Assembly: GCA_947627275.1 (NCBI GenBank)
Contig: CANQVK010000016.1
Span: 1-64,000, forward strand
Source: an uncultured Ruminococcus sp.
GTDB lineage: Bacteria; Bacillota; Clostridia; Oscillospirales; Ruminococcaceae
Length of the DNA: 64,000 nucleotides
Reading direction: 5' to 3'
The notes beneath the pieces were generated by a model. The model was not told the DNA's origin. It made no database searches and saw nothing but the letters and a program-made list of their open reading frames with translations. Made by a program: the position numbers and the translations under genes. Shown here one piece after another: positions 1 through 64,000 of this stretch. Numbering within the stretch: position 1 is the first letter of the stretch; each line of letters begins with the position of its first letter.

Positions 1-390
1 ATCGCAGCAGGAAAGGCTACTCCTGCACCGCCTGTTGGACCTGCACTCGGTCAGCACGGCGTTAATATCATGGCATTCACTAAGGAATTCAATGAGAGAA
101 CCAAGAACGACATCGGAATGATCATTCCTGTTGTTATTACTGTTTATGCAGACCGTTCGTTCTCATTTATCACTAAAACTCCCCCCGCAGCCGTCCTCAT
201 CAAGAAGGCTTGCAACATCAACAGTGGTTCGGGAGTTCCCAACAAGACAAAGGTCGCTAACATCACCAAGGAGCAGGTCCAGAAGATCGCGGAGCAGAAG
301 ATGCCCGATCTCAACGCAGGTTCTCTTGAAGCGGCAATGAGCATGATCGCAGGTACAGCACGTTCAATGGGCGTTGTAGTTGTTGACTAA
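1..390 (+). CDS. rplK: 50S ribosomal protein L11 (5' end missing)
   Basis: Ribosomal protein L11 of the large-subunit GTPase-associated centre. The reading frame is open from base 1, so the gene begins before the window; about a dozen N-terminal residues of the usual 141 are absent. The visible N-terminus ([18 protein letters not shown]) is the highly conserved L11 signature, followed by the [10 protein letters not shown] block. The C-terminal domain ends MGVVVVD, as is usual. It is followed after 125 bases by rplA, the normal order. The frame cannot be mistaken for another family; only the true start is unknown. Confidence 0.98.
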
Positions 391-442
391 TTTTTAATTA
401 ACTGAATGATGATTCGGGGCATTTCCCCGTTCAGAGTTCTAT

Positions 443-497
443 TGGTGGGAGGAAAATTCCGCTAACCGAATAGCTATAGGCGTTCGGTATTACCACT
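443..497 (+). promoter_or_regulatory. Probable L1-binding leader structure upstream of rplA
   Basis: The rplK-rplA gap holds a structured element. An outer helix GGTGG (444-448) can pair with CCACT (493-497), next to a GTGGGAGG-like strand, and an inner perfect stem ACCGAA (465-470) / TTCGGT (483-488) closes over a short loop. L1 is known to repress its own mRNA by binding a mimic of its 23S rRNA site with a GTGGGAG-type internal loop. Assigning that role here is inference from position and motif. The rplA ribosome binding site AGGAGG (503-508) lies just downstream. Confidence 0.45.
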
Positions 498-515
498 TAA
501 ATAGGAGGAAATATA

Positions 516-1211
516 ATGAAACACGGCAAGAAATATGTTGACAGTGCAAAGGCTGTCGATTATGCAAAGCTTTACGAGTCCACAGAGGCTCTTGAATTGG
601 TTTGCCAGAATGCAAAGGCAAAGTTCGATGAGACAGTTGAAGCTCATATCCGTCTCGGCGTTGACTCCCGTCATGCCGATCAGCAGGTAAGAGGCGCTGT
701 AGTTCTCCCCAACGGTACAGGTAAGAACGTTAAAGTTCTCGTTTTCTGCAAAGAGGATAAGTACGAGGCTGCTCAGGCAGCAGGCGCCGACTACGTTGGC
801 GGTATGGATTACGTTGAGAAGATCCAGAAGGAAAACTGGATGGACTTCGACGTTGTTGTTGCTTCTCCCGATATGATGGGTCTTGTAGGTCGTCTCGGTA
901 AGGTTCTCGGACCTCGCGGACTTATGCCTAACCCGAAGGCGGGTACTGTAACTCCCGACGTTGCCAAGGCTGTAACCGAGGCTAAGGCAGGTAAGATCGA
1001 GTACCGTCTTGACAAGACAAATATTATCCACTGCCCTATCGGAAAGGCTTCCTTCGGCGCTGCTAAGCTCGAGGAAAACTTCTCCACACTCATGGAAGCT
1101 ATCGTTAAGGCTAAGCCTGCTGCCGCTAAAGGTACTTACCTCAAGAGCTGCACAGTAACTTCCACAATGGGTCCCGGAGTTCCCGTTGCTACAACAAAGT
1201 ACGGTGTCTGA
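516..1211 (+). CDS. rplA: 50S ribosomal protein L1
   Basis: L1 is the large-subunit stalk protein that contacts exiting tRNA and represses its own operon. The 231-residue product has the normal family length. It carries the family signature around residues 120-140 ([16 protein letters not shown]) and the C-terminal motif [18 protein letters not shown]. The start is fixed by AGGAGG eight bases upstream. A terminator follows directly, so rplK-rplA forms a short transcription unit. The rplJ-rplL genes that often follow rplA are not here; the next gene is convergent. Confidence 0.98.
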
Positions 1212-1228
1212 TCAATTAAGACCGATAA

Positions 1229-1265
1229 AAATCGCCCTTGGAGTTCCCGAGGGCGATTATCTTTT
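1229..1265 (+). terminator. Bidirectional terminator between rplA and the lipoprotein gene
   Basis: Perfect 8-bp stem ATCGCCCT (1231-1238) / AGGGCGAT (1250-1257), followed by a T-rich tract on the plus strand and by TTTTTAT on the minus strand. It can therefore end transcription of rplA and of the convergent solute-binding protein gene. Confidence 0.8.
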
Positions 1266-1278
1266 TGAAGTCTAATAT

Positions 1279-2577
1279 TCATGAGCGTTCACTAACAAAA
1301 ATATCCGTGCGGTTTTTGATGAAGTCCGCCGCATGTTCAGCAGTGTACTCCCCTGCGAAATAACGTTCAGACTCCTCCGTGATTATTCTGAAAAGAGCAT
1401 GGTCAATGCCGCTGCCCAGACTTTTGGCGGAAGTCACAGTCTCCACAGCCTGAGCGCATTTTTCCTCTCCGAGACTGTTTTCCGCAGAGTCAGCCCATTT
1501 ATAAAATGTGTCGCTTATCACAGGAAATCCCGAATTTATGCCTTTTATAATGTTTGTGGAATTGTACATGCACTTTATCAGATCCCATGCCGCTTCTTTA
1601 TTTTCGCAGCTTTCAAATACGGCAACTGTATGCACAGGATCAATTACCGTACCGTTTCCGCTTTCAGTGGGATAGCCCGTAAACGTCACGCTTTCATCGA
1701 GCATATCATAGACCTGCTTAAAATCCCCGAAGCTGCTTGCGGCAAAATTATTGTACGCAGCGTTGTTCATGGCGGCTCTGTAATCGTAATTTTCATCATA
1801 CTCCAAAATGTCCGGCAGCCGTTCGCAGAACTCCATCAAACGCTGTATATTGTCCCTGTTGACGCTGAAAACGCCGTCGTTGCTGCTTGCGGCAAAGTCG
1901 GAAAAATTCAGAACATTGTAAAAAAAATCCAAGCGATTAGTCATAGCCATAAACTCTGTCCCCTCGGGTGCGTTTTCCATAACAGCAAGCATATCGTCAA
2001 ATGTCTGATCTTTCACGGGAGAGAACCTGTCATGACATATCATAGTCCATATCGTGTACGAAGTGGGAAGCGAGCAGAGTTTTCCGTTGATCTCACATGC
2101 TTCCAGAACGTTCGGCATAAAATCGTCACGGCTAAGATCGTCGTCCATAAGAGTATAAAGGTCGGCGAAAACGGACTTATTGGCTATATACTGCGGCGTA
2201 TTCATAAATACCGCCATATCGGGAGCATTTCCCGAAACAAGGTCGAGATTCAGCTGATCAAGTCCTGTCGATTTCTGCTTATCCGCCGCCTTGTCGTAAA
2301 CATCATATTGAGTGTAATATATCGGCTCTATCTTAACATAGCTTTCAGAACCGTTCTGCTGTGAAATGAACGACGAAAAGTCGTTCTCCTCGTAAAATAT
2401 CCCCATTTTAAGAGTGACTTGTTCATACTGTTCGTTTTCCGGACTGTCAGTATGTTCGTCTGCCTCTGTCTCAGATAAAGACGGCTGCTCGGAGCTTTCC
2501 TCTGCCGGAGCCGACGGAGCGTCCGAACAACCTGTCAGCAGCATGGCGGCAGCAATTAAATAAACAATTTTTTTCAT
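1279..2577 (-). CDS. Extracellular solute-binding lipoprotein (ABC type 1 SBP)
   Basis: A 432-residue secreted lipoprotein. The N-terminus MKKIVYLIAAAMLLTGCS is a lipoprotein signal with lipobox LTGC, then an acidic Ser/Glu-rich linker to about residue 50. The rest resembles carbohydrate-type solute-binding proteins (segments such as LVSGNAPDMAVF and a late AAWDLIKCMYNS helix). The start at 2577 is chosen because it begins the signal peptide and has AAAGGA eight bases upstream; an ATG at 2595 in frame is a less likely alternative. No permease or ATPase gene lies nearby, so it is an orphan binding protein with unknown ligand. Confidence 0.8.
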   Translation of the reverse strand: MKKIVYLIAAAMLLTGCSDAPSAPAEESSEQPSLSETEADEHTDSPENEQYEQVTLKMGIFYEENDFSSFISQQNGSESYVKIEPIYYTQYDVYDKAADKQKSTGLDQLNLDLVSGNAPDMAVFMNTPQYIANKSVFADLYTLMDDDLSRDDFMPNVLEACEINGKLCSLPTSYTIWTMICHDRFSPVKDQTFDDMLAVMENAPEGTEFMAMTNRLDFFYNVLNFSDFAASSNDGVFSVNRDNIQRLMEFCERLPDILEYDENYDYRAAMNNAAYNNFAASSFGDFKQVYDMLDESVTFTGYPTESGNGTVIDPVHTVAVFESCENKEAAWDLIKCMYNSTNIIKGINSGFPVISDTFYKWADSAENSLGEEKCAQAVETVTSAKSLGSGIDHALFRIITEESERYFAGEYTAEHAADFIKNRTDIFVSERS

Positions 2578-2599
2578 GTAAAATATTCCTTTCATAACC

Positions 2600-2653
2600 T
2601 CTGTCCACAACTTTAGAGGTAGGACTCTGTCCCCTGCACAAGTTATGGATAGT
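2600..2653. mobile_element. Degenerate hairpin-type MITE remnant (copy F)
   Basis: Short element with inverted ends related to other copies in this window: CTGTCCACAACTTTA at the left and, reversed, CTATCCATAACTTGT at the right. The inside keeps only one hairpin of the type GGAC-NNN-GTCC. It sits just upstream of the lipoprotein gene start. Much shorter and more decayed than the copies at 11984 and 24067. Confidence 0.5.
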
Positions 2654-2712
2654 TCTTGTGTTTCTATAAACTACACGTATGTAAAAGTCGTTTGGTCAAG
2701 CTGAAACGTTAT

Positions 2713-2741
2713 ATAATACTAATATAGTTTCCTATCTCTAA
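2713..2741 (-). promoter_or_regulatory. Possible promoter for the lipoprotein gene
   Basis: Reading the minus strand, TTAGAG (2741-2736) is separated by 17 bases from TATTAT (2718-2713). The -35 match is weak, and the start codon is about 135 bases downstream beyond the remnant repeat. Confidence 0.3.
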
Positions 2742-2789
2742 CTTTTTTTGTTTTAAATGACGATAATTGACATTTTTTTCGTCAACCTC

Positions 2790-2818
2790 TTGACAAAAAA
2801 GCTGCAAACGTGTATAAT
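2790..2818 (+). promoter_or_regulatory. SigA-type promoter of the feo operon
   Basis: Consensus TTGACA (2790-2795), 17-base spacer, consensus TATAAT (2813-2818). The predicted start of transcription near 2825 falls at the edge of an inverted repeat, which suits a repressible promoter. Confidence 0.85.
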
Positions 2819-2824
2819 ATATTT

Positions 2825-2842
2825 AGTTAGCAAGCAATAACT
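2825..2842. promoter_or_regulatory. Putative metal-responsive operator 1 (feoA promoter)
   Basis: Inverted repeat AGTTA-N8-TAACT immediately downstream of the -10 box, covering the predicted transcription start. A second site with the same half-sites and the same 8-base spacing lies at 3137-3156; both share GTTAGCnAnnAnTAAC. Position and pairing with iron-transport genes suggest binding by a metal-dependent repressor, perhaps of the DtxR type. The regulator itself is not in the window. Confidence 0.5.
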
Positions 2843-2875
2843 GTAACTGCATATTAAAAAAGTGTGGTGATTTGT

Positions 2876-3091
2876 ATGTCATTGAGAGAAGCTATTGAAG
2901 GACGGGAATATATCATCAAGGAAATAAACAGCAACGATGAGGAGCTTAATTCTTTTCTGTTTTCATTGGGCTGCTACAGCGGCGAAACCATAACAGTCGT
3001 GTCACGTAAAAAAAGCAGCTGCGTAGTTTCAATAAAAGACGGCAGATACAGCATAGACAATCAGCTCGCAGAAGCTATTTCCGTTCGCTGA
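2876..3091 (+). CDS. feoA: Ferrous iron transport protein A
   Basis: Small cytosolic protein with the SH3-like FeoA fold that supports the FeoB ferrous iron permease. The 71-residue product starts MSLREAIEGREY and contains the typical central segment FLFSLGCYSGETITVVSRKKS, a variant of the FeoA G-x-x-G-x-x-I/V pattern. The ATG at 2876 is chosen because GTGGTGA lies seven bases upstream; an in-frame GTG at 2864 overlaps that site and is less likely. A terminator separates it from feoB, so the two may be expressed at different levels. Confidence 0.85.
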   Translation: MSLREAIEGREYIIKEINSNDEELNSFLFSLGCYSGETITVVSRKKSSCVVSIKDGRYSIDNQLAEAISVR

Positions 3092-3103
3092 TCATCATGT
3101 AAT

Positions 3104-3130
3104 ACAGGCAGAAAGCTGCCTGTGTTTTTT
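3104..3130 (+). terminator. Intrinsic terminator between feoA and feoB
   Basis: Stem ACAGGCAG (3104-3111) / CTGCCTGT (3116-3123) with loop AAAG, followed by GTTTTTT. Placed inside the feo operon, it would reduce readthrough into feoB or separate two transcripts. Confidence 0.75.
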
Positions 3131-3136
3131 GAGAAT

Positions 3137-3156
3137 ATGTTAGCTAATAGTAACAT
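3137..3156. promoter_or_regulatory. Putative metal-responsive operator 2 (upstream of feoB)
   Basis: Perfect inverted repeat ATGTTA-N8-TAACAT, extendable by one base on each side. It has the same geometry and core as the site at 2825-2842. It lies about 105 bases upstream of feoB, just after the feoA terminator. I see no clear -35/-10 pair next to it, so either a weak promoter was missed or it acts on readthrough. Confidence 0.5.
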
Positions 3157-3174
3157 ATAATTAGGAGACAGCTC

Positions 3175-3300
3175 TTGATTATTAAGGAACTGTTTAATAA
3201 AGCGTTAGACAATTCTGATAAAACAACGAAGTCTATAATACTTCACGGAGGAGGAAAATCATATGAGAATCGCCTTGACAGGCAACCCGAATTCGGGTAA
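3175..3300 (+). CDS. Possible small ORF upstream of and overlapping feoB
   Basis: A 41-codon frame begins with TTG at 3175, preceded by AGGAG seven bases upstream, and reads MIIKELFNKALDN followed by a Gly/Lys-rich stretch. It ends at 3300, overlapping the first 38 bases of feoB in another frame and running through the feoB ribosome binding site. I do not recognise it. It may be a leader peptide that couples translation to feoB, or chance; only the good ribosome binding site and the position support it. Confidence 0.25.
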   Translation: MIIKELFNKALDNSDKTTKSIILHGGGKSYENRLDRQPEFG

Positions 3301-5269
3301 AACAACTATGTACAACGCTCTCACAGGACGAAGCGAAAAGGTCGGAAACTGGGCGGGCGTTACCGTTGACAAAAAGGAGCATACCATTAAAAAGTCCTAT
3401 TACAAAGGAAATAAAGAGCTTATCGCTGTCGATCTTCCCGGAGCGTACTCAATGTCGCCTTTCACCAGCGAAGAAAGCGTAACAAGCTCATATGTAAAAA
3501 AAGAAAATCCCGACGTTATCGTCAATATCGTGGACGCAACGAACCTGAGCCGAAGCCTTTTCTTTACAACTCAACTGTTAGAGCTTGGCATACCTATGGT
3601 AGTCGCGCTTAACAAGTCCGACATCAACAAGAAAAAGGAAACAGTTATTGATTCCAAAAAGCTCTCCGAGAAGCTCGGCTGTCCCGTTATCGACACCGTT
3701 TCGACCTCGGCTGACGGACTTTCCGCTGTAATAAACGCAGCCGTTGAAAGGACAGGTCATCGCCAGAGCGCGCCTTACGTTCAGGGCAATATTGATCTCA
3801 CAAACAAATCCGCAGTTGAAGCCGCCGACCGCAAACGATATGAATTTGTAAATAATATCGTCAAGGAGGTCGAAAAGCGCAAGATACTTACAAAGGATAA
3901 AAATACAGGAGACGCTATCGACGCCGTTATTACCAATAAAATCGTAGGAATACCGATCTTCGCCGCAGTAATGTGGCTCGTTTTCCAGATCTCTCAGGTC
4001 TGGGTAGGTCCGTTTATTGCCGATACTCTCGTTGCATGGCTCGAGACCTTTCAGAGTTGGGTCGGCGGACTTCTTGAAAACGCCTCTCCCCTGCTCTCCG
4101 CGCTTCTTGTTGACGGAATAATCGGCGGTGTTATCGCAGTTCTGGGATTCCTCCCGCTCGTTATGATAATGTACTTCCTTATCGCCATTCTCGAGGATTG
4201 CGGATATATGTCAAGAGCGGCAGTCGTACTTGACCCTATATTCAAAAAAGTCGGACTTTCGGGAAAATCCGTTATCCCCTTTGTTATTACCGTCGGCTGT
4301 GCCGTTCCCGGAATCATGGCAAGCCGTACTATCCGCAACGAGCGTGAAAGACGAGCGACCGCCATGCTTTCTCCGTTCATGCCCTGCGGAGCAAAAATTC
4401 CCGTAATAGCTCTTTTTGCCGGAGCTTTCTTTGACAATGCAGGCTGGGTGAGCTGGGTAATGTACCTTTCAGGAATCGCCCTTATTTTCCTCGGCGCACT
4501 TCTTGTCAACCTTGTGACCGGCTACAGGGCAAGAAAATCATTCTTCATAATAGAACTTCCCGAATATAAATTCCCCTCCATTTGGGGAGCTTTCAAGTCC
4601 ATGTGCGGCAGAGGATGGGCTTACATAGTTAAAGCCGCAACTATCATTCTTCTCTGCAACACGGCGGTACAGATAATGCAGACGTTTGACTGGTCATTCC
4701 ATGTTGCCGAGGAAGCCGATCAATCTATCCTCGCATCTATCGCAAGTCCGTTCGCATACCTCCTTGTACCGATAGTAGGCGTACTCAGCTGGCAGTTGGC
4801 GGCTGCGGCAGTCACGGGCTTTATCGCTAAAGAAAACGTTGTCGGCACGCTTGCAGTATGCTTTGTAGGACTTGACAATCTCATTGATACCGAAGAACTT
4901 GCACTTATGGAGGGCGCAGGCGAAAGCGTTGCATCGGTAATGGCTATCACAAAAGTTGCGGCGCTGGCATACCTTATGTTCAACCTTTATTCGCCGCCCT
5001 GCTTTGCGGCTATCGGCGCTATGAACGCTGAAATGAAGAGCGCAAAATGGCTTTTGGGCGGAATCGGACTTCAGCTCAGCGTCGGATATACCGTCGCATA
5101 CCTTGTATACACGATCGGTACGCTTATCACAGCTCCGTCAACTCTCAATGTCGGCGCAGCTCTGGCAGGACTTGCCGCCGTTATCGTAATGGTATCTATT
5201 ATTGGAACGCTTATTGCGAGATCCAACAAGAGCATTAAGTCAGAATACGCATTATCTGCGGTAAAATAA
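3263..5269 (+). CDS. feoB: Ferrous iron transport GTPase/permease
   Basis: FeoB is the inner-membrane Fe(II) permease with an N-terminal G domain. The 668-residue protein has G1 GNPNSGKT (7-14), G3 DLPG (57-60) and G4 NKSD (117-120), then a helical bundle and, from about residue 225, a polytopic membrane part with the two Gate regions. The segments around SVIPFVITVGCAVPGIMASR and SPFMPCGAKIPV carry conserved Cys residues of the pore. GGAGGAGG precedes the ATG. It is followed after three bases by a Cys-rich partner gene and then a terminator. A missing FeoC-like regulator is normal for Firmicutes. Confidence 0.97.
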   Translation: MRIALTGNPNSGKTTMYNALTGRSEKVGNWAGVTVDKKEHTIKKSYYKGNKELIAVDLPGAYSMSPFTSEESVTSSYVKKENPDVIVNIVDATNLSRSLFFTTQLLELGIPMVVALNKSDINKKKETVIDSKKLSEKLGCPVIDTVSTSADGLSAVINAAVERTGHRQSAPYVQGNIDLTNKSAVEAADRKRYEFVNNIVKEVEKRKILTKDKNTGDAIDAVITNKIVGIPIFAAVMWLVFQISQVWVGPFIADTLVAWLETFQSWVGGLLENASPLLSALLVDGIIGGVIAVLGFLPLVMIMYFLIAILEDCGYMSRAAVVLDPIFKKVGLSGKSVIPFVITVGCAVPGIMASRTIRNERERRATAMLSPFMPCGAKIPVIALFAGAFFDNAGWVSWVMYLSGIALIFLGALLVNLVTGYRARKSFFIIELPEYKFPSIWGAFKSMCGRGWAYIVKAATIILLCNTAVQIMQTFDWSFHVAEEADQSILASIASPFAYLLVPIVGVLSWQLAAAAVTGFIAKENVVGTLAVCFVGLDNLIDTEELALMEGAGESVASVMAITKVAALAYLMFNLYSPPCFAAIGAMNAEMKSAKWLLGGIGLQLSVGYTVAYLVYTIGTLITAPSTLNVGAALAGLAAVIVMVSIIGTLIARSNKSIKSEYALSAVK

Positions 5270-5272
5270 GTT

Positions 5273-5428
5273 ATGGAAGATATTATAATTATTTTAATAG
5301 CGGCGGCGATCATCGCAGCTATCGTTGCCTACCTTGTACGTGCAAAAAAGCGTGACGAAACATGTATCGGCTGTCCGTATGCCAAGAAATGCAGCGGAAA
5401 ATGCAGCGGCGAACACAAAAAAGAATGA
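5273..5428 (+). CDS. FeoB-associated Cys-rich membrane protein
   Basis: A 51-residue protein encoded directly after feoB. It has one N-terminal membrane helix (EDIIIILIAAAIIAAIVAYLV, roughly residues 2-22), a basic stretch, and a Cys-rich cytoplasmic tail CIGCPYAKKCSGKC. This layout matches the small FeoB-associated Cys-rich proteins found after feoB in many Firmicutes, thought to handle Fe(II) or stabilise the permease. Translation is probably coupled to feoB, whose stop codon lies three bases upstream. The call rests on position, size and the Cys motif. Confidence 0.85.
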   Translation: MEDIIIILIAAAIIAAIVAYLVRAKKRDETCIGCPYAKKCSGKCSGEHKKE

Positions 5429-5432
5429 CCAC

Positions 5433-5462
5433 AAAAAGCAGCTCTTTTGAGCTGCTTTTTTT
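5433..5462 (+). terminator. Terminator of the feo operon
   Basis: Stem GCAGCTC (5438-5444) / GAGCTGC (5449-5455) flanked by AAAAA on the left and TTTTTTT on the right; strong intrinsic terminator. Confidence 0.85.
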
Positions 5463-5467
5463 GACAT

Positions 5468-5485
5468 CAGACCTCCTCGGAAACT
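5468..5485. repeat. Solo copy of a CAGACCTCCTCGGAA repeat end
   Basis: The sequence CAGACCTCCTCGGAAACT matches the terminal repeat of the element at 32167-32328 and recurs at 61972-61986. It abuts the left arm of the palindromic element that starts at 5485. Confidence 0.45.
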
Positions 5486-5644
5486 ATAGTAATCCTACTT
5501 GAAATTAGAACAAGTTCACTGATAAAAATTATCCATAGCTGCGTTGTCATTGTCGCCGTACGACAGTACGCTTTCCTCCTCCGCCTTGCTATGAAAAGTT
5601 TTTATTCAGTTCCTTTTGTCCAAATCTCAAGTAGGATTACTATA
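5485..5644. mobile_element. MITE-like element with 18-bp perfect terminal inverted repeats
   Basis: Left end TATAGTAATCCTACTTGA (5485-5502) is the exact reverse complement of the right end (5627-5644). The homology of the two arms continues imperfectly inward for roughly another 35 bases, including CATAGC/GCTATG, so the whole 160-bp unit can fold into one long hairpin. It has no coding capacity of its own. It occupies the gap between the feo terminator and the promoter of the GS-like gene. Confidence 0.7.
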
Positions 5645-5665
5645 AAAATTGATTTGCGTGTTTAT
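5644..5665. repeat. 22-bp repeat shared with 62163-62184
   Basis: AAAATTGATTTGCGTGTTT and its flanking bases are identical to a segment at 62163-62184, where it forms the right end of an inverted-repeat element. Here it is a solo end, directly after the 160-bp element. Confidence 0.5.
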
Positions 5666-5678
5666 TTTTCTGCAAGTC

Positions 5679-5707
5679 TTTACTTTTTAAACAAAATATG
5701 CTATAAT
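5679..5707 (+). promoter_or_regulatory. Promoter of the GS-like/ANTAR operon
   Basis: TTTACT (5679-5684), 17-base spacer, TATAAT (5702-5707), about 30 bases upstream of the start codon at 5738. The leader is too short to hold the two-hairpin structure usually bound by ANTAR proteins. Confidence 0.6.
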
Positions 5708-5737
5708 AAGTTCGATATATTTTTCAGGGGGTACGCC

Positions 5738-7015
5738 ATGAATAATTCGCCAAAAGAGATACTTCGATTCGTCGAAGAAAACGATGTTAAATTTATACGC
5801 CTTACTTTCTGCGATATTTTCGGCAACCTTAAAAATATCGCCGTTATGCCAAACGAACTCGAACAGGCATTCTCATACGGAATACCCTTTGACGCCGTAA
5901 AATTTGACAGCTCCTGTCCGGAGCTTCTTCTCGTTCCGGACGTCTCCACCCTCTCGGTTCTGCCATGGCGACCAAAGTCGGGCAGAGTCGTGCGCTTTTT
6001 CTGTTCGCTCAAGTCCCCCGACGGCTCGGATTACTCCGCCGACATGCGCACAGACCTCGTCAACTTTATAAACGATCTCCGCCTCAGAGGTTTTTCCTGC
6101 GAAGTAAGCACACGCTGCGAATTTTACCTTTTTGATCTGGACGATAAAGGCGCTCCCACAAAGCTCCCCCACGATAACGGCGGCTATCTTGACGTTGCGC
6201 CATTGGATAAATGCGAGAACATCCGCCGGGAGATCTGCCTTTCCCTTGAAGAAATGGGGCTGAACCCGAAAAGCTCCTGCCATAAGCACGGACCGGGTCA
6301 GAACGAGATAGATTTTCGCGCCAACGACCCCGTAAACGCCGCCGATGATATGGTACATTACAAGACCGTTGTAAAATCTATCGCCGCACAATGCGGACTT
6401 TTGGCGTCCTTTATGCCTATGCCCCTTAAAGACGGACATGGAAGCGCACTGAATATTTCTCTGAGCGTTAAGAAAAACGGCGAACACATTTTCGGCAGCT
6501 CTCTTGAAAACATATCTCGCGAGGGAAAATGCTTTATATCGGGAATACTGCGCAGAATCGGCGAAATGACGGCGTTTCTGAACCCTACGTCAAACTCCTA
6601 CAGACGTTTCGGCGTTGGGTACGCTCCGCAGTATGCGAACCTGTCCGATCACAGCCTTTCACCTCTTGTACGTATACCCACCGCTTCGGGAACTCCGCCT
6701 CGTATCGAGCTTCGTTCCGCAGATGCCGCATGCAACCCGTATATCGCCTTTAAGCTTATCTTAGCGGCGGGAATAGAGGGTATCGTCAGCGGCGATCATA
6801 CCCTCCTTGAAAGCTGCGGCGATGCTCCGAACAAGCTTCCTCAAAGTCTCGCAGAAGCTATCGGAACTGCGAAAAACAGCGAATTTATCAGACGTACCCT
6901 GCCTGAAAAGGTCACGGACGGTATCCTTGAACGCCTTGATCTTCAGCTCCGCCGCTTGGAGAAAAGCCGCTCGCCCGAGGAGTTTGAAGATACGGTCTAC
7001 TTTCCGTATATTTAA
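5738..7015 (+). CDS. Glutamine-synthetase-like protein, probably not catalytic
   Basis: A 425-residue protein with the type I glutamine synthetase layout: N-terminal beta-grasp (1-100) and C-terminal catalytic fold. Conserved blocks remain (GPGQNEIDF 185-193, NPTSNSYRRF, RIELRS, NPYIAF). By manual alignment to bacterial GlnA, several essential residues are changed: the first metal-ligand Glu is R126, the HHE Glu is K183, the GSGMH metal-ligand His is N239, the flap Glu of PGYEAP is deleted, and the NRS Arg is replaced. Start at 5738 has GGGGG upstream; the longer frame from 5591 runs through the promoter and is rejected. Co-transcribed with an ANTAR gene nine bases downstream. It may be a sensor or a ligase with another substrate. 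Confidence 0.8.
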   Translation: MNNSPKEILRFVEENDVKFIRLTFCDIFGNLKNIAVMPNELEQAFSYGIPFDAVKFDSSCPELLLVPDVSTLSVLPWRPKSGRVVRFFCSLKSPDGSDYSADMRTDLVNFINDLRLRGFSCEVSTRCEFYLFDLDDKGAPTKLPHDNGGYLDVAPLDKCENIRREICLSLEEMGLNPKSSCHKHGPGQNEIDFRANDPVNAADDMVHYKTVVKSIAAQCGLLASFMPMPLKDGHGSALNISLSVKKNGEHIFGSSLENISREGKCFISGILRRIGEMTAFLNPTSNSYRRFGVGYAPQYANLSDHSLSPLVRIPTASGTPPRIELRSADAACNPYIAFKLILAAGIEGIVSGDHTLLESCGDAPNKLPQSLAEAIGTAKNSEFIRRTLPEKVTDGILERLDLQLRRLEKSRSPEEFEDTVYFPYI

Positions 7016-7024
7016 GGGGCAGCC

Positions 7025-7588
7025 ATGTACAGAGCTTTTATCATTTCCCGTCCCGATCAGACCGCCGATACTGTCCGCCGAACTCTGCAAAGTCTCGGCT
7101 TTGACAGCATATCCGAAGCCTCCGCAGGCGGTGAAGCGCGGCGTATCATAAGAAGCGAAAATCCTCCCGAACTTATCATAATCAACGCCCCTCTGCCCGA
7201 TGAATTCGGGATAGAGCTTGCCGAAGCCGCCGCCGAAGCAAATGCCAAAACAATACTTCTTTGCAGCGGAAATATTGCCGACGAACTTTCGGACAGGCTT
7301 TCGGCATATGACGTTCTCGTCCTTTCAAAGCCCGTTGACCGTGACGTTCTTCGCAGCGGAATACGTCTGCTTGAAGCCGATGCTGCGCCGTTTTCCGATA
7401 TTGAGGAATCAGACGAGGTACTCCGCAGAATAGGCGACATCAGGCTGATAAACAAGGCGAAATCGGCTCTTATGAAGTATCTTCGCTTTACCGAACCGCA
7501 GGCGCACCGTTATATCGAAAAGCAGGCAATGAACAACCGCTGCACAAGGCGTGAAGCGGCAGAAAAAATAATCACGGATATTTTATAA
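7025..7588 (+). CDS. ANTAR-domain regulator with a degenerate receiver domain
   Basis: A 187-residue protein: N-terminal CheY-like receiver (1-120) and C-terminal ANTAR RNA-binding domain (about 130-187, LINKAKSALMKYLRFTEPQA and the following helices). ANTAR proteins act as antiterminators by binding paired hexaloop hairpins in mRNA. In the receiver, the usual phospho-acceptor Asp position reads N within IIINAPLPDEFG, and the acidic DD pair near the N-terminus is not present, while the Lys of SKPV is kept. It is therefore unlikely to be switched by phosphorylation. GGGGC precedes the ATG, nine bases after the GS-like gene, so the two are one operon. Confidence 0.85.
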   Translation: MYRAFIISRPDQTADTVRRTLQSLGFDSISEASAGGEARRIIRSENPPELIIINAPLPDEFGIELAEAAAEANAKTILLCSGNIADELSDRLSAYDVLVLSKPVDRDVLRSGIRLLEADAAPFSDIEESDEVLRRIGDIRLINKAKSALMKYLRFTEPQAHRYIEKQAMNNRCTRREAAEKIITDIL

Positions 7589-7593
7589 AATAA

Positions 7594-7625
7594 GAGAACG
7601 CCCTAACTTGCAGGGCGTTCCCTTG
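7594..7625. terminator. Bidirectional terminator after the ANTAR gene
   Basis: Perfect stem GAACGCCCT (7596-7604) / AGGGCGTTC (7612-7620) with flanking T-rich bases. Nearly the same hairpin, with a similar loop ending CTTGC, occurs at 8695-8723, on the other side of the DUF11 gene. Confidence 0.75.
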
Positions 7626-7628
7626 ATT

Positions 7629-8507
7629 TTATTGATCAGCCGAAGAAGAAATAGTACCTGTTATAACAAGCGTACTTGTTCCGGGCTGTACCGCCCATGC
7701 GCCTGTTGTTTCGTCCTGACTGAACGTTGCGGCAGGGACGGTGATACGTCCGTCTAACGATGTGAACTCGCCGTTTGCTGCGCTGTACGTGTAATCAGTA
7801 CCGCTTACCCACGGAGCGCCGTTGAACGTTACGGAAGAAATATTCAGCACAGGGTCAAAGGTATCTCTGAATATTACGTTGTCGCCTGCGTCCGCCGCCG
7901 TACTGCCGTAATTCTGGATAGTAAAGGTATAAGTGACAGTTCCGTTTTCGGACACTACCAGCGGATCGAGAGATTTGCTGATAGTAAGATTTGCGTCCGT
8001 ATTGTGATTAATGGTTTCCTCGGCGGTAACAGGATTTACAAGACCGCCGCCCGTTACTGTTGCTGTATTCGTAATTGAAGAAGTTCCGCCCACAGGCGCA
8101 AACTGGTTCGGACGGGCAGTATAGATAATTATGGCGTTGCCGTTTGCCGGAACTCGTATTCCCTCAAAGGTGAGCGGTTCTTCCGCCGAGACCTCGGGGT
8201 CGGTCTGCTTAACGCCGTTTACATAATAATTCACCGTGCCTGCAACATAAGTCAGCGGAACTACCTCCGTTGCACTGTTTGGCAGGGTATATCTGCCTAA
8301 ATCGTCCGTGACCGTAAGGTCTGTAAAATCGGTATCGCCGCTGTTTACCATACTTATGACATAAGTTATATCTCCCGTACCCGTATAGGTATCGGAAACG
8401 GCATTTTTATCTGCTGACAGGGTCGCAACTATCTCGCCTGCCGTTATATTTGAACCGGTCACGTTTCCGTTATAGGAAAGCGTAGCCTGATTATAAAAGA
8501 CTGCCAT
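7629..8507 (-). CDS. DUF11-repeat protein, probably cell surface
   Basis: A 292-residue protein rich in Thr, Ser, Asn and Val with almost no Cys or Lys. It holds two beta-sandwich repeats of the DUF11 type: one around residues 40-110 (GDITYVISMVNSGDTDFTDL) and one around 185-260 (TVTYTFTIQNYGSTAADAG). Such domains usually build surface or structural proteins. No signal peptide, membrane segment or sorting signal is visible; it begins MAVFYNQATLSYNG. AGGGGG lies upstream of the ATG. The gene is flanked by two near-identical hairpins in the same orientation (7594 and 8695), which may mean it arrived as a unit. Confidence 0.7.
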   Translation of the reverse strand: MAVFYNQATLSYNGNVTGSNITAGEIVATLSADKNAVSDTYTGTGDITYVISMVNSGDTDFTDLTVTDDLGRYTLPNSATEVVPLTYVAGTVNYYVNGVKQTDPEVSAEEPLTFEGIRVPANGNAIIIYTARPNQFAPVGGTSSITNTATVTGGGLVNPVTAEETINHNTDANLTISKSLDPLVVSENGTVTYTFTIQNYGSTAADAGDNVIFRDTFDPVLNISSVTFNGAPWVSGTDYTYSAANGEFTSLDGRITVPAATFSQDETTGAWAVQPGTSTLVITGTISSSADQ

Positions 8508-8628
8508 ATTCAGTCCCCCTAACGTAGATCAATTGCAGCTTTTCCGCTGCTTTTATATAATATGTATATCGCAGACAAAAAGTTAAAAAACCCCTTTTAT
8601 TTTTTTCAATAATATGATATAATATATT

Positions 8629-8870
8629 CACAGTTTACAACTTAAGGTATTATTTTTCCTTTATTAAAGGCACGGTGTACCATGTTCTTAATAAGGGAAC
8701 GCCCTCTCTTGCAGGGCGTTCCCTCTTTCAAAACAGTACGTTGGACTGTTTTGAAATTCACCCTTTGCGGAGCGCTTAAACGATTTGTGGGACGCTGTCC
8801 CACACCCTGCCAGAGGCGCTGCCTCTGGACTCCGCCAAAGGGACACCGTCCCTTTGGAATCCCAATGTTA
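8629..8870. mobile_element. Hairpin-array element (copy A), five consecutive hairpins
   Basis: Starts with CACAGTTTACAACTTAAG (8629-8646), a match to the end sequence of the family. It then holds five perfect or near-perfect hairpins: 8695-8723 (GGGAACGCCCT), 8727-8755 (TTCAAAACAGT), 8787-8803 (GTGGGAC-GCT-GTCCCAC), 8810-8828 (CCAGAGGC-GCT-GCCTCTGG) and 8835-8857 (CCAAAGGGAC-ACC-GTCCCTTTGG). No convincing right end is seen. It lies between the divergent DUF11 gene and the yfhO-like gene, probably within the latter's leader. An ORF across it is only a by-product of the repeats. Confidence 0.7.
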
Positions 8871-8907
8871 GTTTACTTAAATAATAATAATTTTTCGGGA
8901 GGTTGAA

Positions 8908-11424
8908 ATGAAAAATCAACAACTCAGATATACGCAATATTCAAAAGAAAAATATCTCACCGCCTTTCTTCTCGGCTTTGTGACCCTGCTGACAGTGATG
9001 ATACCCGTAATGATATGCGATAAAGGCTATTTCATCTATTACGGCGACTTCAACGCACAGCAGATACCTTTCTACAACCTTGCAAACGACGCCGTCCGAA
9101 ACGGACAATTCGGCTGGAACTGGTACACCGATCTCGGCTCCGATCTTATGATCTCCTATTCATTCTATCTTATAGCAAGTCCGTTTTTTTGGCTTACAAC
9201 GATACTTCCCCGTGTGTTGGTCAGCTACTCCCTGCCCGTACTTCTTGCGCTGAAACACGGATTTGCTTCTTTGACCGCATATATTTACATCAGAAGATTT
9301 GTACGCTCCAAAGAAGCGGCTCTCACAGGCGCAATGCTTTACGCCTATTCGGGATTTCAGGTTTTCAACATCTTTTTCAATCACTTTCAGGACGTGACCG
9401 CTTTCTTCCCCCTTATGCTCATTGCTATGGAGGAAAACATCTGCAACCGCCGCAGAGGTTGGTTCGCCGTTATCGTGGCGTTTATGGCGGCTCTTAATTA
9501 CTATTTTTTCACGGGACAAGCCGTTTTCCTCATTCTCTATTTCTTCATGAGAATGCCGTGCCGCGATTTCCCCGTTACCTTCAGAAAATTTCTCGGTCTG
9601 TTTGCCGAAGCCGTCATCGGTACGGCTATAGCGGGATTTATCCTGCTCCCCTCGGCTCTCGGAATTTTGGAAAATTACCGTGTAAGTCAGCGTCTGTACG
9701 GTGACAGGTATATTTTCTACAGCGAGGATTCCCGTGTCATGAGGATAATACAGACATTCTTCCTGCCGTCCGACATTCCTGCACGTCCGAACCTTTTCAA
9801 GAGCGACGGCGCAAAATGGTCGTCCGTAGGCGGATATATGCCGCTTTTCTCAATGCTGGGCGTTATAACGTTCATGCGGACAAGAAAAAAACACTGGGCG
9901 GCAAGGCTGTCGTGGATATGTATATTCTGCTCGTTTATCCCGATCCTCAACAGCATGTTCTACACGTTCAATTCCTCATACTACGCACGGTGGTTTTACA
10001 TGCCGATCCTGATTTTTGCTATGATGACCGCACAGACACTTGACGACGAGGACGCCGACTTCAAGCCCGCCGTTATCATTACTGCCGCCGTTATGGTATT
10101 TTTCGGTCTTATATCGTTCATTCCTGAAAAAAAGGACGACAAGCTAAGCTGGTTCACTCTGCCGTATGATTTCGGCTATTTCTGGCTGACATTCGGGATC
10201 GCCGCAGCAATGCTTTTCTTTGCCGTATATATCCTGCACCGAAAGAAAAAAGGGCTTTTCTACGAAAAGCTCATGGTTTTCTCAACAGCCGCCGCAAGCC
10301 TTGTTTGCGTGCTGTGTACGGTACTTTACGGCGCAGTAACTCCTGAGTCCGCCCATGATTATATTGACAAAGCTATAAACGGCGGTGACGGCGTTTATGA
10401 AGAAGTTTCGGAGGATAATTTTTTCCGGATAGATATATCCGAAAACTGCGACAACTATCCCATGCTGTGGAAGCTTCCCAATATGAGGGCGTTTCAGAGC
10501 GTTGTGACGACCTCTATAATGGATTTTTACGATTCAATAGGCGTTCAGCGGGACGTTGCGTCACGTGCGGACGTTACCCACTACACCCTCAGAGGTCTTT
10601 TCTCCGTAAAATATTTTTACCGCGAAAAGGTTGACGGGTATACCTATGAGGAGCTTAAGTCGGGAAAGGTCGCATCGGACGACAGCGAAACCTCCGATAA
10701 AAACGGCGTTAAGGCTTCACGGATAGACATTACCAAGGAACTTCCCGGCTTTGAATACGTCGGCTCAAACGACAAATTTGAGATCTACGAAAATACTCTG
10801 TATATCCCCATGGGATTCGGATACGATACGTTCGTTTCCGAAAAAAATGCCGAGGAAAAGGGAAAAAATACCCGTGAAAAAGTCCTCATGAAGGCGCTTA
10901 TCCTTAACGATGAACAGATAGAGAAATATTCCGATATTATGACGGAAGCAGACCCGACGATCTTCGGCTCAAATAAAGACGACTACATCAGAGCATGTCT
11001 GCAAAAGCGCAGGAACTGTTCCGACAGCTTCACATTCGATTCAAAGGGATTCCAGTCCAAAATAACTCTCGATAAGCCGCAGCTCGTATTTTTCAGCGTT
11101 CCCTACAGCAAGGGCTGGACAGCCGAGGTCAACGGTCAGTCCGCCGATGTTGAACGGGTATCATACGGCTTTATGGCAGTAAAAGCCGAGGCGGGTACGA
11201 ACGCTATCGCTTTCCATTACACGACCCCCGGACTTAAAACAGGTCTTATAATTTCAGCAGGCGGACTTACAGCGCTTATCGTTCTGCTGATAATATGCCG
11301 TTTTACCGACAAGAAACAAAAATTCAACAAAATATCCCACAGCTATGATTATGATTCATGCCAAAAGATAACAGCCGCAGAGGTTTACACCCGAAGCTGC
11401 GCAAAGAATAAGGAGGAAAAGTAA
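8908..11424 (+). CDS. YfhO-family membrane protein (GT-C type, lipid-linked sugar transfer)
   Basis: An 838-residue polytopic membrane protein. After a cytoplasmic N-terminus, helices begin at about residue 18, and the first outer loop contains GDFNAQQIPFYN, the acidic motif typical of YfhO and other GT-C glycosyltransferase-like proteins. About a dozen helices run to residue 475, then a soluble beta-rich region (480-780), one last helix and a Lys-rich tail. YfhO in Bacillus is implicated in teichoic acid glycosylation; the substrate here is unknown. GGGAGG precedes the ATG. The stop codon directly abuts the next start. Confidence 0.85.
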   Translation: MKNQQLRYTQYSKEKYLTAFLLGFVTLLTVMIPVMICDKGYFIYYGDFNAQQIPFYNLANDAVRNGQFGWNWYTDLGSDLMISYSFYLIASPFFWLTTILPRVLVSYSLPVLLALKHGFASLTAYIYIRRFVRSKEAALTGAMLYAYSGFQVFNIFFNHFQDVTAFFPLMLIAMEENICNRRRGWFAVIVAFMAALNYYFFTGQAVFLILYFFMRMPCRDFPVTFRKFLGLFAEAVIGTAIAGFILLPSALGILENYRVSQRLYGDRYIFYSEDSRVMRIIQTFFLPSDIPARPNLFKSDGAKWSSVGGYMPLFSMLGVITFMRTRKKHWAARLSWICIFCSFIPILNSMFYTFNSSYYARWFYMPILIFAMMTAQTLDDEDADFKPAVIITAAVMVFFGLISFIPEKKDDKLSWFTLPYDFGYFWLTFGIAAAMLFFAVYILHRKKKGLFYEKLMVFSTAAASLVCVLCTVLYGAVTPESAHDYIDKAINGGDGVYEEVSEDNFFRIDISENCDNYPMLWKLPNMRAFQSVVTTSIMDFYDSIGVQRDVASRADVTHYTLRGLFSVKYFYREKVDGYTYEELKSGKVASDDSETSDKNGVKASRIDITKELPGFEYVGSNDKFEIYENTLYIPMGFGYDTFVSEKNAEEKGKNTREKVLMKALILNDEQIEKYSDIMTEADPTIFGSNKDDYIRACLQKRRNCSDSFTFDSKGFQSKITLDKPQLVFFSVPYSKGWTAEVNGQSADVERVSYGFMAVKAEAGTNAIAFHYTTPGLKTGLIISAGGLTALIVLLIICRFTDKKQKFNKISHSYDYDSCQKITAAEVYTRSCAKNKEEK

Positions 11425-11961
11425 ATGCACCTTGACGAAAAAACAATCAAAAGCGAAGTTATATACGAGGGAAAGATATTCACCATAACCCACGATACGG
11501 CTCTGCTCGAAAACGGCAGTACGGCTGTCCGTGACATTCTCCTGCACCACGGCGGAGTATGCGTAATTCCCGTGACGGAGGAAAACGAAATTTTCCTTGT
11601 AAAGCAGTACCGCTATCCATTTCACACTGTTACAAGAGAAGTTCCTGCCGGCAAGCTCGAAAAGGGAGAAAACCACCTCGAATGCGGAAAACGTGAGCTT
11701 ATGGAGGAAACGGGCTATATCTGCGAGGAAATGATATACCTCGGCGAAATGCTGCCCACCCCTGCGTACAATTCCGAAATAACCTACATGTACCTTGCCA
11801 AAGGTTTGAAATTCAGCCGTCAGAACCTCGACCCGGACGAATTTCTCGATGTGGAGAAAATTCCCCTTGCCGACGCTGTAAAGCTTGTTATGGACGGAAC
11901 TATCCGCGACGGAAAAACACAGATCGCCGTCCTTAAAGCCGCAAGAATGCTTAACGTTTAA
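11425..11961 (+). CDS. Nudix hydrolase, ADP-ribose pyrophosphatase type
   Basis: A 178-residue Nudix enzyme. The Nudix box is complete around residues 74-96: GKLEKGENHLECGKRELMEE followed by TGY, with the PAGKLEKGE approach typical of ADP-ribose pyrophosphatases that split ADP-ribose to AMP and ribose 5-phosphate. The N-terminal strand region KSEVIYEGKIFTI is also typical. AAGGAGG lies inside the last codons of the yfhO-like gene and the ATG follows its stop codon directly, so the two genes are translationally coupled. Confidence 0.9.
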   Translation: MHLDEKTIKSEVIYEGKIFTITHDTALLENGSTAVRDILLHHGGVCVIPVTEENEIFLVKQYRYPFHTVTREVPAGKLEKGENHLECGKRELMEETGYICEEMIYLGEMLPTPAYNSEITYMYLAKGLKFSRQNLDPDEFLDVEKIPLADAVKLVMDGTIRDGKTQIAVLKAARMLNV

Positions 11962-11983
11962 AATATACACTTCAGTCTGCCAA

Positions 11984-12212
11984 ATGTCGTCAGCTTAAGC
12001 AGGGGGACTCCGTCCCCCTGCACCCCCTGCCAAAGGGGTGACCCCTTTGGAATCTCAGTTGTCGTAAATTTACCTGTATAAAGCCGCCTTATTTATTTGT
12101 AAATTTAAGTTCACATGGCTTTATACAGGTAAATTTACGATATTGGGTTCTAAGAGCTACCTCTCTGGCAAGAATGAACGGTAACAAAATTCTCTTAAGT
12201 TGTTGACAGTGA
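11984..12212. mobile_element. Hairpin-type MITE (copy B) with nested 24-bp inverted repeat
   Basis: Left end TGTCGTCAGCTTAAGC (11985-12000) and right end CTTAAGTTGTTGACAGTGA (reverse of the family end). Inside: hairpin CAGGGGGAC-TCC-GTCCCCCTG, hairpin CCAAAGGGG-TGA-CCCCTTTGG, then a perfect 24-bp inverted repeat (12062-12085 and 12117-12140, beginning TCGTAAATTTACC). Copy C at 24067 has the same order but another stem sequence at this third position. It fills the gap between the Nudix gene and spoVG. Confidence 0.75.
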
Positions 12213-12217
12213 TAATA

Positions 12218-12252
12218 AAAGACCTGCTCCCAAATAATGGAGCAGGTCTTTT
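12218..12252 (-). terminator. Terminator of spoVG
   Basis: Perfect 11-bp stem AGACCTGCTCC (12220-12230) / GGAGCAGGTCT (12239-12249). On the minus strand it is followed by TTTTATTAT, fitting the end of spoVG, and on the plus strand by TTTTTGG. Confidence 0.8.
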
Positions 12253-12267
12253 TGGTAACAAGTTTAA

Positions 12268-12633
12268 TTATTCAGCCTCTTTAACGTCAGAAGCCTCTGC
12301 CGATTCAATTGTCGCAGCATATGTAGCCTCTACAGCTGCCTCGTAAGCGTTTGCCGCTTCATCCTCGGCCGCCATAAGAGCCGCCTGACGCTCATAAGCC
12401 TCAAGAATACTCTCCTCAATAATCTTTCTTGCATCGGGTGAAATAGGATGAACGATGTCACGGAAAATTCCGTTTTCATCCCTTCTGCTGGGCATTGCAA
12501 CAAATAATCTTTCATCGCCCTGAACTACTTTGATGTCATGTACCGCAAGCATATCGTCAATTGTTATCGACACTACGGCGCGAAGTCTGCCTCCTGACAT
12601 CAGCTTTCTGATTTTTACGTCTGTGATCTGCAT
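12268..12633 (-). CDS. spoVG: Septation/sporulation regulator SpoVG
   Basis: SpoVG is a small DNA/RNA-binding regulator of septation, sporulation and virulence genes. The 121-residue product starts MQITDVKIRKLMSGGRLRAV and keeps the conserved core (DIKVVQGDERLFVAMPSRR, HPISPDARKIIEESIL). The C-terminal 30 residues are an Ala/Glu-rich tail that varies in the family. The ATG at 12633 is chosen because TAAGGAGG stands upstream and the family starts here; the longer frame to 12714 runs across the promoter. Gene is monocistronic, with its own promoter and terminator. Confidence 0.95.
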   Translation of the reverse strand: MQITDVKIRKLMSGGRLRAVVSITIDDMLAVHDIKVVQGDERLFVAMPSRRDENGIFRDIVHPISPDARKIIEESILEAYERQAALMAAEDEAANAYEAAVEATYAATIESAEASDVKEAE

Positions 12634-12666
12634 TATGAAAAACCTCCTTATGACTTGACATATATT

Positions 12667-12695
12667 ATAATACTCCAATTTCTCGATCGCTCCAA
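12667..12695 (-). promoter_or_regulatory. Promoter of spoVG
   Basis: Minus strand TTGGAG (12695-12690), 17-base spacer, TATTAT (12672-12667), about 34 bases before the start codon. An overlapping TATAAT (12669-12664) gives a 20-base spacer and is less likely. Confidence 0.5.
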
Positions 12696-12872
12696 AAACG
12701 ACCTTACTCCACATATATGCCTAAATTATATTATAACTCATATTTCGGAAAAAATCAATACATTTTTTCAAAAAATTCACGTATTTTGCAAATTGTCGCT
12801 CGATTCAGCCTTAAAGGTAAAAATAATTGCAAAAAACTCGTTAATTTCCGTCATATTTTTCCTTTTTCCCTA

Positions 12873-12901
12873 TTGAAATAATTTGAAAAATATAGTATAA
12901 T
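12873..12901 (+). promoter_or_regulatory. Promoter of the murC-zapA operon
   Basis: TTGAAA (12873-12878), 17-base spacer, TATAAT (12896-12901). The 95-base leader to murC contains a small hairpin CGCTGTT-TAC-AACAGCG. Together with the spoVG promoter this accounts for the 360-base gap from 12634 to 12997, in which I see nothing else. Confidence 0.75.
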
Positions 12902-12997
12902 AATAGAATAGGATTATTATGCGCTGTTTACAACAGCGGCGAGTATATCTTGCAATCCTGAAAAACGGCATCAGCAATAAAAGGAACGGTGATATAA

Positions 12998-14410
12998 TTG
13001 GACAGAAATATACTGAACGGAAAAAAACATATCCATTTCATCGGTATCGGCGGCTCGGGAATGTACCCACTCGCTCAGATACTTCACGGTCAGGGCTTCT
13101 ATCTTACGGGCTCGGACAATAACGAAACTGAAACTCTCGATGCGGTAAGAAGCATGGGTATTCCCGTGTTTATCGGACAGAGAGCGGAAAATATAGAGGG
13201 TGCGGACTTAATAGTCCACACCGCCGCCATCATGGCTGACAATCCCGAGCTTATCGCCGCAAAAGCAAGCGGCGTGCCTGTACTTGAACGTGCTGACCTG
13301 CTCGGTATCGTGACCGACCGATACGACAGGGCGATCTGCGTTTCAGGAACTCACGGCAAGACCTCCACTACGTCGATGATAACTCAGATAATGTGTACCG
13401 CAGGCATCGACATTTCTGCGTATATTGGCGGAAAACTCCCCTGCATAGGCGGAAGCGGAAAAGCGGGAACAAGCGATATACTCGTTTGTGAATCCTGCGA
13501 ATTTGAAGATCACTTTCTCAAATTTTCCCCCGATATTTCGGTAGTTCTCAACATTGACGCCGATCATCTTGACTACTTCGGAACTCTCGAAAACATCGTC
13601 AAATCATTTAATAAATTTAATCAAAAAACTTCAAAATGTATTATCATCAACGGTTCGGACGAAAATTCCATGAGATCATTGGAAGGCGTTGGAGGCAAGG
13701 AAATAATTACCTTCGGCAGCACGGCGGACTGCGACTACTACCCCGAAAATATCAGCCACAACGGTCTGCTTACCTCGTATGACGCCGTATATAAAGGCGA
13801 AAATCTTGGCAGGATAACGCTCCATGTAGCGGGTATCCACAATGTAATGAACTCTTTGGCGGCTGTTGCTGCCGCAAGATACTGCGGCGTTGACTTTGAA
13901 TATATCGCTAAGGGACTTGAAGGATTCAGGGGCGCAAAACGCCGTTTCGATAAGCTTGGCGAAGTCAACGGAATTACCGTCGTGGACGATTACGCCCACC
14001 ACCCGACCGAACTCGAAGCCACCCTCAATGCGGCTATGGAAATGAATTTCCGCAAGGTATGGGCGATATTCCAGCCCTTTACTTTCAGCCGCACAAGCCT
14101 GCTCCTCGACGACTTCGCACGAGTTCTGCAGATCCCCGACTATACCCTGCTCACCGATATTATGGGAAGCCGTGAAAAAAATACCTACGGCATTTTCACA
14201 CGTCATTTGGCGGAAAAAATACCCGGCTGTATCTGGTTTCCGCAGGACGAGACTGCCGAATGGACGGACGAACGAAAATACTTTAACTTCGGACAGATAT
14301 GCGATCACGTATGCGAAAACGCCCGATCGGGCGATCTCGTAATAACTCTCGGCTGCGGCGACGCCTATAAGATAGCTAAAATGATCCTTAAAAAGCTTTC
14401 GGAAAAATAA
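12998..14410 (+). CDS. murC: UDP-N-acetylmuramate--L-alanine ligase
   Basis: MurC adds L-Ala to UDP-MurNAc, the first amino acid step of the peptidoglycan stem peptide, in the cytoplasm using ATP. The 470-residue product has the N-terminal UDP-binding motif HFIGIGGSGM (12-21), the Mur ligase P-loop GTHGKTSTT (around 117-125), and the C-terminal DDYAHHPTE motif. The start is TTG at 12998 with GGTGAT upstream; no ATG is available before the conserved N-terminus. It heads a cluster with zapA, a U32 protease and dut, close to mreBCD. Confidence 0.95.
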   Translation: MDRNILNGKKHIHFIGIGGSGMYPLAQILHGQGFYLTGSDNNETETLDAVRSMGIPVFIGQRAENIEGADLIVHTAAIMADNPELIAAKASGVPVLERADLLGIVTDRYDRAICVSGTHGKTSTTSMITQIMCTAGIDISAYIGGKLPCIGGSGKAGTSDILVCESCEFEDHFLKFSPDISVVLNIDADHLDYFGTLENIVKSFNKFNQKTSKCIIINGSDENSMRSLEGVGGKEIITFGSTADCDYYPENISHNGLLTSYDAVYKGENLGRITLHVAGIHNVMNSLAAVAAARYCGVDFEYIAKGLEGFRGAKRRFDKLGEVNGITVVDDYAHHPTELEATLNAAMEMNFRKVWAIFQPFTFSRTSLLLDDFARVLQIPDYTLLTDIMGSREKNTYGIFTRHLAEKIPGCIWFPQDETAEWTDERKYFNFGQICDHVCENARSGDLVITLGCGDAYKIAKMILKKLSEK

Positions 14411-14451
14411 TAAATAATAAAGATAAATAAATAAAAAGAAAGGAAACAAAA

Positions 14452-14820
14452 ATGCTTAACGATGTAAAAGTTATAATCTGCGGAAAGGAATACAAGCTCC
14501 GCACTGCCGAATCCCCCAACTACGTGTTTTCCCTCGCCCGTTCTTTAGAAGCAAAGATAAGCGAGCATATGAATTCTGGCAGCGGAACTTCTCCGTATAC
14601 GGCAGCTATCATGGTCGCTCTCAGCGTACTCGACGATCTCAACAAAGCCAATCAGCGGCTTGAAAACATTCGCACTCAGACTAAAGAATACGTTGACGAA
14701 GCAGGCAAAAACCGTATCGAGCGCGATTCCGCACAAAAAGAAATAGAAGCCCTTAAAGCGAAAATAGTTCAGCTGGAAAATATGGTAAAGCTGAAACAGC
14801 TCAAGGAAAGCATTGAATGA
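14452..14820 (+). CDS. zapA: Cell division protein ZapA
   Basis: ZapA bundles FtsZ protofilaments at the division site. The 122-residue product begins MLNDVKVIICGKEYKLRTAE, the usual ZapA head, and ends in a long helix (about 60-120) with heptad character that forms the coiled-coil dimer. AAAGAAAGGA lies upstream of the ATG, 41 bases after murC. Its last four bases overlap the start of the U32 protease gene (ATGA), a gene pair often seen in Clostridia. Confidence 0.9.
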   Translation: MLNDVKVIICGKEYKLRTAESPNYVFSLARSLEAKISEHMNSGSGTSPYTAAIMVALSVLDDLNKANQRLENIRTQTKEYVDEAGKNRIERDSAQKEIEALKAKIVQLENMVKLKQLKESIE

Positions 14821-16850
14821 AACGACCCGAGATACTTGCTCCCGCAGGCGGCATGGAAGCTCTGACCGCCGCCCTTAGAACAGGCGCAGACGCCGTTTAT
14901 GCAGGCGGAAAAAATTTCTCGGCAAGAAACAACGCCGCAAATTTCAGCAATGAAGAGCTTGCGGAAGCAGTACGGCTCTGCCATATCCATAACGCCAAGC
15001 TGTACCTTGCGGTAAATACAATAATATCAGACACAGAAGCGGAGGGATTCTGCCGCTTCATAAAATTTGCAGCCGAAACAGGCGTAGACGGCTACATAGT
15101 ACAGGATATAGGGGCGGCGCACATTATACGTTCAGCCGTTCCGAACGCTGTACTGCACGGCTCTACCCAGCTCTCCGTACATACGGTTTCGGGAGTGAGA
15201 CTTCTGAAAAGCATGGGATTTGAACGTGCCGTCCCAGCCCGTGAGCTGTCCGCAGATACGCTGAAAAAGATCTGTCGGGAAGATATAGAGGTCGAGGTCT
15301 TTGTACATGGCGCATTGTGCATGTCCGTTTCGGGACAATGCTACATGTCCGCCATGATTGGCTCGCGGTCGGCAAACCGAGGCTGCTGCGGTCAGGCATG
15401 TCGTCTGCCTTTCTCTGCTGCGGAAAACAAAAGTTATTCGGCGCTTTCCCTTAAAGACCTGTCGCTTCTCGGAAGTACGGACGAACTGTGCCGTATCGGC
15501 ATTGATTCGCTGAAAATCGAGGGTCGCATGAAACGTCCCGAATACATCGCCGCTGCCGTTACGGAACTGCAAAAGGCTCTTGACGGCAATTCTCCCGATA
15601 TGCAGACGCTTCGTGGTATTTTTTCCCGAAGCGGCTTCACAGACGGCTATTTTTCGGGTAAAAGGCAGGATATGTTCGGAGTTCGGGAAAAAGACGACGT
15701 AATTGCCGCACGTGAGATGATCCCGAAACTCCATGAGCTTTACCGCCGTGAAAAAACAGTTTTCACCGTTGACTTCCATGCCGAGATACTCACGGACAAG
15801 CCCATGAAAATAACGGCGCGTATCGGCGATATTTCCGCAGAAGTCACAGGAAATATCCCAGATATGGCAAGAAACGCTCCGACTGATGCCGAAACCGTAA
15901 AAAAACAGCTTTCAAAGCTCGGCGATACGGTTTTTAAGTGCGGAAATATCACAGTCAATATTGACAATGGTCTTTTCGTCCCTACAGGCAGACTTAACGA
16001 ACTCAGACGACTTGCCGCAGATAAGCTTACCGAAAAGATCATTCAGGCAAATAAACCCGAATATGAAATAAGCTCTTATACTCCCGAAATATCGGGAAAA
16101 AATATCCGCCGAACCTTTGATACGCTCCCGATCCGCACATTCTGCCGCACTGAGGAACAGGCAGAAGCGGCGGCTGAGCTTTCGGAATATGTGATCGTTC
16201 CCGAAAGCGTTATAACCCTTCAGACCACGGAGCGCATTCCCCAAAGCCGCATAATTATTTCCCCTCCGAGATTTATTGCAGACGAGGAAAAAACCGTTTC
16301 ACGCCTTTCGGAGCTAAGGGAACTCGGCTTTGAGCGGCTTTTGTGCCATACGCTCGATACTGCCGCAATAGGAAAAGCTCTCGGATTTAAGCTCCACGGC
16401 AGCTTCACAATGAACATGTTCAACTCGTTTTCGGCGGAATGTCTGCGTAAGCTCGGCTTTGAGGACTGCATTGCTTCTACGGAAATGACCGTAACCCAGC
16501 TCAATGCACTTTCAACGGATATGCCTGTCGGGGCAGTTATATACGGTCGGCTTCCGCTTATGCTCACCCGAAACTGCCCTATAAAAAATGAGGTCGGCTG
16601 CCGGAACTGCACGGGACGTCTTACCGACAGAACGACAAGAAGTTTCCCCGTTGCCTGCTCCAAAGACTATGTTGAAACGCTGAACTCCGATATTCTCTAT
16701 ATGGGCGATCGGCTTTCGGAAATGAAAAACATATCATTCGGCGCAGTTCTGCTCAACGAGGAAAACGCAGCGGAAACAAAGTCGGCGGTTTCCTGCAAGA
16801 AACCCGATTCCGCCATTACCCGCGGACTTTATTACAGAGGAGTTTTGTAA
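14817..16850 (+). CDS. U32 family peptidase
   Basis: A 677-residue member of peptidase family U32. The N-terminal TIM-barrel region begins PEILAPAGGMEAL, and the family signature is seen around residues 160-195 (EVFVHGALCMSVSGQC ... CGQACRLPF) with its conserved Cys residues. Related U32 enzymes are collagenase-like proteases or act with radical chemistry in RNA hydroxylation (RlhA), so the biochemical role is open. Further Cys in NEVGCRNC near the C-terminus. It overlaps zapA by four bases (ATGA). dut follows after four bases. Confidence 0.85.
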   Translation: MKRPEILAPAGGMEALTAALRTGADAVYAGGKNFSARNNAANFSNEELAEAVRLCHIHNAKLYLAVNTIISDTEAEGFCRFIKFAAETGVDGYIVQDIGAAHIIRSAVPNAVLHGSTQLSVHTVSGVRLLKSMGFERAVPARELSADTLKKICREDIEVEVFVHGALCMSVSGQCYMSAMIGSRSANRGCCGQACRLPFSAAENKSYSALSLKDLSLLGSTDELCRIGIDSLKIEGRMKRPEYIAAAVTELQKALDGNSPDMQTLRGIFSRSGFTDGYFSGKRQDMFGVREKDDVIAAREMIPKLHELYRREKTVFTVDFHAEILTDKPMKITARIGDISAEVTGNIPDMARNAPTDAETVKKQLSKLGDTVFKCGNITVNIDNGLFVPTGRLNELRRLAADKLTEKIIQANKPEYEISSYTPEISGKNIRRTFDTLPIRTFCRTEEQAEAAAELSEYVIVPESVITLQTTERIPQSRIIISPPRFIADEEKTVSRLSELRELGFERLLCHTLDTAAIGKALGFKLHGSFTMNMFNSFSAECLRKLGFEDCIASTEMTVTQLNALSTDMPVGAVIYGRLPLMLTRNCPIKNEVGCRNCTGRLTDRTTRSFPVACSKDYVETLNSDILYMGDRLSEMKNISFGAVLLNEENAAETKSAVSCKKPDSAITRGLYYRGVL

Positions 16851-16854
16851 ACAT

Positions 16855-17292
16855 ATGAAGCTTACATTTAAAAAGATAAACGAAAACGCCGTTATTCCGA
16901 CACGGGCAACTCCGTCAAGCGCAGGTCTCGATATTTACGCATGTCTTGACGAACCCGCTGATATTGCTCCGGGTGAAATAAAAATGATACCTACGGGCTT
17001 ATCCGCAATGGCTGACAGCGACGATGTTGTTATGCTGATCTATCCCCGTTCGGGACTTTCCTCAAAATACGGCGTATCCTTGGCAAACTGCGTTGGCGTA
17101 GTTGACAGCGACTACAGGGGAGCATGGTTCATTCCGCTTATCAATCACGGAAAACAGACGTTTACCGTGGAAAACGGAATGAGGATAGCTCAGCTTATCC
17201 CGACTAAGGCGCTTTTCCCCGAAATTGAGGTCAGCGATACGCTTACCGAAACCGAACGAGGCAGCAGAGGTTTCGGCTCATCGGGAATATAA
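16855..17292 (+). CDS. dut: dUTP diphosphatase
   Basis: Hydrolyses dUTP to dUMP, keeping uracil out of DNA and supplying dTMP synthesis. The 145-residue protein has all five trimeric dUTPase motifs: PSSAGLDIYA (motif 1), PRSGLSSKYG (2), GVVDSDYRG (3), RIAQLI (4) and RGSRGFGSSG (5), the last at the C-terminus. An upstream AGAGGAG lies within the end of the U32 gene. The length is normal. Confidence 0.95.
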   Translation: MKLTFKKINENAVIPTRATPSSAGLDIYACLDEPADIAPGEIKMIPTGLSAMADSDDVVMLIYPRSGLSSKYGVSLANCVGVVDSDYRGAWFIPLINHGKQTFTVENGMRIAQLIPTKALFPEIEVSDTLTETERGSRGFGSSGI

Positions 17293-17329
17293 TAATTTCT
17301 TAGACAAGAAAAAATAAAGGAGATAAACA

Positions 17330-17596
17330 ATGAAACGAGCGATCTACATGATCTTTCTTATAGGCTGCGCTTCAATTTTAGGCAACCTTCTGGGAAATAT
17401 GGTTATAGGTACGGAAGGCTTGAACTGGCTCAGCTATTCAAAAAAATTCGGTTTCGATCCGGGAACCTTTGATTTTTTTGATGTGTTCAACGTAACCTTC
17501 GGATTCCATTTTTCCATAAATATCGCCCAGCTTATACTTATAATCGCCGCAATAATCATTTACACCAAGACAGCTCCTAAAATTTTCACCAGTTGA
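17330..17596 (+). CDS. DUF4321 family membrane protein
   Basis: An 88-residue protein with an N-terminal membrane helix (about 5-25, with NLLGN) and a C-terminal helix (about 64-82, SINIAQLILIIAAIIIY). The middle segment PGTFDFFDVFNVTFGFHFSI matches the pattern of DUF4321 proteins encoded close to mreB in many Firmicutes. Function is not known; the neighbourhood suggests a cell-envelope role. AAAGGAG stands upstream of the ATG. Confidence 0.7.
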   Translation: MKRAIYMIFLIGCASILGNLLGNMVIGTEGLNWLSYSKKFGFDPGTFDFFDVFNVTFGFHFSINIAQLILIIAAIIIYTKTAPKIFTS

Positions 17597-17626
17597 TTTG
17601 CAGGAAATATTTTTCTGAAAATTCCA

Positions 17627-17655
17627 TTGTCTAATCCCTTTATTGGTGATATAAT
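17627..17655 (+). promoter_or_regulatory. Promoter of the mre operon
   Basis: TTGTCT (17627-17632), 17-base spacer, TATAAT (17650-17655), 30 bases before mreB. It gives mreB-mreC-mreD-PBP2 their own start inside the longer cluster. Confidence 0.7.
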
Positions 17656-17684
17656 AACTATAGATTATTTTAAGGAGCTTCGTA

Positions 17685-18701
17685 ATGTTTACAAAAGATA
17701 TTGGTATAGATTTAGGAACAGCAAACACCCTTGTATACCTTCGCGGCAAAGGTATCATCATAAGAGAACCGTCCGTTGTCGCCGTTAATACCAGAACCGA
17801 CAAAACCAGATACGTCGGCATGGAGGCGAAAGAGGTCATCGGACGCACGCCCGGCTCTATCGTTGCAGTACGTCCCTTGAAGGACGGCGTAATAGCAGAT
17901 TTTGACATTGCCACAACTATGCTTCAGGAATTCATAAAAAAGGCTTTAAGGGGTACAATACTCACAAAGGCTAATGTTATAATATGTATTCCCTCGGGCG
18001 TTACCGCCGTAGAAAGACGCGCTGTCCGTGAATCCTGCAAAAAAGCGGGCGCGAACAACGTCCTTATTATCGAAGAACCTATGGCGGCGGCAATAGGCGC
18101 AGGTCTGCCGACAAATACCCCCTCCGGCAGCATGATAATCGACATCGGAGGAGGAACAAGCGAAGTGGCGGTCATTTCACTCGGCGGAATAGTTTCGTCA
18201 CGCTCTATAAGATGTGCCGGAGACGAGTTCGACGCCTCGATAATCAACTACATCAAGAAAAAATACAATCTTCTTATCGGCGAAAGGACTGCCGAAAATA
18301 TCAAAATAGAGATAGGCTCGGCTTTCCCGGGAGAAAAAGAGGACACAATGGAAATAAAGGGAAGAAATCTTCTCAACGGTCTCCCCGAAAACGTCACCGT
18401 GAACTCTGCCGAAATAAGAGACGCCCTTGTAGAACCGCTTGCCAAAGTCATTGACGCTGTAAAGGCTACTCTGGAGGAAACTCCGCCTGAGCTTTCTGCG
18501 GACATCATAGACCACGGAATTACGCTTGCAGGCGGCGGAGCGCTTTTAAGGGGTCTTGATAAGCTTATTTCAAGAGAAACGGGAATGCCCGTATATATCG
18601 CCGAATATCCCCTTGACTGCGTTGCGGAGGGAACAGGAAAAATCCTCGAAAACATCAGCGATTATCAGGACGCTCTTACCGAAAACGTCAAGTATTACTA
18701 A
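17685..18701 (+). CDS. mreB: Rod shape-determining actin homologue MreB
   Basis: Bacterial actin that positions the elongation machinery under the membrane. The 338-residue protein begins [17 protein letters not shown], with phosphate loop 1 DLGTANT, then the adenosine motifs [11 protein letters not shown] and [17 protein letters not shown] precedes the ATG. It heads the mreB-mreC-mreD-PBP2 operon. The size and all nucleotide-binding motifs are normal, so it is expected to be active. Confidence 0.96.
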
Positions 18702-18713
18702 GGAGGCTGCTTA

Positions 18714-19601
18714 ATGGGCGAATTTTTAAAAAGCACACGTTTCAAAGTCCTGCTTGCATTTCTCGCCTTTCTTGTGGGAATTATGATATATTCCGTCACC
18801 AAGGGCGGTTACTCTCTGTCGGGAGTTTCCTTTATAAATACGATAACCAAGCCGTTTCGGTACATTTCCAACAGCATTTCCATGAAAATCGAAAAAAACG
18901 CCGACAGCATTAACAATGCCGACGCTTACTACGAGGAAAATCAGGAGCTTAAAAGACAGATAGGAGAGCTTAACAAAAAGCTTACCGACTACGACGACCT
19001 TGTTGCCGAAGTCGAGGAGCTTCGCAAGCTTGTGGTGATCAAGGAAGAACATCCCGATAATATTTTCTCTCAGCCTGCGGAGGTAATGGGTTATATTGCA
19101 AACGACCCGTTTAAGGGCTTTACTATCGACCGTGGATATGCCGACGACATCGAACCTTATTCCCCCGTTATCACGCCCGAGGGCATCGTTGGGATAGTTA
19201 TCGACGTTTCACAGCACAGCTCGACTGTACGGACTCTGCTTTCCCCCGATCTGTCAATTGCGGCAATATGCTCGTCCACCAACACCGACTTCGGAATTAT
19301 CGAGGGTACGGTAATTACGGCGGAAAACGGCATGACAAAGCTTACGCACCTTGACAAGAATCACCAGATAAAAAAAGGCGACCTTATGATAACCTCGGGA
19401 AGCAGCGGACTTTTCCCAAAAGACCATGCTATCGGAACAGTTACAAAAACAGGTATAGAGGCAAACGGTCTCTCTGCATACGCTGAAATAGAGCCGTGCG
19501 CCGACATTTCCCGACTGCGCTCGGTATTCGTTATCACAGATTTCGACGGCAAGAACGACTCAAATAAGGAGGACACCGATGAGGATAAAGACAACTCGTG
19601 A
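18714..19601 (+). CDS. mreC: Rod shape-determining protein MreC
   Basis: Bitopic membrane protein that links MreB to the periplasmic-side synthesis machinery. It has one N-terminal helix (about 11-30), a coiled coil (about 60-105, KRQIGELNKKLTDYDDL), and the beta-barrel MreC domain (about 115-275) with segments such as GIVGIVIDVSQHSSTVRTLL. The Asp/Lys-rich tail overlaps the first 23 bases of mreD. AAGGAGG stands upstream of the ATG. Confidence 0.93.
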   Translation: MGEFLKSTRFKVLLAFLAFLVGIMIYSVTKGGYSLSGVSFINTITKPFRYISNSISMKIEKNADSINNADAYYEENQELKRQIGELNKKLTDYDDLVAEVEELRKLVVIKEEHPDNIFSQPAEVMGYIANDPFKGFTIDRGYADDIEPYSPVITPEGIVGIVIDVSQHSSTVRTLLSPDLSIAAICSSTNTDFGIIEGTVITAENGMTKLTHLDKNHQIKKGDLMITSGSSGLFPKDHAIGTVTKTGIEANGLSAYAEIEPCADISRLRSVFVITDFDGKNDSNKEDTDEDKDNS

Positions 19602-20145
19602 AAAGCGGATCCTCTACTTTAAAACGGCGCTCCGCTGGATAATATATTATCTTATAATATTTTCAAGCTTTATCATTATGACCTCGGGTTCATGGAAAAA
19701 ACCCGTGCTTTTAGTCCCTGTGGCTCTGTGCATAGCCATAAACAACGATATAATGGCGTCTGCGTATACGGGAGCGTTCTGCGGACTGCTTATAGACGTT
19801 GCCTGCGGACGGCTTGTGGGTTATAACGCGGTACTGCTGACCGTTTTCTGCGTTGCCTCCACTTTGATTTTTGAACTGTATCTTCGGAGAAAATTTATTA
19901 ACTTTATAGTCATTTCGGCGGCGGCGGCGTTTTTACAGTGCTGGCTCGATTACAAGTTCTTCTACGAAATATGGGGATTTGCGGACGTTGAACGGATATT
20001 CAGGAACACTACTCTTAAGGTCTGGGGCTATACCGTTATTTCCTCCGTTTTTATCTATATATTGTTTAAAATAATCAACAATTGGCTTATGCCAAAAGAG
20101 CATCTGACCATTGAAGAAGTTATACGCACAAGTCAGGGGGCATAA
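19579..20145 (+). CDS. mreD: Rod shape-determining protein MreD
   Basis: Polytopic membrane partner of MreC. The 188-residue protein has five to six predicted helices, starting at about residue 16 (RWIIYYLIIFSSFIIM). The sequence is poorly conserved, as usual for MreD, so the call depends on size, topology and position between mreC and PBP2. The start lies inside mreC with GGAGG six bases upstream; the ORFs overlap by 23 bases. The stop codon abuts the PBP2 start. Confidence 0.85.
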   Translation: MRIKTTREKRILYFKTALRWIIYYLIIFSSFIIMTSGSWKKPVLLVPVALCIAINNDIMASAYTGAFCGLLIDVACGRLVGYNAVLLTVFCVASTLIFELYLRRKFINFIVISAAAAFLQCWLDYKFFYEIWGFADVERIFRNTTLKVWGYTVISSVFIYILFKIINNWLMPKEHLTIEEVIRTSQGA

Positions 20146-22269
20146 ATGAAATCCATTTCCGATACAATCAAATCTATCGTTATTGTGGCTCTTGTCATTT
20201 GTCTGGGCGTTCTGTCGTCCATGAAGCTTATGAAGCTCCAGATAGTCGAAGGCGATGAAGCGGCGGCGTCTCCAAGATATGACAGCAAAGCGACCACCTT
20301 CAAGCGTGAGGTCACGCCTACCAGAGGAGAAATTCTCGATTACAAGGGCAACGTCATAATCGGAAACAATTCCCGCATAGATATTGTTCTGCAATACGCT
20401 TTCTTTCCCGAGGATCTTCAGGAGGGCAACGAGATACTTCTCAGAATATACAATGAGCTTGCGGAAAAAGAGTATATTTTCGAGGAGGTTCTCCCCATAA
20501 GCGTTTCTTATCCCTACGCTTACACTCAGGACGATACGTCAGACGTTACCGAACGACTGAACCTCAACGTTTACGCTACTGCGGAAAACTGCATTGATAA
20601 GCTTATTTCCGACTACAAGATCTCCGACGACTACACTCAGGAGGAAAAAAGAATTATCGCAGGTCTGCGATACGCTATGCTTGCCAAGGATTTTTCCTAC
20701 AACAACGATCTGATTCTTGCGAAAAATGTTAATAGATTTACCGTTATAAAATTGAAAGAGCTTAGCAACGTTCTCAAAGGCGTTGAGGCAGTCGAAGCGG
20801 CTGACCGTGAAATAGTACGGGGCGATATTCTCCCCCACGAGATCGGTATGGTAGGCCCTATTTACGCCGAGGAATACGAAGAGCTGAAAGAAAAGGGCTA
20901 CGCCATGAACGATCAGGTCGGAAAAAACGGCATTGAATACGCTATGGAATCCGAGCTTCGGGGCAAAAGCGGCGAAGAAGAAGTAACGATACTTGACGGC
21001 TCTATTGTGGATATTCGCACTCTCGACGAAACTGTTCCGGGACAGACTGTAAAGCTGACCGTTGACGGAGCTTTTCAGGTAAAGCTTCAGGGAGTGCTTG
21101 ATAACTTCCTTGACCGTTTCGGCTACTTCAACGGCAGAAAGGTCGAAAAGGGAGCGCTGGTGGTTCTTGACGCAAAAACCGGAGCTGTAAGAGGTATGGC
21201 AACTGCTCCCACATATAATTTAAAGGACTTCGAGAAAGACTACGACAAGCTTTTAAATGCCGAAAATTCACCGATGTTCAACCGCTGTACATGGGGTCAA
21301 TACCTCCCCGGCTCAACTTTCAAAACAGTAACCGCTACAGCAGGACTCAACGAGGGCGTTATCAACGGCGGAACATATTTCAACTGCACAGGCCCGAGAA
21401 GCTACAACTTCTACGGAAGTACGTATGGCTGTACAGGAACTCACAGCGGTATTGCCGTAAGACAGGCAATTCAGGTTTCCTGCAACATCTTTTTTTATGA
21501 GACTTCGAGGCTTCTTGGCATCGACAATATTACAAAATACGCCGAGCTGTACGGTCTCGGCTCGTCACTGGGTCTGGAAACCGGCGACGCTTCGGGTTTC
21601 CTCTGCAATCCCGAAACATTTGCGGAGAGAGGTCAGCCATGGTATATCGGCTACGTTATACAAGCAGGTATCGGAAATCAGGACTGCGGCTTCACTCCCC
21701 TACAGCTTGCGACCGTTGCAAACACTATCGCAAACCGCGGCGTGCGCTATAAGCCCTATCTGGTGGACAGCCTTTATACCTATGGTACAAAGGAAATGAC
21801 CTCCAAAACCAAGCCGACGGTTGCGGAAACTATCGAGCTTAATAATGATTATGTTTACGACTACATCGTCGGCGGTATGATAGACGCTTCTTACAACGTC
21901 CCTGCTCCGTATTCGCTCACAGGACTGGGCTTTAACGTAGCGATAAAAACTGGTACTCCCCAGACCGATATGAACGATCTGAGCAAGCAGAACTCCGTAT
22001 TTATCGGCTTCGCTCCGGCTGAAGACCCCGAGATCGCTTTTGCAGGCGTTATCGAGGGGGGCGAGTATTCCAAATATATGATAAGAGATATAATCAATGC
22101 GTACAGCGAATGCTTCGGCATCAACGGCTCTAAGCCCACAGCGGAAATGCCTCCCGAAGTCAGAGGCGGAACTACTGCTAAAACAACTACTTCCACCACG
22201 ACTTCTAAAGGCAAATCAAAAAAGACCAAATCAACGGATACGGTAACTACAGCAGTTACAACAGAATAA
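20146..22269 (+). CDS. mrdA: Penicillin-binding protein 2 (elongation transpeptidase)
   Basis: Class B PBP that cross-links peptidoglycan during elongation with RodA and MreBCD. The 707-residue protein has one N-terminal membrane helix (about 10-28), a dimerisation domain, and the transpeptidase domain. Active-site motifs are all present: STFK with nucleophile S390, SCN (445-447) and KTG (601-603). The last 40 residues form a Thr/Lys-rich tail (KTTTSTTTSKGKSKKTKS) that is not part of the enzyme and may sit in the cell wall. It directly follows mreD and ends at a terminator. Confidence 0.93.
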   Translation: MKSISDTIKSIVIVALVICLGVLSSMKLMKLQIVEGDEAAASPRYDSKATTFKREVTPTRGEILDYKGNVIIGNNSRIDIVLQYAFFPEDLQEGNEILLRIYNELAEKEYIFEEVLPISVSYPYAYTQDDTSDVTERLNLNVYATAENCIDKLISDYKISDDYTQEEKRIIAGLRYAMLAKDFSYNNDLILAKNVNRFTVIKLKELSNVLKGVEAVEAADREIVRGDILPHEIGMVGPIYAEEYEELKEKGYAMNDQVGKNGIEYAMESELRGKSGEEEVTILDGSIVDIRTLDETVPGQTVKLTVDGAFQVKLQGVLDNFLDRFGYFNGRKVEKGALVVLDAKTGAVRGMATAPTYNLKDFEKDYDKLLNAENSPMFNRCTWGQYLPGSTFKTVTATAGLNEGVINGGTYFNCTGPRSYNFYGSTYGCTGTHSGIAVRQAIQVSCNIFFYETSRLLGIDNITKYAELYGLGSSLGLETGDASGFLCNPETFAERGQPWYIGYVIQAGIGNQDCGFTPLQLATVANTIANRGVRYKPYLVDSLYTYGTKEMTSKTKPTVAETIELNNDYVYDYIVGGMIDASYNVPAPYSLTGLGFNVAIKTGTPQTDMNDLSKQNSVFIGFAPAEDPEIAFAGVIEGGEYSKYMIRDIINAYSECFGINGSKPTAEMPPEVRGGTTAKTTTSTTTSKGKSKKTKSTDTVTTAVTTE

Positions 22270-22270
22270 A

Positions 22271-22302
22271 AAATCGCCGCCAATTATATGGCGGCTTTTT
22301 TA
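22271..22302. terminator. Bidirectional terminator between PBP2 and the TtcA-like gene
   Basis: Stem GCCGCC (22276-22281) / GGCGGC (22290-22295) with A-rich bases on the left and TTTTTT on the right, serving two convergent genes. Confidence 0.8.
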
Positions 22303-23166
22303 TGTATCAGGTTCACTGTATTTATCAAGAAAATTATGAACTCCCTCGTTATCTTTATACGCTATAATAGTGTTCAGATTGACGTTTTCAACGCTTCGGA
22401 AAATATTTTTCTCCACCTGCGGATTGATTTTTTTCAGTTCGGCGATAAGAGCCTTTGTTTCCATTCGCTTTGACGCCGAATGCCCGTCCTCCCCGACATC
22501 TGAGCAAGTCTCGGTAAACTTGCAGGCGCACTGTATAAAATCAAGTTCATTGTAGCTGCACCAGCGCTTTATATCAGCCTCTCGTACAAGATACATGGGA
22601 CGTATCAGTTCCATGCCCTCAAAATTGGTACTGTGCAGCTTCGGCATCATTGTCTGAACCTGTCCGCCGTATAACATTCCCATGAGGATCGTTTCGATAA
22701 CGTCGTCAAAATGATGACCGAGAGCTATCTTATTGCACCCCAGCTCCTTTGCCTTGCTGTAGAGATAGCCACGCCGCATTCTTGCGCAGATATAGCAGGG
22801 ATTTTTCTCGATATGTACCACCGACCCGAATATGTCCGACTCAAAAATATTTACGGGTATTGAAAGCTTCTCCGCATTTTCTTCGATCTTACGGCGATTT
22901 ACCGCATTATACCCCGGATCCATCACCAAAAATTCCACCTCGAACGGAAACTTATCGTGACGCTTAAGCTCCTGAAAAAGCTTCGCCATAAGCATCGAAT
23001 CCTTACCGCCCGAAATACACACGGCTATCTTATCCCCAGGCTGAACAAGCTCGTACTCGTTTATACCTTTGGTAAATTTGCACCATATGCTCTTTTTGAA
23101 CTTCTTACGCAGACTAAGCTCCGCTTTTTCTGTAGTATTCCTTATTTCTTCCGCTGATGTATTCAC
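22300..23166 (-). CDS. TtcA/TilS-like PP-loop tRNA-modifying ATPase
   Basis: A 288-residue PP-loop ATPase like tRNA 2-thiocytidine synthetase TtcA. The PP-loop is SGGKDS (52-57); Cys pairs that could hold a Fe-S cluster are in NPCYICARMRRG and, further on, ACKFTETCSDVG. GHHFDDVIET is the family signature after the second Cys pair. The start is GTG at 23166 with GGAG upstream. In Clostridia such proteins may act in tRNA thiolation; the precise tRNA site is inferred, not shown. The gene lies downstream of a LytM-type gene on the same strand. Confidence 0.85.
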   Translation of the reverse strand: MNTSAEEIRNTTEKAELSLRKKFKKSIWCKFTKGINEYELVQPGDKIAVCISGGKDSMLMAKLFQELKRHDKFPFEVEFLVMDPGYNAVNRRKIEENAEKLSIPVNIFESDIFGSVVHIEKNPCYICARMRRGYLYSKAKELGCNKIALGHHFDDVIETILMGMLYGGQVQTMMPKLHSTNFEGMELIRPMYLVREADIKRWCSYNELDFIQCACKFTETCSDVGEDGHSASKRMETKALIAELKKINPQVEKNIFRSVENVNLNTIIAYKDNEGVHNFLDKYSEPDT

Positions 23167-23186
23167 AATATCCGCTCCGTATGTAA

Positions 23187-23202
23187 CCCTCGAAAGCGAG
23201 GG
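23187..23202 (-). terminator. Possible weak terminator after the LytM gene
   Basis: Stem CCCTCG (23187-23192) / CGAGGG (23197-23202) lies between the stop of the LytM protein gene and the TtcA-like start. There is no strong T-run on the minus strand, so readthrough is likely. Confidence 0.3.
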
Positions 23203-23208
23203 CTTTTG

Positions 23209-23991
23209 CTATTTATTGATCTCCGACATCGGGTCAATATAATTTCCATTGTGGAGAATTTCGATATGAAGATGCGGAGACAATGCAGATTCTATGTCCG
23301 CTGTATCGCCCACCGTACCTATAATATCGCCGCTCACAAGCATATCTCCTGCCTGTACCGAAAGTCCGCTCGAAAGTCCGCAGTAACGGCTAACGTATCC
23401 GTTATGGTGGTCAAGCTCGACAGTTACGCCCCATACAGGGTCATTTGTGACCTCCATTATCTCACCGTTTGACACGGCATACACCTCGGCTCCGACCTCT
23501 GCGGCAATGTCCGCACCGTTATGAGTCTGCCATGAACCTGTAGTCGGATTCTTTACAAGCTCTCCTCCGCTGAAAATTCCTATAACATCGCCCATTTCAG
23601 CAAGAGGCGGCTTAACGTTTTCCATTTTTGTCACGCCTGCGGGTTCCGCGTCCTCGGGAACTTCCTCAACAACAGGCTCGGCAGGGTCGATCATTATCGC
23701 CTCGGCAGGCAAAGTGACCACAGGCGGAGCTGTTGCCGCCGGTTTTGGCGCAGACGTCACATTCGGCGCAGTAACACGATATGCCGGCGACGTTCCTTTG
23801 GGCAGGTCGTCTACACGTCTGTCAACTGCCGCTTCTGATTCTTCCTGTATTTTCTTGGCGGTAAAATCTTCTGTAAGCCTTTCGCCCTGATCGTAAGCAA
23901 AATAACATGCCGAGCCTACCATTACCGCACTTATCCCCAAAGCGGCGTAAAAGCCCTTTGAGCCTTTTTTGTTATCTGAAATTTTTTTCAC
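23209..23991 (-). CDS. M23/LytM-domain protein, SpoIIQ-like
   Basis: A 260-residue protein with a cytoplasmic N-terminus (KKISDNKKGSKG), one membrane helix (about 14-33), a Pro/Ala-rich linker, and a C-terminal LytM/M23 domain (about 145-255). Zn ligands are present: HNGAD (H and D) and HLHIE. Layout and size match SpoIIQ, the forespore membrane protein of the engulfment channel, whose zinc site is kept in Clostridia. The start is GTG at 23991 with GGAGG seven bases upstream; the frame start at 24000 would overlap that site. A forespore-type promoter (24010-24038) supports a sporulation role. Confidence 0.75.
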   Translation of the reverse strand: MKKISDNKKGSKGFYAALGISAVMVGSACYFAYDQGERLTEDFTAKKIQEESEAAVDRRVDDLPKGTSPAYRVTAPNVTSAPKPAATAPPVVTLPAEAIMIDPAEPVVEEVPEDAEPAGVTKMENVKPPLAEMGDVIGIFSGGELVKNPTTGSWQTHNGADIAAEVGAEVYAVSNGEIMEVTNDPVWGVTVELDHHNGYVSRYCGLSSGLSVQAGDMLVSGDIIGTVGDTADIESALSPHLHIEILHNGNYIDPMSEINK

Positions 23992-24009
23992 GTATAACAC
24001 CTCCGCTAT

Positions 24010-24038
24010 TAGTATGAGTTTTTTCGGAGATGTTATTC
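24010..24038 (-). promoter_or_regulatory. Candidate SigG/SigF-type promoter of the SpoIIQ-like gene
   Basis: On the minus strand GAATA (24038-24034), 17-base spacer, CATACTA (24016-24010). This fits the Bacillus SigG pattern (GHATR, 17-18 bases, CATWMTA) exactly. It places the mRNA start only about 15 bases before the start codon, just ahead of the ribosome binding site. Confidence 0.45.
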
Positions 24039-24066
24039 GCGTTCTATGGAAATTTTTTTGAATTAT

Positions 24067-24263
24067 TGATCATTGTCCGCAACTTAAACGGATATTTGTC
24101 TCCCTTTACTTCTTGTCAAATGGAGACTATTTGAACCAATGTCGTAACATTCTGCTCCGTTCGGGGCAGAATGTTACGAAAACTGAGATTCCAAAGGGGT
24201 CACCCCTTTGGCAGGGGGTGCAGGGGGACAGCGTCCCCCTGCTAAAGTTGTAGACAGTGATGA
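24067..24263. mobile_element. Hairpin-type MITE (copy C)
   Basis: Ends TGATCATTGTCCGCAACTTA (left) and, reversed, TCATCACTGTCTACAACTTT (right), matching the family end. In reverse orientation to copy B it holds hairpin CAGGGGGAC-GCT-GTCCCCCTG, hairpin CCAAAGGGG-TGA-CCCCTTTGG, and a third hairpin CGTAACATTCTGC (24143-24155) / GCAGAATGTTACG (24166-24178). The third stem differs from that in copy B except for its base TCGTAA/TTACGA. It lies between the LytM gene promoter and the xylulokinase stop. Confidence 0.75.
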
Positions 24264-24275
24264 ATTAGCATAAAT

Positions 24276-25799
24276 TTAAAGAGCCGCAAGCTTTGCAAAC
24301 TTATCCTTTAAAGCAGGATAGATCTCACGGTAAAGCTGATAATACTTTTCGTATTCGCCGACGTTTTTCTCATTTGGAGCCTGTATCTTATCGGTTTTGA
24401 CTATCTCCGCACAAGCCTCGGGAACGCTGCTGTAAAGTCCCGCACCAACTGCGGCAAGGATTCCTGCGCCGAGCGCAGGACCTTCCTTTGAAGCCGCAGT
24501 CTTAACGCTGCTGTTGAACAGATCGGCAAGCATACTTCTCCACAGCGACGATGAACCTCCGCCGCCGCACGCCATCATATCGCTTACGTTCACGCCCATT
24601 TCACGGAAAACCTCAACGCAGTCCCTGAGCGAGTAAGTAACGCCCTCCATAACAGAGCGCAGCATGTCGCGGCGTGTGTGTATCGCTGAAAGTCCAAAGA
24701 AAACTCCTCTTGCATCGGGGTCAAGGTGCGGTGTGCGTTCACCCATGAGATAAGGCAGATACAAAAGACGATTTGCTCCGACGGGAACAGCCTCCGCCTG
24801 CTTATCCATAAGATAGTATTCGTCAACGCCCATGAGCCTTGCCGCCTCTTTTTCCGTCATGCAGAAATTGTCCCTGAACCACTTCAAGGAAAGACCCGCC
24901 CCCTGAGTAACGCCCATGACGTGCCACGTATTCGGCACAGCGGCACAGCAGGTATGCACACGTCCCTGCTTATCAATGGAGATACTTGACGTATGAGCGA
25001 AAACCACGCCCGAAGTACCGATAGTTGTGAACGCCTTTCCGTCCTCCACAACGCCTGTACCGACCGCAGCAGCCGCATTATCGCCTGCACCGCCGACTAC
25101 AATAGTTCCCTCGCACAGACCAAGCTCCTCCGCCATTGCTCTTGTAAGCGTTCCTGTGACCTCGCAGGACTCGTAAACCCTGCCAAGCCAGTTTTTGTCA
25201 ATCTCAAATGCGGACAGCAGTTCATCAGACCACTTTCTGTTCGGAACGTCAAGAAGCTGCATACCCGAAGCGTCTGAAACTTCCGCAGCGTATTCATGGG
25301 TAAGCACAAATCTAAGGTAATCCTTCGGAAGAAGAATGTGAGCGATCCTGCTGTAGACTTCGGGTTCATTGTTTTTTACCCAAAGAATTTTCGCAGCCGT
25401 CCAGCCTGTGAGAGCCGGATTTGCCGTTATTTCCACAAGCTTATCCCGTCCCACAATGCGGTTCATTTCTTCGACCTCGTAAGCAGTACGCTGATCGCAC
25501 CATATAATGGATCTTCTCAGCACATTGTTATTCTTGTCAAGCAACACAAGTCCGTGCATCTGCCCTGAAATTCCGATACCCTTAACGTCCTCCTTTTTGA
25601 CGCCGCTCTGAGCCATGACCGATTTTATGGTATTTACCATAGCGTTCGCCCAATCGGAAGGCTCTTGCTCCGCATAGCCGTTTTTCGGCTGATACAGTGG
25701 ATATTCAATGGTTTTGGACGCTATAACGCTGCCCTTCTCGTCAAAAAGTACGGTTTTTGTTCCGCTTGTACCGCAGTCCACACCGATAACGTATGACAT
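24276..25799 (-). CDS. xylB: Xylulokinase
   Basis: FGGY-family sugar kinase that phosphorylates D-xylulose with ATP, feeding xylan-derived sugar to the pentose phosphate pathway. The 507-residue protein has the N-terminal phosphate motif GVDCGTSGTKTVL (6-18), the sugar-binding GISGQMHG segment characteristic of XylB, the GGAGDNAAAAVG motif with the catalytic Asp near residue 236, and the C-terminal CGGGGSS adenosine motif. GGAG stands upstream of the ATG. It stands alone without xylA or a transporter, but suits a plant-fibre degrader. The product could also be a related pentulose kinase. Confidence 0.92.
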   Translation of the reverse strand: MSYVIGVDCGTSGTKTVLFDEKGSVIASKTIEYPLYQPKNGYAEQEPSDWANAMVNTIKSVMAQSGVKKEDVKGIGISGQMHGLVLLDKNNNVLRRSIIWCDQRTAYEVEEMNRIVGRDKLVEITANPALTGWTAAKILWVKNNEPEVYSRIAHILLPKDYLRFVLTHEYAAEVSDASGMQLLDVPNRKWSDELLSAFEIDKNWLGRVYESCEVTGTLTRAMAEELGLCEGTIVVGGAGDNAAAAVGTGVVEDGKAFTTIGTSGVVFAHTSSISIDKQGRVHTCCAAVPNTWHVMGVTQGAGLSLKWFRDNFCMTEKEAARLMGVDEYYLMDKQAEAVPVGANRLLYLPYLMGERTPHLDPDARGVFFGLSAIHTRRDMLRSVMEGVTYSLRDCVEVFREMGVNVSDMMACGGGGSSSLWRSMLADLFNSSVKTAASKEGPALGAGILAAVGAGLYSSVPEACAEIVKTDKIQAPNEKNVGEYEKYYQLYREIYPALKDKFAKLAAL

Positions 25800-25865
25800 A
25801 ATTTTTTCTCCATTCGTACAATATTTTAATCCACTAATTATACTATCCGCAAAAAAATATAAAAC

Positions 25866-25974
25866 TATAGCAATCCAAGAAAAGTAGTATTTTCCCGAAT
25901 TGCTATAACGGGAAAGCCTTACAGCCCTCCCATTAGTATACCCGAAATTGCTGTTAATGATTTAACGGCAATTT
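25866..25974. repeat. Small inverted repeats between xylB and the next gene
   Basis: Two short palindromes: TATAGCAAT (25866-25874) / ATTGCTATA (25899-25907), and AAATTGCTGTTAA (25945-25957) / TTAACGGCAATTT (25962-25974) with one mismatch. The first begins CTATAGCAATCC, resembling the end CTATAGTAATCC of the element at 5485, and may be a decayed relative. The second lies downstream of the membrane protein gene and could act as a weak terminator. Confidence 0.4.
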
Positions 25975-26009
25975 TGAATATAATATCTTAATTTAACCCC
26001 GAACATAAC

Positions 26010-27236
26010 TTAAGTCAGCAGATTAACGGAAAACTTCCTCGAATCAATATCAAAGTAGTCCTCAAGTTCCGCAACATAAAAACGGAAGCAGACCTTGCCG
26101 TTGAAGGACAGAACATCGCCCTCCTCCGAAACGCCAAGCTCCGCAAGCTGTTCATCACTGAGACTTGAAAGAGGAACTTCATTATCCTTTTTCAACTCAA
26201 ACAGCGTATAGCCAAGCTCGTCAAGATGAGATTCATTGAACGCCTCTCTGCCCTTGCCGTCAAGCTCGCTGAGGTAAATACGTTCGCCCTCCATTCTGTC
26301 AATAGCTGCAAGAAATTCCGAATCAGGCTCGAGAACGTAATAGCCCTTCTCATCCTTGCCTATATCAAAGGCTGCAAGCTGAGCGTCGTCAAGAGTATCA
26401 AGCTTAAACGGGTCAACGTCCGAAGCCGTTTTGCCTACCTCCATAAGCTTATACACATTTATTTCGGAAAGCTGTAGTCTGTTGTCAATTGTAATTCCGT
26501 AGCGTTCAAGTTCGCTGTCAGTAAGCGTTATCATAATATTATCGGAGACATTATTAAGCTGCTCCGTTATCTCAGTTCTTGCCTGAGTAGTCCATTCAAG
26601 CTGGACATTCTCGCAAATAGGACGTTCCTGATAGCAGATATGCTCCATATCTTTGAGCGTAAAGGTCACAAATGGATAAGTAACGTCGGCGTAGTTCGGT
26701 TCAAGGTATATAGCCGTACTTCCTCCTGAAGTATCTTCGGTGTTGATTATTTCGTAGCGGTAGCGGCCCGATGGTGAAACGCCTTTTTCAACGACTTCTG
26801 TTTTGGCGTGAGTAACGAAAAACGAAGTGAACAGGAAATATCCCAGCGCACCGAAAATGTACATAAGCAGGATTATCGTACCGAACAAGGTCTTTTTGCC
26901 CTCTCCTGCGCCAGACAGAAGAAGTATGATAATACCTGTGGCAACTATCGGTATCAGCAGGGCTTTTTCATCGAAATACAGCAGGACTACCGGCAGCATA
27001 GCCGTCAGTATAACAAAGCTTGAGATCTTTGTAACGAGCTGATTGCGCGTATACAGCATAAGGATCAGCGCAATGACCGATAGCGCCGAAACTATCATAC
27101 ATACAGAAGCCCTTGATTCAATGTGAATATCGTAAAAAATCGAGTAGTAACACAAAAAACACACCGCTACGGTATAAAATGCGGCGATGAGCGATACAAG
27201 TCGTTTCGTCCATACATTTGAGAAAAAAGCTTTCAT
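26010..27236 (-). CDS. Unknown membrane protein with repeated cytoplasm- or surface-facing motifs
   Basis: A 408-residue protein I do not recognise. The N-terminal third has about five membrane helices (between residues 12 and 150). The soluble remainder carries a repeated motif of the form L-S/T-D-x-E/Q-L-x-x-x-G: LTDSELERYGI (about 238), LDDAQLAAFDI (about 282), HLDELGY (about 337) and LSDEQLAELGV (about 361). The start at 27236 has GGAGG seven bases upstream; a longer frame to 27257 lacks this. It has its own promoter and is divergent from a VanZ-like gene. Confidence 0.7.
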   Translation of the reverse strand: MKAFFSNVWTKRLVSLIAAFYTVAVCFLCYYSIFYDIHIESRASVCMIVSALSVIALILMLYTRNQLVTKISSFVILTAMLPVVLLYFDEKALLIPIVATGIIILLLSGAGEGKKTLFGTIILLMYIFGALGYFLFTSFFVTHAKTEVVEKGVSPSGRYRYEIINTEDTSGGSTAIYLEPNYADVTYPFVTFTLKDMEHICYQERPICENVQLEWTTQARTEITEQLNNVSDNIMITLTDSELERYGITIDNRLQLSEINVYKLMEVGKTASDVDPFKLDTLDDAQLAAFDIGKDEKGYYVLEPDSEFLAAIDRMEGERIYLSELDGKGREAFNESHLDELGYTLFELKKDNEVPLSSLSDEQLAELGVSEEGDVLSFNGKVCFRFYVAELEDYFDIDSRKFSVNLLT

Positions 27237-27349
27237 TTGAACCTCCGATAATGTCATATCTATATTTAGTCTGCTTTACAGCGTTCGTAAAATTAAACAC
27301 CTTAATATTGCCATAGGGCAGAGCTTTACTTTTACTCACATATAAATAT

Positions 27350-27378
27350 ATTATATCATTTTTGAAGTGAAGTTACAA
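27350..27378 (-). promoter_or_regulatory. Promoter of the unknown membrane protein gene
   Basis: Minus strand TTGTAA (27378-27373), 17-base spacer, TATAAT (27355-27350); the start codon is about 115 bases downstream. Confidence 0.55.
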
Positions 27379-27426
27379 GTCATTTTTGCAATTAATTATT
27401 ACTAATTGGTTACAATTTCCAAACAC

Positions 27427-27455
27427 TTTACAACTCTTACAAAATATGATATAAT
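27427..27455 (+). promoter_or_regulatory. Promoter of the VanZ-like gene
   Basis: TTTACA (27427-27432), 17-base spacer, TATAAT (27450-27455), about 30 bases before the start codon. Confidence 0.7.
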
Positions 27456-27485
27456 AAATGTATACTAAATAGGAGATTTTCAACA

Positions 27486-27977
27486 ATGCGCAATATATCA
27501 ATTTCAAAGTCAAGAATAATATTTGCTCTGCTTACTGCCGCAGTTATGGTCTGCATTTTCCTCTTTTCCTGCGAAAATGCGGAGGAATCTTCGGATACGA
27601 GCGGATTTTTCGTCAATATTATCACGGATATATTTTCAAAAAAGTTCAACAGCATGTCCCCGGCTGAACGATCGGAATTTCTGGATAATATCAGCCACAT
27701 CGTCCGAAAGACAGCCCATTTCACCATATATGCCGCTTTAGGAACGTTTGCTTCTCTTACGGCAGGTCGGCGGCGTATCATCAGTCTGCGCTCTTTGGGA
27801 GTTCTTGGGTTCTGTTTCTTTTACGCCTGCACCGATGAGCTTCATCAATATTTCGTACCCGAACGAGCCTGCATGTTCTCGGACGTTATTCTCGATACCT
27901 GCGGCGGACTTGCCGGAATGCTGTTCTCTTTCGTATTTTTGAGAAATTCAAAAAAATCAAGACCTGTTTACTCATAA
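27486..27977 (+). CDS. VanZ-like family membrane protein
   Basis: A 163-residue membrane protein of the VanZ-like family. It has an N-terminal helix (10-28) ending in FSCENAEESSDTS, a conserved loop with VRKTAHFTIYAALGTF (about 76-91), and the family motif YACTDELHQYFVPER (about 117-131) followed by DVILDTCGGLAGM. These acidic and His residues are the hallmark of the family. VanZ itself gives low-level teicoplanin resistance, but most chromosomal members have no known role, so resistance should not be assumed. AGGAG stands nine bases before the ATG. Confidence 0.88.
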   Translation: MRNISISKSRIIFALLTAAVMVCIFLFSCENAEESSDTSGFFVNIITDIFSKKFNSMSPAERSEFLDNISHIVRKTAHFTIYAALGTFASLTAGRRRIISLRSLGVLGFCFFYACTDELHQYFVPERACMFSDVILDTCGGLAGMLFSFVFLRNSKKSRPVYS

Positions 27978-28040
27978 ACTTAAGCAGGGGGACGATTTAC
28001 ACGAAAGAGACAAAATCCCCTAAGTCCACGAACTGTATAA
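27976..28040. mobile_element. Degenerate hairpin-type MITE remnant (copy E)
   Basis: Begins AAACTTAAGCAGGGGGAC (27976-27993), the family end plus first stem strand, directly at the VanZ-like stop codon. The right half (TCCCCTAAGTCCACGAACTG) resembles a reversed end. Internal hairpins are lost. Confidence 0.45.
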
Positions 28041-28137
28041 CTTTAAAATCTATAATTTTTTTGGAGCTGTGAAAAATTCTGATGTAACATAATCCTCATT
28101 TGCGAATATAATATGGTATGCAAAGGAGGGATTACAT

Positions 28138-28224
28138 ATGAAGATCATTGTAATCAAAAGTCCAAAACTACTCTCAGGACTGCTCAGAGCGATATTCAAG
28201 ATCAAAAAAGAGGACGAAGTATGA
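28138..28224 (+). CDS. spoVM: Stage V sporulation protein M
   Basis: A 28-residue peptide, MKIIVIKSPKLLSGLLRAIF followed by KIKKEDEV. It lines up with the 26-residue Bacillus SpoVM: MK at the start, I6, K7, P9, the Gly near position 14, and R17-A18 are shared, and the whole is an amphipathic helix. SpoVM marks the convex forespore surface and recruits SpoIVA for coat assembly. AAAGGAGGG stands seven bases before the ATG and a terminator follows. It is short enough to be missed by ORF callers. A TATAAT at 28107-28112 could be its -10 box, but I could not fit a clear SigE promoter. Confidence 0.85.
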   Translation: MKIIVIKSPKLLSGLLRAIFKIKKEDEV

Positions 28225-28246
28225 TCTTTATCCAAAGCTAAGAAAG

Positions 28247-28280
28247 CGGACTAAGCGTAACAGCTTAGTCCGTTTTCTTA
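28247..28280. terminator. Terminator between spoVM and thiN (convergent)
   Basis: Stem CGGACTAAGC (28247-28256) / GCTTAGTCCG (28263-28272), followed by TTTTCTTATTTT on the plus strand and CTTTCTT on the minus strand. Confidence 0.8.
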
Positions 28281-28285
28281 TTTTA

Positions 28286-28915
28286 TTATTTTCTTGACCT
28301 TATTACAAGCGCAAGTCCCGAATCAATGCGCAAAAACGCCGATTCAGCGGTTATTTCGTTGCTTACGCCTATTGGATAGCCTATGGTCATCGGGTATGCC
28401 TCCAAAGGATATTTTACTCCGCTGTAACGTCCTATCAAAGTTGTTTCCGTAAGCGCGAACAGAGAAAAATACCAGCCCTCACGCTTTGAAAAAATATGCT
28501 CTCCCTCTCCGCACACCGTTAATTCGTTATCGGGGTCGCAGACAGTCATATTGCATCCATGTTCATAAGCGTAGACAAGCGCCTGTATATTTGCAAAGGA
28601 ATGGTCGAATCTTGCCCCAAGACCGCCGTAGAGCCGTACCTCCCCGAATCCTCGCTTTATCGCCTCTTTTAAGGCTACCAGCGTATCGGTATCGTCCTTT
28701 TCTGGGACGCATCTTATCGTCTCTATACCCTCGGGAAGCGTTTCGGAATAGGAATCGAAGTCCCCAACAATAAGATCGGGCTTTAGTCCCAGTTTTTCGG
28801 CGATTTTCAAACCGCTGTCGGCACATATGACAAAATCGCCGCCGATCGTTTTTTCGGGTTCAATAAAGCTCAGACCCGATACAGGTCCGCCTGCAAAAAT
28901 CACACATTTCCTCAT
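28286..28915 (-). CDS. thiN: Thiamine pyrophosphokinase
   Basis: Transfers pyrophosphate from ATP to thiamine to form the cofactor TPP. The product of about 209 residues has the family motifs CADSG, PDLIVGDFDSYS, PEKDDTDTLVAL and GGLGARFDHSFANI, in the usual order, and a C-terminal beta-sandwich. The ATG at 28915 overlaps the rsgA stop codon (ATGA); a GTG at 28927 is a possible alternative, but the ribosome binding site lies too near it. It is the last gene of the operon starting at yicC. The usual rpe gene between rsgA and thiN is absent. Confidence 0.93.
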   Translation of the reverse strand: MRKCVIFAGGPVSGLSFIEPEKTIGGDFVICADSGLKIAEKLGLKPDLIVGDFDSYSETLPEGIETIRCVPEKDDTDTLVALKEAIKRGFGEVRLYGGLGARFDHSFANIQALVYAYEHGCNMTVCDPDNELTVCGEGEHIFSKREGWYFSLFALTETTLIGRYSGVKYPLEAYPMTIGYPIGVSNEITAESAFLRIDSGLALVIRSRK

Positions 28916-29805
28916 TTCAGTTCCCACTCCTTAAGCTGCTTTGCCTCCTCGTACATGGCGCAATAGCTTTCATGGCGTATCTTCGGAATTTTTCCCACTC
29001 TCACAGCTTCAAGCACAGCGCAGCCCTTTTCGCAGGTATGAGAGCAATCCCTGAAACGGCAGTTCTCCGCAAGTCCCTCAAACTCCCGAAAACAAGACGA
29101 CAACTCCTCTTTACGGATTATATCGTAACGTGCGGTTTCAAATGTGGAAAATCCCGGAGTATCGGCGATATAACCGCCGTCCTCCAGCTTGTACAGCTCG
29201 GCGTGACGGGTAGTATGCCTTCCCCTGCCCAGCTTTTGGCTTATTTCTCCTGTAGGTATATTCAGCTTCGGGTCAACGGCGTTCAGCAGGGTAGACTTTC
29301 CGGCTCCTGAATTTCCTGTAAATGCGCTTATTCTGCCTTTCAGAAGCTCGCGGACGGAATCGACCGTTCTGCTGTCCGAGTAATCTACAGTTATTACTCT
29401 GATACCGATTTTTTCATAGACCTCCCTAAGCTCAGAGCAATCCCCGAGATCGGTCTTTGTTATCACAACAACAGGCTCTATCCCCTTGTACTCGGCTATC
29501 GCTATGAACTTATCCAGTATCAGATAATTCGGATTCGGACTTACTGTCGAAACCACAAAGATCAACTGGTCAAGGTTTGCAAGAGGAGGTCTTATAAGGA
29601 AATTTTTCCGTTCTTCAATCTCCGAGATAACGCCTCCGCTGACGGTAACTCTGTCCCCTGCGGCAGGACTGATACCTCTGCTGCGGAATATGCCCCTTGC
29701 CTTGCACTCAAATATGCCGTCAGGGGACTCTACGGTATAGAGTCCCCCTAAGCATTTTAATATTATTCCGCTGACATTAGTTGTGTTTACCACCACCACT
29801 GCCAT
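28912..29805 (-). CDS. rsgA: Ribosome small-subunit GTPase A
   Basis: Circularly permuted GTPase that checks late 30S maturation. The 297-residue protein has an N-terminal OB fold, then the permuted G motifs: G4 TKTD first, then G1 GNSGAGKST (about 161-169), then G3 DTPGFS. The C-terminal zinc-binding region reads ENCRFRDCSHTCEKGC. The gene starts inside the 3' end of prkC (19-base overlap, different frame) with AGGT upstream, and overlaps thiN by four bases. Its pairing with prkC and stp is conserved in Firmicutes, where RsgA is a kinase substrate. Confidence 0.94.
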   Translation of the reverse strand: MAVVVVNTTNVSGIILKCLGGLYTVESPDGIFECKARGIFRSRGISPAAGDRVTVSGGVISEIEERKNFLIRPPLANLDQLIFVVSTVSPNPNYLILDKFIAIAEYKGIEPVVVITKTDLGDCSELREVYEKIGIRVITVDYSDSRTVDSVRELLKGRISAFTGNSGAGKSTLLNAVDPKLNIPTGEISQKLGRGRHTTRHAELYKLEDGGYIADTPGFSTFETARYDIIRKEELSSCFREFEGLAENCRFRDCSHTCEKGCAVLEAVRVGKIPKIRHESYCAMYEEAKQLKEWELK

Positions 29806-32111
29806 GATGTTATACCTGTTGTTTCATCGTATACCCAATCGCCGTTTACGCCCGGTGAATAATATACGAATTGATCGTTTACCCACTCTCCGTTTACGCC
29901 CGGTTCGGGAGTCGGCTGTGGATTCGGGTCAACATAAGGCGGATCTGTGGGTACAGGAGGCTCTACATAAGGAGGATCCGTAGGCTCCGGCGGAGCTTCT
30001 GTCTCAGGCTCGGGGAAGCCTCCGACATTCTCAAATGCGGCATAAGCGTCTCCGCCCGACATACATACTGACGTACCCTCAGCAAAGTTGAAGCTGTACG
30101 TTCCTATCTGCGCCCTTGAATTATTGCTCAGGTTTGTAAGTGCAACCGTTACATTTACATTTTCACCCGAACCGAGGATCTTCTGAGAGATCGAAGCATG
30201 CTCGGGACAATAGAAAGTGCCTGATTCCTGCGTGTCAATAGTTCCGTCCTCTTTCTGTACCATAAATGCGATAACAAAACGTCCGAATGCTTCCGCCGGG
30301 AAGTCAAGATTAAATTCTACCTCGCCGTCAGGCTTCTTTCCGTTACTGAAGAAAAGCGTGATCTCAGTACCCTTTTCAACCTTTTCGCCCTCCTCGATGG
30401 ACTGTCTTACGACCTGTCCCTCAGGCTCATATGAAGCCTCGTCTTTGGTCTTGACCTTAAATCCCTTGTATTCGGCAAGCGCCGCCGCTTCGTCAATAGA
30501 CTTGCCGACCCAGTTATCAGCCTTTATCTGTCCTGCGTCCTCACCGATACTTACGTAAAGAATGATAGTCGTACCCTTGTGAGCCATTTCACCTGCGGGA
30601 GGTTCGGTCTTTATAACATTGCCTTTCTTTACATCGGCGCTGGAAGAATTTCTTATCTCGCTTTCAAAACCCAACTGATCCAGCATATCCCTTGCAAGTT
30701 CGGCGTTTTTGTCCGTAACATCGGGAACTTCCTCAGTCTCCATGCCCTTGCTTATCTTTACTTTAAGGGTATCGCCCTTCTTAAATTCGCTGCCCGGTTC
30801 AATATCCTGCTCGATGATTATGCCGGGCTCAGCTTCATTGAACTCTTGTCCGTCCTCCTGGAACAGGATATTATTGCCGTACGTGCTTACCGCATCGTTG
30901 AAGTCCATTCCTACAACATCGGGCATTTTCCAGTCGTTCTTCTGAGTGGAGTCCTTGAGCATATCAGTAAACAACAGAGAAATAATTATAACTCCGACTA
31001 TAATTACAACAACCACTACTGCTGTAAGTACGGGAACTACAAGTGAGGAACGTTCTTCCTCCTCGTCCTCATCGTCGTCGTCATCGTCGTCGTAGTAATC
31101 GTCTACCGTTCCGTAGGGCTGATTACGCTGAGGCGCTCTTGCGCCTGCGGCAGCGGCTGCATAAGCATGCTGACCTGTGGGAACGGGTTCGTCTGCCGGA
31201 GGAAGTTCGATACTGCCCGAATAGTACTGCGTATCCTCGCCGTCATCTACGCCCTCCTCACGGTAGTAGCCGAAGGTCATTGTCGGGTCAGCCTTAAATC
31301 TTTCAATATCAGCGATCATTTCGCCCGTAGTGCGGTATCTGTCCTCGGGCGCTTTCTCCATAGCTTTGAGGACTATCTCCTCAAGACCGTCGGGAATATC
31401 AGGGTTGACGGCTCTCGGACGCTCGGGAATATCGTGCATGTGCATTACGGCGATCGCAACGGGATTATCGCTGTCAAAGGGCTTTCTTCCCGACAGCATC
31501 TCGTACATCATAGCGCCTACGGAATAAATATCGCTCTTGGCATCGGTAACAGCGCCGCTTGCCTGCTCGGGACTGATGTAGTGTACGCTGCCGATAGCCT
31601 GATCTGTAGCCGTCTTGCCCTCCTCGCGGGCGAATTTGGCAATGCCGAAGTCCATGACCTTGATCGTACCGTCGCTGAACATCATGATATTCTGAGGCTT
31701 TATGTCTCTGTGTACGATACCCTTATCGTGAGCATGCTGAAGCGCTCTCAGTATCTGGATAACGAAATGGACCGTATCCTTCCATGTAAGGACTTTCTCC
31801 TCCTCGATATACTCTTTGAGCGTAATGCCGTCAATATACTCCATGACGATATACTGGAGCTTATCGGAAAAGCCCACATCATATATCTTGACAATATTAG
31901 GGTGAGAGAGAACTGCTATTGCCTTAGATTCATTGCGGAAACGGCGGAGGAACTCTTCGTTTTCCGCATACTCCTTTTTAAGGATCTTAATGGCTACAGG
32001 CTTATTGTCGATAACATCAACGCCCTTATAAACCTCAGCCATTCCGCCGACGCCGATTAACTCTGTGATCTCATATCTGCCGTCGAGCTTTTTGCCAATG
32101 TACTTATCCAT
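29787..32111 (-). CDS. prkC: PASTA-domain Ser/Thr protein kinase
   Basis: Membrane Ser/Thr kinase that senses cell-wall fragments. The 774-residue product has a kinase domain (about 10-270: GVGGMAEVYKG, catalytic HRDIKPQN, DFG, SPEQ), an acidic juxtamembrane stretch (DDYYDDDDDDDEDEEEE), one helix (about 356-382), three PASTA domains (about 390-600), then an extra beta-type domain, a Pro-rich linker and an odd C-terminus. That tail has two PGVNG-E/D-WV units and ends SWQWWW, an aromatic end I have not seen as standard in PrkC. The start at 32111 matches the family N-terminus MDKYIGKKLDGRYEI. Its 3' end overlaps rsgA. Confidence 0.93.
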   Translation of the reverse strand: MDKYIGKKLDGRYEITELIGVGGMAEVYKGVDVIDNKPVAIKILKKEYAENEEFLRRFRNESKAIAVLSHPNIVKIYDVGFSDKLQYIVMEYIDGITLKEYIEEEKVLTWKDTVHFVIQILRALQHAHDKGIVHRDIKPQNIMMFSDGTIKVMDFGIAKFAREEGKTATDQAIGSVHYISPEQASGAVTDAKSDIYSVGAMMYEMLSGRKPFDSDNPVAIAVMHMHDIPERPRAVNPDIPDGLEEIVLKAMEKAPEDRYRTTGEMIADIERFKADPTMTFGYYREEGVDDGEDTQYYSGSIELPPADEPVPTGQHAYAAAAAGARAPQRNQPYGTVDDYYDDDDDDDEDEEEERSSLVVPVLTAVVVVVIIVGVIIISLLFTDMLKDSTQKNDWKMPDVVGMDFNDAVSTYGNNILFQEDGQEFNEAEPGIIIEQDIEPGSEFKKGDTLKVKISKGMETEEVPDVTDKNAELARDMLDQLGFESEIRNSSSADVKKGNVIKTEPPAGEMAHKGTTIILYVSIGEDAGQIKADNWVGKSIDEAAALAEYKGFKVKTKDEASYEPEGQVVRQSIEEGEKVEKGTEITLFFSNGKKPDGEVEFNLDFPAEAFGRFVIAFMVQKEDGTIDTQESGTFYCPEHASISQKILGSGENVNVTVALTNLSNNSRAQIGTYSFNFAEGTSVCMSGGDAYAAFENVGGFPEPETEAPPEPTDPPYVEPPVPTDPPYVDPNPQPTPEPGVNGEWVNDQFVYYSPGVNGDWVYDETTGITSWQWWW

Positions 32112-32166
32112 TGCCTTACCCTTCCTTTTCTGATCTGCCGATCGCACTCGGCAAACCGGATTATAT

Positions 32167-32328
32167 TAGACCTACTCGGGAACTTGGAAGCACTGTCTGA
32201 CTTGTTTTTTTGTTCTCGGCTTTGCCGGATTTCCTTGCAATACATACAGTATTCCTGCGGAAATCTGACTTTACCGAGCACAAAAAATCCTGCGCCATAC
32301 AGCAATTCCCAGTTTCCGAGGAGGTCTA
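32167..32328. mobile_element. MITE-like element inserted between stp and prkC
   Basis: Imperfect terminal repeats of about 20 bp: TAGACCTACTCGGGAACTTG (32167 on) and, reversed from 32328, TAGACCTCCTCGGAAACTGG. The interior is also partly palindromic, with TGTTCTCGG near one side and CCGAGCACA on the other. No ORF of its own. The phosphatase and kinase genes are usually adjacent, so the 239-base gap is explained by this insertion. Solo ends of the same sequence lie at 5468 and 61972. Confidence 0.65.
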
Positions 32329-32350
32329 TTGAAAATAAATTAAACAAAAA

Positions 32351-33076
32351 TCATTCGCTGATAACAGCCACGGTAACATTATCTCTGCCGCCCTTGTTCA
32401 AAGCAAGCTGTATCAGTGATTCCGCCGCATTATCGAAGTCCGAACCCGATAATACGCCGTATATTTCTTCGTCGCTGCAATAGCCTGACAAACCGTCCGA
32501 ACAAAGCAGCAGGCTTATCTTATCCTCATAGGTCAATATAAAAGTATCTGTAAGCACCGTTTTTTCAACGCCGACCGCTCGTGTCAGCATATGCTTCTGC
32601 GGATGCACCGCCATTTCCGCCTCAGTGATCTTCCCCTGCTCGTAAAGCAGAGAAGCCACGTTATGGTCGGTGGTAATGGGGCAAAGTCCGTTTTCGGTTA
32701 TAAGGTACGCTCGGCTGTCTCCCACATTGGCGATAAACGCCGTGTCAGCAGTCACAAAGGCAGCCACACAGGTCGTTCCCATGCCGAAGTTCTTGAAATC
32801 CAGCCTTGCACGGGTATATATCACGGAATTTGCGGCGGAAATCGAGGAGATCATCAGCTTTCGTATATCGTCCTCACTAAGACTTTCACTGTAGCCGTCC
32901 GCAAACCGCTGAAAAAATTCGTTTATGGCAATAGCGCTTGCCTCCTTGCCTGCCCGTTCGCCGCCCATGCCGTCGCAGACAACGGCGAGAATATTATGTC
33001 CGAAGTACTCGCATCTGACAGCGTCCTGATTTTCCTCGCGCCGAAGTCCGATGTCAGTGCCGAATCTGAACCTCAT
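32351..33076 (-). CDS. stp: PP2C-type Ser/Thr protein phosphatase
   Basis: Metal-dependent phosphatase that reverses PrkC signalling. The 241-residue product has the PPM motifs in order: GLRREENQD (10-18), VVCDGMGGERAG (about 33-44) with the metal-binding Asp, ANVGDSRAYL, and LLLCSDGLSGY, then GGRDNVTV at the C-terminus. GGAGGTG stands upstream of the ATG and overlaps the end of rlmN, which ends three bases before. Full family length. Confidence 0.95.
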   Translation of the reverse strand: MRFRFGTDIGLRREENQDAVRCEYFGHNILAVVCDGMGGERAGKEASAIAINEFFQRFADGYSESLSEDDIRKLMISSISAANSVIYTRARLDFKNFGMGTTCVAAFVTADTAFIANVGDSRAYLITENGLCPITTDHNVASLLYEQGKITEAEMAVHPQKHMLTRAVGVEKTVLTDTFILTYEDKISLLLCSDGLSGYCSDEEIYGVLSGSDFDNAAESLIQLALNKGGRDNVTVAVISE

Positions 33077-33078
33077 TC

Positions 33079-34128
33079 CTATGCACCTCCGTTTCCCACT
33101 TTATTTATGGCGTCGCGTCTCAGCTGTCCGCACGCCGCTTCTATATCGCTGCCGAGAGTCCTCCTCACGGTAGCGTTGATACCTCGCTTTTCGAGCCGTT
33201 TAGCAAAGTCCGCCACGGCTGTTCCTGCGGTAGCGTAATGTCTTTCCTTGACCTTGTTTACGGGGATGAGATTCACATGGCAGTTCATTCCCCTAAGAAG
33301 CGCGGCAAGCCTGTCCGCATCCCTTTCCGAGGAATTTACGCCGTCCATGACAGCGTACTCAAAGGTAATGCGCCGCCCCGTTTCGGCGATATAAGTTCGG
33401 CACGCCTCTAAAAGCTCCTGTATATTATATGCCCGATTTACCGGCATTATTTCACTTCTCGCGGAATTTTCGGCGCTGTGGAGGGAAATACACAGGGTAA
33501 GCCCCAATTTCAGCTCCGCAAGCTCGTATATCTTCGGAACGATCCCGCAGGTCGAAAGCGAAACATGACGCAGGCTGAAATTATTTCCGTCCTTATGTGA
33601 GAGAAGCCGCAGGAACTTTACCACGTTGTCGTAATTGTCAAGCGGTTCGCCAATACCCATAAGCACCAGCCCCGAGATCTTAACACCCGAGTTTTTCTCA
33701 GTCTCATATATCTGCATGAGCATTTCCGAAGGCTCTAAATTCCTGACGAAACCCGCGATAGTCGAAGCACAGAACCGACACCCCATTTTACACCCCACCT
33801 GAGTGGAAATACAAAGGCTGTAACCGTAGCTGTACTCCATGAGGACCGTTTCCACAAAGTTCCCGTCACAAAGCCTATACAGATATTTTACAGTATTATC
33901 TATACAAGATTCAAGTCTTTTCTGCACAAATAGTCCATTTACACAAAAATTTTCTTTCAACCGTCCTCTGAGTTGGGCAGAAAGATCAGTCATTTTGTCG
34001 AAATCAAAAACTTTCTTTATATGAAGCCATTGAAAAATTTGTTTTGCTCTGAATTTTTTCTCGCCCGCTCTCACAAGCACGGCTTCAAGCTCGTGCAGAT
34101 CGAGGCTCAGAATGTCTGTTTTTTCCAA
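33079..34128 (-). CDS. rlmN: 23S rRNA/tRNA adenine-C2 methyltransferase RlmN
   Basis: Radical SAM enzyme that methylates A2503 of 23S rRNA and A37 of some tRNAs. The CxxxCxxC cluster motif is CKMGCRFC, preceded by CISTQVG; the SAM-binding GIGEPLDNY and SLHS segments follow, with the catalytic Cys near the C-terminus (EAACGQL). The start is taken as TTG at 34128 with AAGGTG upstream; a TTG at 34149 overlapping the rsmB stop is the alternative. Length about 349 residues is normal. Confidence 0.93.
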   Translation of the reverse strand: MEKTDILSLDLHELEAVLVRAGEKKFRAKQIFQWLHIKKVFDFDKMTDLSAQLRGRLKENFCVNGLFVQKRLESCIDNTVKYLYRLCDGNFVETVLMEYSYGYSLCISTQVGCKMGCRFCASTIAGFVRNLEPSEMLMQIYETEKNSGVKISGLVLMGIGEPLDNYDNVVKFLRLLSHKDGNNFSLRHVSLSTCGIVPKIYELAELKLGLTLCISLHSAENSARSEIMPVNRAYNIQELLEACRTYIAETGRRITFEYAVMDGVNSSERDADRLAALLRGMNCHVNLIPVNKVKERHYATAGTAVADFAKRLEKRGINATVRRTLGSDIEAACGQLRRDAINKVGNGGA

Positions 34129-34145
34129 CGGTTCACCTTCTTGAA

Positions 34146-35462
34146 TCAAAATTTCTTTTTAAATTTCGCTATAAAGAACCCGTCACCCGAAAAATCGCAC
34201 GGGAAAAAAGTTTTGGGATTATCGAATGATCTGCCGTAAAGCTTGGGAAGTTCCATAAGCTCTGTTTCGGGGTGATTTTCCAGAAGCCTCTGTACAACAG
34301 CTTCATTTTCGGCTTTCCGCACCGTGCAGGTCGAGTAAACCATTTCTCCGCCAACCGCAAGATAGTTCAAAGCGTTGTCAGCAATATCGTACTGAATTTC
34401 GGGAAGTCTCTCAAACTCCGACAGCCTTTTATACTTTATTTCAGGCTTGTGACCTATGACCCCATAGCCCGAACACGGCACATCGCAAAGAATTTTCGTA
34501 AACTTCGGAAGTTCGGGGGAAAACACGGAAGCGTCCCCTGCCTTTGCCGATATATTGGTAAGTCCCAGACGTTCAGCGCCTTCGCGTATCAGCTTCACTC
34601 GCTTTTCGTGAAGATCAAAGGCATGTATCTCTCCCTTGCCGTTCATCATTTCCGCCATGGTGAACGTCTTTCCGCCGGGAGCGGCGCAAATATCCAGAAC
34701 ACGGTCGTTTTCTGTCGGAGCAAGAGCCATGCAGCATAGCTGAGACGAAATATCCTGAACGTGAAAAAATCCCGATCTGAAGGCGTCCGTGCCGATGACG
34801 CCGCCTTTTTCGAGCCGATAGCAGAGTTGGTCGTCAGTCTTAAGCTCCACGCCGTGCAGAGCCTTCAAAAGCTCCTCATGAGTGCATTTCAGCGGATTTC
34901 TGCGGATAAACGTTTCGCCGCTGTCCATAACCGTGAATCTTATAAAGCGTTCGATAATATCCGCTCCATAGTCCGCTATAAGACTTTCCACCAGTTCCTC
35001 TGGAATCGAATAGATCACCGAAATACGCCCGAGTTCGGAAATATTCTTTTCATCATGCTCAGAAATAATAACTTTTCCGGCTCTTATAAAATTTCTCAGT
35101 ACCGCATTGACCATGCCCGAAGCGCTCGTTTTTCCGAACTGCTTGGCAAGCCTGACGCTCTCGTTGACCGCCGCATTGTCGGGAACATTATCCATGTACA
35201 ATATCTGATACAGTCCGCAGCGCAATATAGTTACAATTATGCCGTCCATTTTTGCCAAAGGACGAGAGCAATATCGTGCTAAAACATGATCGAGCGTTAT
35301 CCTGCGCTGAATAACTCCGTAATATAACGCCGTGCAGAGCCGCCTGCCCTGAGAGTCAAGTTCGGAGCGTTCAAGTCCGCTTCCAAGCTGAATATTTGAA
35401 TAGCTGCCGCTTTTGAAGGTCTTATCCAAAAGCTTTGCCGCAAGATAACGAGGATCGGTCAT
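34146..35462 (-). CDS. rsmB: 16S rRNA m5C967 methyltransferase RsmB
   Basis: SAM-dependent rRNA cytosine methyltransferase. The 438-residue protein has an N-terminal NusB-like RNA-binding domain (1-140, YYGVIQRRITLDHVL, NDAVNESV-type block as DNAAVNESVRLAK) and a C-terminal Rossmann methyltransferase with DICAAPGGKTF and the two catalytic Cys blocks CDVPCSGYG and VYSTCTVR. The start overlaps the stop of the preceding peptidase gene by four bases. Normal length and motifs. Confidence 0.95.
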   Translation of the reverse strand: MTDPRYLAAKLLDKTFKSGSYSNIQLGSGLERSELDSQGRRLCTALYYGVIQRRITLDHVLARYCSRPLAKMDGIIVTILRCGLYQILYMDNVPDNAAVNESVRLAKQFGKTSASGMVNAVLRNFIRAGKVIISEHDEKNISELGRISVIYSIPEELVESLIADYGADIIERFIRFTVMDSGETFIRRNPLKCTHEELLKALHGVELKTDDQLCYRLEKGGVIGTDAFRSGFFHVQDISSQLCCMALAPTENDRVLDICAAPGGKTFTMAEMMNGKGEIHAFDLHEKRVKLIREGAERLGLTNISAKAGDASVFSPELPKFTKILCDVPCSGYGVIGHKPEIKYKRLSEFERLPEIQYDIADNALNYLAVGGEMVYSTCTVRKAENEAVVQRLLENHPETELMELPKLYGRSFDNPKTFFPCDFSGDGFFIAKFKKKF

Positions 35463-36130
35463 TTTCTTGTCCTCAGCAGCAAGCGTATCAACTGCATTAT
35501 GGATGTCACAAGAGCCGTTACGTAAGTCATGGCGGCTGCGGTCAGCACCTTTCTCGCCATAGGAACTTCGGACGTCTCCAGTATACCGTCGTTCTCCAAG
35601 GTCTGCAATGCTCTGCGGCTTGCGTTAAGCTCCGTAGGAAGGGTGACAAGCTGAAACAAAACTACAGCTCCGAACATTGCGATTCCCACATATATGAGGA
35701 ACGGCAGGGTATCGAATAAGATAATACCGAGTACAAACGCCATATACCAAAGGCGTGAACAAACGTTTACCGCCGGAACGATCGTCGAACGCAAAACGAT
35801 CGGCGCATAATTCTCAGCATGTTGACAGGCATGACCGCACTCGTGAGCTGCAACGCCTATCGCCGCTACAGAAGTCTGACCGTAAACCGAATCGGATAGT
35901 CTTACAACATCCTCTTTCGGTGAAAAATGGTCGCTGAGCTTTCCCGGCGTATGCTCTATGCGTATATGGCTCAGACCGTTGCTGTCCAGAATCATTCTTG
36001 CGACCTGATCGGCTGTAAGTCCTCTGGAATTGCGCACCTTGCTGTACTTACTGAACGTACCTGTGACAGCAGCCTGTGCAATAAGCGGCAAAACGAGCAT
36101 TAAGATCAGCAAAAAAATATCGAACATCAT
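35459..36130 (-). CDS. Membrane zinc metallopeptidase, YugP type
   Basis: A 223-residue membrane protein of the PF04298 neutral zinc metallopeptidase family. It has an N-terminal helix (about 3-22), the zinc motif HECGH (about 95-99) after GVAA, and further helices around 125-150 and 200-215. Substrate is unknown. In Clostridia this gene commonly sits in the fmt-rsmB cluster, although it is elsewhere in Bacillus. GGGAG precedes the paired ATG codons; the first is used. It overlaps rsmB by four bases. Confidence 0.88.
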   Translation of the reverse strand: MMFDIFLLILMLVLPLIAQAAVTGTFSKYSKVRNSRGLTADQVARMILDSNGLSHIRIEHTPGKLSDHFSPKEDVVRLSDSVYGQTSVAAIGVAAHECGHACQHAENYAPIVLRSTIVPAVNVCSRLWYMAFVLGIILFDTLPFLIYVGIAMFGAVVLFQLVTLPTELNASRRALQTLENDGILETSEVPMARKVLTAAAMTYVTALVTSIMQLIRLLLRTRK

Positions 36131-36145
36131 ATGATTCTCCCCCTT

Positions 36146-37069
36146 TTATCCAAGCTTTTCGCCTTTTATAAGTTTTCTGCCCCGAAGGAAGTCGGCGGTT
36201 TTCATGCGTTTTCCTCCTTCAAGCTGAATCTCATTGAATATTATCACACCGTCGCCGCAGTTTACTGCGAAAATGCCGGCATCAGCTATAGTACCCGCTT
36301 CGCCTCGAGCAATATCGTGCGAAATTTCCGAAGAAAACACTTTCAGCCGCTTGCCGCCCATTACGGTGAAGCCTGTAACTCCCCTTATAATATTATGCAG
36401 TTCCTCAGCGGTTCTGCTGAAATCAAGACTGCTCATTTCCTTTTTTATCATAGGCGAATAGCAACTGAGAGAATCGTCCTGCTTTTCGGGAATAAGCGTC
36501 CCCTGCTCCAGCCCGTTGACCGTTTCCATGAGAACTCTTCCGCCAATAACGGAAAGACGGCTATATAGCTCGGAATACGTCTCGTTTTCGCCTATATCGA
36601 CCGATTCCTTTATAAGCATATCTCCCGTGTCGAGTCCTTCGCTCATCTGCATCGAGGTAACGCCTGTGACCTTTTCACCGTTCAGCAACACCCAGTTTAT
36701 CGGGGCAGCTCCACGGTATTTCGGAAGCAGAGAAGCGTGTATATTCACGCAGCCGTACTTCGGAAGCTCCAGAATTTCCTTTGGAAGTATCTGACCGTAT
36801 GCCGTCACAGCTATCAGATCGGGAGCAATATCGTTCAAAATCCTCATTGCCTGTTCAGCGTCGTCGCCCTTTCTCAGGGAAAGCGGCTGATACACAGGAA
36901 TGCCGTATTCCTCCGCCGCCGCCTTAACAGGCGTTGGGATAAGCTTGTAGCCTCGTCCTTTCGGTTTGTCGGGCTGAGTAAATACCGCCGCTGTCTCGTG
37001 TTCGGACTCTGCCAGCGCTCTCAGGCACGGCACGGCAAATTCGGGAGTTCCCATAAATACGATCTTCAA
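36146..37069 (-). CDS. fmt: Methionyl-tRNA formyltransferase
   Basis: Formylates initiator Met-tRNA with 10-formyl-THF. The 307-residue protein begins KIVFMGTPEFAVP, keeps the catalytic block with N-H-D geometry (CVNIHASLLPKYRGAAPI and, further on, TSMQMSEGLDTGDM) and has the C-terminal tRNA-binding OB-like domain. The start is TTG at 37069; GAGGAG six bases upstream lies at the end of def. The pair def-fmt is the usual order. Confidence 0.95.
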   Translation of the reverse strand: MKIVFMGTPEFAVPCLRALAESEHETAAVFTQPDKPKGRGYKLIPTPVKAAAEEYGIPVYQPLSLRKGDDAEQAMRILNDIAPDLIAVTAYGQILPKEILELPKYGCVNIHASLLPKYRGAAPINWVLLNGEKVTGVTSMQMSEGLDTGDMLIKESVDIGENETYSELYSRLSVIGGRVLMETVNGLEQGTLIPEKQDDSLSCYSPMIKKEMSSLDFSRTAEELHNIIRGVTGFTVMGGKRLKVFSSEISHDIARGEAGTIADAGIFAVNCGDGVIIFNEIQLEGGKRMKTADFLRGRKLIKGEKLG

Positions 37070-37071
37070 AC

Positions 37072-37533
37072 CTACTCCTCCTCGGGTACGAAAAATTCCT
37101 CTACTATCTCGGTAAACACATGTCCGTCAAGATGATCGTTTTCATGACTTGCGCATTGTGCGCCGAGCTTGGTGAACTCGCGTTCATACCAGTTTCCGCT
37201 GCGATCCTGCGCTTTTAGAACTACCACGGCAGGACGTATCACATATCCCCACACGTTCGGACATGAAAGGCATCCCTCCTGAACACGCTGTTTGCCTTTT
37301 TTAAGTGTAATTTCCGGATTTATTGCCTCAACATTTCCCTCGTCAAGGTGCATTATGAATATACGCCTGCATATGCCAATCTGCGGTGCAGCCAATCCAA
37401 GCCCCTCCGCCTTATCGAGCGTTTCGTGCATATCGTCTAAAAGTTGAGCCAATTTGTTGTCGAATTTCTCCACGGGTCTGCAAACCTTATGAAGCGATTC
37501 GTCCTTATCCGTTAATATTCTTCTAAGTGCCAT
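37072..37533 (-). CDS. def: Peptide deformylase
   Basis: Metalloenzyme removing the formyl group from new peptides. All three motifs are present: GLAAPQIG (motif 1), EGCLSCP (motif 2, metal-ligand Cys) and the HEXXH motif as HENDH, where many homologues have an aliphatic or aromatic residue in the third place. The 153-residue length is normal. GAGG precedes the ATG. It follows priA and precedes fmt. Confidence 0.95.
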   Translation of the reverse strand: MALRRILTDKDESLHKVCRPVEKFDNKLAQLLDDMHETLDKAEGLGLAAPQIGICRRIFIMHLDEGNVEAINPEITLKKGKQRVQEGCLSCPNVWGYVIRPAVVVLKAQDRSGNWYEREFTKLGAQCASHENDHLDGHVFTEIVEEFFVPEEE

Positions 37534-37548
37534 AATGATTTATCCTCT

Positions 37549-39987
37549 TTACACACCTACGTCGCCGTTGATGTCGGCGTAGAATGTTATTTTTTTCATT
37601 TCCTTCAGCTTTGCCCCTTCGACAAGGACGTCGCTGATAAAGCTCCGCATTTCGGCGGTATTCTTGAATTTCATGATTATCCGCCAGCGGAATTTTCCGT
37701 TCAGTCTGCCATACGACGCTCTTACAGGGCCAAGCACTCTCACGGGCGTTTTCGGTTGAAGCGCTCCGAGCTTTCGGTTCATCAAAGCAATTATCGCATC
37801 AGTTCCCGATCTTACCGATTCTTCGTCTCCGCCTGCAAAGCAGAACACGCACATATCGCATAGCGGCGGAAATATAAGGGTTCGACGTATGGAGATCTCC
37901 TCATTGTAAAATCCCTTGTAATCCTGTGCTGCGGCAAGCTTCATGACGTAATGATCGGGCATAAAGGTCTGCAATACCGCACGTCCTCTGCGGTTTCCGC
38001 GTCCTCCTCGTCCCACGACTTGAGTTATCAGGGAAAAAGTCCGCTCATAGCTTCGGAAATCTCCTGCATAAAGCGCCTTATCTATCGAAAGCACTCCAAC
38101 AAGAGTGACATTCGGAAAGTCCAGCCCCTTGCCTATCATCTGCGTTCCGACCATAATGTCGTATTCCCCGTCCTTGAATGCCTTAAAGCCTTTTTCGTAT
38201 GAATATCGGGAAAAAGTCGTATCCGCGTCCATACGCAGTATACGTGCGGAGGGGAACAGAGCGTTAATCTCCTCCTCAAGCCGCTGAGTTCCGAAGCCCA
38301 TGCTTTTCAGTCTGTCCGAGCCGCACACGGGACAGATCGTCACGGGGTCTTGCGCAAAGCCGCAGTAATGACACATAAGCTTGCCGTTTTTCTTGTGGTA
38401 CGTCAGCGGAACAGAGCAGTTCGGGCAGTAGATCGGCTGATAGCAGTCCACGCAGCTCATAATAGTATGAAAGCCTCGGCGGTTCAGCAAAAGTATGCTC
38501 TGCTCGCCGTTTTTCAGGTTCAAATTGACCTCGTCTATCAGCTTTTGGCTGAATTCCGAGGAATTACCCTCCATGCGCTCCTCGTTCATATCAACTATCA
38601 CAGTCTCAGGGAGACATGCGTCATTGTAGCGTTTTTTCATTTCAAGGAGCTTATAAACTCCCTTTTCCGCCAGATAGTAGCTTTCCACCGACGGTGTGGC
38701 GGACGCTAAAAGCAGACATGCGCCATGATGGGCGCACCGCTGTTTTGCAATATCGTGTGCCATATACCTTGGGGAACTGTCGGATTTATACGACCTTTCG
38801 CCCTCCTCGTCTATTATTATAAGTCCGAGATTTTCAGCAGGCGCAAATACTGCGCTTCTTGTCCCGATTATGATGTCCGCTTCGCCGCGTTTTATTCTTT
38901 TGTACTCGTCAAGCCGCTGTCCGAGCGAGAGTCCGCTGTGGATAACAGCCACACGCTCACCGAAAAGCGCTCTGAAACGCGTCAGAACCTGCGGCGTAAG
39001 TCCGATCTCTGGTATAAGCAGCATTGCGCGTCTGCCGAGTTTAACGGTATTTCCGATAAGCTTCTCAAAAACAGATGTTTTGCCGCTGCCCGTTACTCCG
39101 TGCAGCAGGAACACAGCAGGCTTCTTCTCAAAAATTCGGGAAAAAACTCTGTCATGGACATTCTGCTGCTCCTCGGAAAGCACAGTGGAATCAGGGTCGA
39201 TGCGTTCGTCCGAACCGTCGTCCACAGCCCTAAGAACTTCCATATCGTATTCTTCCGCCGCACCGTTTGCCGCAAGACGTTTTATGACAGATTCGGTAAA
39301 TCCGCACATATACGCCGCTTCTTTCACCGAAGCGCTGCCCCAGTCACGAAGGAACTCCGCCGCTTTTTTCTGCTTCGGTGTAAGAGTGAAGCTTTCCGGA
39401 TCGGCAAGATACCTGTCAGAAAGACGTATCATGCGTACCGACGCATCGCCGACGGTCTGCTTGAATATATTTGCGGAACTGAGCGCACCCGCCTCCAGAA
39501 GTTCATCTACATAGAGCCTGCCGTTTTCCGCTGTATAATTTTTCAGCAGTTCTGTGAGGATACTGTCGTCCTCAACGGAACCCAGCACATCAAGCAGCTC
39601 CGCCGCTTTCTCCGAAAGAGAAGCTGTATCGGAAAATCCCTTGACAAGCCGAAAATTTTCATCAGCTCTGACGCTCATCGCAGGTGGGAGCATAGTTTTT
39701 ATACCGTCATAATAGGTGCAGAAAGTGCGGTCGTGAAGAAACTCCGCCAATTGAAGCATTTCCTCGTTCAGAACAGGCTCGCTGTCGATCTGAGCGGCGA
39801 CAGCCTTCAAAGACGATTCACCGCCCTCGGCGAGCCGCATGACCACTCCTACACGCCGCCGATTTCCTCTGCCAAACGGAACAAGAACACGACAGCCTCT
39901 TTTCAGAGTCATGCCCTTGGGGACACGATAGCTGAAAAGCATGTCAAAGGAATAGGAAGTACCGCTGACAGCAGTTTCCGCAATCAA
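37549..39987 (-). CDS. priA: Primosomal protein N' (PriA helicase)
   Basis: Superfamily 2 helicase that restarts stalled replication forks. The 812-residue protein has the N-terminal DNA-binding domain, Walker A GVTGSGKT (about 300), Walker B IIIDEEG, a zinc-binding region with four Cys pairs (CVDCYQPIYCPNC, then CHYCG and CPVCG), and the C-terminal helicase motifs (IGKGLDFPNV, QVVGRGGRG). Walker B is normally DEEH in PriA; here the His is Gly. The start is TTG at 39987 with GAGG upstream; no better start precedes the conserved N-terminus. Confidence 0.94.
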   Translation of the reverse strand: MIAETAVSGTSYSFDMLFSYRVPKGMTLKRGCRVLVPFGRGNRRRVGVVMRLAEGGESSLKAVAAQIDSEPVLNEEMLQLAEFLHDRTFCTYYDGIKTMLPPAMSVRADENFRLVKGFSDTASLSEKAAELLDVLGSVEDDSILTELLKNYTAENGRLYVDELLEAGALSSANIFKQTVGDASVRMIRLSDRYLADPESFTLTPKQKKAAEFLRDWGSASVKEAAYMCGFTESVIKRLAANGAAEEYDMEVLRAVDDGSDERIDPDSTVLSEEQQNVHDRVFSRIFEKKPAVFLLHGVTGSGKTSVFEKLIGNTVKLGRRAMLLIPEIGLTPQVLTRFRALFGERVAVIHSGLSLGQRLDEYKRIKRGEADIIIGTRSAVFAPAENLGLIIIDEEGERSYKSDSSPRYMAHDIAKQRCAHHGACLLLASATPSVESYYLAEKGVYKLLEMKKRYNDACLPETVIVDMNEERMEGNSSEFSQKLIDEVNLNLKNGEQSILLLNRRGFHTIMSCVDCYQPIYCPNCSVPLTYHKKNGKLMCHYCGFAQDPVTICPVCGSDRLKSMGFGTQRLEEEINALFPSARILRMDADTTFSRYSYEKGFKAFKDGEYDIMVGTQMIGKGLDFPNVTLVGVLSIDKALYAGDFRSYERTFSLITQVVGRGGRGNRRGRAVLQTFMPDHYVMKLAAAQDYKGFYNEEISIRRTLIFPPLCDMCVFCFAGGDEESVRSGTDAIIALMNRKLGALQPKTPVRVLGPVRASYGRLNGKFRWRIIMKFKNTAEMRSFISDVLVEGAKLKEMKKITFYADINGDVGV

Positions 39988-39990
39988 AGA

Positions 39991-40194
39991 TCATCCCTCG
40001 CCGACTGTGCTGACTATCTTGCACTTTCCGCTTGCAAGCTCCTCCACCGCTGTCTTTACGGGCTTCTCCTCAAGGGTCTCGCCGTTTGCGTAAAGCTCGT
40101 CGGAAATTTCTCTCGCACGCTTTGCGACAGCGATAACAAGCGAATAACAGCTCTCGTTCTTTGAAATTATCTGGTTTACTGCGGGTCTAAGCAT
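39991..40194 (-). CDS. rpoZ: RNA polymerase omega subunit
   Basis: Small subunit that aids RNA polymerase assembly. The 67-residue product has the omega signature: a start [20 protein letters not shown], the RAREIS helix, and the KPVKTAVEELASGK segment near the C-terminus. GAGGAGG stands nine bases before the ATG, inside the end of gmk (8-base overlap). Order gmk-rpoZ-priA is typical for Firmicutes, with coaBC missing from its usual place between rpoZ and priA. Confidence 0.93.
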   Translation of the reverse strand: MLRPAVNQIISKNESCYSLVIAVAKRAREISDELYANGETLEEKPVKTAVEELASGKCKIVSTVGEG

Positions 40195-40798
40195 TTTTGA
40201 TAACCTCCTCTATAAATTCAGCCTGTGCGGACGTTTTCAGCGATTCTGCACGTATTACTGTAAAAAAGTCGTTTACAGCGTCCTCCAGAGCATCGTTGAC
40301 AATGATGTAATCGTACTTTTCCATATATTTAAGCTCCTCTGCTGCCTGAGCAACGCGCTTGTCGATCACCTCCTGAGTCTCCGTACCCCTTTTGTTGAGA
40401 CGTCTGCGGAGTTCGCCTACAGACGGCGGCGCAATGAACACGAACAGAGCGTCGGGACGAAGTTCCTTTATCTTCATAGCTCCCTGAACCTCGATCTCAA
40501 GTATAACATTTACGCCTGCGTCTAATTTGGATTCGACCTCTGAAACGAGCGTACCGTAGTAATTGCCGCAGTAGCAGGCATGTTCGAGAAATTCATTTCT
40601 GTCGATTCTTTGAACGAAGTCCTCTTTTTCAAGGAAGTAATAATTCACGCCGTCAGCTTCGCCCTCTCGAGGCTTGCGGGTCGTTGCGGAGATCGAGCAG
40701 TAAAAACGCTCATCTTTCAATATTTCCGCCAGCATAGTACCCTTTCCGCAGCCCGAGGGAGCGGAAAAAACTATAAGTCGTCCCCTATTCATCCTCAT
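40187..40798 (-). CDS. gmk: Guanylate kinase
   Basis: Phosphorylates GMP to GDP. The 203-residue product begins [20 protein letters not shown] with the P-loop at 13-20, followed by the GMP-binding [11 protein letters not shown] segment and [12 protein letters not shown]. The ATG at 40798 has GGAGG five bases upstream, within the end of remA; a longer frame to 40831 is rejected because that site lies inside it. It overlaps remA by 14 bases and rpoZ by 8. Confidence 0.95.
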
Positions 40799-41042
40799 AT
40801 GCACCTCCGTTTTCATTGATTCTTGAAGCAAGGGTATCGGTTATAAGCGACGAAAGGACAATATGTCCGCTGTCCATCACAATGACCGCCCTTGTTTTTC
40901 TGCCGTATGTAGCGTCTATCGCTCTGCCGTCGTCCCTCGCCTCCTGAATAAGCCGCTTGATGGGAGCGGAATCAGGGCTGATGACCGTCACTATCCTATC
41001 TGCGGAAACCATATTTCCGTAGCCAATATTTATCATTCTCAT
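40785..41042 (-). CDS. remA: RemA-like DNA-binding protein (DUF370)
   Basis: Small oligomeric DNA-binding protein, activator of matrix genes in Bacillus. The 85-residue product starts [20 protein letters not shown] and keeps the conserved [18 protein letters not shown] and [15 protein letters not shown] blocks. Position between yicC and gmk is the usual one. In an anaerobe without a known biofilm operon, its targets are not predictable. Confidence 0.93.
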
Positions 41043-41045
41043 AGC

Positions 41046-41924
41046 TTACTCGATATTCTGTATCTGCTCACGGATCTTTTCAAGCTCAGCTTTCATGTCT
41101 ACCACAAGCTTGGTAATGCCGAGATCCTGAGCCTTTGAGCCAATTGTGTTTACTTCACGGTTCATTTCCTGAACAATAAAATCCAGTTTTCTGCCGATAG
41201 ACTCATCTGAATTTACAAGCTCCCGAAGCTGCGAGATATGGCTTCTCAGGCGGACGGTTTCTTCGTCAACCGCAATTTTCTCGGCAAAAACAGCCGCTTC
41301 GGTAAGGATTCTCTGTTCGTCAATATCCCGACTTTCAAGAACCTCGCTGAGTTTTTTGTAAAGCCTTTCACGATAGTTTTCAGCAGTCTGAGGTGAAAGC
41401 TCCTCGACTTTTGCCACCATTTCCATTATGCACTCGGATTTTTCAAGAACGTCAAGCCGCATTTTTTCGCCCTCAGTCTCACGCATAGCAACAAATCGCT
41501 CCAAAGCTTCCGCTGCGACCTCTGAGACATCGTTCCACACTTCCTCCTCGTTATCGGGAGTTTTCTGAACATTAAAAATATCAGGGAGCTTTATAAGCTT
41601 TGAAAGGGTGAGGTCATCGGCGACATTCAGATCTTCTGCAACGCTTCTCAGAGCGTTGACGTAACCCTCAGCAACGCCCTTATTTATGACGATCTCCGTA
41701 TCTCTGCCCTCTATATTGTTGATAGTTACCGAAACGTCCACCTTACCGCGTGAAATTCTCGATTTCAGCAGAGTCTTAAGCTTTTCATCAATATAATTAT
41801 ACGCTCTCGGTATACGCGAGCTATACTCGTAGTATCTATGATTAACGGAGCGTATCTCCACAAGAATATCACGCCCGTTGAGTATTTTCTGCGACCTGCC
41901 GTAGCCTGTCATGCTTTTTATCAC
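41046..41924 (-). CDS. yicC: YicC/YloC-type endoribonuclease
   Basis: A 292-residue YicC-family protein, related to a stress-linked endoribonuclease in Escherichia coli. It begins VIKSMTGYGR, the universally kept N-terminus, and ends with the C-terminal block REVNTIGSKAQDLGITKLVV. The start is GTG at 41924 with GAAGG seven bases upstream; a longer frame to 41984 runs into the promoter. It is the first gene of a 14-gene minus-strand operon ending at thiN. Confidence 0.92.
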   Translation of the reverse strand: MIKSMTGYGRSQKILNGRDILVEIRSVNHRYYEYSSRIPRAYNYIDEKLKTLLKSRISRGKVDVSVTINNIEGRDTEIVINKGVAEGYVNALRSVAEDLNVADDLTLSKLIKLPDIFNVQKTPDNEEEVWNDVSEVAAEALERFVAMRETEGEKMRLDVLEKSECIMEMVAKVEELSPQTAENYRERLYKKLSEVLESRDIDEQRILTEAAVFAEKIAVDEETVRLRSHISQLRELVNSDESIGRKLDFIVQEMNREVNTIGSKAQDLGITKLVVDMKAELEKIREQIQNIE

Positions 41925-41972
41925 CAAATCGCCTTCTTTCCAGTATAAGTTTGCGCATAAAGACACTGTTTT

Positions 41973-42001
41973 ATTATACCACATATTGAAAAAAAAAGCA
42001 A
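41973..42001 (-). promoter_or_regulatory. Promoter of the yicC-thiN operon
   Basis: Minus strand TTGCTT (42001-41996), 17-base T-rich spacer, TATAAT (41978-41973), about 50 bases before yicC. No other clear promoter or terminator is seen down to thiN. Confidence 0.65.
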
Positions 42002-42023
42002 GTATTTCCGCATATTAAATCGT

Positions 42024-42052
42024 ACAAAAAGGGACGCCGAAGCGTCCCTTAA
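42024..42052 (-). terminator. Terminator of the first GH9 gene
   Basis: Stem GGGACGC (42031-42037) / GCGTCCC (42042-42048) with a CGAA-type tetraloop. On the minus strand it is followed by TTTTTG, after the stop codon of the GH9 gene. Confidence 0.8.
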
Positions 42053-42069
42053 TTTTAGCAATATTCAGA

Positions 42070-45000
42070 TTACTTTGCAGCTGCATCGTACTCAGCCTGT
42101 GTCATGGGGAACTGAGTCTGCTGAATGAGCTTAGCGTCAACAGCCTGAATAGCGAGAGCGTCAGCTGTTGTAACACCGCTACCGTTGTCGATTACGTCAG
42201 CATTGATAGCGCCCTGTTTTGACAGACCGTACTTGTCGGGATTACCGAGAGCCTGGAGGATAGCTGTAGAGTCAGCGATCGTTACCTGACCGTCGCAGTT
42301 AGCATCGCCCCAAAGTGTCTTTGAAGGATCTACAGGATCTGTAGGCTTAGGACCGGGCTCTCCGTCAGCTTCTGCAGCCTCATCCTGCATAAAGGAAGTG
42401 ATCCAAGCAAGAGGAGCGTTCCAGTTGATCGTTACCTCGTTTGTAGACCATGCCTCGATAGAGTCAACGAAGCATCTCTGTGACGGGTTCTCAGGATCTC
42501 CGGGAACGAAAGCAAGAGCGCGTACATAAGGATCCTGGAGGCCTGCGTTAGGACCGCCGGAAAGAATTCCATCGGGAGCCATAGGCAGAGTCTTATCAAG
42601 CTCGTAAGACCAGTATCTGTGGTGAGGATTCTTCTCCATGTAAGAACCATAGCCTGTTACAAAGGAGAACGAAAGCGGGTTTGTACCAAAGAGGTAGTCA
42701 AGAGCCTTTGATACGCCGTTCATGTACTTAATGTCATTGTCAATATCGTAAGCATAAGCCATAACGATACAGTTGTTGATTACCATGGAGTTTGAACCCC
42801 ACTCGTAACCCTTGATCCAAACATCGGGATCGAGGTTGTTCGGGTCGTTGTAAGCTTTTGAGGGAGCCCTATAAGGAATACCGTAACCCTGCTTTCCTTC
42901 TTCAGTGATATAGTCGTCAGCAGCCTTCTTGATAGCTGACTGAACCTTCGTAACCTCGGAAGCATCAAGCATATCGTCGTGGAGCGCCAGTGAGAGCGTA
43001 CCTGCGGAAGCAGTATTTCCCCAGTTGAATGATGTGAATGAGCCGTCCTTGTTCTCACCGCCTACCATAGCTGTGTTACAAGTGTAAGCGTATTCAGACT
43101 CGTCAATGATCTTCTTGAACTCAGCCGCTGTAGCGTCATCGCCCATTGCCTTTGCAGAAAGGTAGATTTCGCAGGCTGCCCAGTAAGCATCGTCAAGAAC
43201 GTTGTTATCACCGTAAGGTCCGCCGCCCTTTGCCTGCCACATAGGAGCGTACAGAGAATCCTCTCTGATCTCTTCCTTCGGGCACTCGCACTTCAGTGAC
43301 GGATGTGTAGTAGGTGTGCTATCATAAGGATAGAAATAAGCCTCATATGCCTTGAATGCCTCAACAGCAGTCTTGAGGTATGTGTCAGCCTTAGAGCTGT
43401 CATAATCCTGCCAGAGTCTTGCAGCCTGACCGGCACAAGCAGCATAGTTAAGCGTAGCAGCAAACGTCGGAGGCTTTACGATACGAGTTGTTCCCCAACC
43501 CTTCTGACCGTTATCCATCGTCTCCTTATCATAGTCCCAAGGTCTAGTAGCAAGACCAGTCCACTTATGGTCGTGGAGCTTGTGATAGTACAGACCTTCG
43601 TACTGACCCCATGCAGTATCGCTTGAAGTAACCTTCATCTGTGCGATCCAGTCAAGTTCAACAGCAGCTTCATCAAGAACATCGGGAACTCCGTTGCCTG
43701 CCTCAGGAACAACAACCGTGCCTGAACCGTCAGCGAACTTAGCCTTGCCCTCTTCTGTCTGAATAGCTCTCTCATACATATTCTGGAGCGTCCAGATAGA
43801 GATACCGCCGTTTACAACGTACTTACCGTGGTCGCCGGCATCATACCAACCGCCGTTTGCGGTAAGTGTACCGGACTTGTATGTTGAAGTTGCTTCTTCC
43901 TTGGAGGCATACTCATTCTTCCAGATCTTCTGGATAGAAGCTGTATCGGTCTTATGACCGCCCTTGTGACCCATTCCTGTACCCTTGCCGTCAGATCCGC
44001 CTGATGTACAGTACTCGTCTTCAATATCAATACCCGAACGGTTCTGATAGAAGTAGTTCATAGCATTTGTGAGCAGGTTGTGCGACTCATCATAGTAGAT
44101 ATTATCGCCGATATTGAACTCGAAAGATCTCCAGTCCTGTCCCTGGATCTTGATGTAGTATCTGCCGGGAACATCGAACTCAGAGAAATCGAGCTTACAA
44201 ACGGTGTCGGCAGAGTCCGCATCCTTCTCAGGAGAAGTAGATGTGCCTGACCATACAACCTTGCCTGTAGCAGCATCGCACACGTCAAATCCGTATGTAC
44301 CGCTGAGAGAGATCTTTGTTGCGTTAGGCAGAACGTCGCCCTGGTTATCGCCGAGAACAGCAACCTTGGCAAGGTTCGGATAGTAACCGATCTGGTTTAC
44401 AGAAACAAAGTTTACGGACTTTCCGTCAACTGTCATATATTCTGCGATCTCGTCTGTGAAGGTTGCGCCGTAGTCACGGTTTGTAGCGCCGTAGGACTTG
44501 TTTGGATCTGCATCGCATTCATTACAAGTCTTACATACGATGGACATATCGTCAAACCAAAGTTCGTCGCCTTCCTGAGCGTTGCCGCCATAGCCGTTTG
44601 AATCCTTAGCATAGTGGAATGTCCATTCAGCAGCCTCAAGATCCTTTGTAGGCTTGAATGTGCCTGAAAATGTCTGATATTCAGTAGTAAGCTTTACAGC
44701 ATTGCCCCACTGACCGCCCATGCTGACACCCATGACGAACTGACCGTCTTTAAGGCTGAAGTATTCATCATTACCAGAAATATCACCGATCTTAGAGCAA
44801 AGCTCCATGCCGGCTCTCTTAGCCTTAACCTTAAAGCTTACCTCGTATTCGTGATTCGCCTTGAAGTTAAGATTTCTGTGACGGAACTGAAGATCCCACT
44901 TGGACTTTTCGCCGCCCTCCGGAACCTTTACTGTGATGTGGAATGCTTCGTCTTCAAGTCTGAAGTCCTGCTTAGCAGGGGATGTTTCACATGTGTGCCA

Positions 45001-45147
45001 AGGCAGCGCCTTATTTGTAAATGACGTCTCACCAAGTACCTGACCTGCCGAAGCGCTCAGAGGAGCGATCGTGCCGGTAACGGCAGTAGCGAGCATAGCC
45101 ATAGACATAAGACTTCCGGCAATTGCCTTAGAAATTTTCTTGTGCAT
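42070..45147 (-). CDS. Secreted GH9 cellulase with CBM4-type domain and dockerin
   Basis: A 1025-residue cellulosomal endoglucanase or cellobiohydrolase. Order of parts: signal peptide (1-34, ending SASAG), CBM4/9-type domain (about 35-190), Ig-like domain (about 215-310), GH9 catalytic domain (about 315-930) and type I dockerin (about 946-1015). GH9 residues: WYDAGDHGKY near 435 (base Asp), NPHHRYW and the acid Glu in NEVTINWNAPL near 904. The dockerin has a clear calcium loop DANCDGQVTIAD and a second, less regular one. The start at 45147 has GGGAGGG upstream. The scaffoldin that would bind it is not in the window. Confidence 0.93.
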   Translation of the reverse strand: MHKKISKAIAGSLMSMAMLATAVTGTIAPLSASAGQVLGETSFTNKALPWHTCETSPAKQDFRLEDEAFHITVKVPEGGEKSKWDLQFRHRNLNFKANHEYEVSFKVKAKRAGMELCSKIGDISGNDEYFSLKDGQFVMGVSMGGQWGNAVKLTTEYQTFSGTFKPTKDLEAAEWTFHYAKDSNGYGGNAQEGDELWFDDMSIVCKTCNECDADPNKSYGATNRDYGATFTDEIAEYMTVDGKSVNFVSVNQIGYYPNLAKVAVLGDNQGDVLPNATKISLSGTYGFDVCDAATGKVVWSGTSTSPEKDADSADTVCKLDFSEFDVPGRYYIKIQGQDWRSFEFNIGDNIYYDESHNLLTNAMNYFYQNRSGIDIEDEYCTSGGSDGKGTGMGHKGGHKTDTASIQKIWKNEYASKEEATSTYKSGTLTANGGWYDAGDHGKYVVNGGISIWTLQNMYERAIQTEEGKAKFADGSGTVVVPEAGNGVPDVLDEAAVELDWIAQMKVTSSDTAWGQYEGLYYHKLHDHKWTGLATRPWDYDKETMDNGQKGWGTTRIVKPPTFAATLNYAACAGQAARLWQDYDSSKADTYLKTAVEAFKAYEAYFYPYDSTPTTHPSLKCECPKEEIREDSLYAPMWQAKGGGPYGDNNVLDDAYWAACEIYLSAKAMGDDATAAEFKKIIDESEYAYTCNTAMVGGENKDGSFTSFNWGNTASAGTLSLALHDDMLDASEVTKVQSAIKKAADDYITEEGKQGYGIPYRAPSKAYNDPNNLDPDVWIKGYEWGSNSMVINNCIVMAYAYDIDNDIKYMNGVSKALDYLFGTNPLSFSFVTGYGSYMEKNPHHRYWSYELDKTLPMAPDGILSGGPNAGLQDPYVRALAFVPGDPENPSQRCFVDSIEAWSTNEVTINWNAPLAWITSFMQDEAAEADGEPGPKPTDPVDPSKTLWGDANCDGQVTIADSTAILQALGNPDKYGLSKQGAINADVIDNGSGVTTADALAIQAVDAKLIQQTQFPMTQAEYDAAAK

Positions 45148-45272
45148 TTGTATACCCTCCCAAAAAATTTTAAAATATGTTTCTATAACGCCGCGCCAGT
45201 GCATACGCCGCGATTATATGTGCGTCATAACGAGCGGCATATCCTGCACCTGCCACTTCTCGTTATCCTAAT

Positions 45273-45301
45273 TATAGTATATTACTCGAAAAAAGTAAAT
45301 A
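45273..45301 (-). promoter_or_regulatory. Promoter of the first GH9 gene
   Basis: Minus strand TTTACT (45301-45296), 17-base spacer, TATAAT (45278-45273). The leader to the start codon is about 120 bases and GC-rich in parts. Confidence 0.6.
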
Positions 45302-45370
45302 GCTTTCTGAAATTTCGTATATTCCTATAATAACAATGTGTTTTTTTTGTGTATTTTTGACAATAGGTAT

Positions 45371-45408
45371 ATGAAAACAAAGAGGAACGAACTCCTCTTT
45401 GTTTTCAT
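45371..45408. terminator. Terminator of the second GH9 gene
   Basis: Perfect 16-bp inverted repeat: ATGAAAACAAAGAGGA (45371-45386) and its reverse complement (45393-45408) around the loop ACGAAC. It lies just after the stop codon of the upstream cellulase on the minus strand. The stem itself supplies the U-rich arm. Confidence 0.65.
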
Positions 45409-45420
45409 ACTGTGAATAAG

Positions 45421-47835
45421 TTATTTTTTTAAAGGAAGATCCTCTATTCTTATGATCTTAGCGTCAACTTTGGCAATTGTAAGAGCGTCATCAGGGGTGA
45501 TTCCGGGTTCGCCGTTTACATCGCCGTTTATTGCTCCCTGCTCGGAAAGGCCATACTTATCCTGATTTCCGAGATGCTGGAGAATAGCTGTAGAATCCGC
45601 GATAGTCACAACGCCGTCGCAGTTGGCGTCTCCTGCAAGATATTCGCCCGAAGGTGCGGTCGGAGAAGTTTGCGAAGTCGCAGGCGGCGTCTGCGGTTCT
45701 GTGGGCGTGGGAGTTTCGCCGCCTGTGCCGCCAATCTCTGCGCTGACTACGGCAGTCGTGCCGTCAGGCTCGGTTCCCCAAACGAGAATGTCATTTACAT
45801 ACATTGTAATGTGGCTGTTGTAGGCAGCGGAAACCTTGATATTATCGCAGTCCTCAATGCCCTCGTAAGACCAGTCGTTTGCGGGATCCCATGCGCCCTT
45901 TGTGGATTGACCGTCGATAGCGTCGGGAATGGAGATCCTGAACTGAACCTCGTCACGATGCTCGCTCTGTCCCGTAGGCATGATAGCTCTGCCGTCCTCG
46001 AAAGCTACTTCTGCATAATAGGTATTTCCCGTAGGATCGCCCTCATACTTATGGATTCCGTTGGAAACCGCATGTCCTGCTTCTCCCTCGGGATACTGCT
46101 GAGACTTGACCTCCAAAGAAATGTTATCCACAGAAAGTCCGGCAGCCAAAACCTCCGAAACGTCAAAGTAATAGCGGTACTTGACATCCTCATATACTCG
46201 TGTAGGCCATGCCGTATGATTCATTGCCCATGCCTTTATTTCCGAATAGCTGTCGCCCTTTCCGTTGAGGACAGCCGCCATTTTCCATTCAGCCCACTTC
46301 GGAGTCTCCTTAGGCGGGAAGTCTGCAAGAGGTTTGCCGCCCTCCTCGGCAATAAACGCACAGAGAGCCGAAGTAAATCCGGCGTTGTAGTCGATAGCGA
46401 CCTCTGTATGCTCGTATGCGGCGTTCTCGTCCTTGAAGCTACCGTCCTTACCGGGGCCGCCGATAAGAGCGCCGTAAAGGGTGTGGGCATATTCAGTCTG
46501 CCACTCCTCGCCGCCGGTGGAAGCGCCGGCTTCCTTTCCGAGCTCATTCCAGTGATCGTCGTGGATTCCGGAGGTCGTTCTGTGGTGGACGTTTACAGGG
46601 TTCTTGTCGCCCATTCCAAGAACGTAGCAGAGTCCGAGGTCGTTGTTGCCAAAGGCATAGTCGAACTGTTCCTTCGCCCATGTATCATACTTCTGAACAG
46701 CAGCCGCGTCGTCCTTCAAAATAGTATCTGTAGCCATTTTCGCCAGCATTACCGTGTTAGCCATATGACGGAGAGAACCCCACTGGAAAAGCCATGCAAG
46801 ACCGTCGGGAGTGTATTCTATCTTCTTTCCGCCGTAACCGTCAGTCCAGTATCCAAGATGATGCTTGACGTGGTCTATCCACTCCTGCTTGCCCGTATTC
46901 TGAGCATAGAGCAGAGCGGCTGCCTGTGAAACGTCGTCCCAGCAGAGACCCCATGTGTACTTTCTCTCAGTTGACTGATTTTCAAGGGCAAACATCGGTA
47001 TATAGTCGCTTTCGCACTTGTCCAGATACGCCTGATCTCCCGTCGCCATATAGAGGAAGTTTGCGGCAACCATCAGCTCGTCGAACCAGTCGTCGTCGGA
47101 GCCTGTCTGTGCTGCGTTGTAATAGCCCTTGGCAATGCCCTGATTCTTGTTGCTTCTCGTCTTATCGGCACGCTCGAAAAGGCTCTTTGCCTGTTCCAAA
47201 TATTTCGCAGCGGTATCCGGGTCTTCGTCTTTCAGTATCAGCGAACCTACAGCCAGAGCCGACGCCATATCCGCAACAACTGTAGTTGCGTCGATCTCGT
47301 CGTATGGTCTGACTGTCTCGCCGGATTTCAAGGTAAACTTTCTCATGTAGACCTCGCAGCTTCCCCACCATACGTGGTCGAAGCCGTCCTCGCCGATAGT
47401 TCCGATAACCTTGTCTCCCAGATCGCATCGTGAAACGTAATCCAGCCCCCATTTCAGGTTTCTGAGATAGTTTTCATAAAGTCCAGCCTCTTTGACAGCG
47501 TCCTTGTACGAATAGAGTCCCCAGCCGAGAACCCACGCAGAATAGGCATTTGTCAGTGTAAATTTCAGGTGATCTCCGGCGTCGAACCATCCGCCGTCCA
47601 CAATATCCGCAGGAGTTCCGTCCTCTTTCAGCATTGAATCCGCCCTCCATGAAACGGAGTTCCACTCGGGAAGCGTACCCGCCTGCTGAACCTCATAGAA
47701 GAAAAGAGACTTCTGCAAAGCCTCGGCGTAGTTGACATCATCAGCCGCAGAGGACTGTGCCATAGGCAGAGCCGCAAGCATACCTGCCGAAACCGCCATA
47801 GCGGACAGCGCCGCCGTAATTTTTTTTAGTTTCAT
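45421..47835 (-). CDS. Secreted GH9 endoglucanase with CBM3c-type module and dockerin
   Basis: An 804-residue cellulosomal GH9 of the processive type: signal peptide (1-30, ending SSAA), N-terminal catalytic domain (about 33-490), fused CBM3c-like module (about 500-670), Pro/Thr linker (TPTPTEPQTPPATSQTSP) and a type I dockerin (about 737-800). Catalytic landmarks: WFDAGDHLKF near 83, VHHRTTSG, and the acid Glu in YEHTEVAIDYNAGF near 478. The dockerin begins GDANCDGVVTIAD. Both GH9 genes lie in the same direction with separate promoters and terminators. The CBM3c in such enzymes feeds a single chain to the active site. Confidence 0.93.
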   Translation of the reverse strand: MKLKKITAALSAMAVSAGMLAALPMAQSSAADDVNYAEALQKSLFFYEVQQAGTLPEWNSVSWRADSMLKEDGTPADIVDGGWFDAGDHLKFTLTNAYSAWVLGWGLYSYKDAVKEAGLYENYLRNLKWGLDYVSRCDLGDKVIGTIGEDGFDHVWWGSCEVYMRKFTLKSGETVRPYDEIDATTVVADMASALAVGSLILKDEDPDTAAKYLEQAKSLFERADKTRSNKNQGIAKGYYNAAQTGSDDDWFDELMVAANFLYMATGDQAYLDKCESDYIPMFALENQSTERKYTWGLCWDDVSQAAALLYAQNTGKQEWIDHVKHHLGYWTDGYGGKKIEYTPDGLAWLFQWGSLRHMANTVMLAKMATDTILKDDAAAVQKYDTWAKEQFDYAFGNNDLGLCYVLGMGDKNPVNVHHRTTSGIHDDHWNELGKEAGASTGGEEWQTEYAHTLYGALIGGPGKDGSFKDENAAYEHTEVAIDYNAGFTSALCAFIAEEGGKPLADFPPKETPKWAEWKMAAVLNGKGDSYSEIKAWAMNHTAWPTRVYEDVKYRYYFDVSEVLAAGLSVDNISLEVKSQQYPEGEAGHAVSNGIHKYEGDPTGNTYYAEVAFEDGRAIMPTGQSEHRDEVQFRISIPDAIDGQSTKGAWDPANDWSYEGIEDCDNIKVSAAYNSHITMYVNDILVWGTEPDGTTAVVSAEIGGTGGETPTPTEPQTPPATSQTSPTAPSGEYLAGDANCDGVVTIADSTAILQHLGNQDKYGLSEQGAINGDVNGEPGITPDDALTIAKVDAKIIRIEDLPLKK

Positions 47836-47907
47836 AAATTAATTACCCCCTCGATCAGATTGTCCGCCATATTTCTTTCAGCAGACCAACGAAATATCCG
47901 TAATTTT

Positions 47908-47936
47908 ACTATACACTATTTTTCTCGATTTGTCAA
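47908..47936 (-). promoter_or_regulatory. Promoter of the second GH9 gene
   Basis: Minus strand TTGACA (47936-47931), 17-base spacer, TATAGT (47913-47908), about 70 bases before the start codon. Confidence 0.75.
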
Positions 47937-47950
47937 GATGATTTTCATGT

Positions 47951-48796
47951 TTATTTTTCAAGAACGCACCAACTCAATTCAAGTATCTCGCCCTCTTTGA
48001 CCGTCACCTCCGTACCCTCGTAAAAGCCGTGGCTGCCCTCCTTATAAATGGCGTCATAGTCTATGGCATTAACGTTCTCATGAACGTAATACATCTGATA
48101 GCCCTGATCGGTTGTAGGTACAAGTCTGTATGTTCCGGGTTCAAAATCAACTCCGCAGCGAAACATTCCTGAATGTTCAAAGGGACTGTTTACGCCGTCA
48201 AAAACGTCCAGCGCGACAGCCTCGCACCATACCAATTCTATGTAATCATCAGTTTCAAGATCAACTATTGCGGAACTGTCGAACCACTTGCCGCTTATAA
48301 TATCATTGCATTCCGGGTCGCTGTACATCGCATAACACGCCTCTCTCTGCATATCGACAAAGTCGCTGTCGTTCACCGTCAGTATATATGTACCCTTCGG
48401 AATATCCTCGCCTATTTTGTAAACTCCGGCATCGTAATGACCTTGGCTGTAATTTTTATCGGGTTCAGTTGCAGAACTCGCCGGCTCCGAAACAAAGGAG
48501 CTGTTTATTATATTTGATTCCGAGGATTCAATATCCGTCTTAAGCATGTCCTTTAATTGAAAAATCAAACAAAAAATACCCGTCGCTAATGCAATTATTA
48601 CAGCCGCTGCGACTACAATAACAGTGGACGGCGACGTATCCTTTTTCTTTTTTTCCGAAAGATCCTGACCGCATTCGGTGCAGAATTTCACGTTCCCCGG
48701 AAGAATAGTTCCGCACAATGGACACATCTTTTCATCTATCGTACCGTTATTGTAGTCGTCGGACGCTTTTCTGTGCGGATCATCATAATTATTCAC
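47951..48796 (-). CDS. Zinc-ribbon membrane protein with two repeated beta domains
   Basis: A 281-residue protein of unknown role. It has an N-terminal zinc ribbon (CPLCGTILPGNVKFCTECGQ, about 25-44), a Lys-rich stretch, one membrane helix (about 58-80), a Ser-rich linker, and two tandem domains with shared landmarks: IGEDIPKGTYILT then DYIELVWCEAV, and CGVDFEPGTYRLV then EILELSWCVLE. The soluble part is probably outside the cell. The start is taken as GTG at 48796 because of spacing from GGGG; a TTG at 48799 is possible. Its promoter is not evident. Confidence 0.7.
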   Translation of the reverse strand: MNNYDDPHRKASDDYNNGTIDEKMCPLCGTILPGNVKFCTECGQDLSEKKKKDTSPSTVIVVAAAVIIALATGIFCLIFQLKDMLKTDIESSESNIINSSFVSEPASSATEPDKNYSQGHYDAGVYKIGEDIPKGTYILTVNDSDFVDMQREACYAMYSDPECNDIISGKWFDSSAIVDLETDDYIELVWCEAVALDVFDGVNSPFEHSGMFRCGVDFEPGTYRLVPTTDQGYQMYYVHENVNAIDYDAIYKEGSHGFYEGTEVTVKEGEILELSWCVLEK

Positions 48797-48820
48797 CAAA
48801 AATCCCCTCTCCCTCTGCTG

Positions 48821-48853
48821 AAAAAGGCTGCACCTTAACAGTACAGCCTTTTA
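48821..48853 (-). terminator. Terminator after the ispH-S1 gene
   Basis: Minus strand stem AAAAGGCTG (48852-48844) / CAGCCTTTT (48830-48822), ending in TTTTT. It closes the long minus-strand cluster that begins at tepA. Confidence 0.75.
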
Positions 48854-48876
48854 AATCAAATTAATACAGCGAAAAA

Positions 48877-50844
48877 TCAATCTTCGTCATCGTATTCTTC
48901 ATCATCGGCAGTGTCCTCAGCAAGAGCGCGCATGGAAATGCTGATCCTCTTTGACTCAGGGTCAATGTCAATGATCTTAACGTCAACAACATCGCCTACA
49001 GACACAATATCCTTTACATTCTCGACCTTCTTGTCAGCAAGCTGAGAAATATGGATAAGACCGTCAACTCCATCAATGATCTGAGCGAAAGCTCCGAAGC
49101 TTGTGATAGATACGATAGTAGCCTTAACAACATCGCCTACGCTGTAGCTGGACTTGAAGATCTCCCAAGGATTGTCCTCAGCCTTCTTGAAACCGAGAGA
49201 AATTCTGTTTTCCTCTGCGTTGAGATCCTTGATATATACTTCGAGAGTATCGCCAACGGAAACTACCTCGTTGGGGTGCTTGATCCTCTTCCATGAAAGC
49301 TCAGAAATATGAACCATGCCGTCGATACCGCCAAGGTCAACGAATGCGCCGAAGCTTGTAAGGGACTTTACCTTGCCCACATATGTCTTGCCGATTTCAG
49401 CTCCTGCCCAGAATGCGGCGCGCGCCTCTTCCTTCTTTGCAGCGTCAACAGCCTTTATAGAACCAACGGCTCTCTTTTTGCCGCCCTCGTCCACCTCGAT
49501 TATCTTGAACTGGACCTTCTGCTTATTCAGTTGATCAAGCTCAGCGCCTCTGGGGAGTCCCGACTGTGAAGCGGGGATGAAAACTCTTACGCCCATGTAA
49601 TTAAGAGTAACGCCCTTATTTACAATACGGCTTACAGTACCCTCGAGAACCGTACCTTCTTCCTTAGCCTTGACAACCGTGTCGTAGCCTGCCTGCTCGT
49701 CGACCTTTCTCTTGGAGAGAGCAACGGTGCCCTCGCTGTCGTTTACCTTGATAACGATAAGATCGATCTCATCGCCTATGGCAACGAGGTCGGCGGGCTT
49801 CTTTGTAGAATCGTCCGTAAGATCCTCAAGCTTAACGTAGCCTGTATGTTTTGTTCCCAAATCAACAGTGATCTCGGCATTATCTATGCCTACAACTATG
49901 CCCTTGACTTTTTCACCTGTATGTATTTTTTTGAATGACTGATCGAGAGCCTCAGCGAAGTCGATCTCCTCATCCTGATTTGCAGTAAGATTAACATTTT
50001 CTGTCATAGTGGTTTGTACCTCCTTGATTATATATGCCGGCGTTGAAGCCCCGGCTGTTATGCCGATTTTGCCGGCACAGGGCAGCATCAAAGATGAAAG
50101 CTCGTCCGAATTTTCTATGTGATACGTTTTGCAGTAACGGCTGCACACCTCGTAAAGCTTGACCGTGTTGGAGCTGTGTTTTCCTCCGACAACGAGCATG
50201 ACGTCAGAGCTTTTAGCAAGCTCGGCCGCATCTGACTGCCTTGTATCGGTAGCGCTGCATATGGTATCGAATATGACAATATCGGGATTGCCTTTTGGGA
50301 TCACCTTCAAACATTCTTCCCATTCTATTATATTATACGTTGTTTGCGCAACGAATGCAAGCTTTTTTTTCAAAAAATTCCCGTTTTTCTCAAAAACGTG
50401 TTTTAGCTCAACGTTATCCCTAAAAACGATGCAATTTTGTTCACAATGCCCAATGATCCCTTGGACTTCGGGGTGGTTCACATCGCCTGCTATGAGTATC
50501 ATATAGCCCTCTCCGGACTTTTCGGCGACTATCCTGTGGATCTTCGCTACAAAAGGACAGGTCGCATCAAGCATTCGGCAGCCCTTTTCCGCTATCCTGT
50601 CGTAAACCGCCCTGCCTACGCCATGAGAACGGATAACGACCGTTTCATCGGGAAGCAGCTCGTCAACCGAATCAACTACCCTTGCGCCCTTGGCTTTCAT
50701 ATCGTTCACAACGTCCTGATTGTGGATTATAGGTCCGAGAGTAGCTACCTTAGTATTGCTTCCCAATTCATTATACACCATTTTTACGGCTCTGTCAACC
50801 CCAAAGCAGAAGCCTGCCGATCTTGCGACTGTGACTTTACTCAT
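48877..50844 (-). CDS. ispH: IspH-ribosomal protein S1 fusion
   Basis: A 655-residue bifunctional protein. Residues 1-280 are IspH, the [4Fe-4S] reductase making IPP and DMAPP in the MEP pathway, with its three cluster Cys in AGFCFGVDRAV, DATCPFV and FDTICSATDTRQ. Residues about 310-640 hold four S1 RNA-binding repeats, for example VKSLTSFGAFVDLGGIDGMV and VSITSFGAFAQIIDGVDG, then an acidic tail. The fusion is known in Clostridia. The ATG at 50844 has AAAGGAG upstream and overlaps plsC by eight bases; the frame to 50892 is rejected. Confidence 0.94.
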   Translation of the reverse strand: MSKVTVARSAGFCFGVDRAVKMVYNELGSNTKVATLGPIIHNQDVVNDMKAKGARVVDSVDELLPDETVVIRSHGVGRAVYDRIAEKGCRMLDATCPFVAKIHRIVAEKSGEGYMILIAGDVNHPEVQGIIGHCEQNCIVFRDNVELKHVFEKNGNFLKKKLAFVAQTTYNIIEWEECLKVIPKGNPDIVIFDTICSATDTRQSDAAELAKSSDVMLVVGGKHSSNTVKLYEVCSRYCKTYHIENSDELSSLMLPCAGKIGITAGASTPAYIIKEVQTTMTENVNLTANQDEEIDFAEALDQSFKKIHTGEKVKGIVVGIDNAEITVDLGTKHTGYVKLEDLTDDSTKKPADLVAIGDEIDLIVIKVNDSEGTVALSKRKVDEQAGYDTVVKAKEEGTVLEGTVSRIVNKGVTLNYMGVRVFIPASQSGLPRGAELDQLNKQKVQFKIIEVDEGGKKRAVGSIKAVDAAKKEEARAAFWAGAEIGKTYVGKVKSLTSFGAFVDLGGIDGMVHISELSWKRIKHPNEVVSVGDTLEVYIKDLNAEENRISLGFKKAEDNPWEIFKSSYSVGDVVKATIVSITSFGAFAQIIDGVDGLIHISQLADKKVENVKDIVSVGDVVDVKIIDIDPESKRISISMRALAEDTADDEEYDDED

Positions 50845-51469
50845 TTTCCTGCTCCTTTCCGCCGTTCTCCATAGTCTCCTCACCCTCCACAAGCTTCTTT
50901 ATTTCAGCCATATAGCGGTTTTTCAGCTTGACAAGCTGACGGGGATTCGGGTCGTCGGGATCTTCAACGTACTCCGCAGGGTCTATGGGTTCTCCGTATT
51001 TTACAGTGACCTTAGTCCGGAATTTTAGCTTTTCTCCAAAAACAATGCCTACCGGTATTATCTGCCTGCCCGATCGGGCTGCAATTACCGCTGCTCCCGA
51101 GTGTCCTCTGTGTACCTTGCCGTCCTTTGAACGCGTACCCTCGGGGAAGATCATAAGGCATTTGCCTTTGTTAAGCCTTTCGACCGCCGTATCGAGCACA
51201 GCCGTATCGCCCTTTCCCCGAGACACCGGGAACGCTCCGAGACTGCGTATAAGCCATGCGAAAAGCTTGTTCCTGAAAAGCTCCTCCTTAGCCATAAATG
51301 CGTAAGTACCCCTTGCGCCGCAGCCCACAAGCGGCGGATCGGCGTTGGTACGATGATTTGAAGCATATATCACGGGAGTTTTTACAGGTATATTTTTCCT
51401 GCCCTCGAATTTCAGGTCAAAGGCGATATGAAAGGCTATCCACACAAGAACTTTAGCAATGTAATACAT
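50837..51469 (-). CDS. plsC: 1-acyl-sn-glycerol-3-phosphate acyltransferase
   Basis: Makes phosphatidic acid from lysophosphatidic acid at the membrane. The 210-residue product has an N-terminal hydrophobic segment, the catalytic HX4D motif HRTNAD (39-44) and the FPEGTRSKDGK motif. It shares one base with the cmk stop (TAATG) and eight with the ispH-S1 start. The order cmk-plsC-ispH is common in Clostridia. Confidence 0.93.
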   Translation of the reverse strand: MYYIAKVLVWIAFHIAFDLKFEGRKNIPVKTPVIYASNHRTNADPPLVGCGARGTYAFMAKEELFRNKLFAWLIRSLGAFPVSRGKGDTAVLDTAVERLNKGKCLMIFPEGTRSKDGKVHRGHSGAAVIAARSGRQIIPVGIVFGEKLKFRTKVTVKYGEPIDPAEYVEDPDDPNPRQLVKLKNRYMAEIKKLVEGEETMENGGKEQENE

Positions 51470-52128
51470 TAAATCCTCTCCTTGATGATCTCTGTGATCT
51501 TTGCCGCTGACTGCTCTAAAGTCAACTCGGTCGTATCCACAAGAACGGCGTCCTCCGCCTGTCTGAGCGGAGCTGTTTCTCGGTGCATATCCTGATAGTC
51601 GCGTTCATTGATGTCCCTGAGTATCTCCTCGTAGGACGGACAACCGGGCTTCTCGGAAAGCTCTTTATAACGGCGGTTGGCACGTTCCTCAGCCGAAGCC
51701 GTGAGGAAAATCTTAACGTCTGCATTTGGGAGAACTACCGTGCCGATGTCTCTGCCGTCCATGATAATATTGTTCTCGCGGGCAAGCTTTTGCTGTAAAT
51801 CGAAAAGTCTCGCTCTGACCGCCGGTATCGCCGAGGTACGCGAGGCAGCCATAGAGATCTCGGGAGTTCTGATAAGCTCGGAAACGTCTCTGTCCCCGAG
51901 ATAAACGCGCTGTACTCCGTCTTTGAACCTGAGAGATACTTCCGCATTTTTCAAAGCGGATTCGATGTTCTCATCGGAAATATTATTTTCGGTGATATAC
52001 AGGGCAACGGCACGGTACATCGCTCCCGTGTCCACATAAATGTACCCCATTTCGGCGGAAACCATTTTGGCTATAGTGCTTTTTCCTGCTCCGGCAGGTC
52101 CGTCAATAGCTATATTGATCGTATTCAT
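51469..52128 (-). CDS. cmk: Cytidylate kinase
   Basis: Phosphorylates CMP and dCMP. The 219-residue product has the P-loop GPAGAGKST (9-17), the DTGAMYRAV motif, MDGRDIGTVVLPNADVKIFL and the RANRR segment. GGAGT stands upstream of the ATG. Normal length. Confidence 0.95.
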   Translation of the reverse strand: MNTINIAIDGPAGAGKSTIAKMVSAEMGYIYVDTGAMYRAVALYITENNISDENIESALKNAEVSLRFKDGVQRVYLGDRDVSELIRTPEISMAASRTSAIPAVRARLFDLQQKLARENNIIMDGRDIGTVVLPNADVKIFLTASAEERANRRYKELSEKPGCPSYEEILRDINERDYQDMHRETAPLRQAEDAVLVDTTELTLEQSAAKITEIIKERI

Positions 52129-52141
52129 AAAAACTACTCCT

Positions 52142-52660
52142 TTAAATCAATTCAGATACGGAAATTACAAGATCGGTAAGAACCGCCGCAGCCGATATTG
52201 CCGAAAAGGTTATACATAGCCATTTCGGCAGCTTTTCGCTGAGCTTTCCCGACATCGGGTGAACGAGAAAGAAATACAGCAGAGCAAATATCCCGAATAT
52301 TCCGCTTGAGATAAGGCTCGATCTGTCGAGGATAGAAAACTTCCAGCTTCGGTACGTCCAGAACTGCTTGTGGAAAATAAATTCCAGCAGATAAGACGCT
52401 CCAAGTTCAAAAATCGTCGTGACGACCGCAGAAAACAGAAAAACAAAAACAGGATTTCTTTTTTTCTCACGAAGCACGGCTAATAAAAGGAACGCTCCCA
52501 CGGCGTATATCGGTACTATCGGCATATGAAGCATTCCGCGGTTATCAAAATATCCCCACATTACCCATACGGTAGCAACCTCGTACAGCCAACCGATAAA
52601 GCCTGCGAGCATAAATTCAAAAACGTATCGGAACGCTGTTCTCGAAAATTCTTTTTTCAT
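52142..52660 (-). CDS. Putative ABC-transporter type IV permease-like membrane protein (PF06541)
   Basis: A 172-residue membrane protein with four to five predicted helices. The N-terminal pattern FMLAGFIGWLYEV and the later EFIFHKQFWTYRSWKFSIL match the PF06541 (CmpB-like) family, labelled putative ABC transporter but without a known partner. The start at 52660 has AGGAGGG upstream; a longer frame to 52687 is less likely. The family is common in Clostridia and its true role is not known. Confidence 0.75.
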   Translation of the reverse strand: MKKEFSRTAFRYVFEFMLAGFIGWLYEVATVWVMWGYFDNRGMLHMPIVPIYAVGAFLLLAVLREKKRNPVFVFLFSAVVTTIFELGASYLLEFIFHKQFWTYRSWKFSILDRSSLISSGIFGIFALLYFFLVHPMSGKLSEKLPKWLCITFSAISAAAVLTDLVISVSELI

Positions 52661-52677
52661 GAAGAACCCTCCTGCAT

Positions 52678-53895
52678 CTACAGGCACATCGCCGCTGAAT
52701 ATGCTGTTGAAAAAGCGATCTGAAGATTGAAGCCTCCCGTATACGCATCAACGTCAATGACCTCTCCTGCAAAGAAAAGTCCCTCTGTCAGCTTCGATCC
52801 CATGGTCTTAGGGTCTATTTCCTTTACCGACACGCCGCCGCTGGTGATTATAGCTTCATCAATTGGACGAAACCCCGAGATACGCACAGGAAAAGCCTTT
52901 ATAAGCTCTCCGAAACGCAGACGTTCCTCTTTGGTGACGCCGTTTATCTTCCTGTCGGCTGCGATTCCCGACAGCCGCACTATGACGGGAATAAGCTTTG
53001 CGGGAAGAAGCTTTCGTATGCCATTAATAAAGTCGCGGTTGAGATTATCAGCGAAATCCCGTCTTATCCTTGCATCGAGCTGTTCTGCGGTCAGGGCAGG
53101 CTTAAGGTCTATCATCGCTTTATACCGATCAGGCTGCATTTTACGGATATGACTGCTTGCTGAAAGCGTCAGCGGTCCGCTGATACCGAAATGAGTGAAC
53201 AGCATCTCCCCCATTTCGCTGTATATCGTCTTTTCCCCGTCCATGAGCTTTAATGTGACGTTGCGCAGAGAAAGTCCCATAAGCTCGCCGCAGAATTTAT
53301 CGGGGGAAACAAGCGGAACAAGGCTCGGTTTAAGCTCCGTAATGGTATGACCTGCCTGTTTTGCCAATATATAGCCGTCCCCCGTTGAACCCGTTGCAGG
53401 ATAGGACATTCCTCCGCAGGCAATAAGAACGCTGCCGCTGCGGTACTCCTTGCCGCCTGCAATTACTCCCGTACATCTGCCGTCCTCTATAATAAGGGAC
53501 TCAACAGCCTTTCTGACGATCTTCACGCCGAGACGTTTAAGTTCACCGTCAAGAGCCGAAACAATGTCCTCCGCTTTGTCGCTGACAGGGAAAACACGGT
53601 TTCCCCGCTCGGTTTTCAGCGGAACGCCAAGCTCCTCAAAAAAAGCCATTGTCTCCTCCGCCCCGAAAACGGAAAAAGAGCTGTACATAAAACGGCTGTT
53701 TACCGATATATTCTCCATATGCTCGCGAGTGGAAGAATTATTGGTAACATTGCATCTGCCCTTGCCCGTAATGCGGAGCTTTCTGCCTATATTGGCGTTT
53801 TTCTCGAAAAGCAGCACGGATTTTCCGAAACGAGCCGCAAATACTGCCGCCGTACAGCCTGCCGCTCCGCCGCCTACTATAATGGTGTCGGTCAT
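52678..53895 (-). CDS. FAD-dependent oxidoreductase, HI0933/YhiN family
   Basis: A 405-residue flavoprotein of unknown reaction. N-terminal Rossmann motif IIVGGGAAGCTAAVFAARFG (residues 4-23), then GKGRCNVTN, a hallmark of the family, and LIACGGMSYPATGSTGDGY. The C-terminal FAD block is GLFFAGEVIDVDAYTGGFNL. The ATG at 53895 has GAGAGGTG upstream; the upstream frame up to 54012 runs back through DUF3006 and is rejected. It precedes cmk, often seen in Clostridia. Confidence 0.9.
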   Translation of the reverse strand: MTDTIIVGGGAAGCTAAVFAARFGKSVLLFEKNANIGRKLRITGKGRCNVTNNSSTREHMENISVNSRFMYSSFSVFGAEETMAFFEELGVPLKTERGNRVFPVSDKAEDIVSALDGELKRLGVKIVRKAVESLIIEDGRCTGVIAGGKEYRSGSVLIACGGMSYPATGSTGDGYILAKQAGHTITELKPSLVPLVSPDKFCGELMGLSLRNVTLKLMDGEKTIYSEMGEMLFTHFGISGPLTLSASSHIRKMQPDRYKAMIDLKPALTAEQLDARIRRDFADNLNRDFINGIRKLLPAKLIPVIVRLSGIAADRKINGVTKEERLRFGELIKAFPVRISGFRPIDEAIITSGGVSVKEIDPKTMGSKLTEGLFFAGEVIDVDAYTGGFNLQIAFSTAYSAAMCL

Positions 53896-53899
53896 TTTT

Positions 53900-54106
53900 T
53901 CACCTCTCAAACAGCTTCCGAAGTCTGTCGGAAGCCTTTCTGCGCCGTTCCTCCGAAGCCTTGCAGTCAACGGCATACCGCCCGTTTTCAAGCGTAAGCA
54001 CGTCTCCCTCACGTGCGTTTTCGGGAAGCTCCGAAACGTTTATCACGATCATTCCGCCGTCTGTCTCTACGACTGCGTTATCGCCCTCAAACCTGTCTAT
54101 TATCAT
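53900..54106 (-). CDS. DUF3006 family protein
   Basis: A 68-residue protein matching DUF3006: it starts MIIDRFEGDNAVVETDGG and has the pattern EGDVL followed by a Lys/Arg-rich helix (ASEERRRKASDRLRKLFER). It is commonly encoded next to ComEC-like metallo-beta-lactamase proteins, as here. GAGAGGTG precedes the ATG; the stop lies four bases before the flavoprotein start. Function unknown. Confidence 0.85.
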   Translation of the reverse strand: MIIDRFEGDNAVVETDGGMIVINVSELPENAREGDVLTLENGRYAVDCKASEERRRKASDRLRKLFER

Positions 54107-54110
54107 AGTT

Positions 54111-55100
54111 TCACCTCTCGCTCCGAACCTTTAAGCTTTCCCCGTCTGATATTATCACAACGCTGCCGCACATATCGGTACGGTAAATTTCATCGGTATA
54201 CCGACGTATCCTGTTGAGCGCTTCATTGTCGGGGTGTCCGTAGGAATTTCCGCTGCCGCATGAGATCACCGCTATGTCGGGCGAAATTGTATCCATAAAC
54301 AATTCGGAGCTTGACGTTTTACTGCCGTGATGACCAACCTTATAAACGTCGATATGCCCGAAAAGTCCCGCGTTCACCATTTCCTCCTCCGCAGAAGCCT
54401 CGGCGTCCCCCGTGAAGATAAAGCTGTTTTCACCATGATAAAGAACGATACCCACGGAATAATTATTTGTGTTGGAGCATTCATCTGAGATCGGAGCTAC
54501 TATTTCCCATCGGGCGTCGCCCAATTTTCCTTTCCTGCCTGCCTCGGCTGAGGTCAAATTCAGACCTTTCTCCTCCGCCGCATCAAGGAAATCCTCAAAA
54601 TACCGTGTAGCCGGAACGTCGCTCTCGGCAAGGGACGGCATTATAAATTCGCCTATATCGTAGCTTTCCACTATCTCCGCCATTCCGCCCATGTGGTCGG
54701 AATGAGGATGAGTTGCAACCACAAAATCAAAAGCTTCGATCTCCGCCTTGTTAAGATAGTGACGAACGTTTTCGGCTTCGGACGCTTCTCCGCAGTCAAT
54801 GAGCATAGTCTCGCCGCCGCACGTTATGCAGATACAGTCGCCCTGCCCCACGTCTATGTAGTGAACGGTCAGCGTTTCTTCTGCGGACTTGTGCCATGCG
54901 TCACGATTACTGCTGTAGATCATCAGCCCTAAAAGTATCGCAAGGCTGATGACAACAGTCCCGAAACCGCCTATGCTCTCAGTTTTCCGCCTTTTTTCCT
55001 TTGCGGACGAACGGCTGACCGATCGCCTTTTGACATGCGGTCTTTTGCCTGATGAGGACGTTCTGAATTTCGTTTTGTATGATTTTTTCCTCCGTGCCAT
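54111..55100 (-). CDS. ComEC/Rec2-like metallo-beta-lactamase hydrolase
   Basis: A 329-residue protein: a very basic N-terminus (1-43, many Lys, Arg and Ser), one membrane helix (about 44-62), and a metallo-beta-lactamase domain (about 78-325). Metal motifs THPHSDHMGG, FTGDAEASAEEE and KVGHHGSKTS are intact. The domain is the same as the C-terminal domain of ComEC, a DNA-uptake component, but stands alone here with a membrane anchor. It starts 130 bases inside ygiQ, in another frame, a long overlap. No other start lies before the helix with a better ribosome binding site. Confidence 0.85.
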   Translation of the reverse strand: MARRKKSYKTKFRTSSSGKRPHVKRRSVSRSSAKEKRRKTESIGGFGTVVISLAILLGLMIYSSNRDAWHKSAEETLTVHYIDVGQGDCICITCGGETMLIDCGEASEAENVRHYLNKAEIEAFDFVVATHPHSDHMGGMAEIVESYDIGEFIMPSLAESDVPATRYFEDFLDAAEEKGLNLTSAEAGRKGKLGDARWEIVAPISDECSNTNNYSVGIVLYHGENSFIFTGDAEASAEEEMVNAGLFGHIDVYKVGHHGSKTSSSELFMDTISPDIAVISCGSGNSYGHPDNEALNRIRRYTDEIYRTDMCGSVVIISDGESLKVRSER

Positions 55101-56926
55101 CCGTTACCACCGCCTTTATTTGAAGATCTTGGCGAAATATCGTCAACGAGACAATTCGGCGAGCTTCCTATGAGATCGTATCTTCCCGCTTTTTTCAGAG
55201 CTTCCAGAACAAGCTCCCTGTTCTGCGGTCGGAAATACTGGAGCAATGCACGCTGCATAGCCTTTTCCTTCGGAGTTTTCGGGACATATACACTCTTCAT
55301 TGTATACGGATCAAGCTCCGTATAGAACATACATGTGGAGATAGTACCGGGGGTGGGATAGAAATCCTGCACCTGCTCGGGACGTATTTTGTTGTCCCTC
55401 AGAAACAGGGCAAGCTCTATCGCTTCATTAAGCGTGCTTCCCGGATGCGAGGACATGAGGTACGGCACGAGATACTGCTCCTTGCCGATACCTTTAGTTA
55501 TCTCGTAAAACCGCTTCTGAAACGCCTTGTACGCTTCGATATGCGGCTTGCCCATTTTATCGAGGACTGCCGCCGAGCAATGCTCGGGAGCGACCTTTAG
55601 CTGACCGCTGACGTGATATTTTATAAGCTCGCGGATAAACTCGTCATTCTTGTCCTCCATGAGATAATCGTAGCGTATTCCCGAACGTATAAAAACTCGC
55701 TTTACGCCCTTGACTGCACGGATTTTCCGAAGCAGTGCAAGATATTCCGCATGGTCGGCTTTCAGAGCCGGACAGGGCGTGGGGGCAAGACATTTTTTCC
55801 CCATGCACAGACCCTTGTCAAGCTGCTTTTCGCAGGAGGTATGACGGAAATTCGCCGTAGGTCCGCCTACATCATGGATATATCCCTTGAAATCGGGCAT
55901 CTTTGTGATACGCTCCGCCTCGGCGAGAACGGACTCCTCGCTCCTGACGGTCACTCTGCGTCCCTGATGAAGCGCAATTGAACAGAAGTTGCAGTAGCCG
56001 AAGCAGCCCCTGTTGTGGGTTATGGAGAAGCGAACCTCCTCGATCCCCGGAACTCCCCCGAGAGCCTCGTAGGACGGGTGATAGCGCCGTGTATACGGCA
56101 GACTGTAGATATAGTCAAGCTCCTCTGTGGTAAGGCTCTTTGCAGGAGGATTCTGCACAAGCATCATATTTCCGTGACGCTGAATAATTGTCTTTCCGTA
56201 GACCTCGTCCTGCCAGTCGTACTGTATTTTCGTTGCCTTTGCATATTCGCGCTTGTTGTCCCTGACCTGCTCGAAAGAGGGACACTGTGCCGCGCCGATC
56301 GGCGTATTTACAGGCTCGGTCATGTAGCATGTTCCGCGAATATCGTGAATATCACGGATATTTTCGCCGTCTGCAAGGCGTGTGCAAAGCTCCTGTATCT
56401 GATGCTCGCCCATGCCGTACATGAGCAGGTCTGCTCCGCTGTCAGGCAGGATAGACGGACGCACGGCATCGTCCCAGTAGTCATAGTGGGCGAAGCGGCG
56501 CAGGGAGGCTTCAAGTCCGCCTATTGCTATGGGAACGCCGCCGAAATATTCACGAAGCTTCTGACAGTAGACGATAACGGCTCTGTCGGGACGTTTTCCT
56601 GCCACGCCGCCTGCCGTGTACGCATCGTCGGAACGCTTGCGCTTTGCCGCAGTATAATGAGCTACCATAGAATCAATATTGCCGGCAGTCACGAGAAAGG
56701 CGTACTTAGGCGCGCCGAAACGTTTGAAGTCACGGTCTGTTCTCCAGTCGGGCTGTGAGATTATTCCCACTGTAAAGCCCATAGCCTCTATCAGACGTGT
56801 TATTATTGCCGCACCAAAGCTCGGGTGGTCAACGTAAGCGTCCCCCGTTATGTAAATGAAATCGAACTGCCCGATGCCCTGTTCGTCCATTTCTCTTTTG
56901 GTTAAAGGTATAAACTTATCGTACAT
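54971..56926 (-). CDS. YgiQ-family radical SAM protein
   Basis: A 651-residue radical SAM protein. N-terminal domain (1-290) begins MYDKFIPLTKREMDEQGI; the cluster motif CFGYCNFC lies near residue 320 after THNRG; further Cys blocks follow (CLAPTPCPAL). The C-terminus is Lys/Arg/Gly/Ser-rich and shares 130 bases with the next gene in another frame. The biochemical role of the family is unknown. The start is ATG at 56926 with GGTGA upstream; a TTG at 56944 is possible. Confidence 0.9.
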   Translation of the reverse strand: MYDKFIPLTKREMDEQGIGQFDFIYITGDAYVDHPSFGAAIITRLIEAMGFTVGIISQPDWRTDRDFKRFGAPKYAFLVTAGNIDSMVAHYTAAKRKRSDDAYTAGGVAGKRPDRAVIVYCQKLREYFGGVPIAIGGLEASLRRFAHYDYWDDAVRPSILPDSGADLLMYGMGEHQIQELCTRLADGENIRDIHDIRGTCYMTEPVNTPIGAAQCPSFEQVRDNKREYAKATKIQYDWQDEVYGKTIIQRHGNMMLVQNPPAKSLTTEELDYIYSLPYTRRYHPSYEALGGVPGIEEVRFSITHNRGCFGYCNFCSIALHQGRRVTVRSEESVLAEAERITKMPDFKGYIHDVGGPTANFRHTSCEKQLDKGLCMGKKCLAPTPCPALKADHAEYLALLRKIRAVKGVKRVFIRSGIRYDYLMEDKNDEFIRELIKYHVSGQLKVAPEHCSAAVLDKMGKPHIEAYKAFQKRFYEITKGIGKEQYLVPYLMSSHPGSTLNEAIELALFLRDNKIRPEQVQDFYPTPGTISTCMFYTELDPYTMKSVYVPKTPKEKAMQRALLQYFRPQNRELVLEALKKAGRYDLIGSSPNCLVDDISPRSSNKGGGNGWHGGKNHTKRNSERPHQAKDRMSKGDRSAVRPQRKKGGKLRA

Positions 56927-56940
56927 ATTTTCACCGTTTA

Positions 56941-57756
56941 TCAATCGCAGTCACAGTCAATAGCAACATTTGAGAAATCTCTCCTGAGCAGGTCGTCACG
57001 GCTCATCAGCCAATATACCGCCCACAGACAGCCCTCCTGATAATCAAACTGGAACAGATTTACTCTATTTTCATCTATGTAAGGCTTATTGCCGCCTTTC
57101 GGAAAACCGAAAAGCTTGTCGCAGCTCTCTGAAAAATCGTAAGCTTCCATTTCAAGAGCTTCTTCAAGTCCGTCAATATCATAGGCAGCCTGCTCGTCTA
57201 ATTCGTCCATCCAGCCGAATTCAACAGCTTTTTCGGGCAGACATTCTTCAAAGTATTTGCTGTAATATCCGCACGGAGGTTCAGTACGTCTCAATTCCGA
57301 CATATCGCCGTCCCAGTAGATCACTTTGTGAATTGCGGTATTATCTGGTTCTTCTGCAATAATTTCAGAATATTCATCACTTTCACGTTCCAGTACCTCA
57401 CCGCTCCAAAATATATAGAGCATACCTGTTTTCGGCAGAATATTTTCCAGATCGTCACCCGATTCTGCAAGCTCATATAAATTGATCTGTGCGACTAACT
57501 GCATAGCTGATTTTTCATAATGCTCAACCGTTCCCTTGTTCTGCCCTTTAAGCCATGTTTCGGTATATCCCGACATTGTGGGATATTCGATCTCAGGCGG
57601 CAGATCGGGAAATCCGCCTATTTTACTTGCACCTGTGGGAACTTCTCCGTCGTACTCCTTATCAAAGCAGCCTATGGCGTTGCGGTAATATTTTTTCAGT
57701 TTCTCAGCCATTTCGGTGTAGCCCTTTGAATTAAGTTCATCAATAAATTCAGGCAT
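56941..57756 (-). CDS. DUF1963 (YwqG-like) protein, copy a
   Basis: A 271-residue acidic cytosolic protein of the DUF1963 family. It has the family landmarks GASKIGGFPDLPPEIEYP, AQINLYELAESGDDLENILP and GMLYIFWSG, with KLFGFPKGGNKPYI and LFQFDYQEGCLW later. Function is not known; related proteins are sometimes found in toxin-immunity loci. GGAGGATAA precedes the ATG. It is paralogous to the next gene upstream, with an extra stretch of roughly 30 residues after PPEIEYP. See the duplication finding for the 57757-57831 gap. Confidence 0.85.
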   Translation of the reverse strand: MPEFIDELNSKGYTEMAEKLKKYYRNAIGCFDKEYDGEVPTGASKIGGFPDLPPEIEYPTMSGYTETWLKGQNKGTVEHYEKSAMQLVAQINLYELAESGDDLENILPKTGMLYIFWSGEVLERESDEYSEIIAEEPDNTAIHKVIYWDGDMSELRRTEPPCGYYSKYFEECLPEKAVEFGWMDELDEQAAYDIDGLEEALEMEAYDFSESCDKLFGFPKGGNKPYIDENRVNLFQFDYQEGCLWAVYWLMSRDDLLRRDFSNVAIDCDCD

Positions 57757-57786
57757 TCAATTATCCTCCATTTGTCTTGTTTTCCA
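57757..57786 (-). pseudogene. Remnant of the ftsK 3' end
   Basis: Read on the minus strand, these 30 bases encode WKTRQMEDN-stop and match 26 of 30 bases of the true ftsK end (58531-58502, WKIRQLEDK-stop). No ftsK body is attached. It provides the ribosome binding site for DUF1963 copy a, as the real ftsK end does for copy b. Confidence 0.8.
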
Positions 57787-57787
57787 T

Positions 57788-57820
57788 TTATTGGGTTAAA
57801 AGTATAAATTTATCGTACAA
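57788..57820 (-). pseudogene. Remnant of the ygiQ 5' end
   Basis: Minus strand bases 57820-57788 read (TTG)YDKFILLTQ-stop and match about 27 of 33 bases of the ygiQ start (MYDKFIPLTK). The remnant follows DUF1963 copy b as ygiQ follows copy a. Confidence 0.8.
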
Positions 57821-57831
57821 GTTTACGCCTC

Positions 57832-58500
57832 CTAATCCATATCATAATAAAACCAACCGTAAACCTCGCCTTTTTTCAGGTCTTCTTTCCGCATTATCCA
57901 GTATTCCGACCACACACAGCCAATATTATAATTAAACTGAAACAAAAGCAAATCTTCTTCATTAAAATCGGGCTTGTTTCCGCCTGTGGGATAGCCTAAA
58001 AGTTTATCAGCCCTCACAGCAAGTTCGTCAGGGTCGTAGCCATAATCTGAAATAAGTTTGTAAAGTTCTTTATCTATGCAGTATTCGTCATATTCTTCGT
58101 GCGCCTCAAATCCAATCACGACTTCTCTCTCGTCGGGATTTCCGCAACGTCTTAAAGTTGACATATCGCCGTCCCAATGGATAATATCATAGTCGCATTC
58201 GTCAATTTCTTCATTCCAGAAAAAATAAAGCATACCTGTTTTAGGCAGAAGATTTTCAACGTCCGCGCCGCTTTCAGCAAGTTCATAAAGATTTATCTGC
58301 GCAAACAACGGTATATCAGGTAATTCTATTTCAGGCGGCAGATCGGGACAGCCCCCCTTGCTTGCCCCTATCGGTACTTCTCCCTCTGCCAAACGGCATT
58401 TCAGTATGACAGCATTTCTGTAATACTGTTTAAGATATCCAGCTTCTTCGGTATAACCGTCTCTTTCGAGCTGTTCAAATAAAGTTAATTTTTCTGACAT
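57832..58500 (-). CDS. DUF1963 (YwqG-like) protein, copy b
   Basis: A 222-residue paralogue of copy a with the same landmarks: GYTEEAGYLKQYYRNAV, GASKGGCPDLPPEIELP, AQINLYELAESGADVENLLP, GMLYFFWNE, HWDGDMSTLRRCG and KLLGYPTGGNKPDF. It lacks the insertion seen in copy a. The ribosome binding site GGAGG lies in the last codons of ftsK, whose stop is one base before the ATG region. The two copies are roughly half identical by eye, far less than their flanking remnants. Confidence 0.85.
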   Translation of the reverse strand: MSEKLTLFEQLERDGYTEEAGYLKQYYRNAVILKCRLAEGEVPIGASKGGCPDLPPEIELPDIPLFAQINLYELAESGADVENLLPKTGMLYFFWNEEIDECDYDIIHWDGDMSTLRRCGNPDEREVVIGFEAHEEYDEYCIDKELYKLISDYGYDPDELAVRADKLLGYPTGGNKPDFNEEDLLLFQFNYNIGCVWSEYWIMRKEDLKKGEVYGWFYYDMD

Positions 58501-58501
58501 A

Positions 58502-61213
58502 TTATTTATCCTCCAGTTGTCTTATTTTCCATTCGTCAAACTGCAATTTCGACATAAGCACCTTTCGGGGCTTTGAACCCTCGGAAGGACCTATGATTCC
58601 ACGTTCCTCAAGCTCGTCCATGATACGTGAGGCTCTCGCATAGCCAAGTTTCAGCTTTCTCTGCAAAAGAGTAGTGGAGATCTGACCGTTATTGACCGCA
58701 ACCTCTGCTCCGCGGAATACGTAATCCTCGTCTGAACCTGTTTCATAGCCGCTTTCGGACGCTGTTCCGTGATCTCCCTTTGTCTGCGGCGTAAAGTTTT
58801 CAACGGCTTCAACGATCTGACTGTCGTACTCGCCCGTTGCCTGAGAGCGTATAAAGTTCAAGGTTTCATTTATATCCTTTGACGAAGCAAAACAGCCCTG
58901 TATACGTATAGGCTTGCTCGTACCGATAGGCATGTACAGCATATCGCCGTTTCCCAGCAGCTTATCAGCTCCCGCCATGTCGATGATAGTTCTCGAATCG
59001 ACCTGCGACATAACGGAAAGTGCGATACGGCTCGGGATATTCGCCTTGATAAGCCCCGTGATAACGTCTGTGGTAGGACGCTGAGTAGCGACCACAAGGT
59101 GCATTCCTGCCGCACGTCCCATTTGCGCAAGACGGCATATAGAGTCCTCTACCTCCTTGCCTGCCACGAGCATCATATCCGCCAGCTCGTCAATAAATAT
59201 AACTATCTGCGGCATGAACGGTATATCCTCGTCCTCCTCCGCAAGCTCATTGTAGGATTTAAGGTCGTTTGCTCCTATGTCGGCAAAGGTATTGTAACGC
59301 CGCATCATTTCGTTTACAGCCCAGTTAAGCGCGCCTGCCGCCTTTTTTGCTTCGGTGACTATGGGAATAAGAAGATGCGGTATTCCCTCAAATACCTTGA
59401 ATTCGACTACCTTCGGGTCGATAAGGATTATCTTGACCTCGTCGGGTTTGGCTTTATAAAGAATGCTCATGATTATCGAACGAGTGCAGACGGATTTACC
59501 GGAACCCGTAGTACCTGCGATAATAACGTGGGGCATCTTCGTAATATCGCCGACAATAGCGTTTCCTGTAATATCCTTTCCGACGGCGAACGCAAGCTTG
59601 CTCTGAGCGTTGCGGAACTCGGGGGTCGAAAGTATCTCACGGAGGGTAACGGTATCCTTGTTAATGTTCGGCACTTCTATTCCAACCGCCGATTTTCCCG
59701 GAACAGGCGCTTCAAGACGAACGCCCTGCGCCGCAAGACTGAGGGCTATATCGTCCTCCAGTCCTCTTATCTTCGATACCTTCACGCCCACGCCCGGCTG
59801 TATCTCGTAACGGGTGATCGAAGGACCTCTGTAAATATCTCTGATAGCCACCTCAACACCGAAGCTTTTGAACGTGTCTACGATTTTTTTCGCCTTTTCG
59901 TTCATTTCGGCAACGGCTTCCGTGCTGTTGGTCTTGGTTGAGGGAAGCGTAAGCAGATCGAGTCCCGGAAGTATGTACAAGGGCATCTGAGGTTCGGGCT
60001 TTTTCTCCTCTATGACCTCTCCTGCGGCAAGCCTGTCCTGCATAGCTTTCTTTTCAACAGCCTTTGAAATTATCAAGTCAAGGTCGGTCTGAGCCTTTTC
60101 GGTTACTTCGGCGATCTCCTCCGAAGCAGTTCTTTCCTCCGTATTATGTATGACGATATTATCTCCCGGCAGCGGTATATCGAACATCCGGCTGAATTCA
60201 TCACGTTCTCTCCGTTCCTGCGGACTGAGCGGTCTTTCCTCCTCCTGAACGTCCTCGCGGCGGCTGTTTGCGGTCTCAGCCGCGTCAAGACCTCCGAAGC
60301 TTTCCCTGCGGCGGACTTCCGATATGTCCGTATCTTCCTCGTCATCTTCTTCATCGTCGTCAAATGCGTCTTCAAAGTCTCCGCCCATGAGAACGTTCCT
60401 CACGCCCTCGATACATTTCTGAATAACTATAAACGGCTTTGCGGCAGAACGCAGAAATTCGTCCAGCTCTTTTCCCGAGCATATAAGAGCAGTGGAAAAA
60501 ATCGTTACAACAGTAACGATCATTGCGCCTACTCTGCCCAGTCCCCAAAGAAAAAGCGCAGCCAAAGGGAAACAGAACACGCCTCCGCCCTTGAATTCCG
60601 CGCCGTCCCTCCAGAGCTTTGAGATAAACGCTCCTGCATTTATCTCCTCGGTCGCTCCCGAAAAAAAGACCTGAACCGCAGTACAGCTAAGAAAGATCCA
60701 CAAGATCATTAAACCTATGATTTTTCCGCAGCCTTTTTTCCGTTTGCTCACAACAACAGCCGAATAAATTACAACAGGCGGAACGGCTATTGATACCATG
60801 CCGAAAAAGCCGAGGATCATGTTATGCAGCGAACGCCAGCCGTCCGAACCCGGAATAAATACCGCCAAAGCAAGCAGTATACCTATACCGAAAAGCACTA
60901 CGGACGCAACACGGACGGCTTCCTCGTCAAATTCGTCATTATTTTCCACAACGGCTTCGGCAGCCTTCTTTTTTCTCGGCTTCGGAGCTTCCTTCGCAGC
61001 TGATTTTTTTTCCGATGCTTTTTTTTCGGCACGCTGTATCTTTTCCATAAGCTCCGTATGCTCGTTTTCGGGCATCGAGGCTGCGCTCATATCAAGCTGC
61101 TGCGTGTTTTCGTCGTCGTCAGCGGAATTTCCTTTTTTGGGTCTGCCTTTTCGTGTAACGTCCTCGTCTATAAAGTCAGCTCCGAAAAGGATCTTTTTCC
61201 TTTTTTGCGCCAT
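58502..61213 (-). CDS. ftsK: DNA translocase FtsK/SpoIIIE
   Basis: Septal DNA pump that clears or segregates chromosomes at division and, as SpoIIIE, into the forespore. The 903-residue product has a Lys-rich N-terminus, four to five membrane helices (about 95-270), an acidic linker, the alpha/beta RecA-like motor with Walker A GTTGSGKSVCT (about 567-577) and Walker B IVIFIDELADMM, and a C-terminal gamma winged-helix domain (about 830-900) that reads polar DNA sequences. GGAGG precedes the ATG at 61213; a GTG at 61225 overlaps it. Order tepA-ftsK matches Bacillus. Confidence 0.95.
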   Translation of the reverse strand: MAQKRKKILFGADFIDEDVTRKGRPKKGNSADDDENTQQLDMSAASMPENEHTELMEKIQRAEKKASEKKSAAKEAPKPRKKKAAEAVVENNDEFDEEAVRVASVVLFGIGILLALAVFIPGSDGWRSLHNMILGFFGMVSIAVPPVVIYSAVVVSKRKKGCGKIIGLMILWIFLSCTAVQVFFSGATEEINAGAFISKLWRDGAEFKGGGVFCFPLAALFLWGLGRVGAMIVTVVTIFSTALICSGKELDEFLRSAAKPFIVIQKCIEGVRNVLMGGDFEDAFDDDEEDDEEDTDISEVRRRESFGGLDAAETANSRREDVQEEERPLSPQERRERDEFSRMFDIPLPGDNIVIHNTEERTASEEIAEVTEKAQTDLDLIISKAVEKKAMQDRLAAGEVIEEKKPEPQMPLYILPGLDLLTLPSTKTNSTEAVAEMNEKAKKIVDTFKSFGVEVAIRDIYRGPSITRYEIQPGVGVKVSKIRGLEDDIALSLAAQGVRLEAPVPGKSAVGIEVPNINKDTVTLREILSTPEFRNAQSKLAFAVGKDITGNAIVGDITKMPHVIIAGTTGSGKSVCTRSIIMSILYKAKPDEVKIILIDPKVVEFKVFEGIPHLLIPIVTEAKKAAGALNWAVNEMMRRYNTFADIGANDLKSYNELAEEDEDIPFMPQIVIFIDELADMMLVAGKEVEDSICRLAQMGRAAGMHLVVATQRPTTDVITGLIKANIPSRIALSVMSQVDSRTIIDMAGADKLLGNGDMLYMPIGTSKPIRIQGCFASSKDINETLNFIRSQATGEYDSQIVEAVENFTPQTKGDHGTASESGYETGSDEDYVFRGAEVAVNNGQISTTLLQRKLKLGYARASRIMDELEERGIIGPSEGSKPRKVLMSKLQFDEWKIRQLEDK

Positions 61214-61279
61214 ATTGTCCTCCACATTTTATGCACCGATCATCACAGCAAATCAGCGTTTTTCAGCAGCGTGCAACGA

Positions 61280-61948
61280 TCAGCCGTATCTTCTATCTGT
61301 ATTTTCTATCATTTCATAAAGGCTGTCCATAGCGTCCCCAAGACTGCCGAGACGATCTATAAGACCGATCTCAACCGCCTTTTCTCCGTCCACTACCGAA
61401 CCGACGTCAAGAACAAGCTCCTCCGTATTCATCATCAGGCTGCGGAAAACATCTTCGCTGATACCGCTGTTTTTCGTCACAAACCCCACTATCCTGTCCT
61501 GCATTTTATCAAAATAATTCAAGGTCTGCGGAACTCCCAGAACCGTTCCGTTCATTCGGACGGGGTGTATCGTCATGGACGCCGACGGTACTATAAACGA
61601 CTTCTTCGCCGACACCGCCAACGGTACGCCGATAGAATGTCCTCCGCCAACTACCAATGAGACCGTCGGCGTTTTCATACCCGATATAAGCTCCGCAATG
61701 GCAAGCCCTGCCTCAACGTCGCCGCCTACGGTATTCAGGATTATGATAAGTCCCTCAACGCTCCTGTCCTGCTCGACCGCCACAAGAGCCGGTATAATAT
61801 GCTCGTATTTGGTGGTCTTATTCTGCTCGCCGAGAACGTAGTGCCCCTCTATCTGCCCGATAATATTCAGACAGTGTATCAGGTGTTTACAGTTCTGAGC
61901 CGATGATATACCGTTATCTGTTATCTCGTCCTTGTTTTCTGTAGCCAT
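61280..61948 (-). CDS. tepA: ClpP-like protease TepA
   Basis: A 222-residue ClpP-class serine protease, cytosolic or membrane-associated, named translocation-enhancing protein in Bacillus. Landmarks: LNTVGGDVEAGLAIAELI (oxyanion loop Gly pair), nucleophile Ser in VVGGGHSIGVPLAV, catalytic His in SMTIHPVR. The ATG at 61948 has GAGG seven bases upstream; the longer frame to 62029 runs into the leader. First gene of the minus-strand cluster. Confidence 0.85.
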   Translation of the reverse strand: MATENKDEITDNGISSAQNCKHLIHCLNIIGQIEGHYVLGEQNKTTKYEHIIPALVAVEQDRSVEGLIIILNTVGGDVEAGLAIAELISGMKTPTVSLVVGGGHSIGVPLAVSAKKSFIVPSASMTIHPVRMNGTVLGVPQTLNYFDKMQDRIVGFVTKNSGISEDVFRSLMMNTEELVLDVGSVVDGEKAVEIGLIDRLGSLGDAMDSLYEMIENTDRRYG

Positions 61949-61970
61949 ATTGATCCTCGCTTTCTTTTTA

Positions 61971-61986
61971 TCAGACCTCCTCGGAA
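61971..61986. repeat. Solo copy of the CAGACCTCCTCGGAA repeat end
   Basis: TCAGACCTCCTCGGAA, the same as at 5467-5482 and the reverse end of the element at 32167-32328. It lies in the tepA leader. Confidence 0.45.
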
Positions 61987-62034
61987 GTCTATTTTTATTA
62001 TTATTGCCATTCCGAAAGTGAGTATACATATATT

Positions 62035-62063
62035 ATTATATAACATTTTTAAATCAAAGTCAA
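62035..62063 (-). promoter_or_regulatory. Promoter of the tepA-ftsK cluster
   Basis: Minus strand TTGACT (62063-62058), 17-base spacer, TATAAT (62040-62035); near consensus. The leader to tepA is about 85 bases. The -35 box abuts an inverted-repeat element. Confidence 0.8.
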
Positions 62064-62176
62064 GCAAATCAATTTGAGAAAAATAATTGGGATATACCTG
62101 CTTTCGTAGGGACACGGCGTGCCGTGTCCCTACACATATACAATCCTGACAAATAAAATTTCAAAAATTGATTTGC
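62064..62176. mobile_element. Small inverted-repeat element with a 28-bp central palindrome
   Basis: Ends GCAAATCAATTT (62064-62075) and AAATTGATTTGC (62165-62176) are exact reverse complements, with partial homology beyond. The centre holds the perfect palindrome GTAGGGACACGGC-GT-GCCGTGTCCCTAC (62106-62133). A 22-base part of the right end recurs alone at 5644-5665. With the tepA promoter this explains most of the gap from 61949 to 62322; I see no promoter of certain quality for the gene at 62323. Confidence 0.6.
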
Positions 62177-62322
62177 GTGTTTATAATCGACGCTATTCCG
62201 GCTTTACTTTCGCAAATCATTTCAATTTCGCATATAATAAATAATAATGCGTTATTTTTCATAAGTAACTCATTATTAATAATCCTGTTCCGACAGGTCA
62301 ACAAAAAAGGAATGATCTTATA

Positions 62323-62529
62323 ATGAAATATATACTGCAAATGCCTTCCTATACCTATGGACAAAAAGCGGCTAAGCTGCTGAGGTCGGCAGGGCATCAA
62401 TGCGAACTCAAAAGGAGAGAGGGTGACTGCGGCTACGATCTTCATTTATATGGAAGCTCAGAAGCTCTCGGGCTTCTTGATAAAAACGGTATTCCCTATT
62501 CTCTTAAAGGAAAGGAGGGGGCTTCATGA
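62323..62529 (+). CDS. DUF3343 family protein (putative S/Se carrier)
   Basis: A 68-residue protein with the DUF3343 pattern: KYILQMPSYTYGQKAAKLLR, a single Cys at about 27 (HQCELKR), another at 37 (GDCGYDLHL). DUF3343 proteins often occur with aminotransferase class V enzymes and are proposed sulfur or selenium carriers. The next gene, a cysteine-desulfurase-like enzyme, overlaps its last four bases, so the two probably act together. Role is inferred from family and neighbour. Confidence 0.75.
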   Translation: MKYILQMPSYTYGQKAAKLLRSAGHQCELKRREGDCGYDLHLYGSSEALGLLDKNGIPYSLKGKEGAS

Positions 62530-63647
62530 TAATAAATTTTGACAATGCCGCTACGACCTTTCCAAAGCCGGCAGCCGTAAAAAAATCTGTAAATTCGGCT
62601 GTTATGCGGCTTACAAGTCCCGGTCGGGGCGGTCATCCTTTGGGGCTTCGTACCTCCGAGGCGGTGTACTCCGCAAGAGAAACAGCCGCCCGTTTTTTCG
62701 GCGCTGAACCAGAAAACGTCGTTTTCGCCCTGAATTGCACTCATGCTCTGAATATGGCTATACAGGGCGTCATGAACGGCGGAGGTCATCTTATAATCAG
62801 CGGAATGGAGCATAACTCCTCCGCACGTCCTGCCGCTAAGCTTGCCGAATCGGGAGTCATAAAACTTTCTGTTGCAAGAGTTTACCCCGAAGCGTCCAAA
62901 ACGGTCGAAAGCTTCCGAAGTCTTATCCGAAGCGACACAAAAGCCATAGTCTGTACAATAGCAAGCAACGTTACGGGACAGATATTGCCGATACGCGAGA
63001 TCGGAGAGCTTTGCCGCTCACACAATATCCCCCTTATCGCAGACGGCGCTCAGGCGTGCGGCATAATAGACGTAAAGCTTTCTCATGGAATAAATATCCT
63101 CTGTACGGCAGGTCACAAGGGACTGTACGGGATAACGGGAACGGGACTGCTCATAAGCGACGGAAAATTCCCAATATCCCCCATTATGCAGGGCGGTACG
63201 GGCAGCGGCTCGCGGAGTCTCGTTCAGCCTGCTCTGCTTCCCGAAGCTCTCGAAAGCGGCACTGTGGGAGCTGTCGGTATCATGTCCGTAAAGGCAGGCA
63301 TCGAGTTTGTGGAAAGCATCGGCGTAGACAGAATTTTCGCCCATGAGGACAGGATATGCCGCCGCTTTGTGAACGAACTGAGAACCGATCGAAAAATAAC
63401 GATCTACCGTGAACCTATGGCGGAATATGTACCGATAGTTTCTTTCAATATAGACGGCATGACCTCGGAAAAAGCGGCGGCGGAGCTTGCAAAGGAGGGC
63501 TTCTGTCTGCGTGCGGGCTTTCATTGTTCTGCTTTGGCGCATTCCCAGCTCGGTACGGAAAACGGTACTGTCCGATTCTCACCGTCAATTTTCAGCAGAG
63601 AGGAGGACGCAGTAAAGCTAACTCATATCATAAAAAAATTAACGTAA
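62526..63647 (+). CDS. Cysteine-desulfurase-like aminotransferase class V enzyme
   Basis: A 373-residue PLP enzyme of the NifS/Csd class. It begins MIINFDNAATTFPKP, with the PLP lysine in TAGHKGLYGITGTG (about residue 200), cofactor Asp/Gln in PLIADGAQACG, and the catalytic Cys in LRAGFHCSALAHSQLG near the C-terminus. It should release sulfur (or selenium) from cysteine or selenocysteine. GGAGG lies inside the DUF3343 gene and the start overlaps it by four bases. I read it as a member of the small subfamily paired with DUF3343, not SufS or IscS; no isc or suf gene is near. Confidence 0.87.
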   Translation: MIINFDNAATTFPKPAAVKKSVNSAVMRLTSPGRGGHPLGLRTSEAVYSARETAARFFGAEPENVVFALNCTHALNMAIQGVMNGGGHLIISGMEHNSSARPAAKLAESGVIKLSVARVYPEASKTVESFRSLIRSDTKAIVCTIASNVTGQILPIREIGELCRSHNIPLIADGAQACGIIDVKLSHGINILCTAGHKGLYGITGTGLLISDGKFPISPIMQGGTGSGSRSLVQPALLPEALESGTVGAVGIMSVKAGIEFVESIGVDRIFAHEDRICRRFVNELRTDRKITIYREPMAEYVPIVSFNIDGMTSEKAAAELAKEGFCLRAGFHCSALAHSQLGTENGTVRFSPSIFSREEDAVKLTHIIKKLT

Positions 63648-63680
63648 TATAAAACGCCGGTAGGTACAAATCATATTTTC

Positions 63681-63775
63681 AATCACTGTCTGCAACTTAA
63701 GCAGGGGGACTCTTTCCCCCTGCACCCTTTGACAAAAAGTAAAATGAAATAAAATCGCTTAAGTTGTGGATAGCG
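63681..63775. mobile_element. Hairpin-type MITE (copy D)
   Basis: Left end AATCACTGTCTGCAACTTAA (63681-63700) and right end CGCTTAAGTTGTGGATAGCG. Inside is hairpin CAGGGGGA-CTCT-TCCCCCTG and a decayed second stem (CTTTGACAAAAAG). The third hairpin seen in copies B and C is absent. Confidence 0.65.
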
Positions 63776-63837
63776 CTTTCCGAATCCCTTTGTTGGCAAC
63801 GTTAATGTGAAAATTTTAGGAAAATATTAAAAAACTA

Positions 63838-63866
63838 TTGAAATAATAACGATTTTGAGGTACAAT
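63838..63866 (+). promoter_or_regulatory. Promoter of the gene leaving the window
   Basis: TTGAAA (63838-63843), 17-base spacer, TACAAT (63861-63866), with an overlapping TATAAT at 63866-63871. Confidence 0.65.
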
Positions 63867-63884
63867 ATAATATAGGAAAGTGTG

Positions 63885-63937
63885 AAAGCTTGTGTCTGCA
63901 CAGGCTTTATGGAATCTTGCAGCTGCCGGCTGCTTTT
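63885..63937 (+). promoter_or_regulatory. Structured leader with possible attenuator hairpin
   Basis: Hairpin AAAGCTTGTG (63885-63894) / CACAGGCTTT (63899-63908), loop TCTG, one G-U pair; then stem GCAGC (63919-63923) / GCTGC (63929-63933) followed by TTTT, which looks like a small terminator ahead of the coding region. Whether it regulates the downstream gene is unknown. Confidence 0.4.
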
Positions 63938-63961
63938 GACGAAGGGAGATGTGATATTTTT

Positions 63962-64000
63962 ATGCCTTCTTTTCACGATATGAAATACGCCTTTTTCAGC
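63962..64000 (+). CDS. Start of an unidentified gene (cut by window end)
   Basis: ATG at 63962 opens a frame reading MPSFHDMKYAFFS to the window end. GAAGGGAG lies upstream, with somewhat long spacing (about 11 bases). Only 13 codons are visible, which is too few to name it; the strong promoter and leader are the main support. Confidence 0.45.
   Translation, partial: MPSFHDMKYAFFS

Follow-up and report, generated by a model that had tools for sequence, protein, structure and literature searches.

The glutamine synthetase (GS) of Bacillus subtilis also signals to the regulator TnrA by direct binding, and in solvent-forming clostridia we take glnA and nitR to be adjacent. In Pseudomonas, the ANTAR protein AmiR is paired with AmiC, which is of the periplasmic binding protein type. 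NasS-NasT is a precedent for a sensor combined with an ANTAR protein, as described in an excerpt of PMC3795266, and FBI-GS with GlnR is a precedent for a GS that signals to a regulator (passages of PMC9249791). For Clo1313_2030/2031 of Clostridium thermocellum, an ammonia-sensitive antiterminator role was suggested in a section of PMC4676874, whose account of these neighbours uses C. acetobutylicum as the model. The title of a 2017 paper, cited in a part of PMC9888227, states that deleting the type I GS of C. thermocellum deregulates nitrogen metabolism. ANTAR leaders near nitrogen genes, including glutamine synthetase, were described in 2012 (excerpts of PMC3369931 and PMC3369936).

The gene pair analyzed here was proposed in a first-pass annotation to be undescribed. 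This claim stands in part. The neighbours Clo1313_2030/2031 and ANTAR leaders at GS genes are already in print, according to excerpts of PMC4676874 and PMC3369936, whereas our search of the open-licence literature (on GS pseudoenzymes, ANTAR together with GS, nitR, the C. thermocellum locus tags and R. albus) found no report of dead GS clades. Nor did it find a report of a family-wide flap loss with pseudo-receivers, or of a GS as the sensor of an ANTAR protein.

The window, by which we mean the whole analyzed stretch of 64,000 nucleotides, derives from the genus Ruminococcus and contains a gene for a GS-like protein, GS-A, followed by a gene for an ANTAR protein, ANTAR-A (Table 1). GS-A matched the Pfam families Gln-synt_C (E 1.1e-68) and Gln-synt_N (E 1.3e-14), confirming that the N- and C-terminal domains of the GS fold are both present, and its score against the NCBIfam GlnA model was 267 bits, below the curated cut-off of 429. 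Immediately 5' of the promoter, at 5485-5655, lies a MITE-like repeat with imperfect terminal inverted repeats; it has 50 matches in the genome, of which 11, including the window copy, are near full length with 81–100% identity. Further upstream, at 3263-5427, a gene for a FeoB-like GTPase and then a small Cys-rich ORF were recognized by eye.

Table 1. Coordinates of features of the GS-A/ANTAR-A operon within the window.
Feature	Position	Strand	Basis
TATAAT-like -10 element	5702..5707	+	by eye; short leader before ATG
Putative GS-like pseudoenzyme GS-A, clade A, 425 aa	5738..7015	+	ORF and Pfam matches
4-residue deletion in D50/R62 loop, place approximate	5891..5911	+	alignment block 50-66; 20/20 clade A rows aligned there
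R126 codon (B. subtilis E132, metal ligand)	6113..6115	+	alignment; K or R in 27/27 clade A
K183 codon (B. subtilis E189, metal ligand)	6284..6286	+	alignment; K in 27/27 clade A
N239 codon (B. subtilis H245, metal ligand)	6452..6454	+	alignment; S, N, C or T in 27/27 clade A
YAP of GYAP, without flap Glu (E304)	6620..6628	+	alignment; flap Glu missing in 80/80 named relatives
ANTAR protein with pseudo-receiver (ANTAR-A), 187 aa	7025..7588	+	Pfam ANTAR E 2.3e-14, receiver E 2.4e-7
Asn54 codon at phospho-acceptor position	7184..7186	+	alignment; N in 99/123 partners

The residues of GS-A were aligned to those of B. subtilis GS, using the sequence of PDB 4lnf as the reference, and compared within a clade of 27 sequences (clade A) that consists of the window protein with 19 relatives and another 7 named ones. 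The seven named members are 56–66% identical to GS-A, and the next relatives show 50% identity or less. Six residues of the B. subtilis enzyme, E132, E134, E189, E196, H245 and E333, we take to be the metal ligands, and three of the six are substituted in GS-A. The alignment thus bears out the first-pass annotation, which had read R, K and N at three metal-ligand positions and GYAP in place of GYEAP; both the three replacements and the loss of the flap residue E304 extend to all 27 members of clade A. The same annotation had reported that the Arg of NRS, R316, is lost, which holds for GS-A, where the residue is L, but for only 15 of the 27 sequences across the clade. The loop that bears R62 in B. 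subtilis is four residues shorter in 20 clade A rows. E134, E196, R298, E333 and R335 are conserved in 27/27, and the arginines kept in GS-A are those that hold glutamate carboxylates in active GS. The roles of E304, R62 and R316 in the B. subtilis enzyme are described in passages of PMC9249791.

The genome contains four GS-type and two ANTAR genes. Contig 7 carries a second pair, where the gene order is gltB, gltD, GS-B, ANTAR-B, purF-like and asnB-like, the names being given by resemblance. In the clade of GS-B (clade B, 17 rows), E132 is replaced by S and the flap Glu is missing in 17/17, R316 is lost in 16/17 and E333 in 5, whereas E189, E196 and H245 are retained in 17/17. The loss of metal ligands is more extensive in GS-A than in GS-B. 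The remaining two genes encode GSIII with intact motifs, judged by those presumed to be catalytic in GSIII. The search for an intact GS gene proposed in the first-pass annotation thus yielded two separate genes, and since these are present, GS-A is not the only GS of the genome.

Selection was estimated from median dN/dS values, which are rough and derive from few usable pairs because the synonymous sites are near saturation. The values were 0.09 for GS-A (30/190 pairs usable) and 0.08 for GS-B (13/105), as compared to 0.24 for ANTAR-A (32/190) and 0.11 for ANTAR-B (24/105), indicating that ANTAR-A evolves faster than ANTAR-B. The earlier description of GS-A as an inactive-looking GS is thereby supported, with a sequence that appears to be under purifying selection (median dN/dS 0.09). 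As the metal-site and flap changes are common to 27/27 clade members, purifying selection is indicated and two intact GSIII genes are present in the genome, the changes in GS-A are very probably not decay. GS-A has probably lost its catalytic activity.

In ANTAR-A, the ANTAR domain is located C-terminal to a receiver fold, as seen with Pfam, the AF2 model (pLDDT 88.8, pTM 0.60) and Foldseek. The first solved structures retrieved by Foldseek were EutV, Rv1626 and AmiR, with AmiR within the first six rows. The VIA-align rows for the same model were nearly all receiver domains, and Rv1626 was the sole ANTAR protein among them. S8, R9 and N54 replace the acid pair and the phospho-acceptor, and S81 and K102 are retained. 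The Asn already noted in place of the phospho-acceptor Asp was confirmed by the alignment as Asn54; among 123 aligned partners, this position is Asn in 99 and Asp in 12. An acid is present at position 8 in none of the 123 partners and anywhere in positions 7–9 in 5. The aligned Thr/Ser position is Lys or Arg in 85 and the conserved Lys is retained in 95, and only 2/123 combine the Asp and the Lys with an acid close to the first strand. Within clade A (n=26), the phospho-acceptor position is N in 19 sequences, C, V and D in 2 each, and G in 1.

We examined the pairing of the two genes in 40 genomes, 24 of which belong to the genus Ruminococcus, including that of the window (G000). Of the 48 ANTAR genes, 47 immediately follow a type I GS, the exception being on contig 157 of G003. 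Seen from the GS side, 47 of the 54 type I GS rows have an ANTAR gene, and the 7 without one are from the ANTAR-less genomes G025 (twice), G028, G033, G034 and G039, together with the second GS of G011. A further set of 80 named loci came mostly from Bacillota, but also included some from Spirochaetota and one contig with the label Alphaproteobacteria. In 76 of these 80, a script placed the ANTAR gene directly downstream; counts over these loci are not independent, since some are near copies of each other. The four loci missed by the script were L067 and L124 (contig ends), L108 (barely beyond the distance cut) and L106 (intervening ORFs). In L106, the ORFs that separate the two genes are acetyltransferase-like and transposase-like.

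The alignments place GS-A and ANTAR-A in a wider family that combines a flap-less GS with a pseudo-receiver ANTAR protein. Of 73 named relatives that do not belong to clade A, 62 retain the full set of six metal-ligand residues and the other 11 lack at least one, and the label "dead" is therefore not valid for the family at large. We rooted a 65-sequence tree on four canonical GS, and in it the branches to the flap-less family, clade A and clade B each had a support of 100. Clades A and B were not sisters in the same tree, with a support of only 85–90 for the branches that separate them. L054 and L055 have a canonical, flap-bearing GS that is also followed by an ANTAR gene. The pairing would thus have come before the loss of the flap, which in turn would have preceded the loss of metal ligands, and the latter probably occurred twice since clades A and B changed different residues.

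We searched for hexaloop hairpins before nitrogen genes, as the first-pass annotation had suggested, and found attenuators before gltB and amtB-pyrG-glnN. In twelve Ruminococcus gltB leaders, for which the gene was the sole selection criterion, we found a common promoter, a hairpin such as GAAC[AAGGAC]GTTC, a terminator and a second hexaloop. The loop and 3' arm of the first hairpin are the 5' arm of the terminator, and the second hexaloop hairpin, with the loop AANGGN, lies 3' of the T-run. C, A1, A2, G4 and the closing G are invariant in both hexaloops in 12/12 leaders (C-AANG-NN-G). By eye, no T-run was seen behind the second hexaloop of the gltB leaders. The amtB-pyrG-glnN leader of the window genome displayed a similar order, with CAGC[AAAGGG]GCTG, a terminator and then GTACAC[AATGGG]GTGTGC. 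In four Ruminococcus amtB leaders (L161, L170, L171 and L189), the second hexaloop overlaps a second terminator-like fold, which amounts to two tandem attenuators.

For a statistical evaluation we used 21 gltB and amtB leaders selected by hexaloop criteria (C-G closure, A1 and G4, with AA for P2), and three leaders of the 12 genomes, one of gltB and two of amtB, did not fit these criteria and were left out. The named pairs were formed in 91.3% of cells, as compared to 62.5% in shuffled and at most 43.7% in slid controls, and the covariation was 0.736, as compared to 0.217 and at most 0.140. Two-sided pair changes in the 21 leaders numbered 9, which is not above the shuffles (mean 8.2; 196/500 as high). 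The terminator form of the gltB leaders was likewise supported, at 93.0% versus 81.9%. A covariance model (R1) identified two strong sites in the window's own genome (E 4.9e-11 and 6.3e-9), located before gltB and amtB-pyrG-glnN. The next-best match had an E of 1.76, with 150 of 1195 first-look candidates scored, and matches in G000 beyond the first two, all at E 1.76 or worse, were dropped. On contig C16, the model gave no match at E <= 10, including before the GS-A operon, among the same 150 of 1195 scored candidates. Invariant loop letters in the strong set are partly so by construction, since it includes the model-building leaders picked by hexaloop criteria. A scan of the window, L141 and L007–L009 for dual hexaloops with a short linker gave one A-T-closed match only, and an Rfam search of four loci gave nothing at the gathering cut-off.

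At E <= 1, the covariance model had matches in 28 of the 40 genomes. The weak matches numbered 33, and 5 of the 15 outside the genus precede GSIII on the same strand at 571 to 2504 bases (E 7e-4 to 0.4), where we estimate that about 0.1 would be expected by chance; the others do not (10/15 outside the genus, and 28/33 overall, with 0/18 before GSIII inside the genus). In the 80 named loci, we counted terminator-overlapping hairpins with a C-G-closed hexaloop and a minimum of 4 pairs and sorted them by loop letters 1 and 4. The A1/G4 combination was found 83 times, in 48/80 loci, whereas the 15 alternative combinations each gave 4 to 21 hairpins, and the most frequent A1/G4 loop was AAAGGC (32/83). 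For a core set of 74 hexaloop sites, from 44/80 loci, a sigma-70-like promoter was located just 5' of 52, versus 42 of 1480 random places. The first recognizable gene within 900 nt was GSIII for 30 core sites, GS-like for 5, amtB, gltB and pyrG for 3 each, and purF and asnB for 1 each. The other 28 had no match to 13 reference proteins within 900 nt, 5 of them being at most 400 nt from the locus end. Ten downstream proteins of these 28 were examined and included four GATase_2 proteins, three glutamate dehydrogenases, an adenylosuccinate synthetase, AsnA and one other (L061), which had no Pfam match at 1e-10. Thus, candidate hexaloop sites in the relatives precede GSIII, gdhA, asnA and GOGAT. 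Outside Ruminococcus, a second hexaloop with a stem of at least 4 pairs was found no more than 90 nt beyond the terminator at 6/71 sites, with up to 4/71 for other letter pairs. L105, L114 and L125 (minus strand), from other lineages, have tandem hexaloop-terminators 65–69 bases apart before GSIII. We conclude that the hexaloop hairpins are probable RNA targets of ANTAR proteins.

The RNA sites track with clade B more closely than with the window pair, and this is the weakest link of the analysis. Strong R1 sites were present in 14/17 genus genomes with clade B and in 2/7 without it, both of which are incomplete assemblies. GS-A was found in 20/24 genus genomes, several of them incomplete, and together with GS-B in 15/24. 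Among draft genomes, G011 (96% complete), G016 (91%) and G020 (86%) have A without B, and G009 (99%) has B without A. In G016, amtB is located 2 kb before GS-A and the hexaloop CAGC[AAAGAT]GCTG, over a terminator, was recognized by eye; in G011 and G020, no amtB and, in the model search, no strong site were found. A pattern search for the CAGC type in nine genomes gave matches in seven, including the known sites of G000, G008, G009, G030 and G035 and one match each in G011 and G020, where the backward control also gave one each; no match was found in G013 and G016. In G013, which is 98% complete and of the same genus, we found a single GSIII-size GS and no match for a GS-ANTAR-type GS, an ANTAR gene, amtB or the leader model. 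Pair A would act on the same class of RNA as pair B.

Our main reading, to which we assign a probability of roughly 60%, is that GS-A and ANTAR-A form a nitrogen-sensing switch in which a sensor derived from GS acts by direct contact on an antiterminator that works independently of phosphorylation. GS-A keeps the fold and the arginines for glutamate carboxylates but has lost the metal and flap chemistry; it would make no glutamine and act as a receptor for a nitrogen metabolite, most likely glutamine or glutamate. Glutamine sensing of the Bacillus type is unlikely, since R62 and E304, which hold glutamine in the inhibited state of the B. subtilis enzyme, are lost. The signal would pass to the pseudo-receiver by direct contact instead of phosphorylation, so that the ANTAR protein is held or released. 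At low nitrogen, the free ANTAR protein would attach to C[AANGNN]G hexaloop hairpins where the nascent leader begins and block the overlapping terminator. Read-through would then extend to amtB, pyrG, gltBD, the GS-ANTAR paralogues and glnN, the gene of the working GSIII, and the genes for ammonium uptake and fixation would be switched on. The antitermination part of this model is well supported. For the sensor part, we rely on the pairing of the genes, the loss of the phospho-site, the conserved changes in the active site and precedent, and we infer the contact, the ligand and the sign of the response. The sequences themselves establish these active-site changes, the pairing and the pseudo-receiver, as well as a hexaloop and terminator that covary and the identity of the genes that follow. 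A broader picture, which we put somewhat short of even odds, is that a GS became a pure receptor, probably twice in Ruminococcus, that works an RNA antiterminator by contact; the retired copies would time GSIII, and the two receptors of a cell may each convey a different signal to promoter-proximal attenuators of one kind.

The association of strong RNA sites with clade B, and the position of ANTAR-B inside the gltB gene cluster behind such a site, would also be expected if pair A modified pair B, with GS-A entering GS-B oligomers or ANTAR-A combining with ANTAR-B to tune or block a switch run by B. The more extensive ligand loss in GS-A and the co-occurrence of the two proteins in 15/24 genus genomes are consistent with such a role. 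However, A seems not to need B, since A is found without B in G011, G016 and G020, and B without A in G009 (all drafts), and we consider a modifier role unlikely. Still less probable is that GS-A remains a ligase that uses a different substrate or an altered metal centre, and that its link to the ANTAR protein is regulatory in the ordinary glnA-nitR sense. The retention of E134, E196, E333, R298 and R335, the intact six metal-ligand positions in 62/73 named relatives outside clade A and the purifying selection on the sequence point in this direction, but both metal sites are hit at once, Lys or Arg stands in place of two ligands and the flap Glu is missing, all in 27/27. The loss of several catalytic residues and the variable R316 would also fit a decaying, functionless duplicate of glnA-nitR. 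Given the open frames, the like replacements at three sites in 27/27, a dN/dS of about 0.09 and the presence of GS-A in 20/24 genus genomes, several of them incomplete, this explanation is very improbable.

The switch that we favour, in which GS-A controls ANTAR-A by contact, is a testable proposal for nitrogen sensing in rumen and gut clostridia. How Ruminococcus uses nitrogen is relevant to the digestion of fibre in ruminants. The proposal extends the scheme of a sensor plus an ANTAR protein to a retired metabolic enzyme, and the RNA model supplies a defined leader set and reporter constructs.

Compared to known systems, the locus resembles AmiC-AmiR and NasS-NasT in that the ANTAR gene adjoins the gene of a candidate sensor, being behind a type I GS in 47/48 cases; the GS would be the signal partner. 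The candidate sensor here has a GS fold, unlike AmiC, and unlike NasS of Paracoccus, which resembles a periplasmic nitrate-binding protein according to an excerpt of PMC3795266. The pseudo-receiver of AmiR is likewise not phosphorylated, as stated in a passage of PMC3369936, whereas EutV-like response regulators are phosphorylated and ANTAR-A is without the acid pair and the phospho-acceptor Asp. The leaders resemble the EutV-type ANTAR RNA motif (Ramesh 2012) in the hexaloop A1/G4, the conserved closing pair, the mutual exclusion with the terminator and the nitrogen genes, as outlined in excerpts of PMC3369931. In that motif, according to the same excerpts, two hairpins with a linker of 5–12 nt precede the terminator, whereas here a single hairpin is promoter-proximal and a second either follows the terminator (Ruminococcus) or was mostly not found (6/71).

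The closest described neighbours are Clo1313_2031 and 2030 of C. thermocellum, a type I GS that adjoins an ANTAR gene beside GOGAT in the account given by a section of PMC4676874. That section treats the GS as an enzyme and makes no mention of flap loss or a pseudo-receiver, and our likening is by description only. As in B. subtilis, where the GS informs the transcription regulator GlnR on nitrogen by direct binding (passages of PMC9249791), a GS fold here would report on nitrogen by contact. The GS of the GS-GlnR and GS-TnrA systems is an active enzyme in which E304 and R62 hold glutamine, whereas both are lost here, and the partner and the output differ as well, the output here being RNA.
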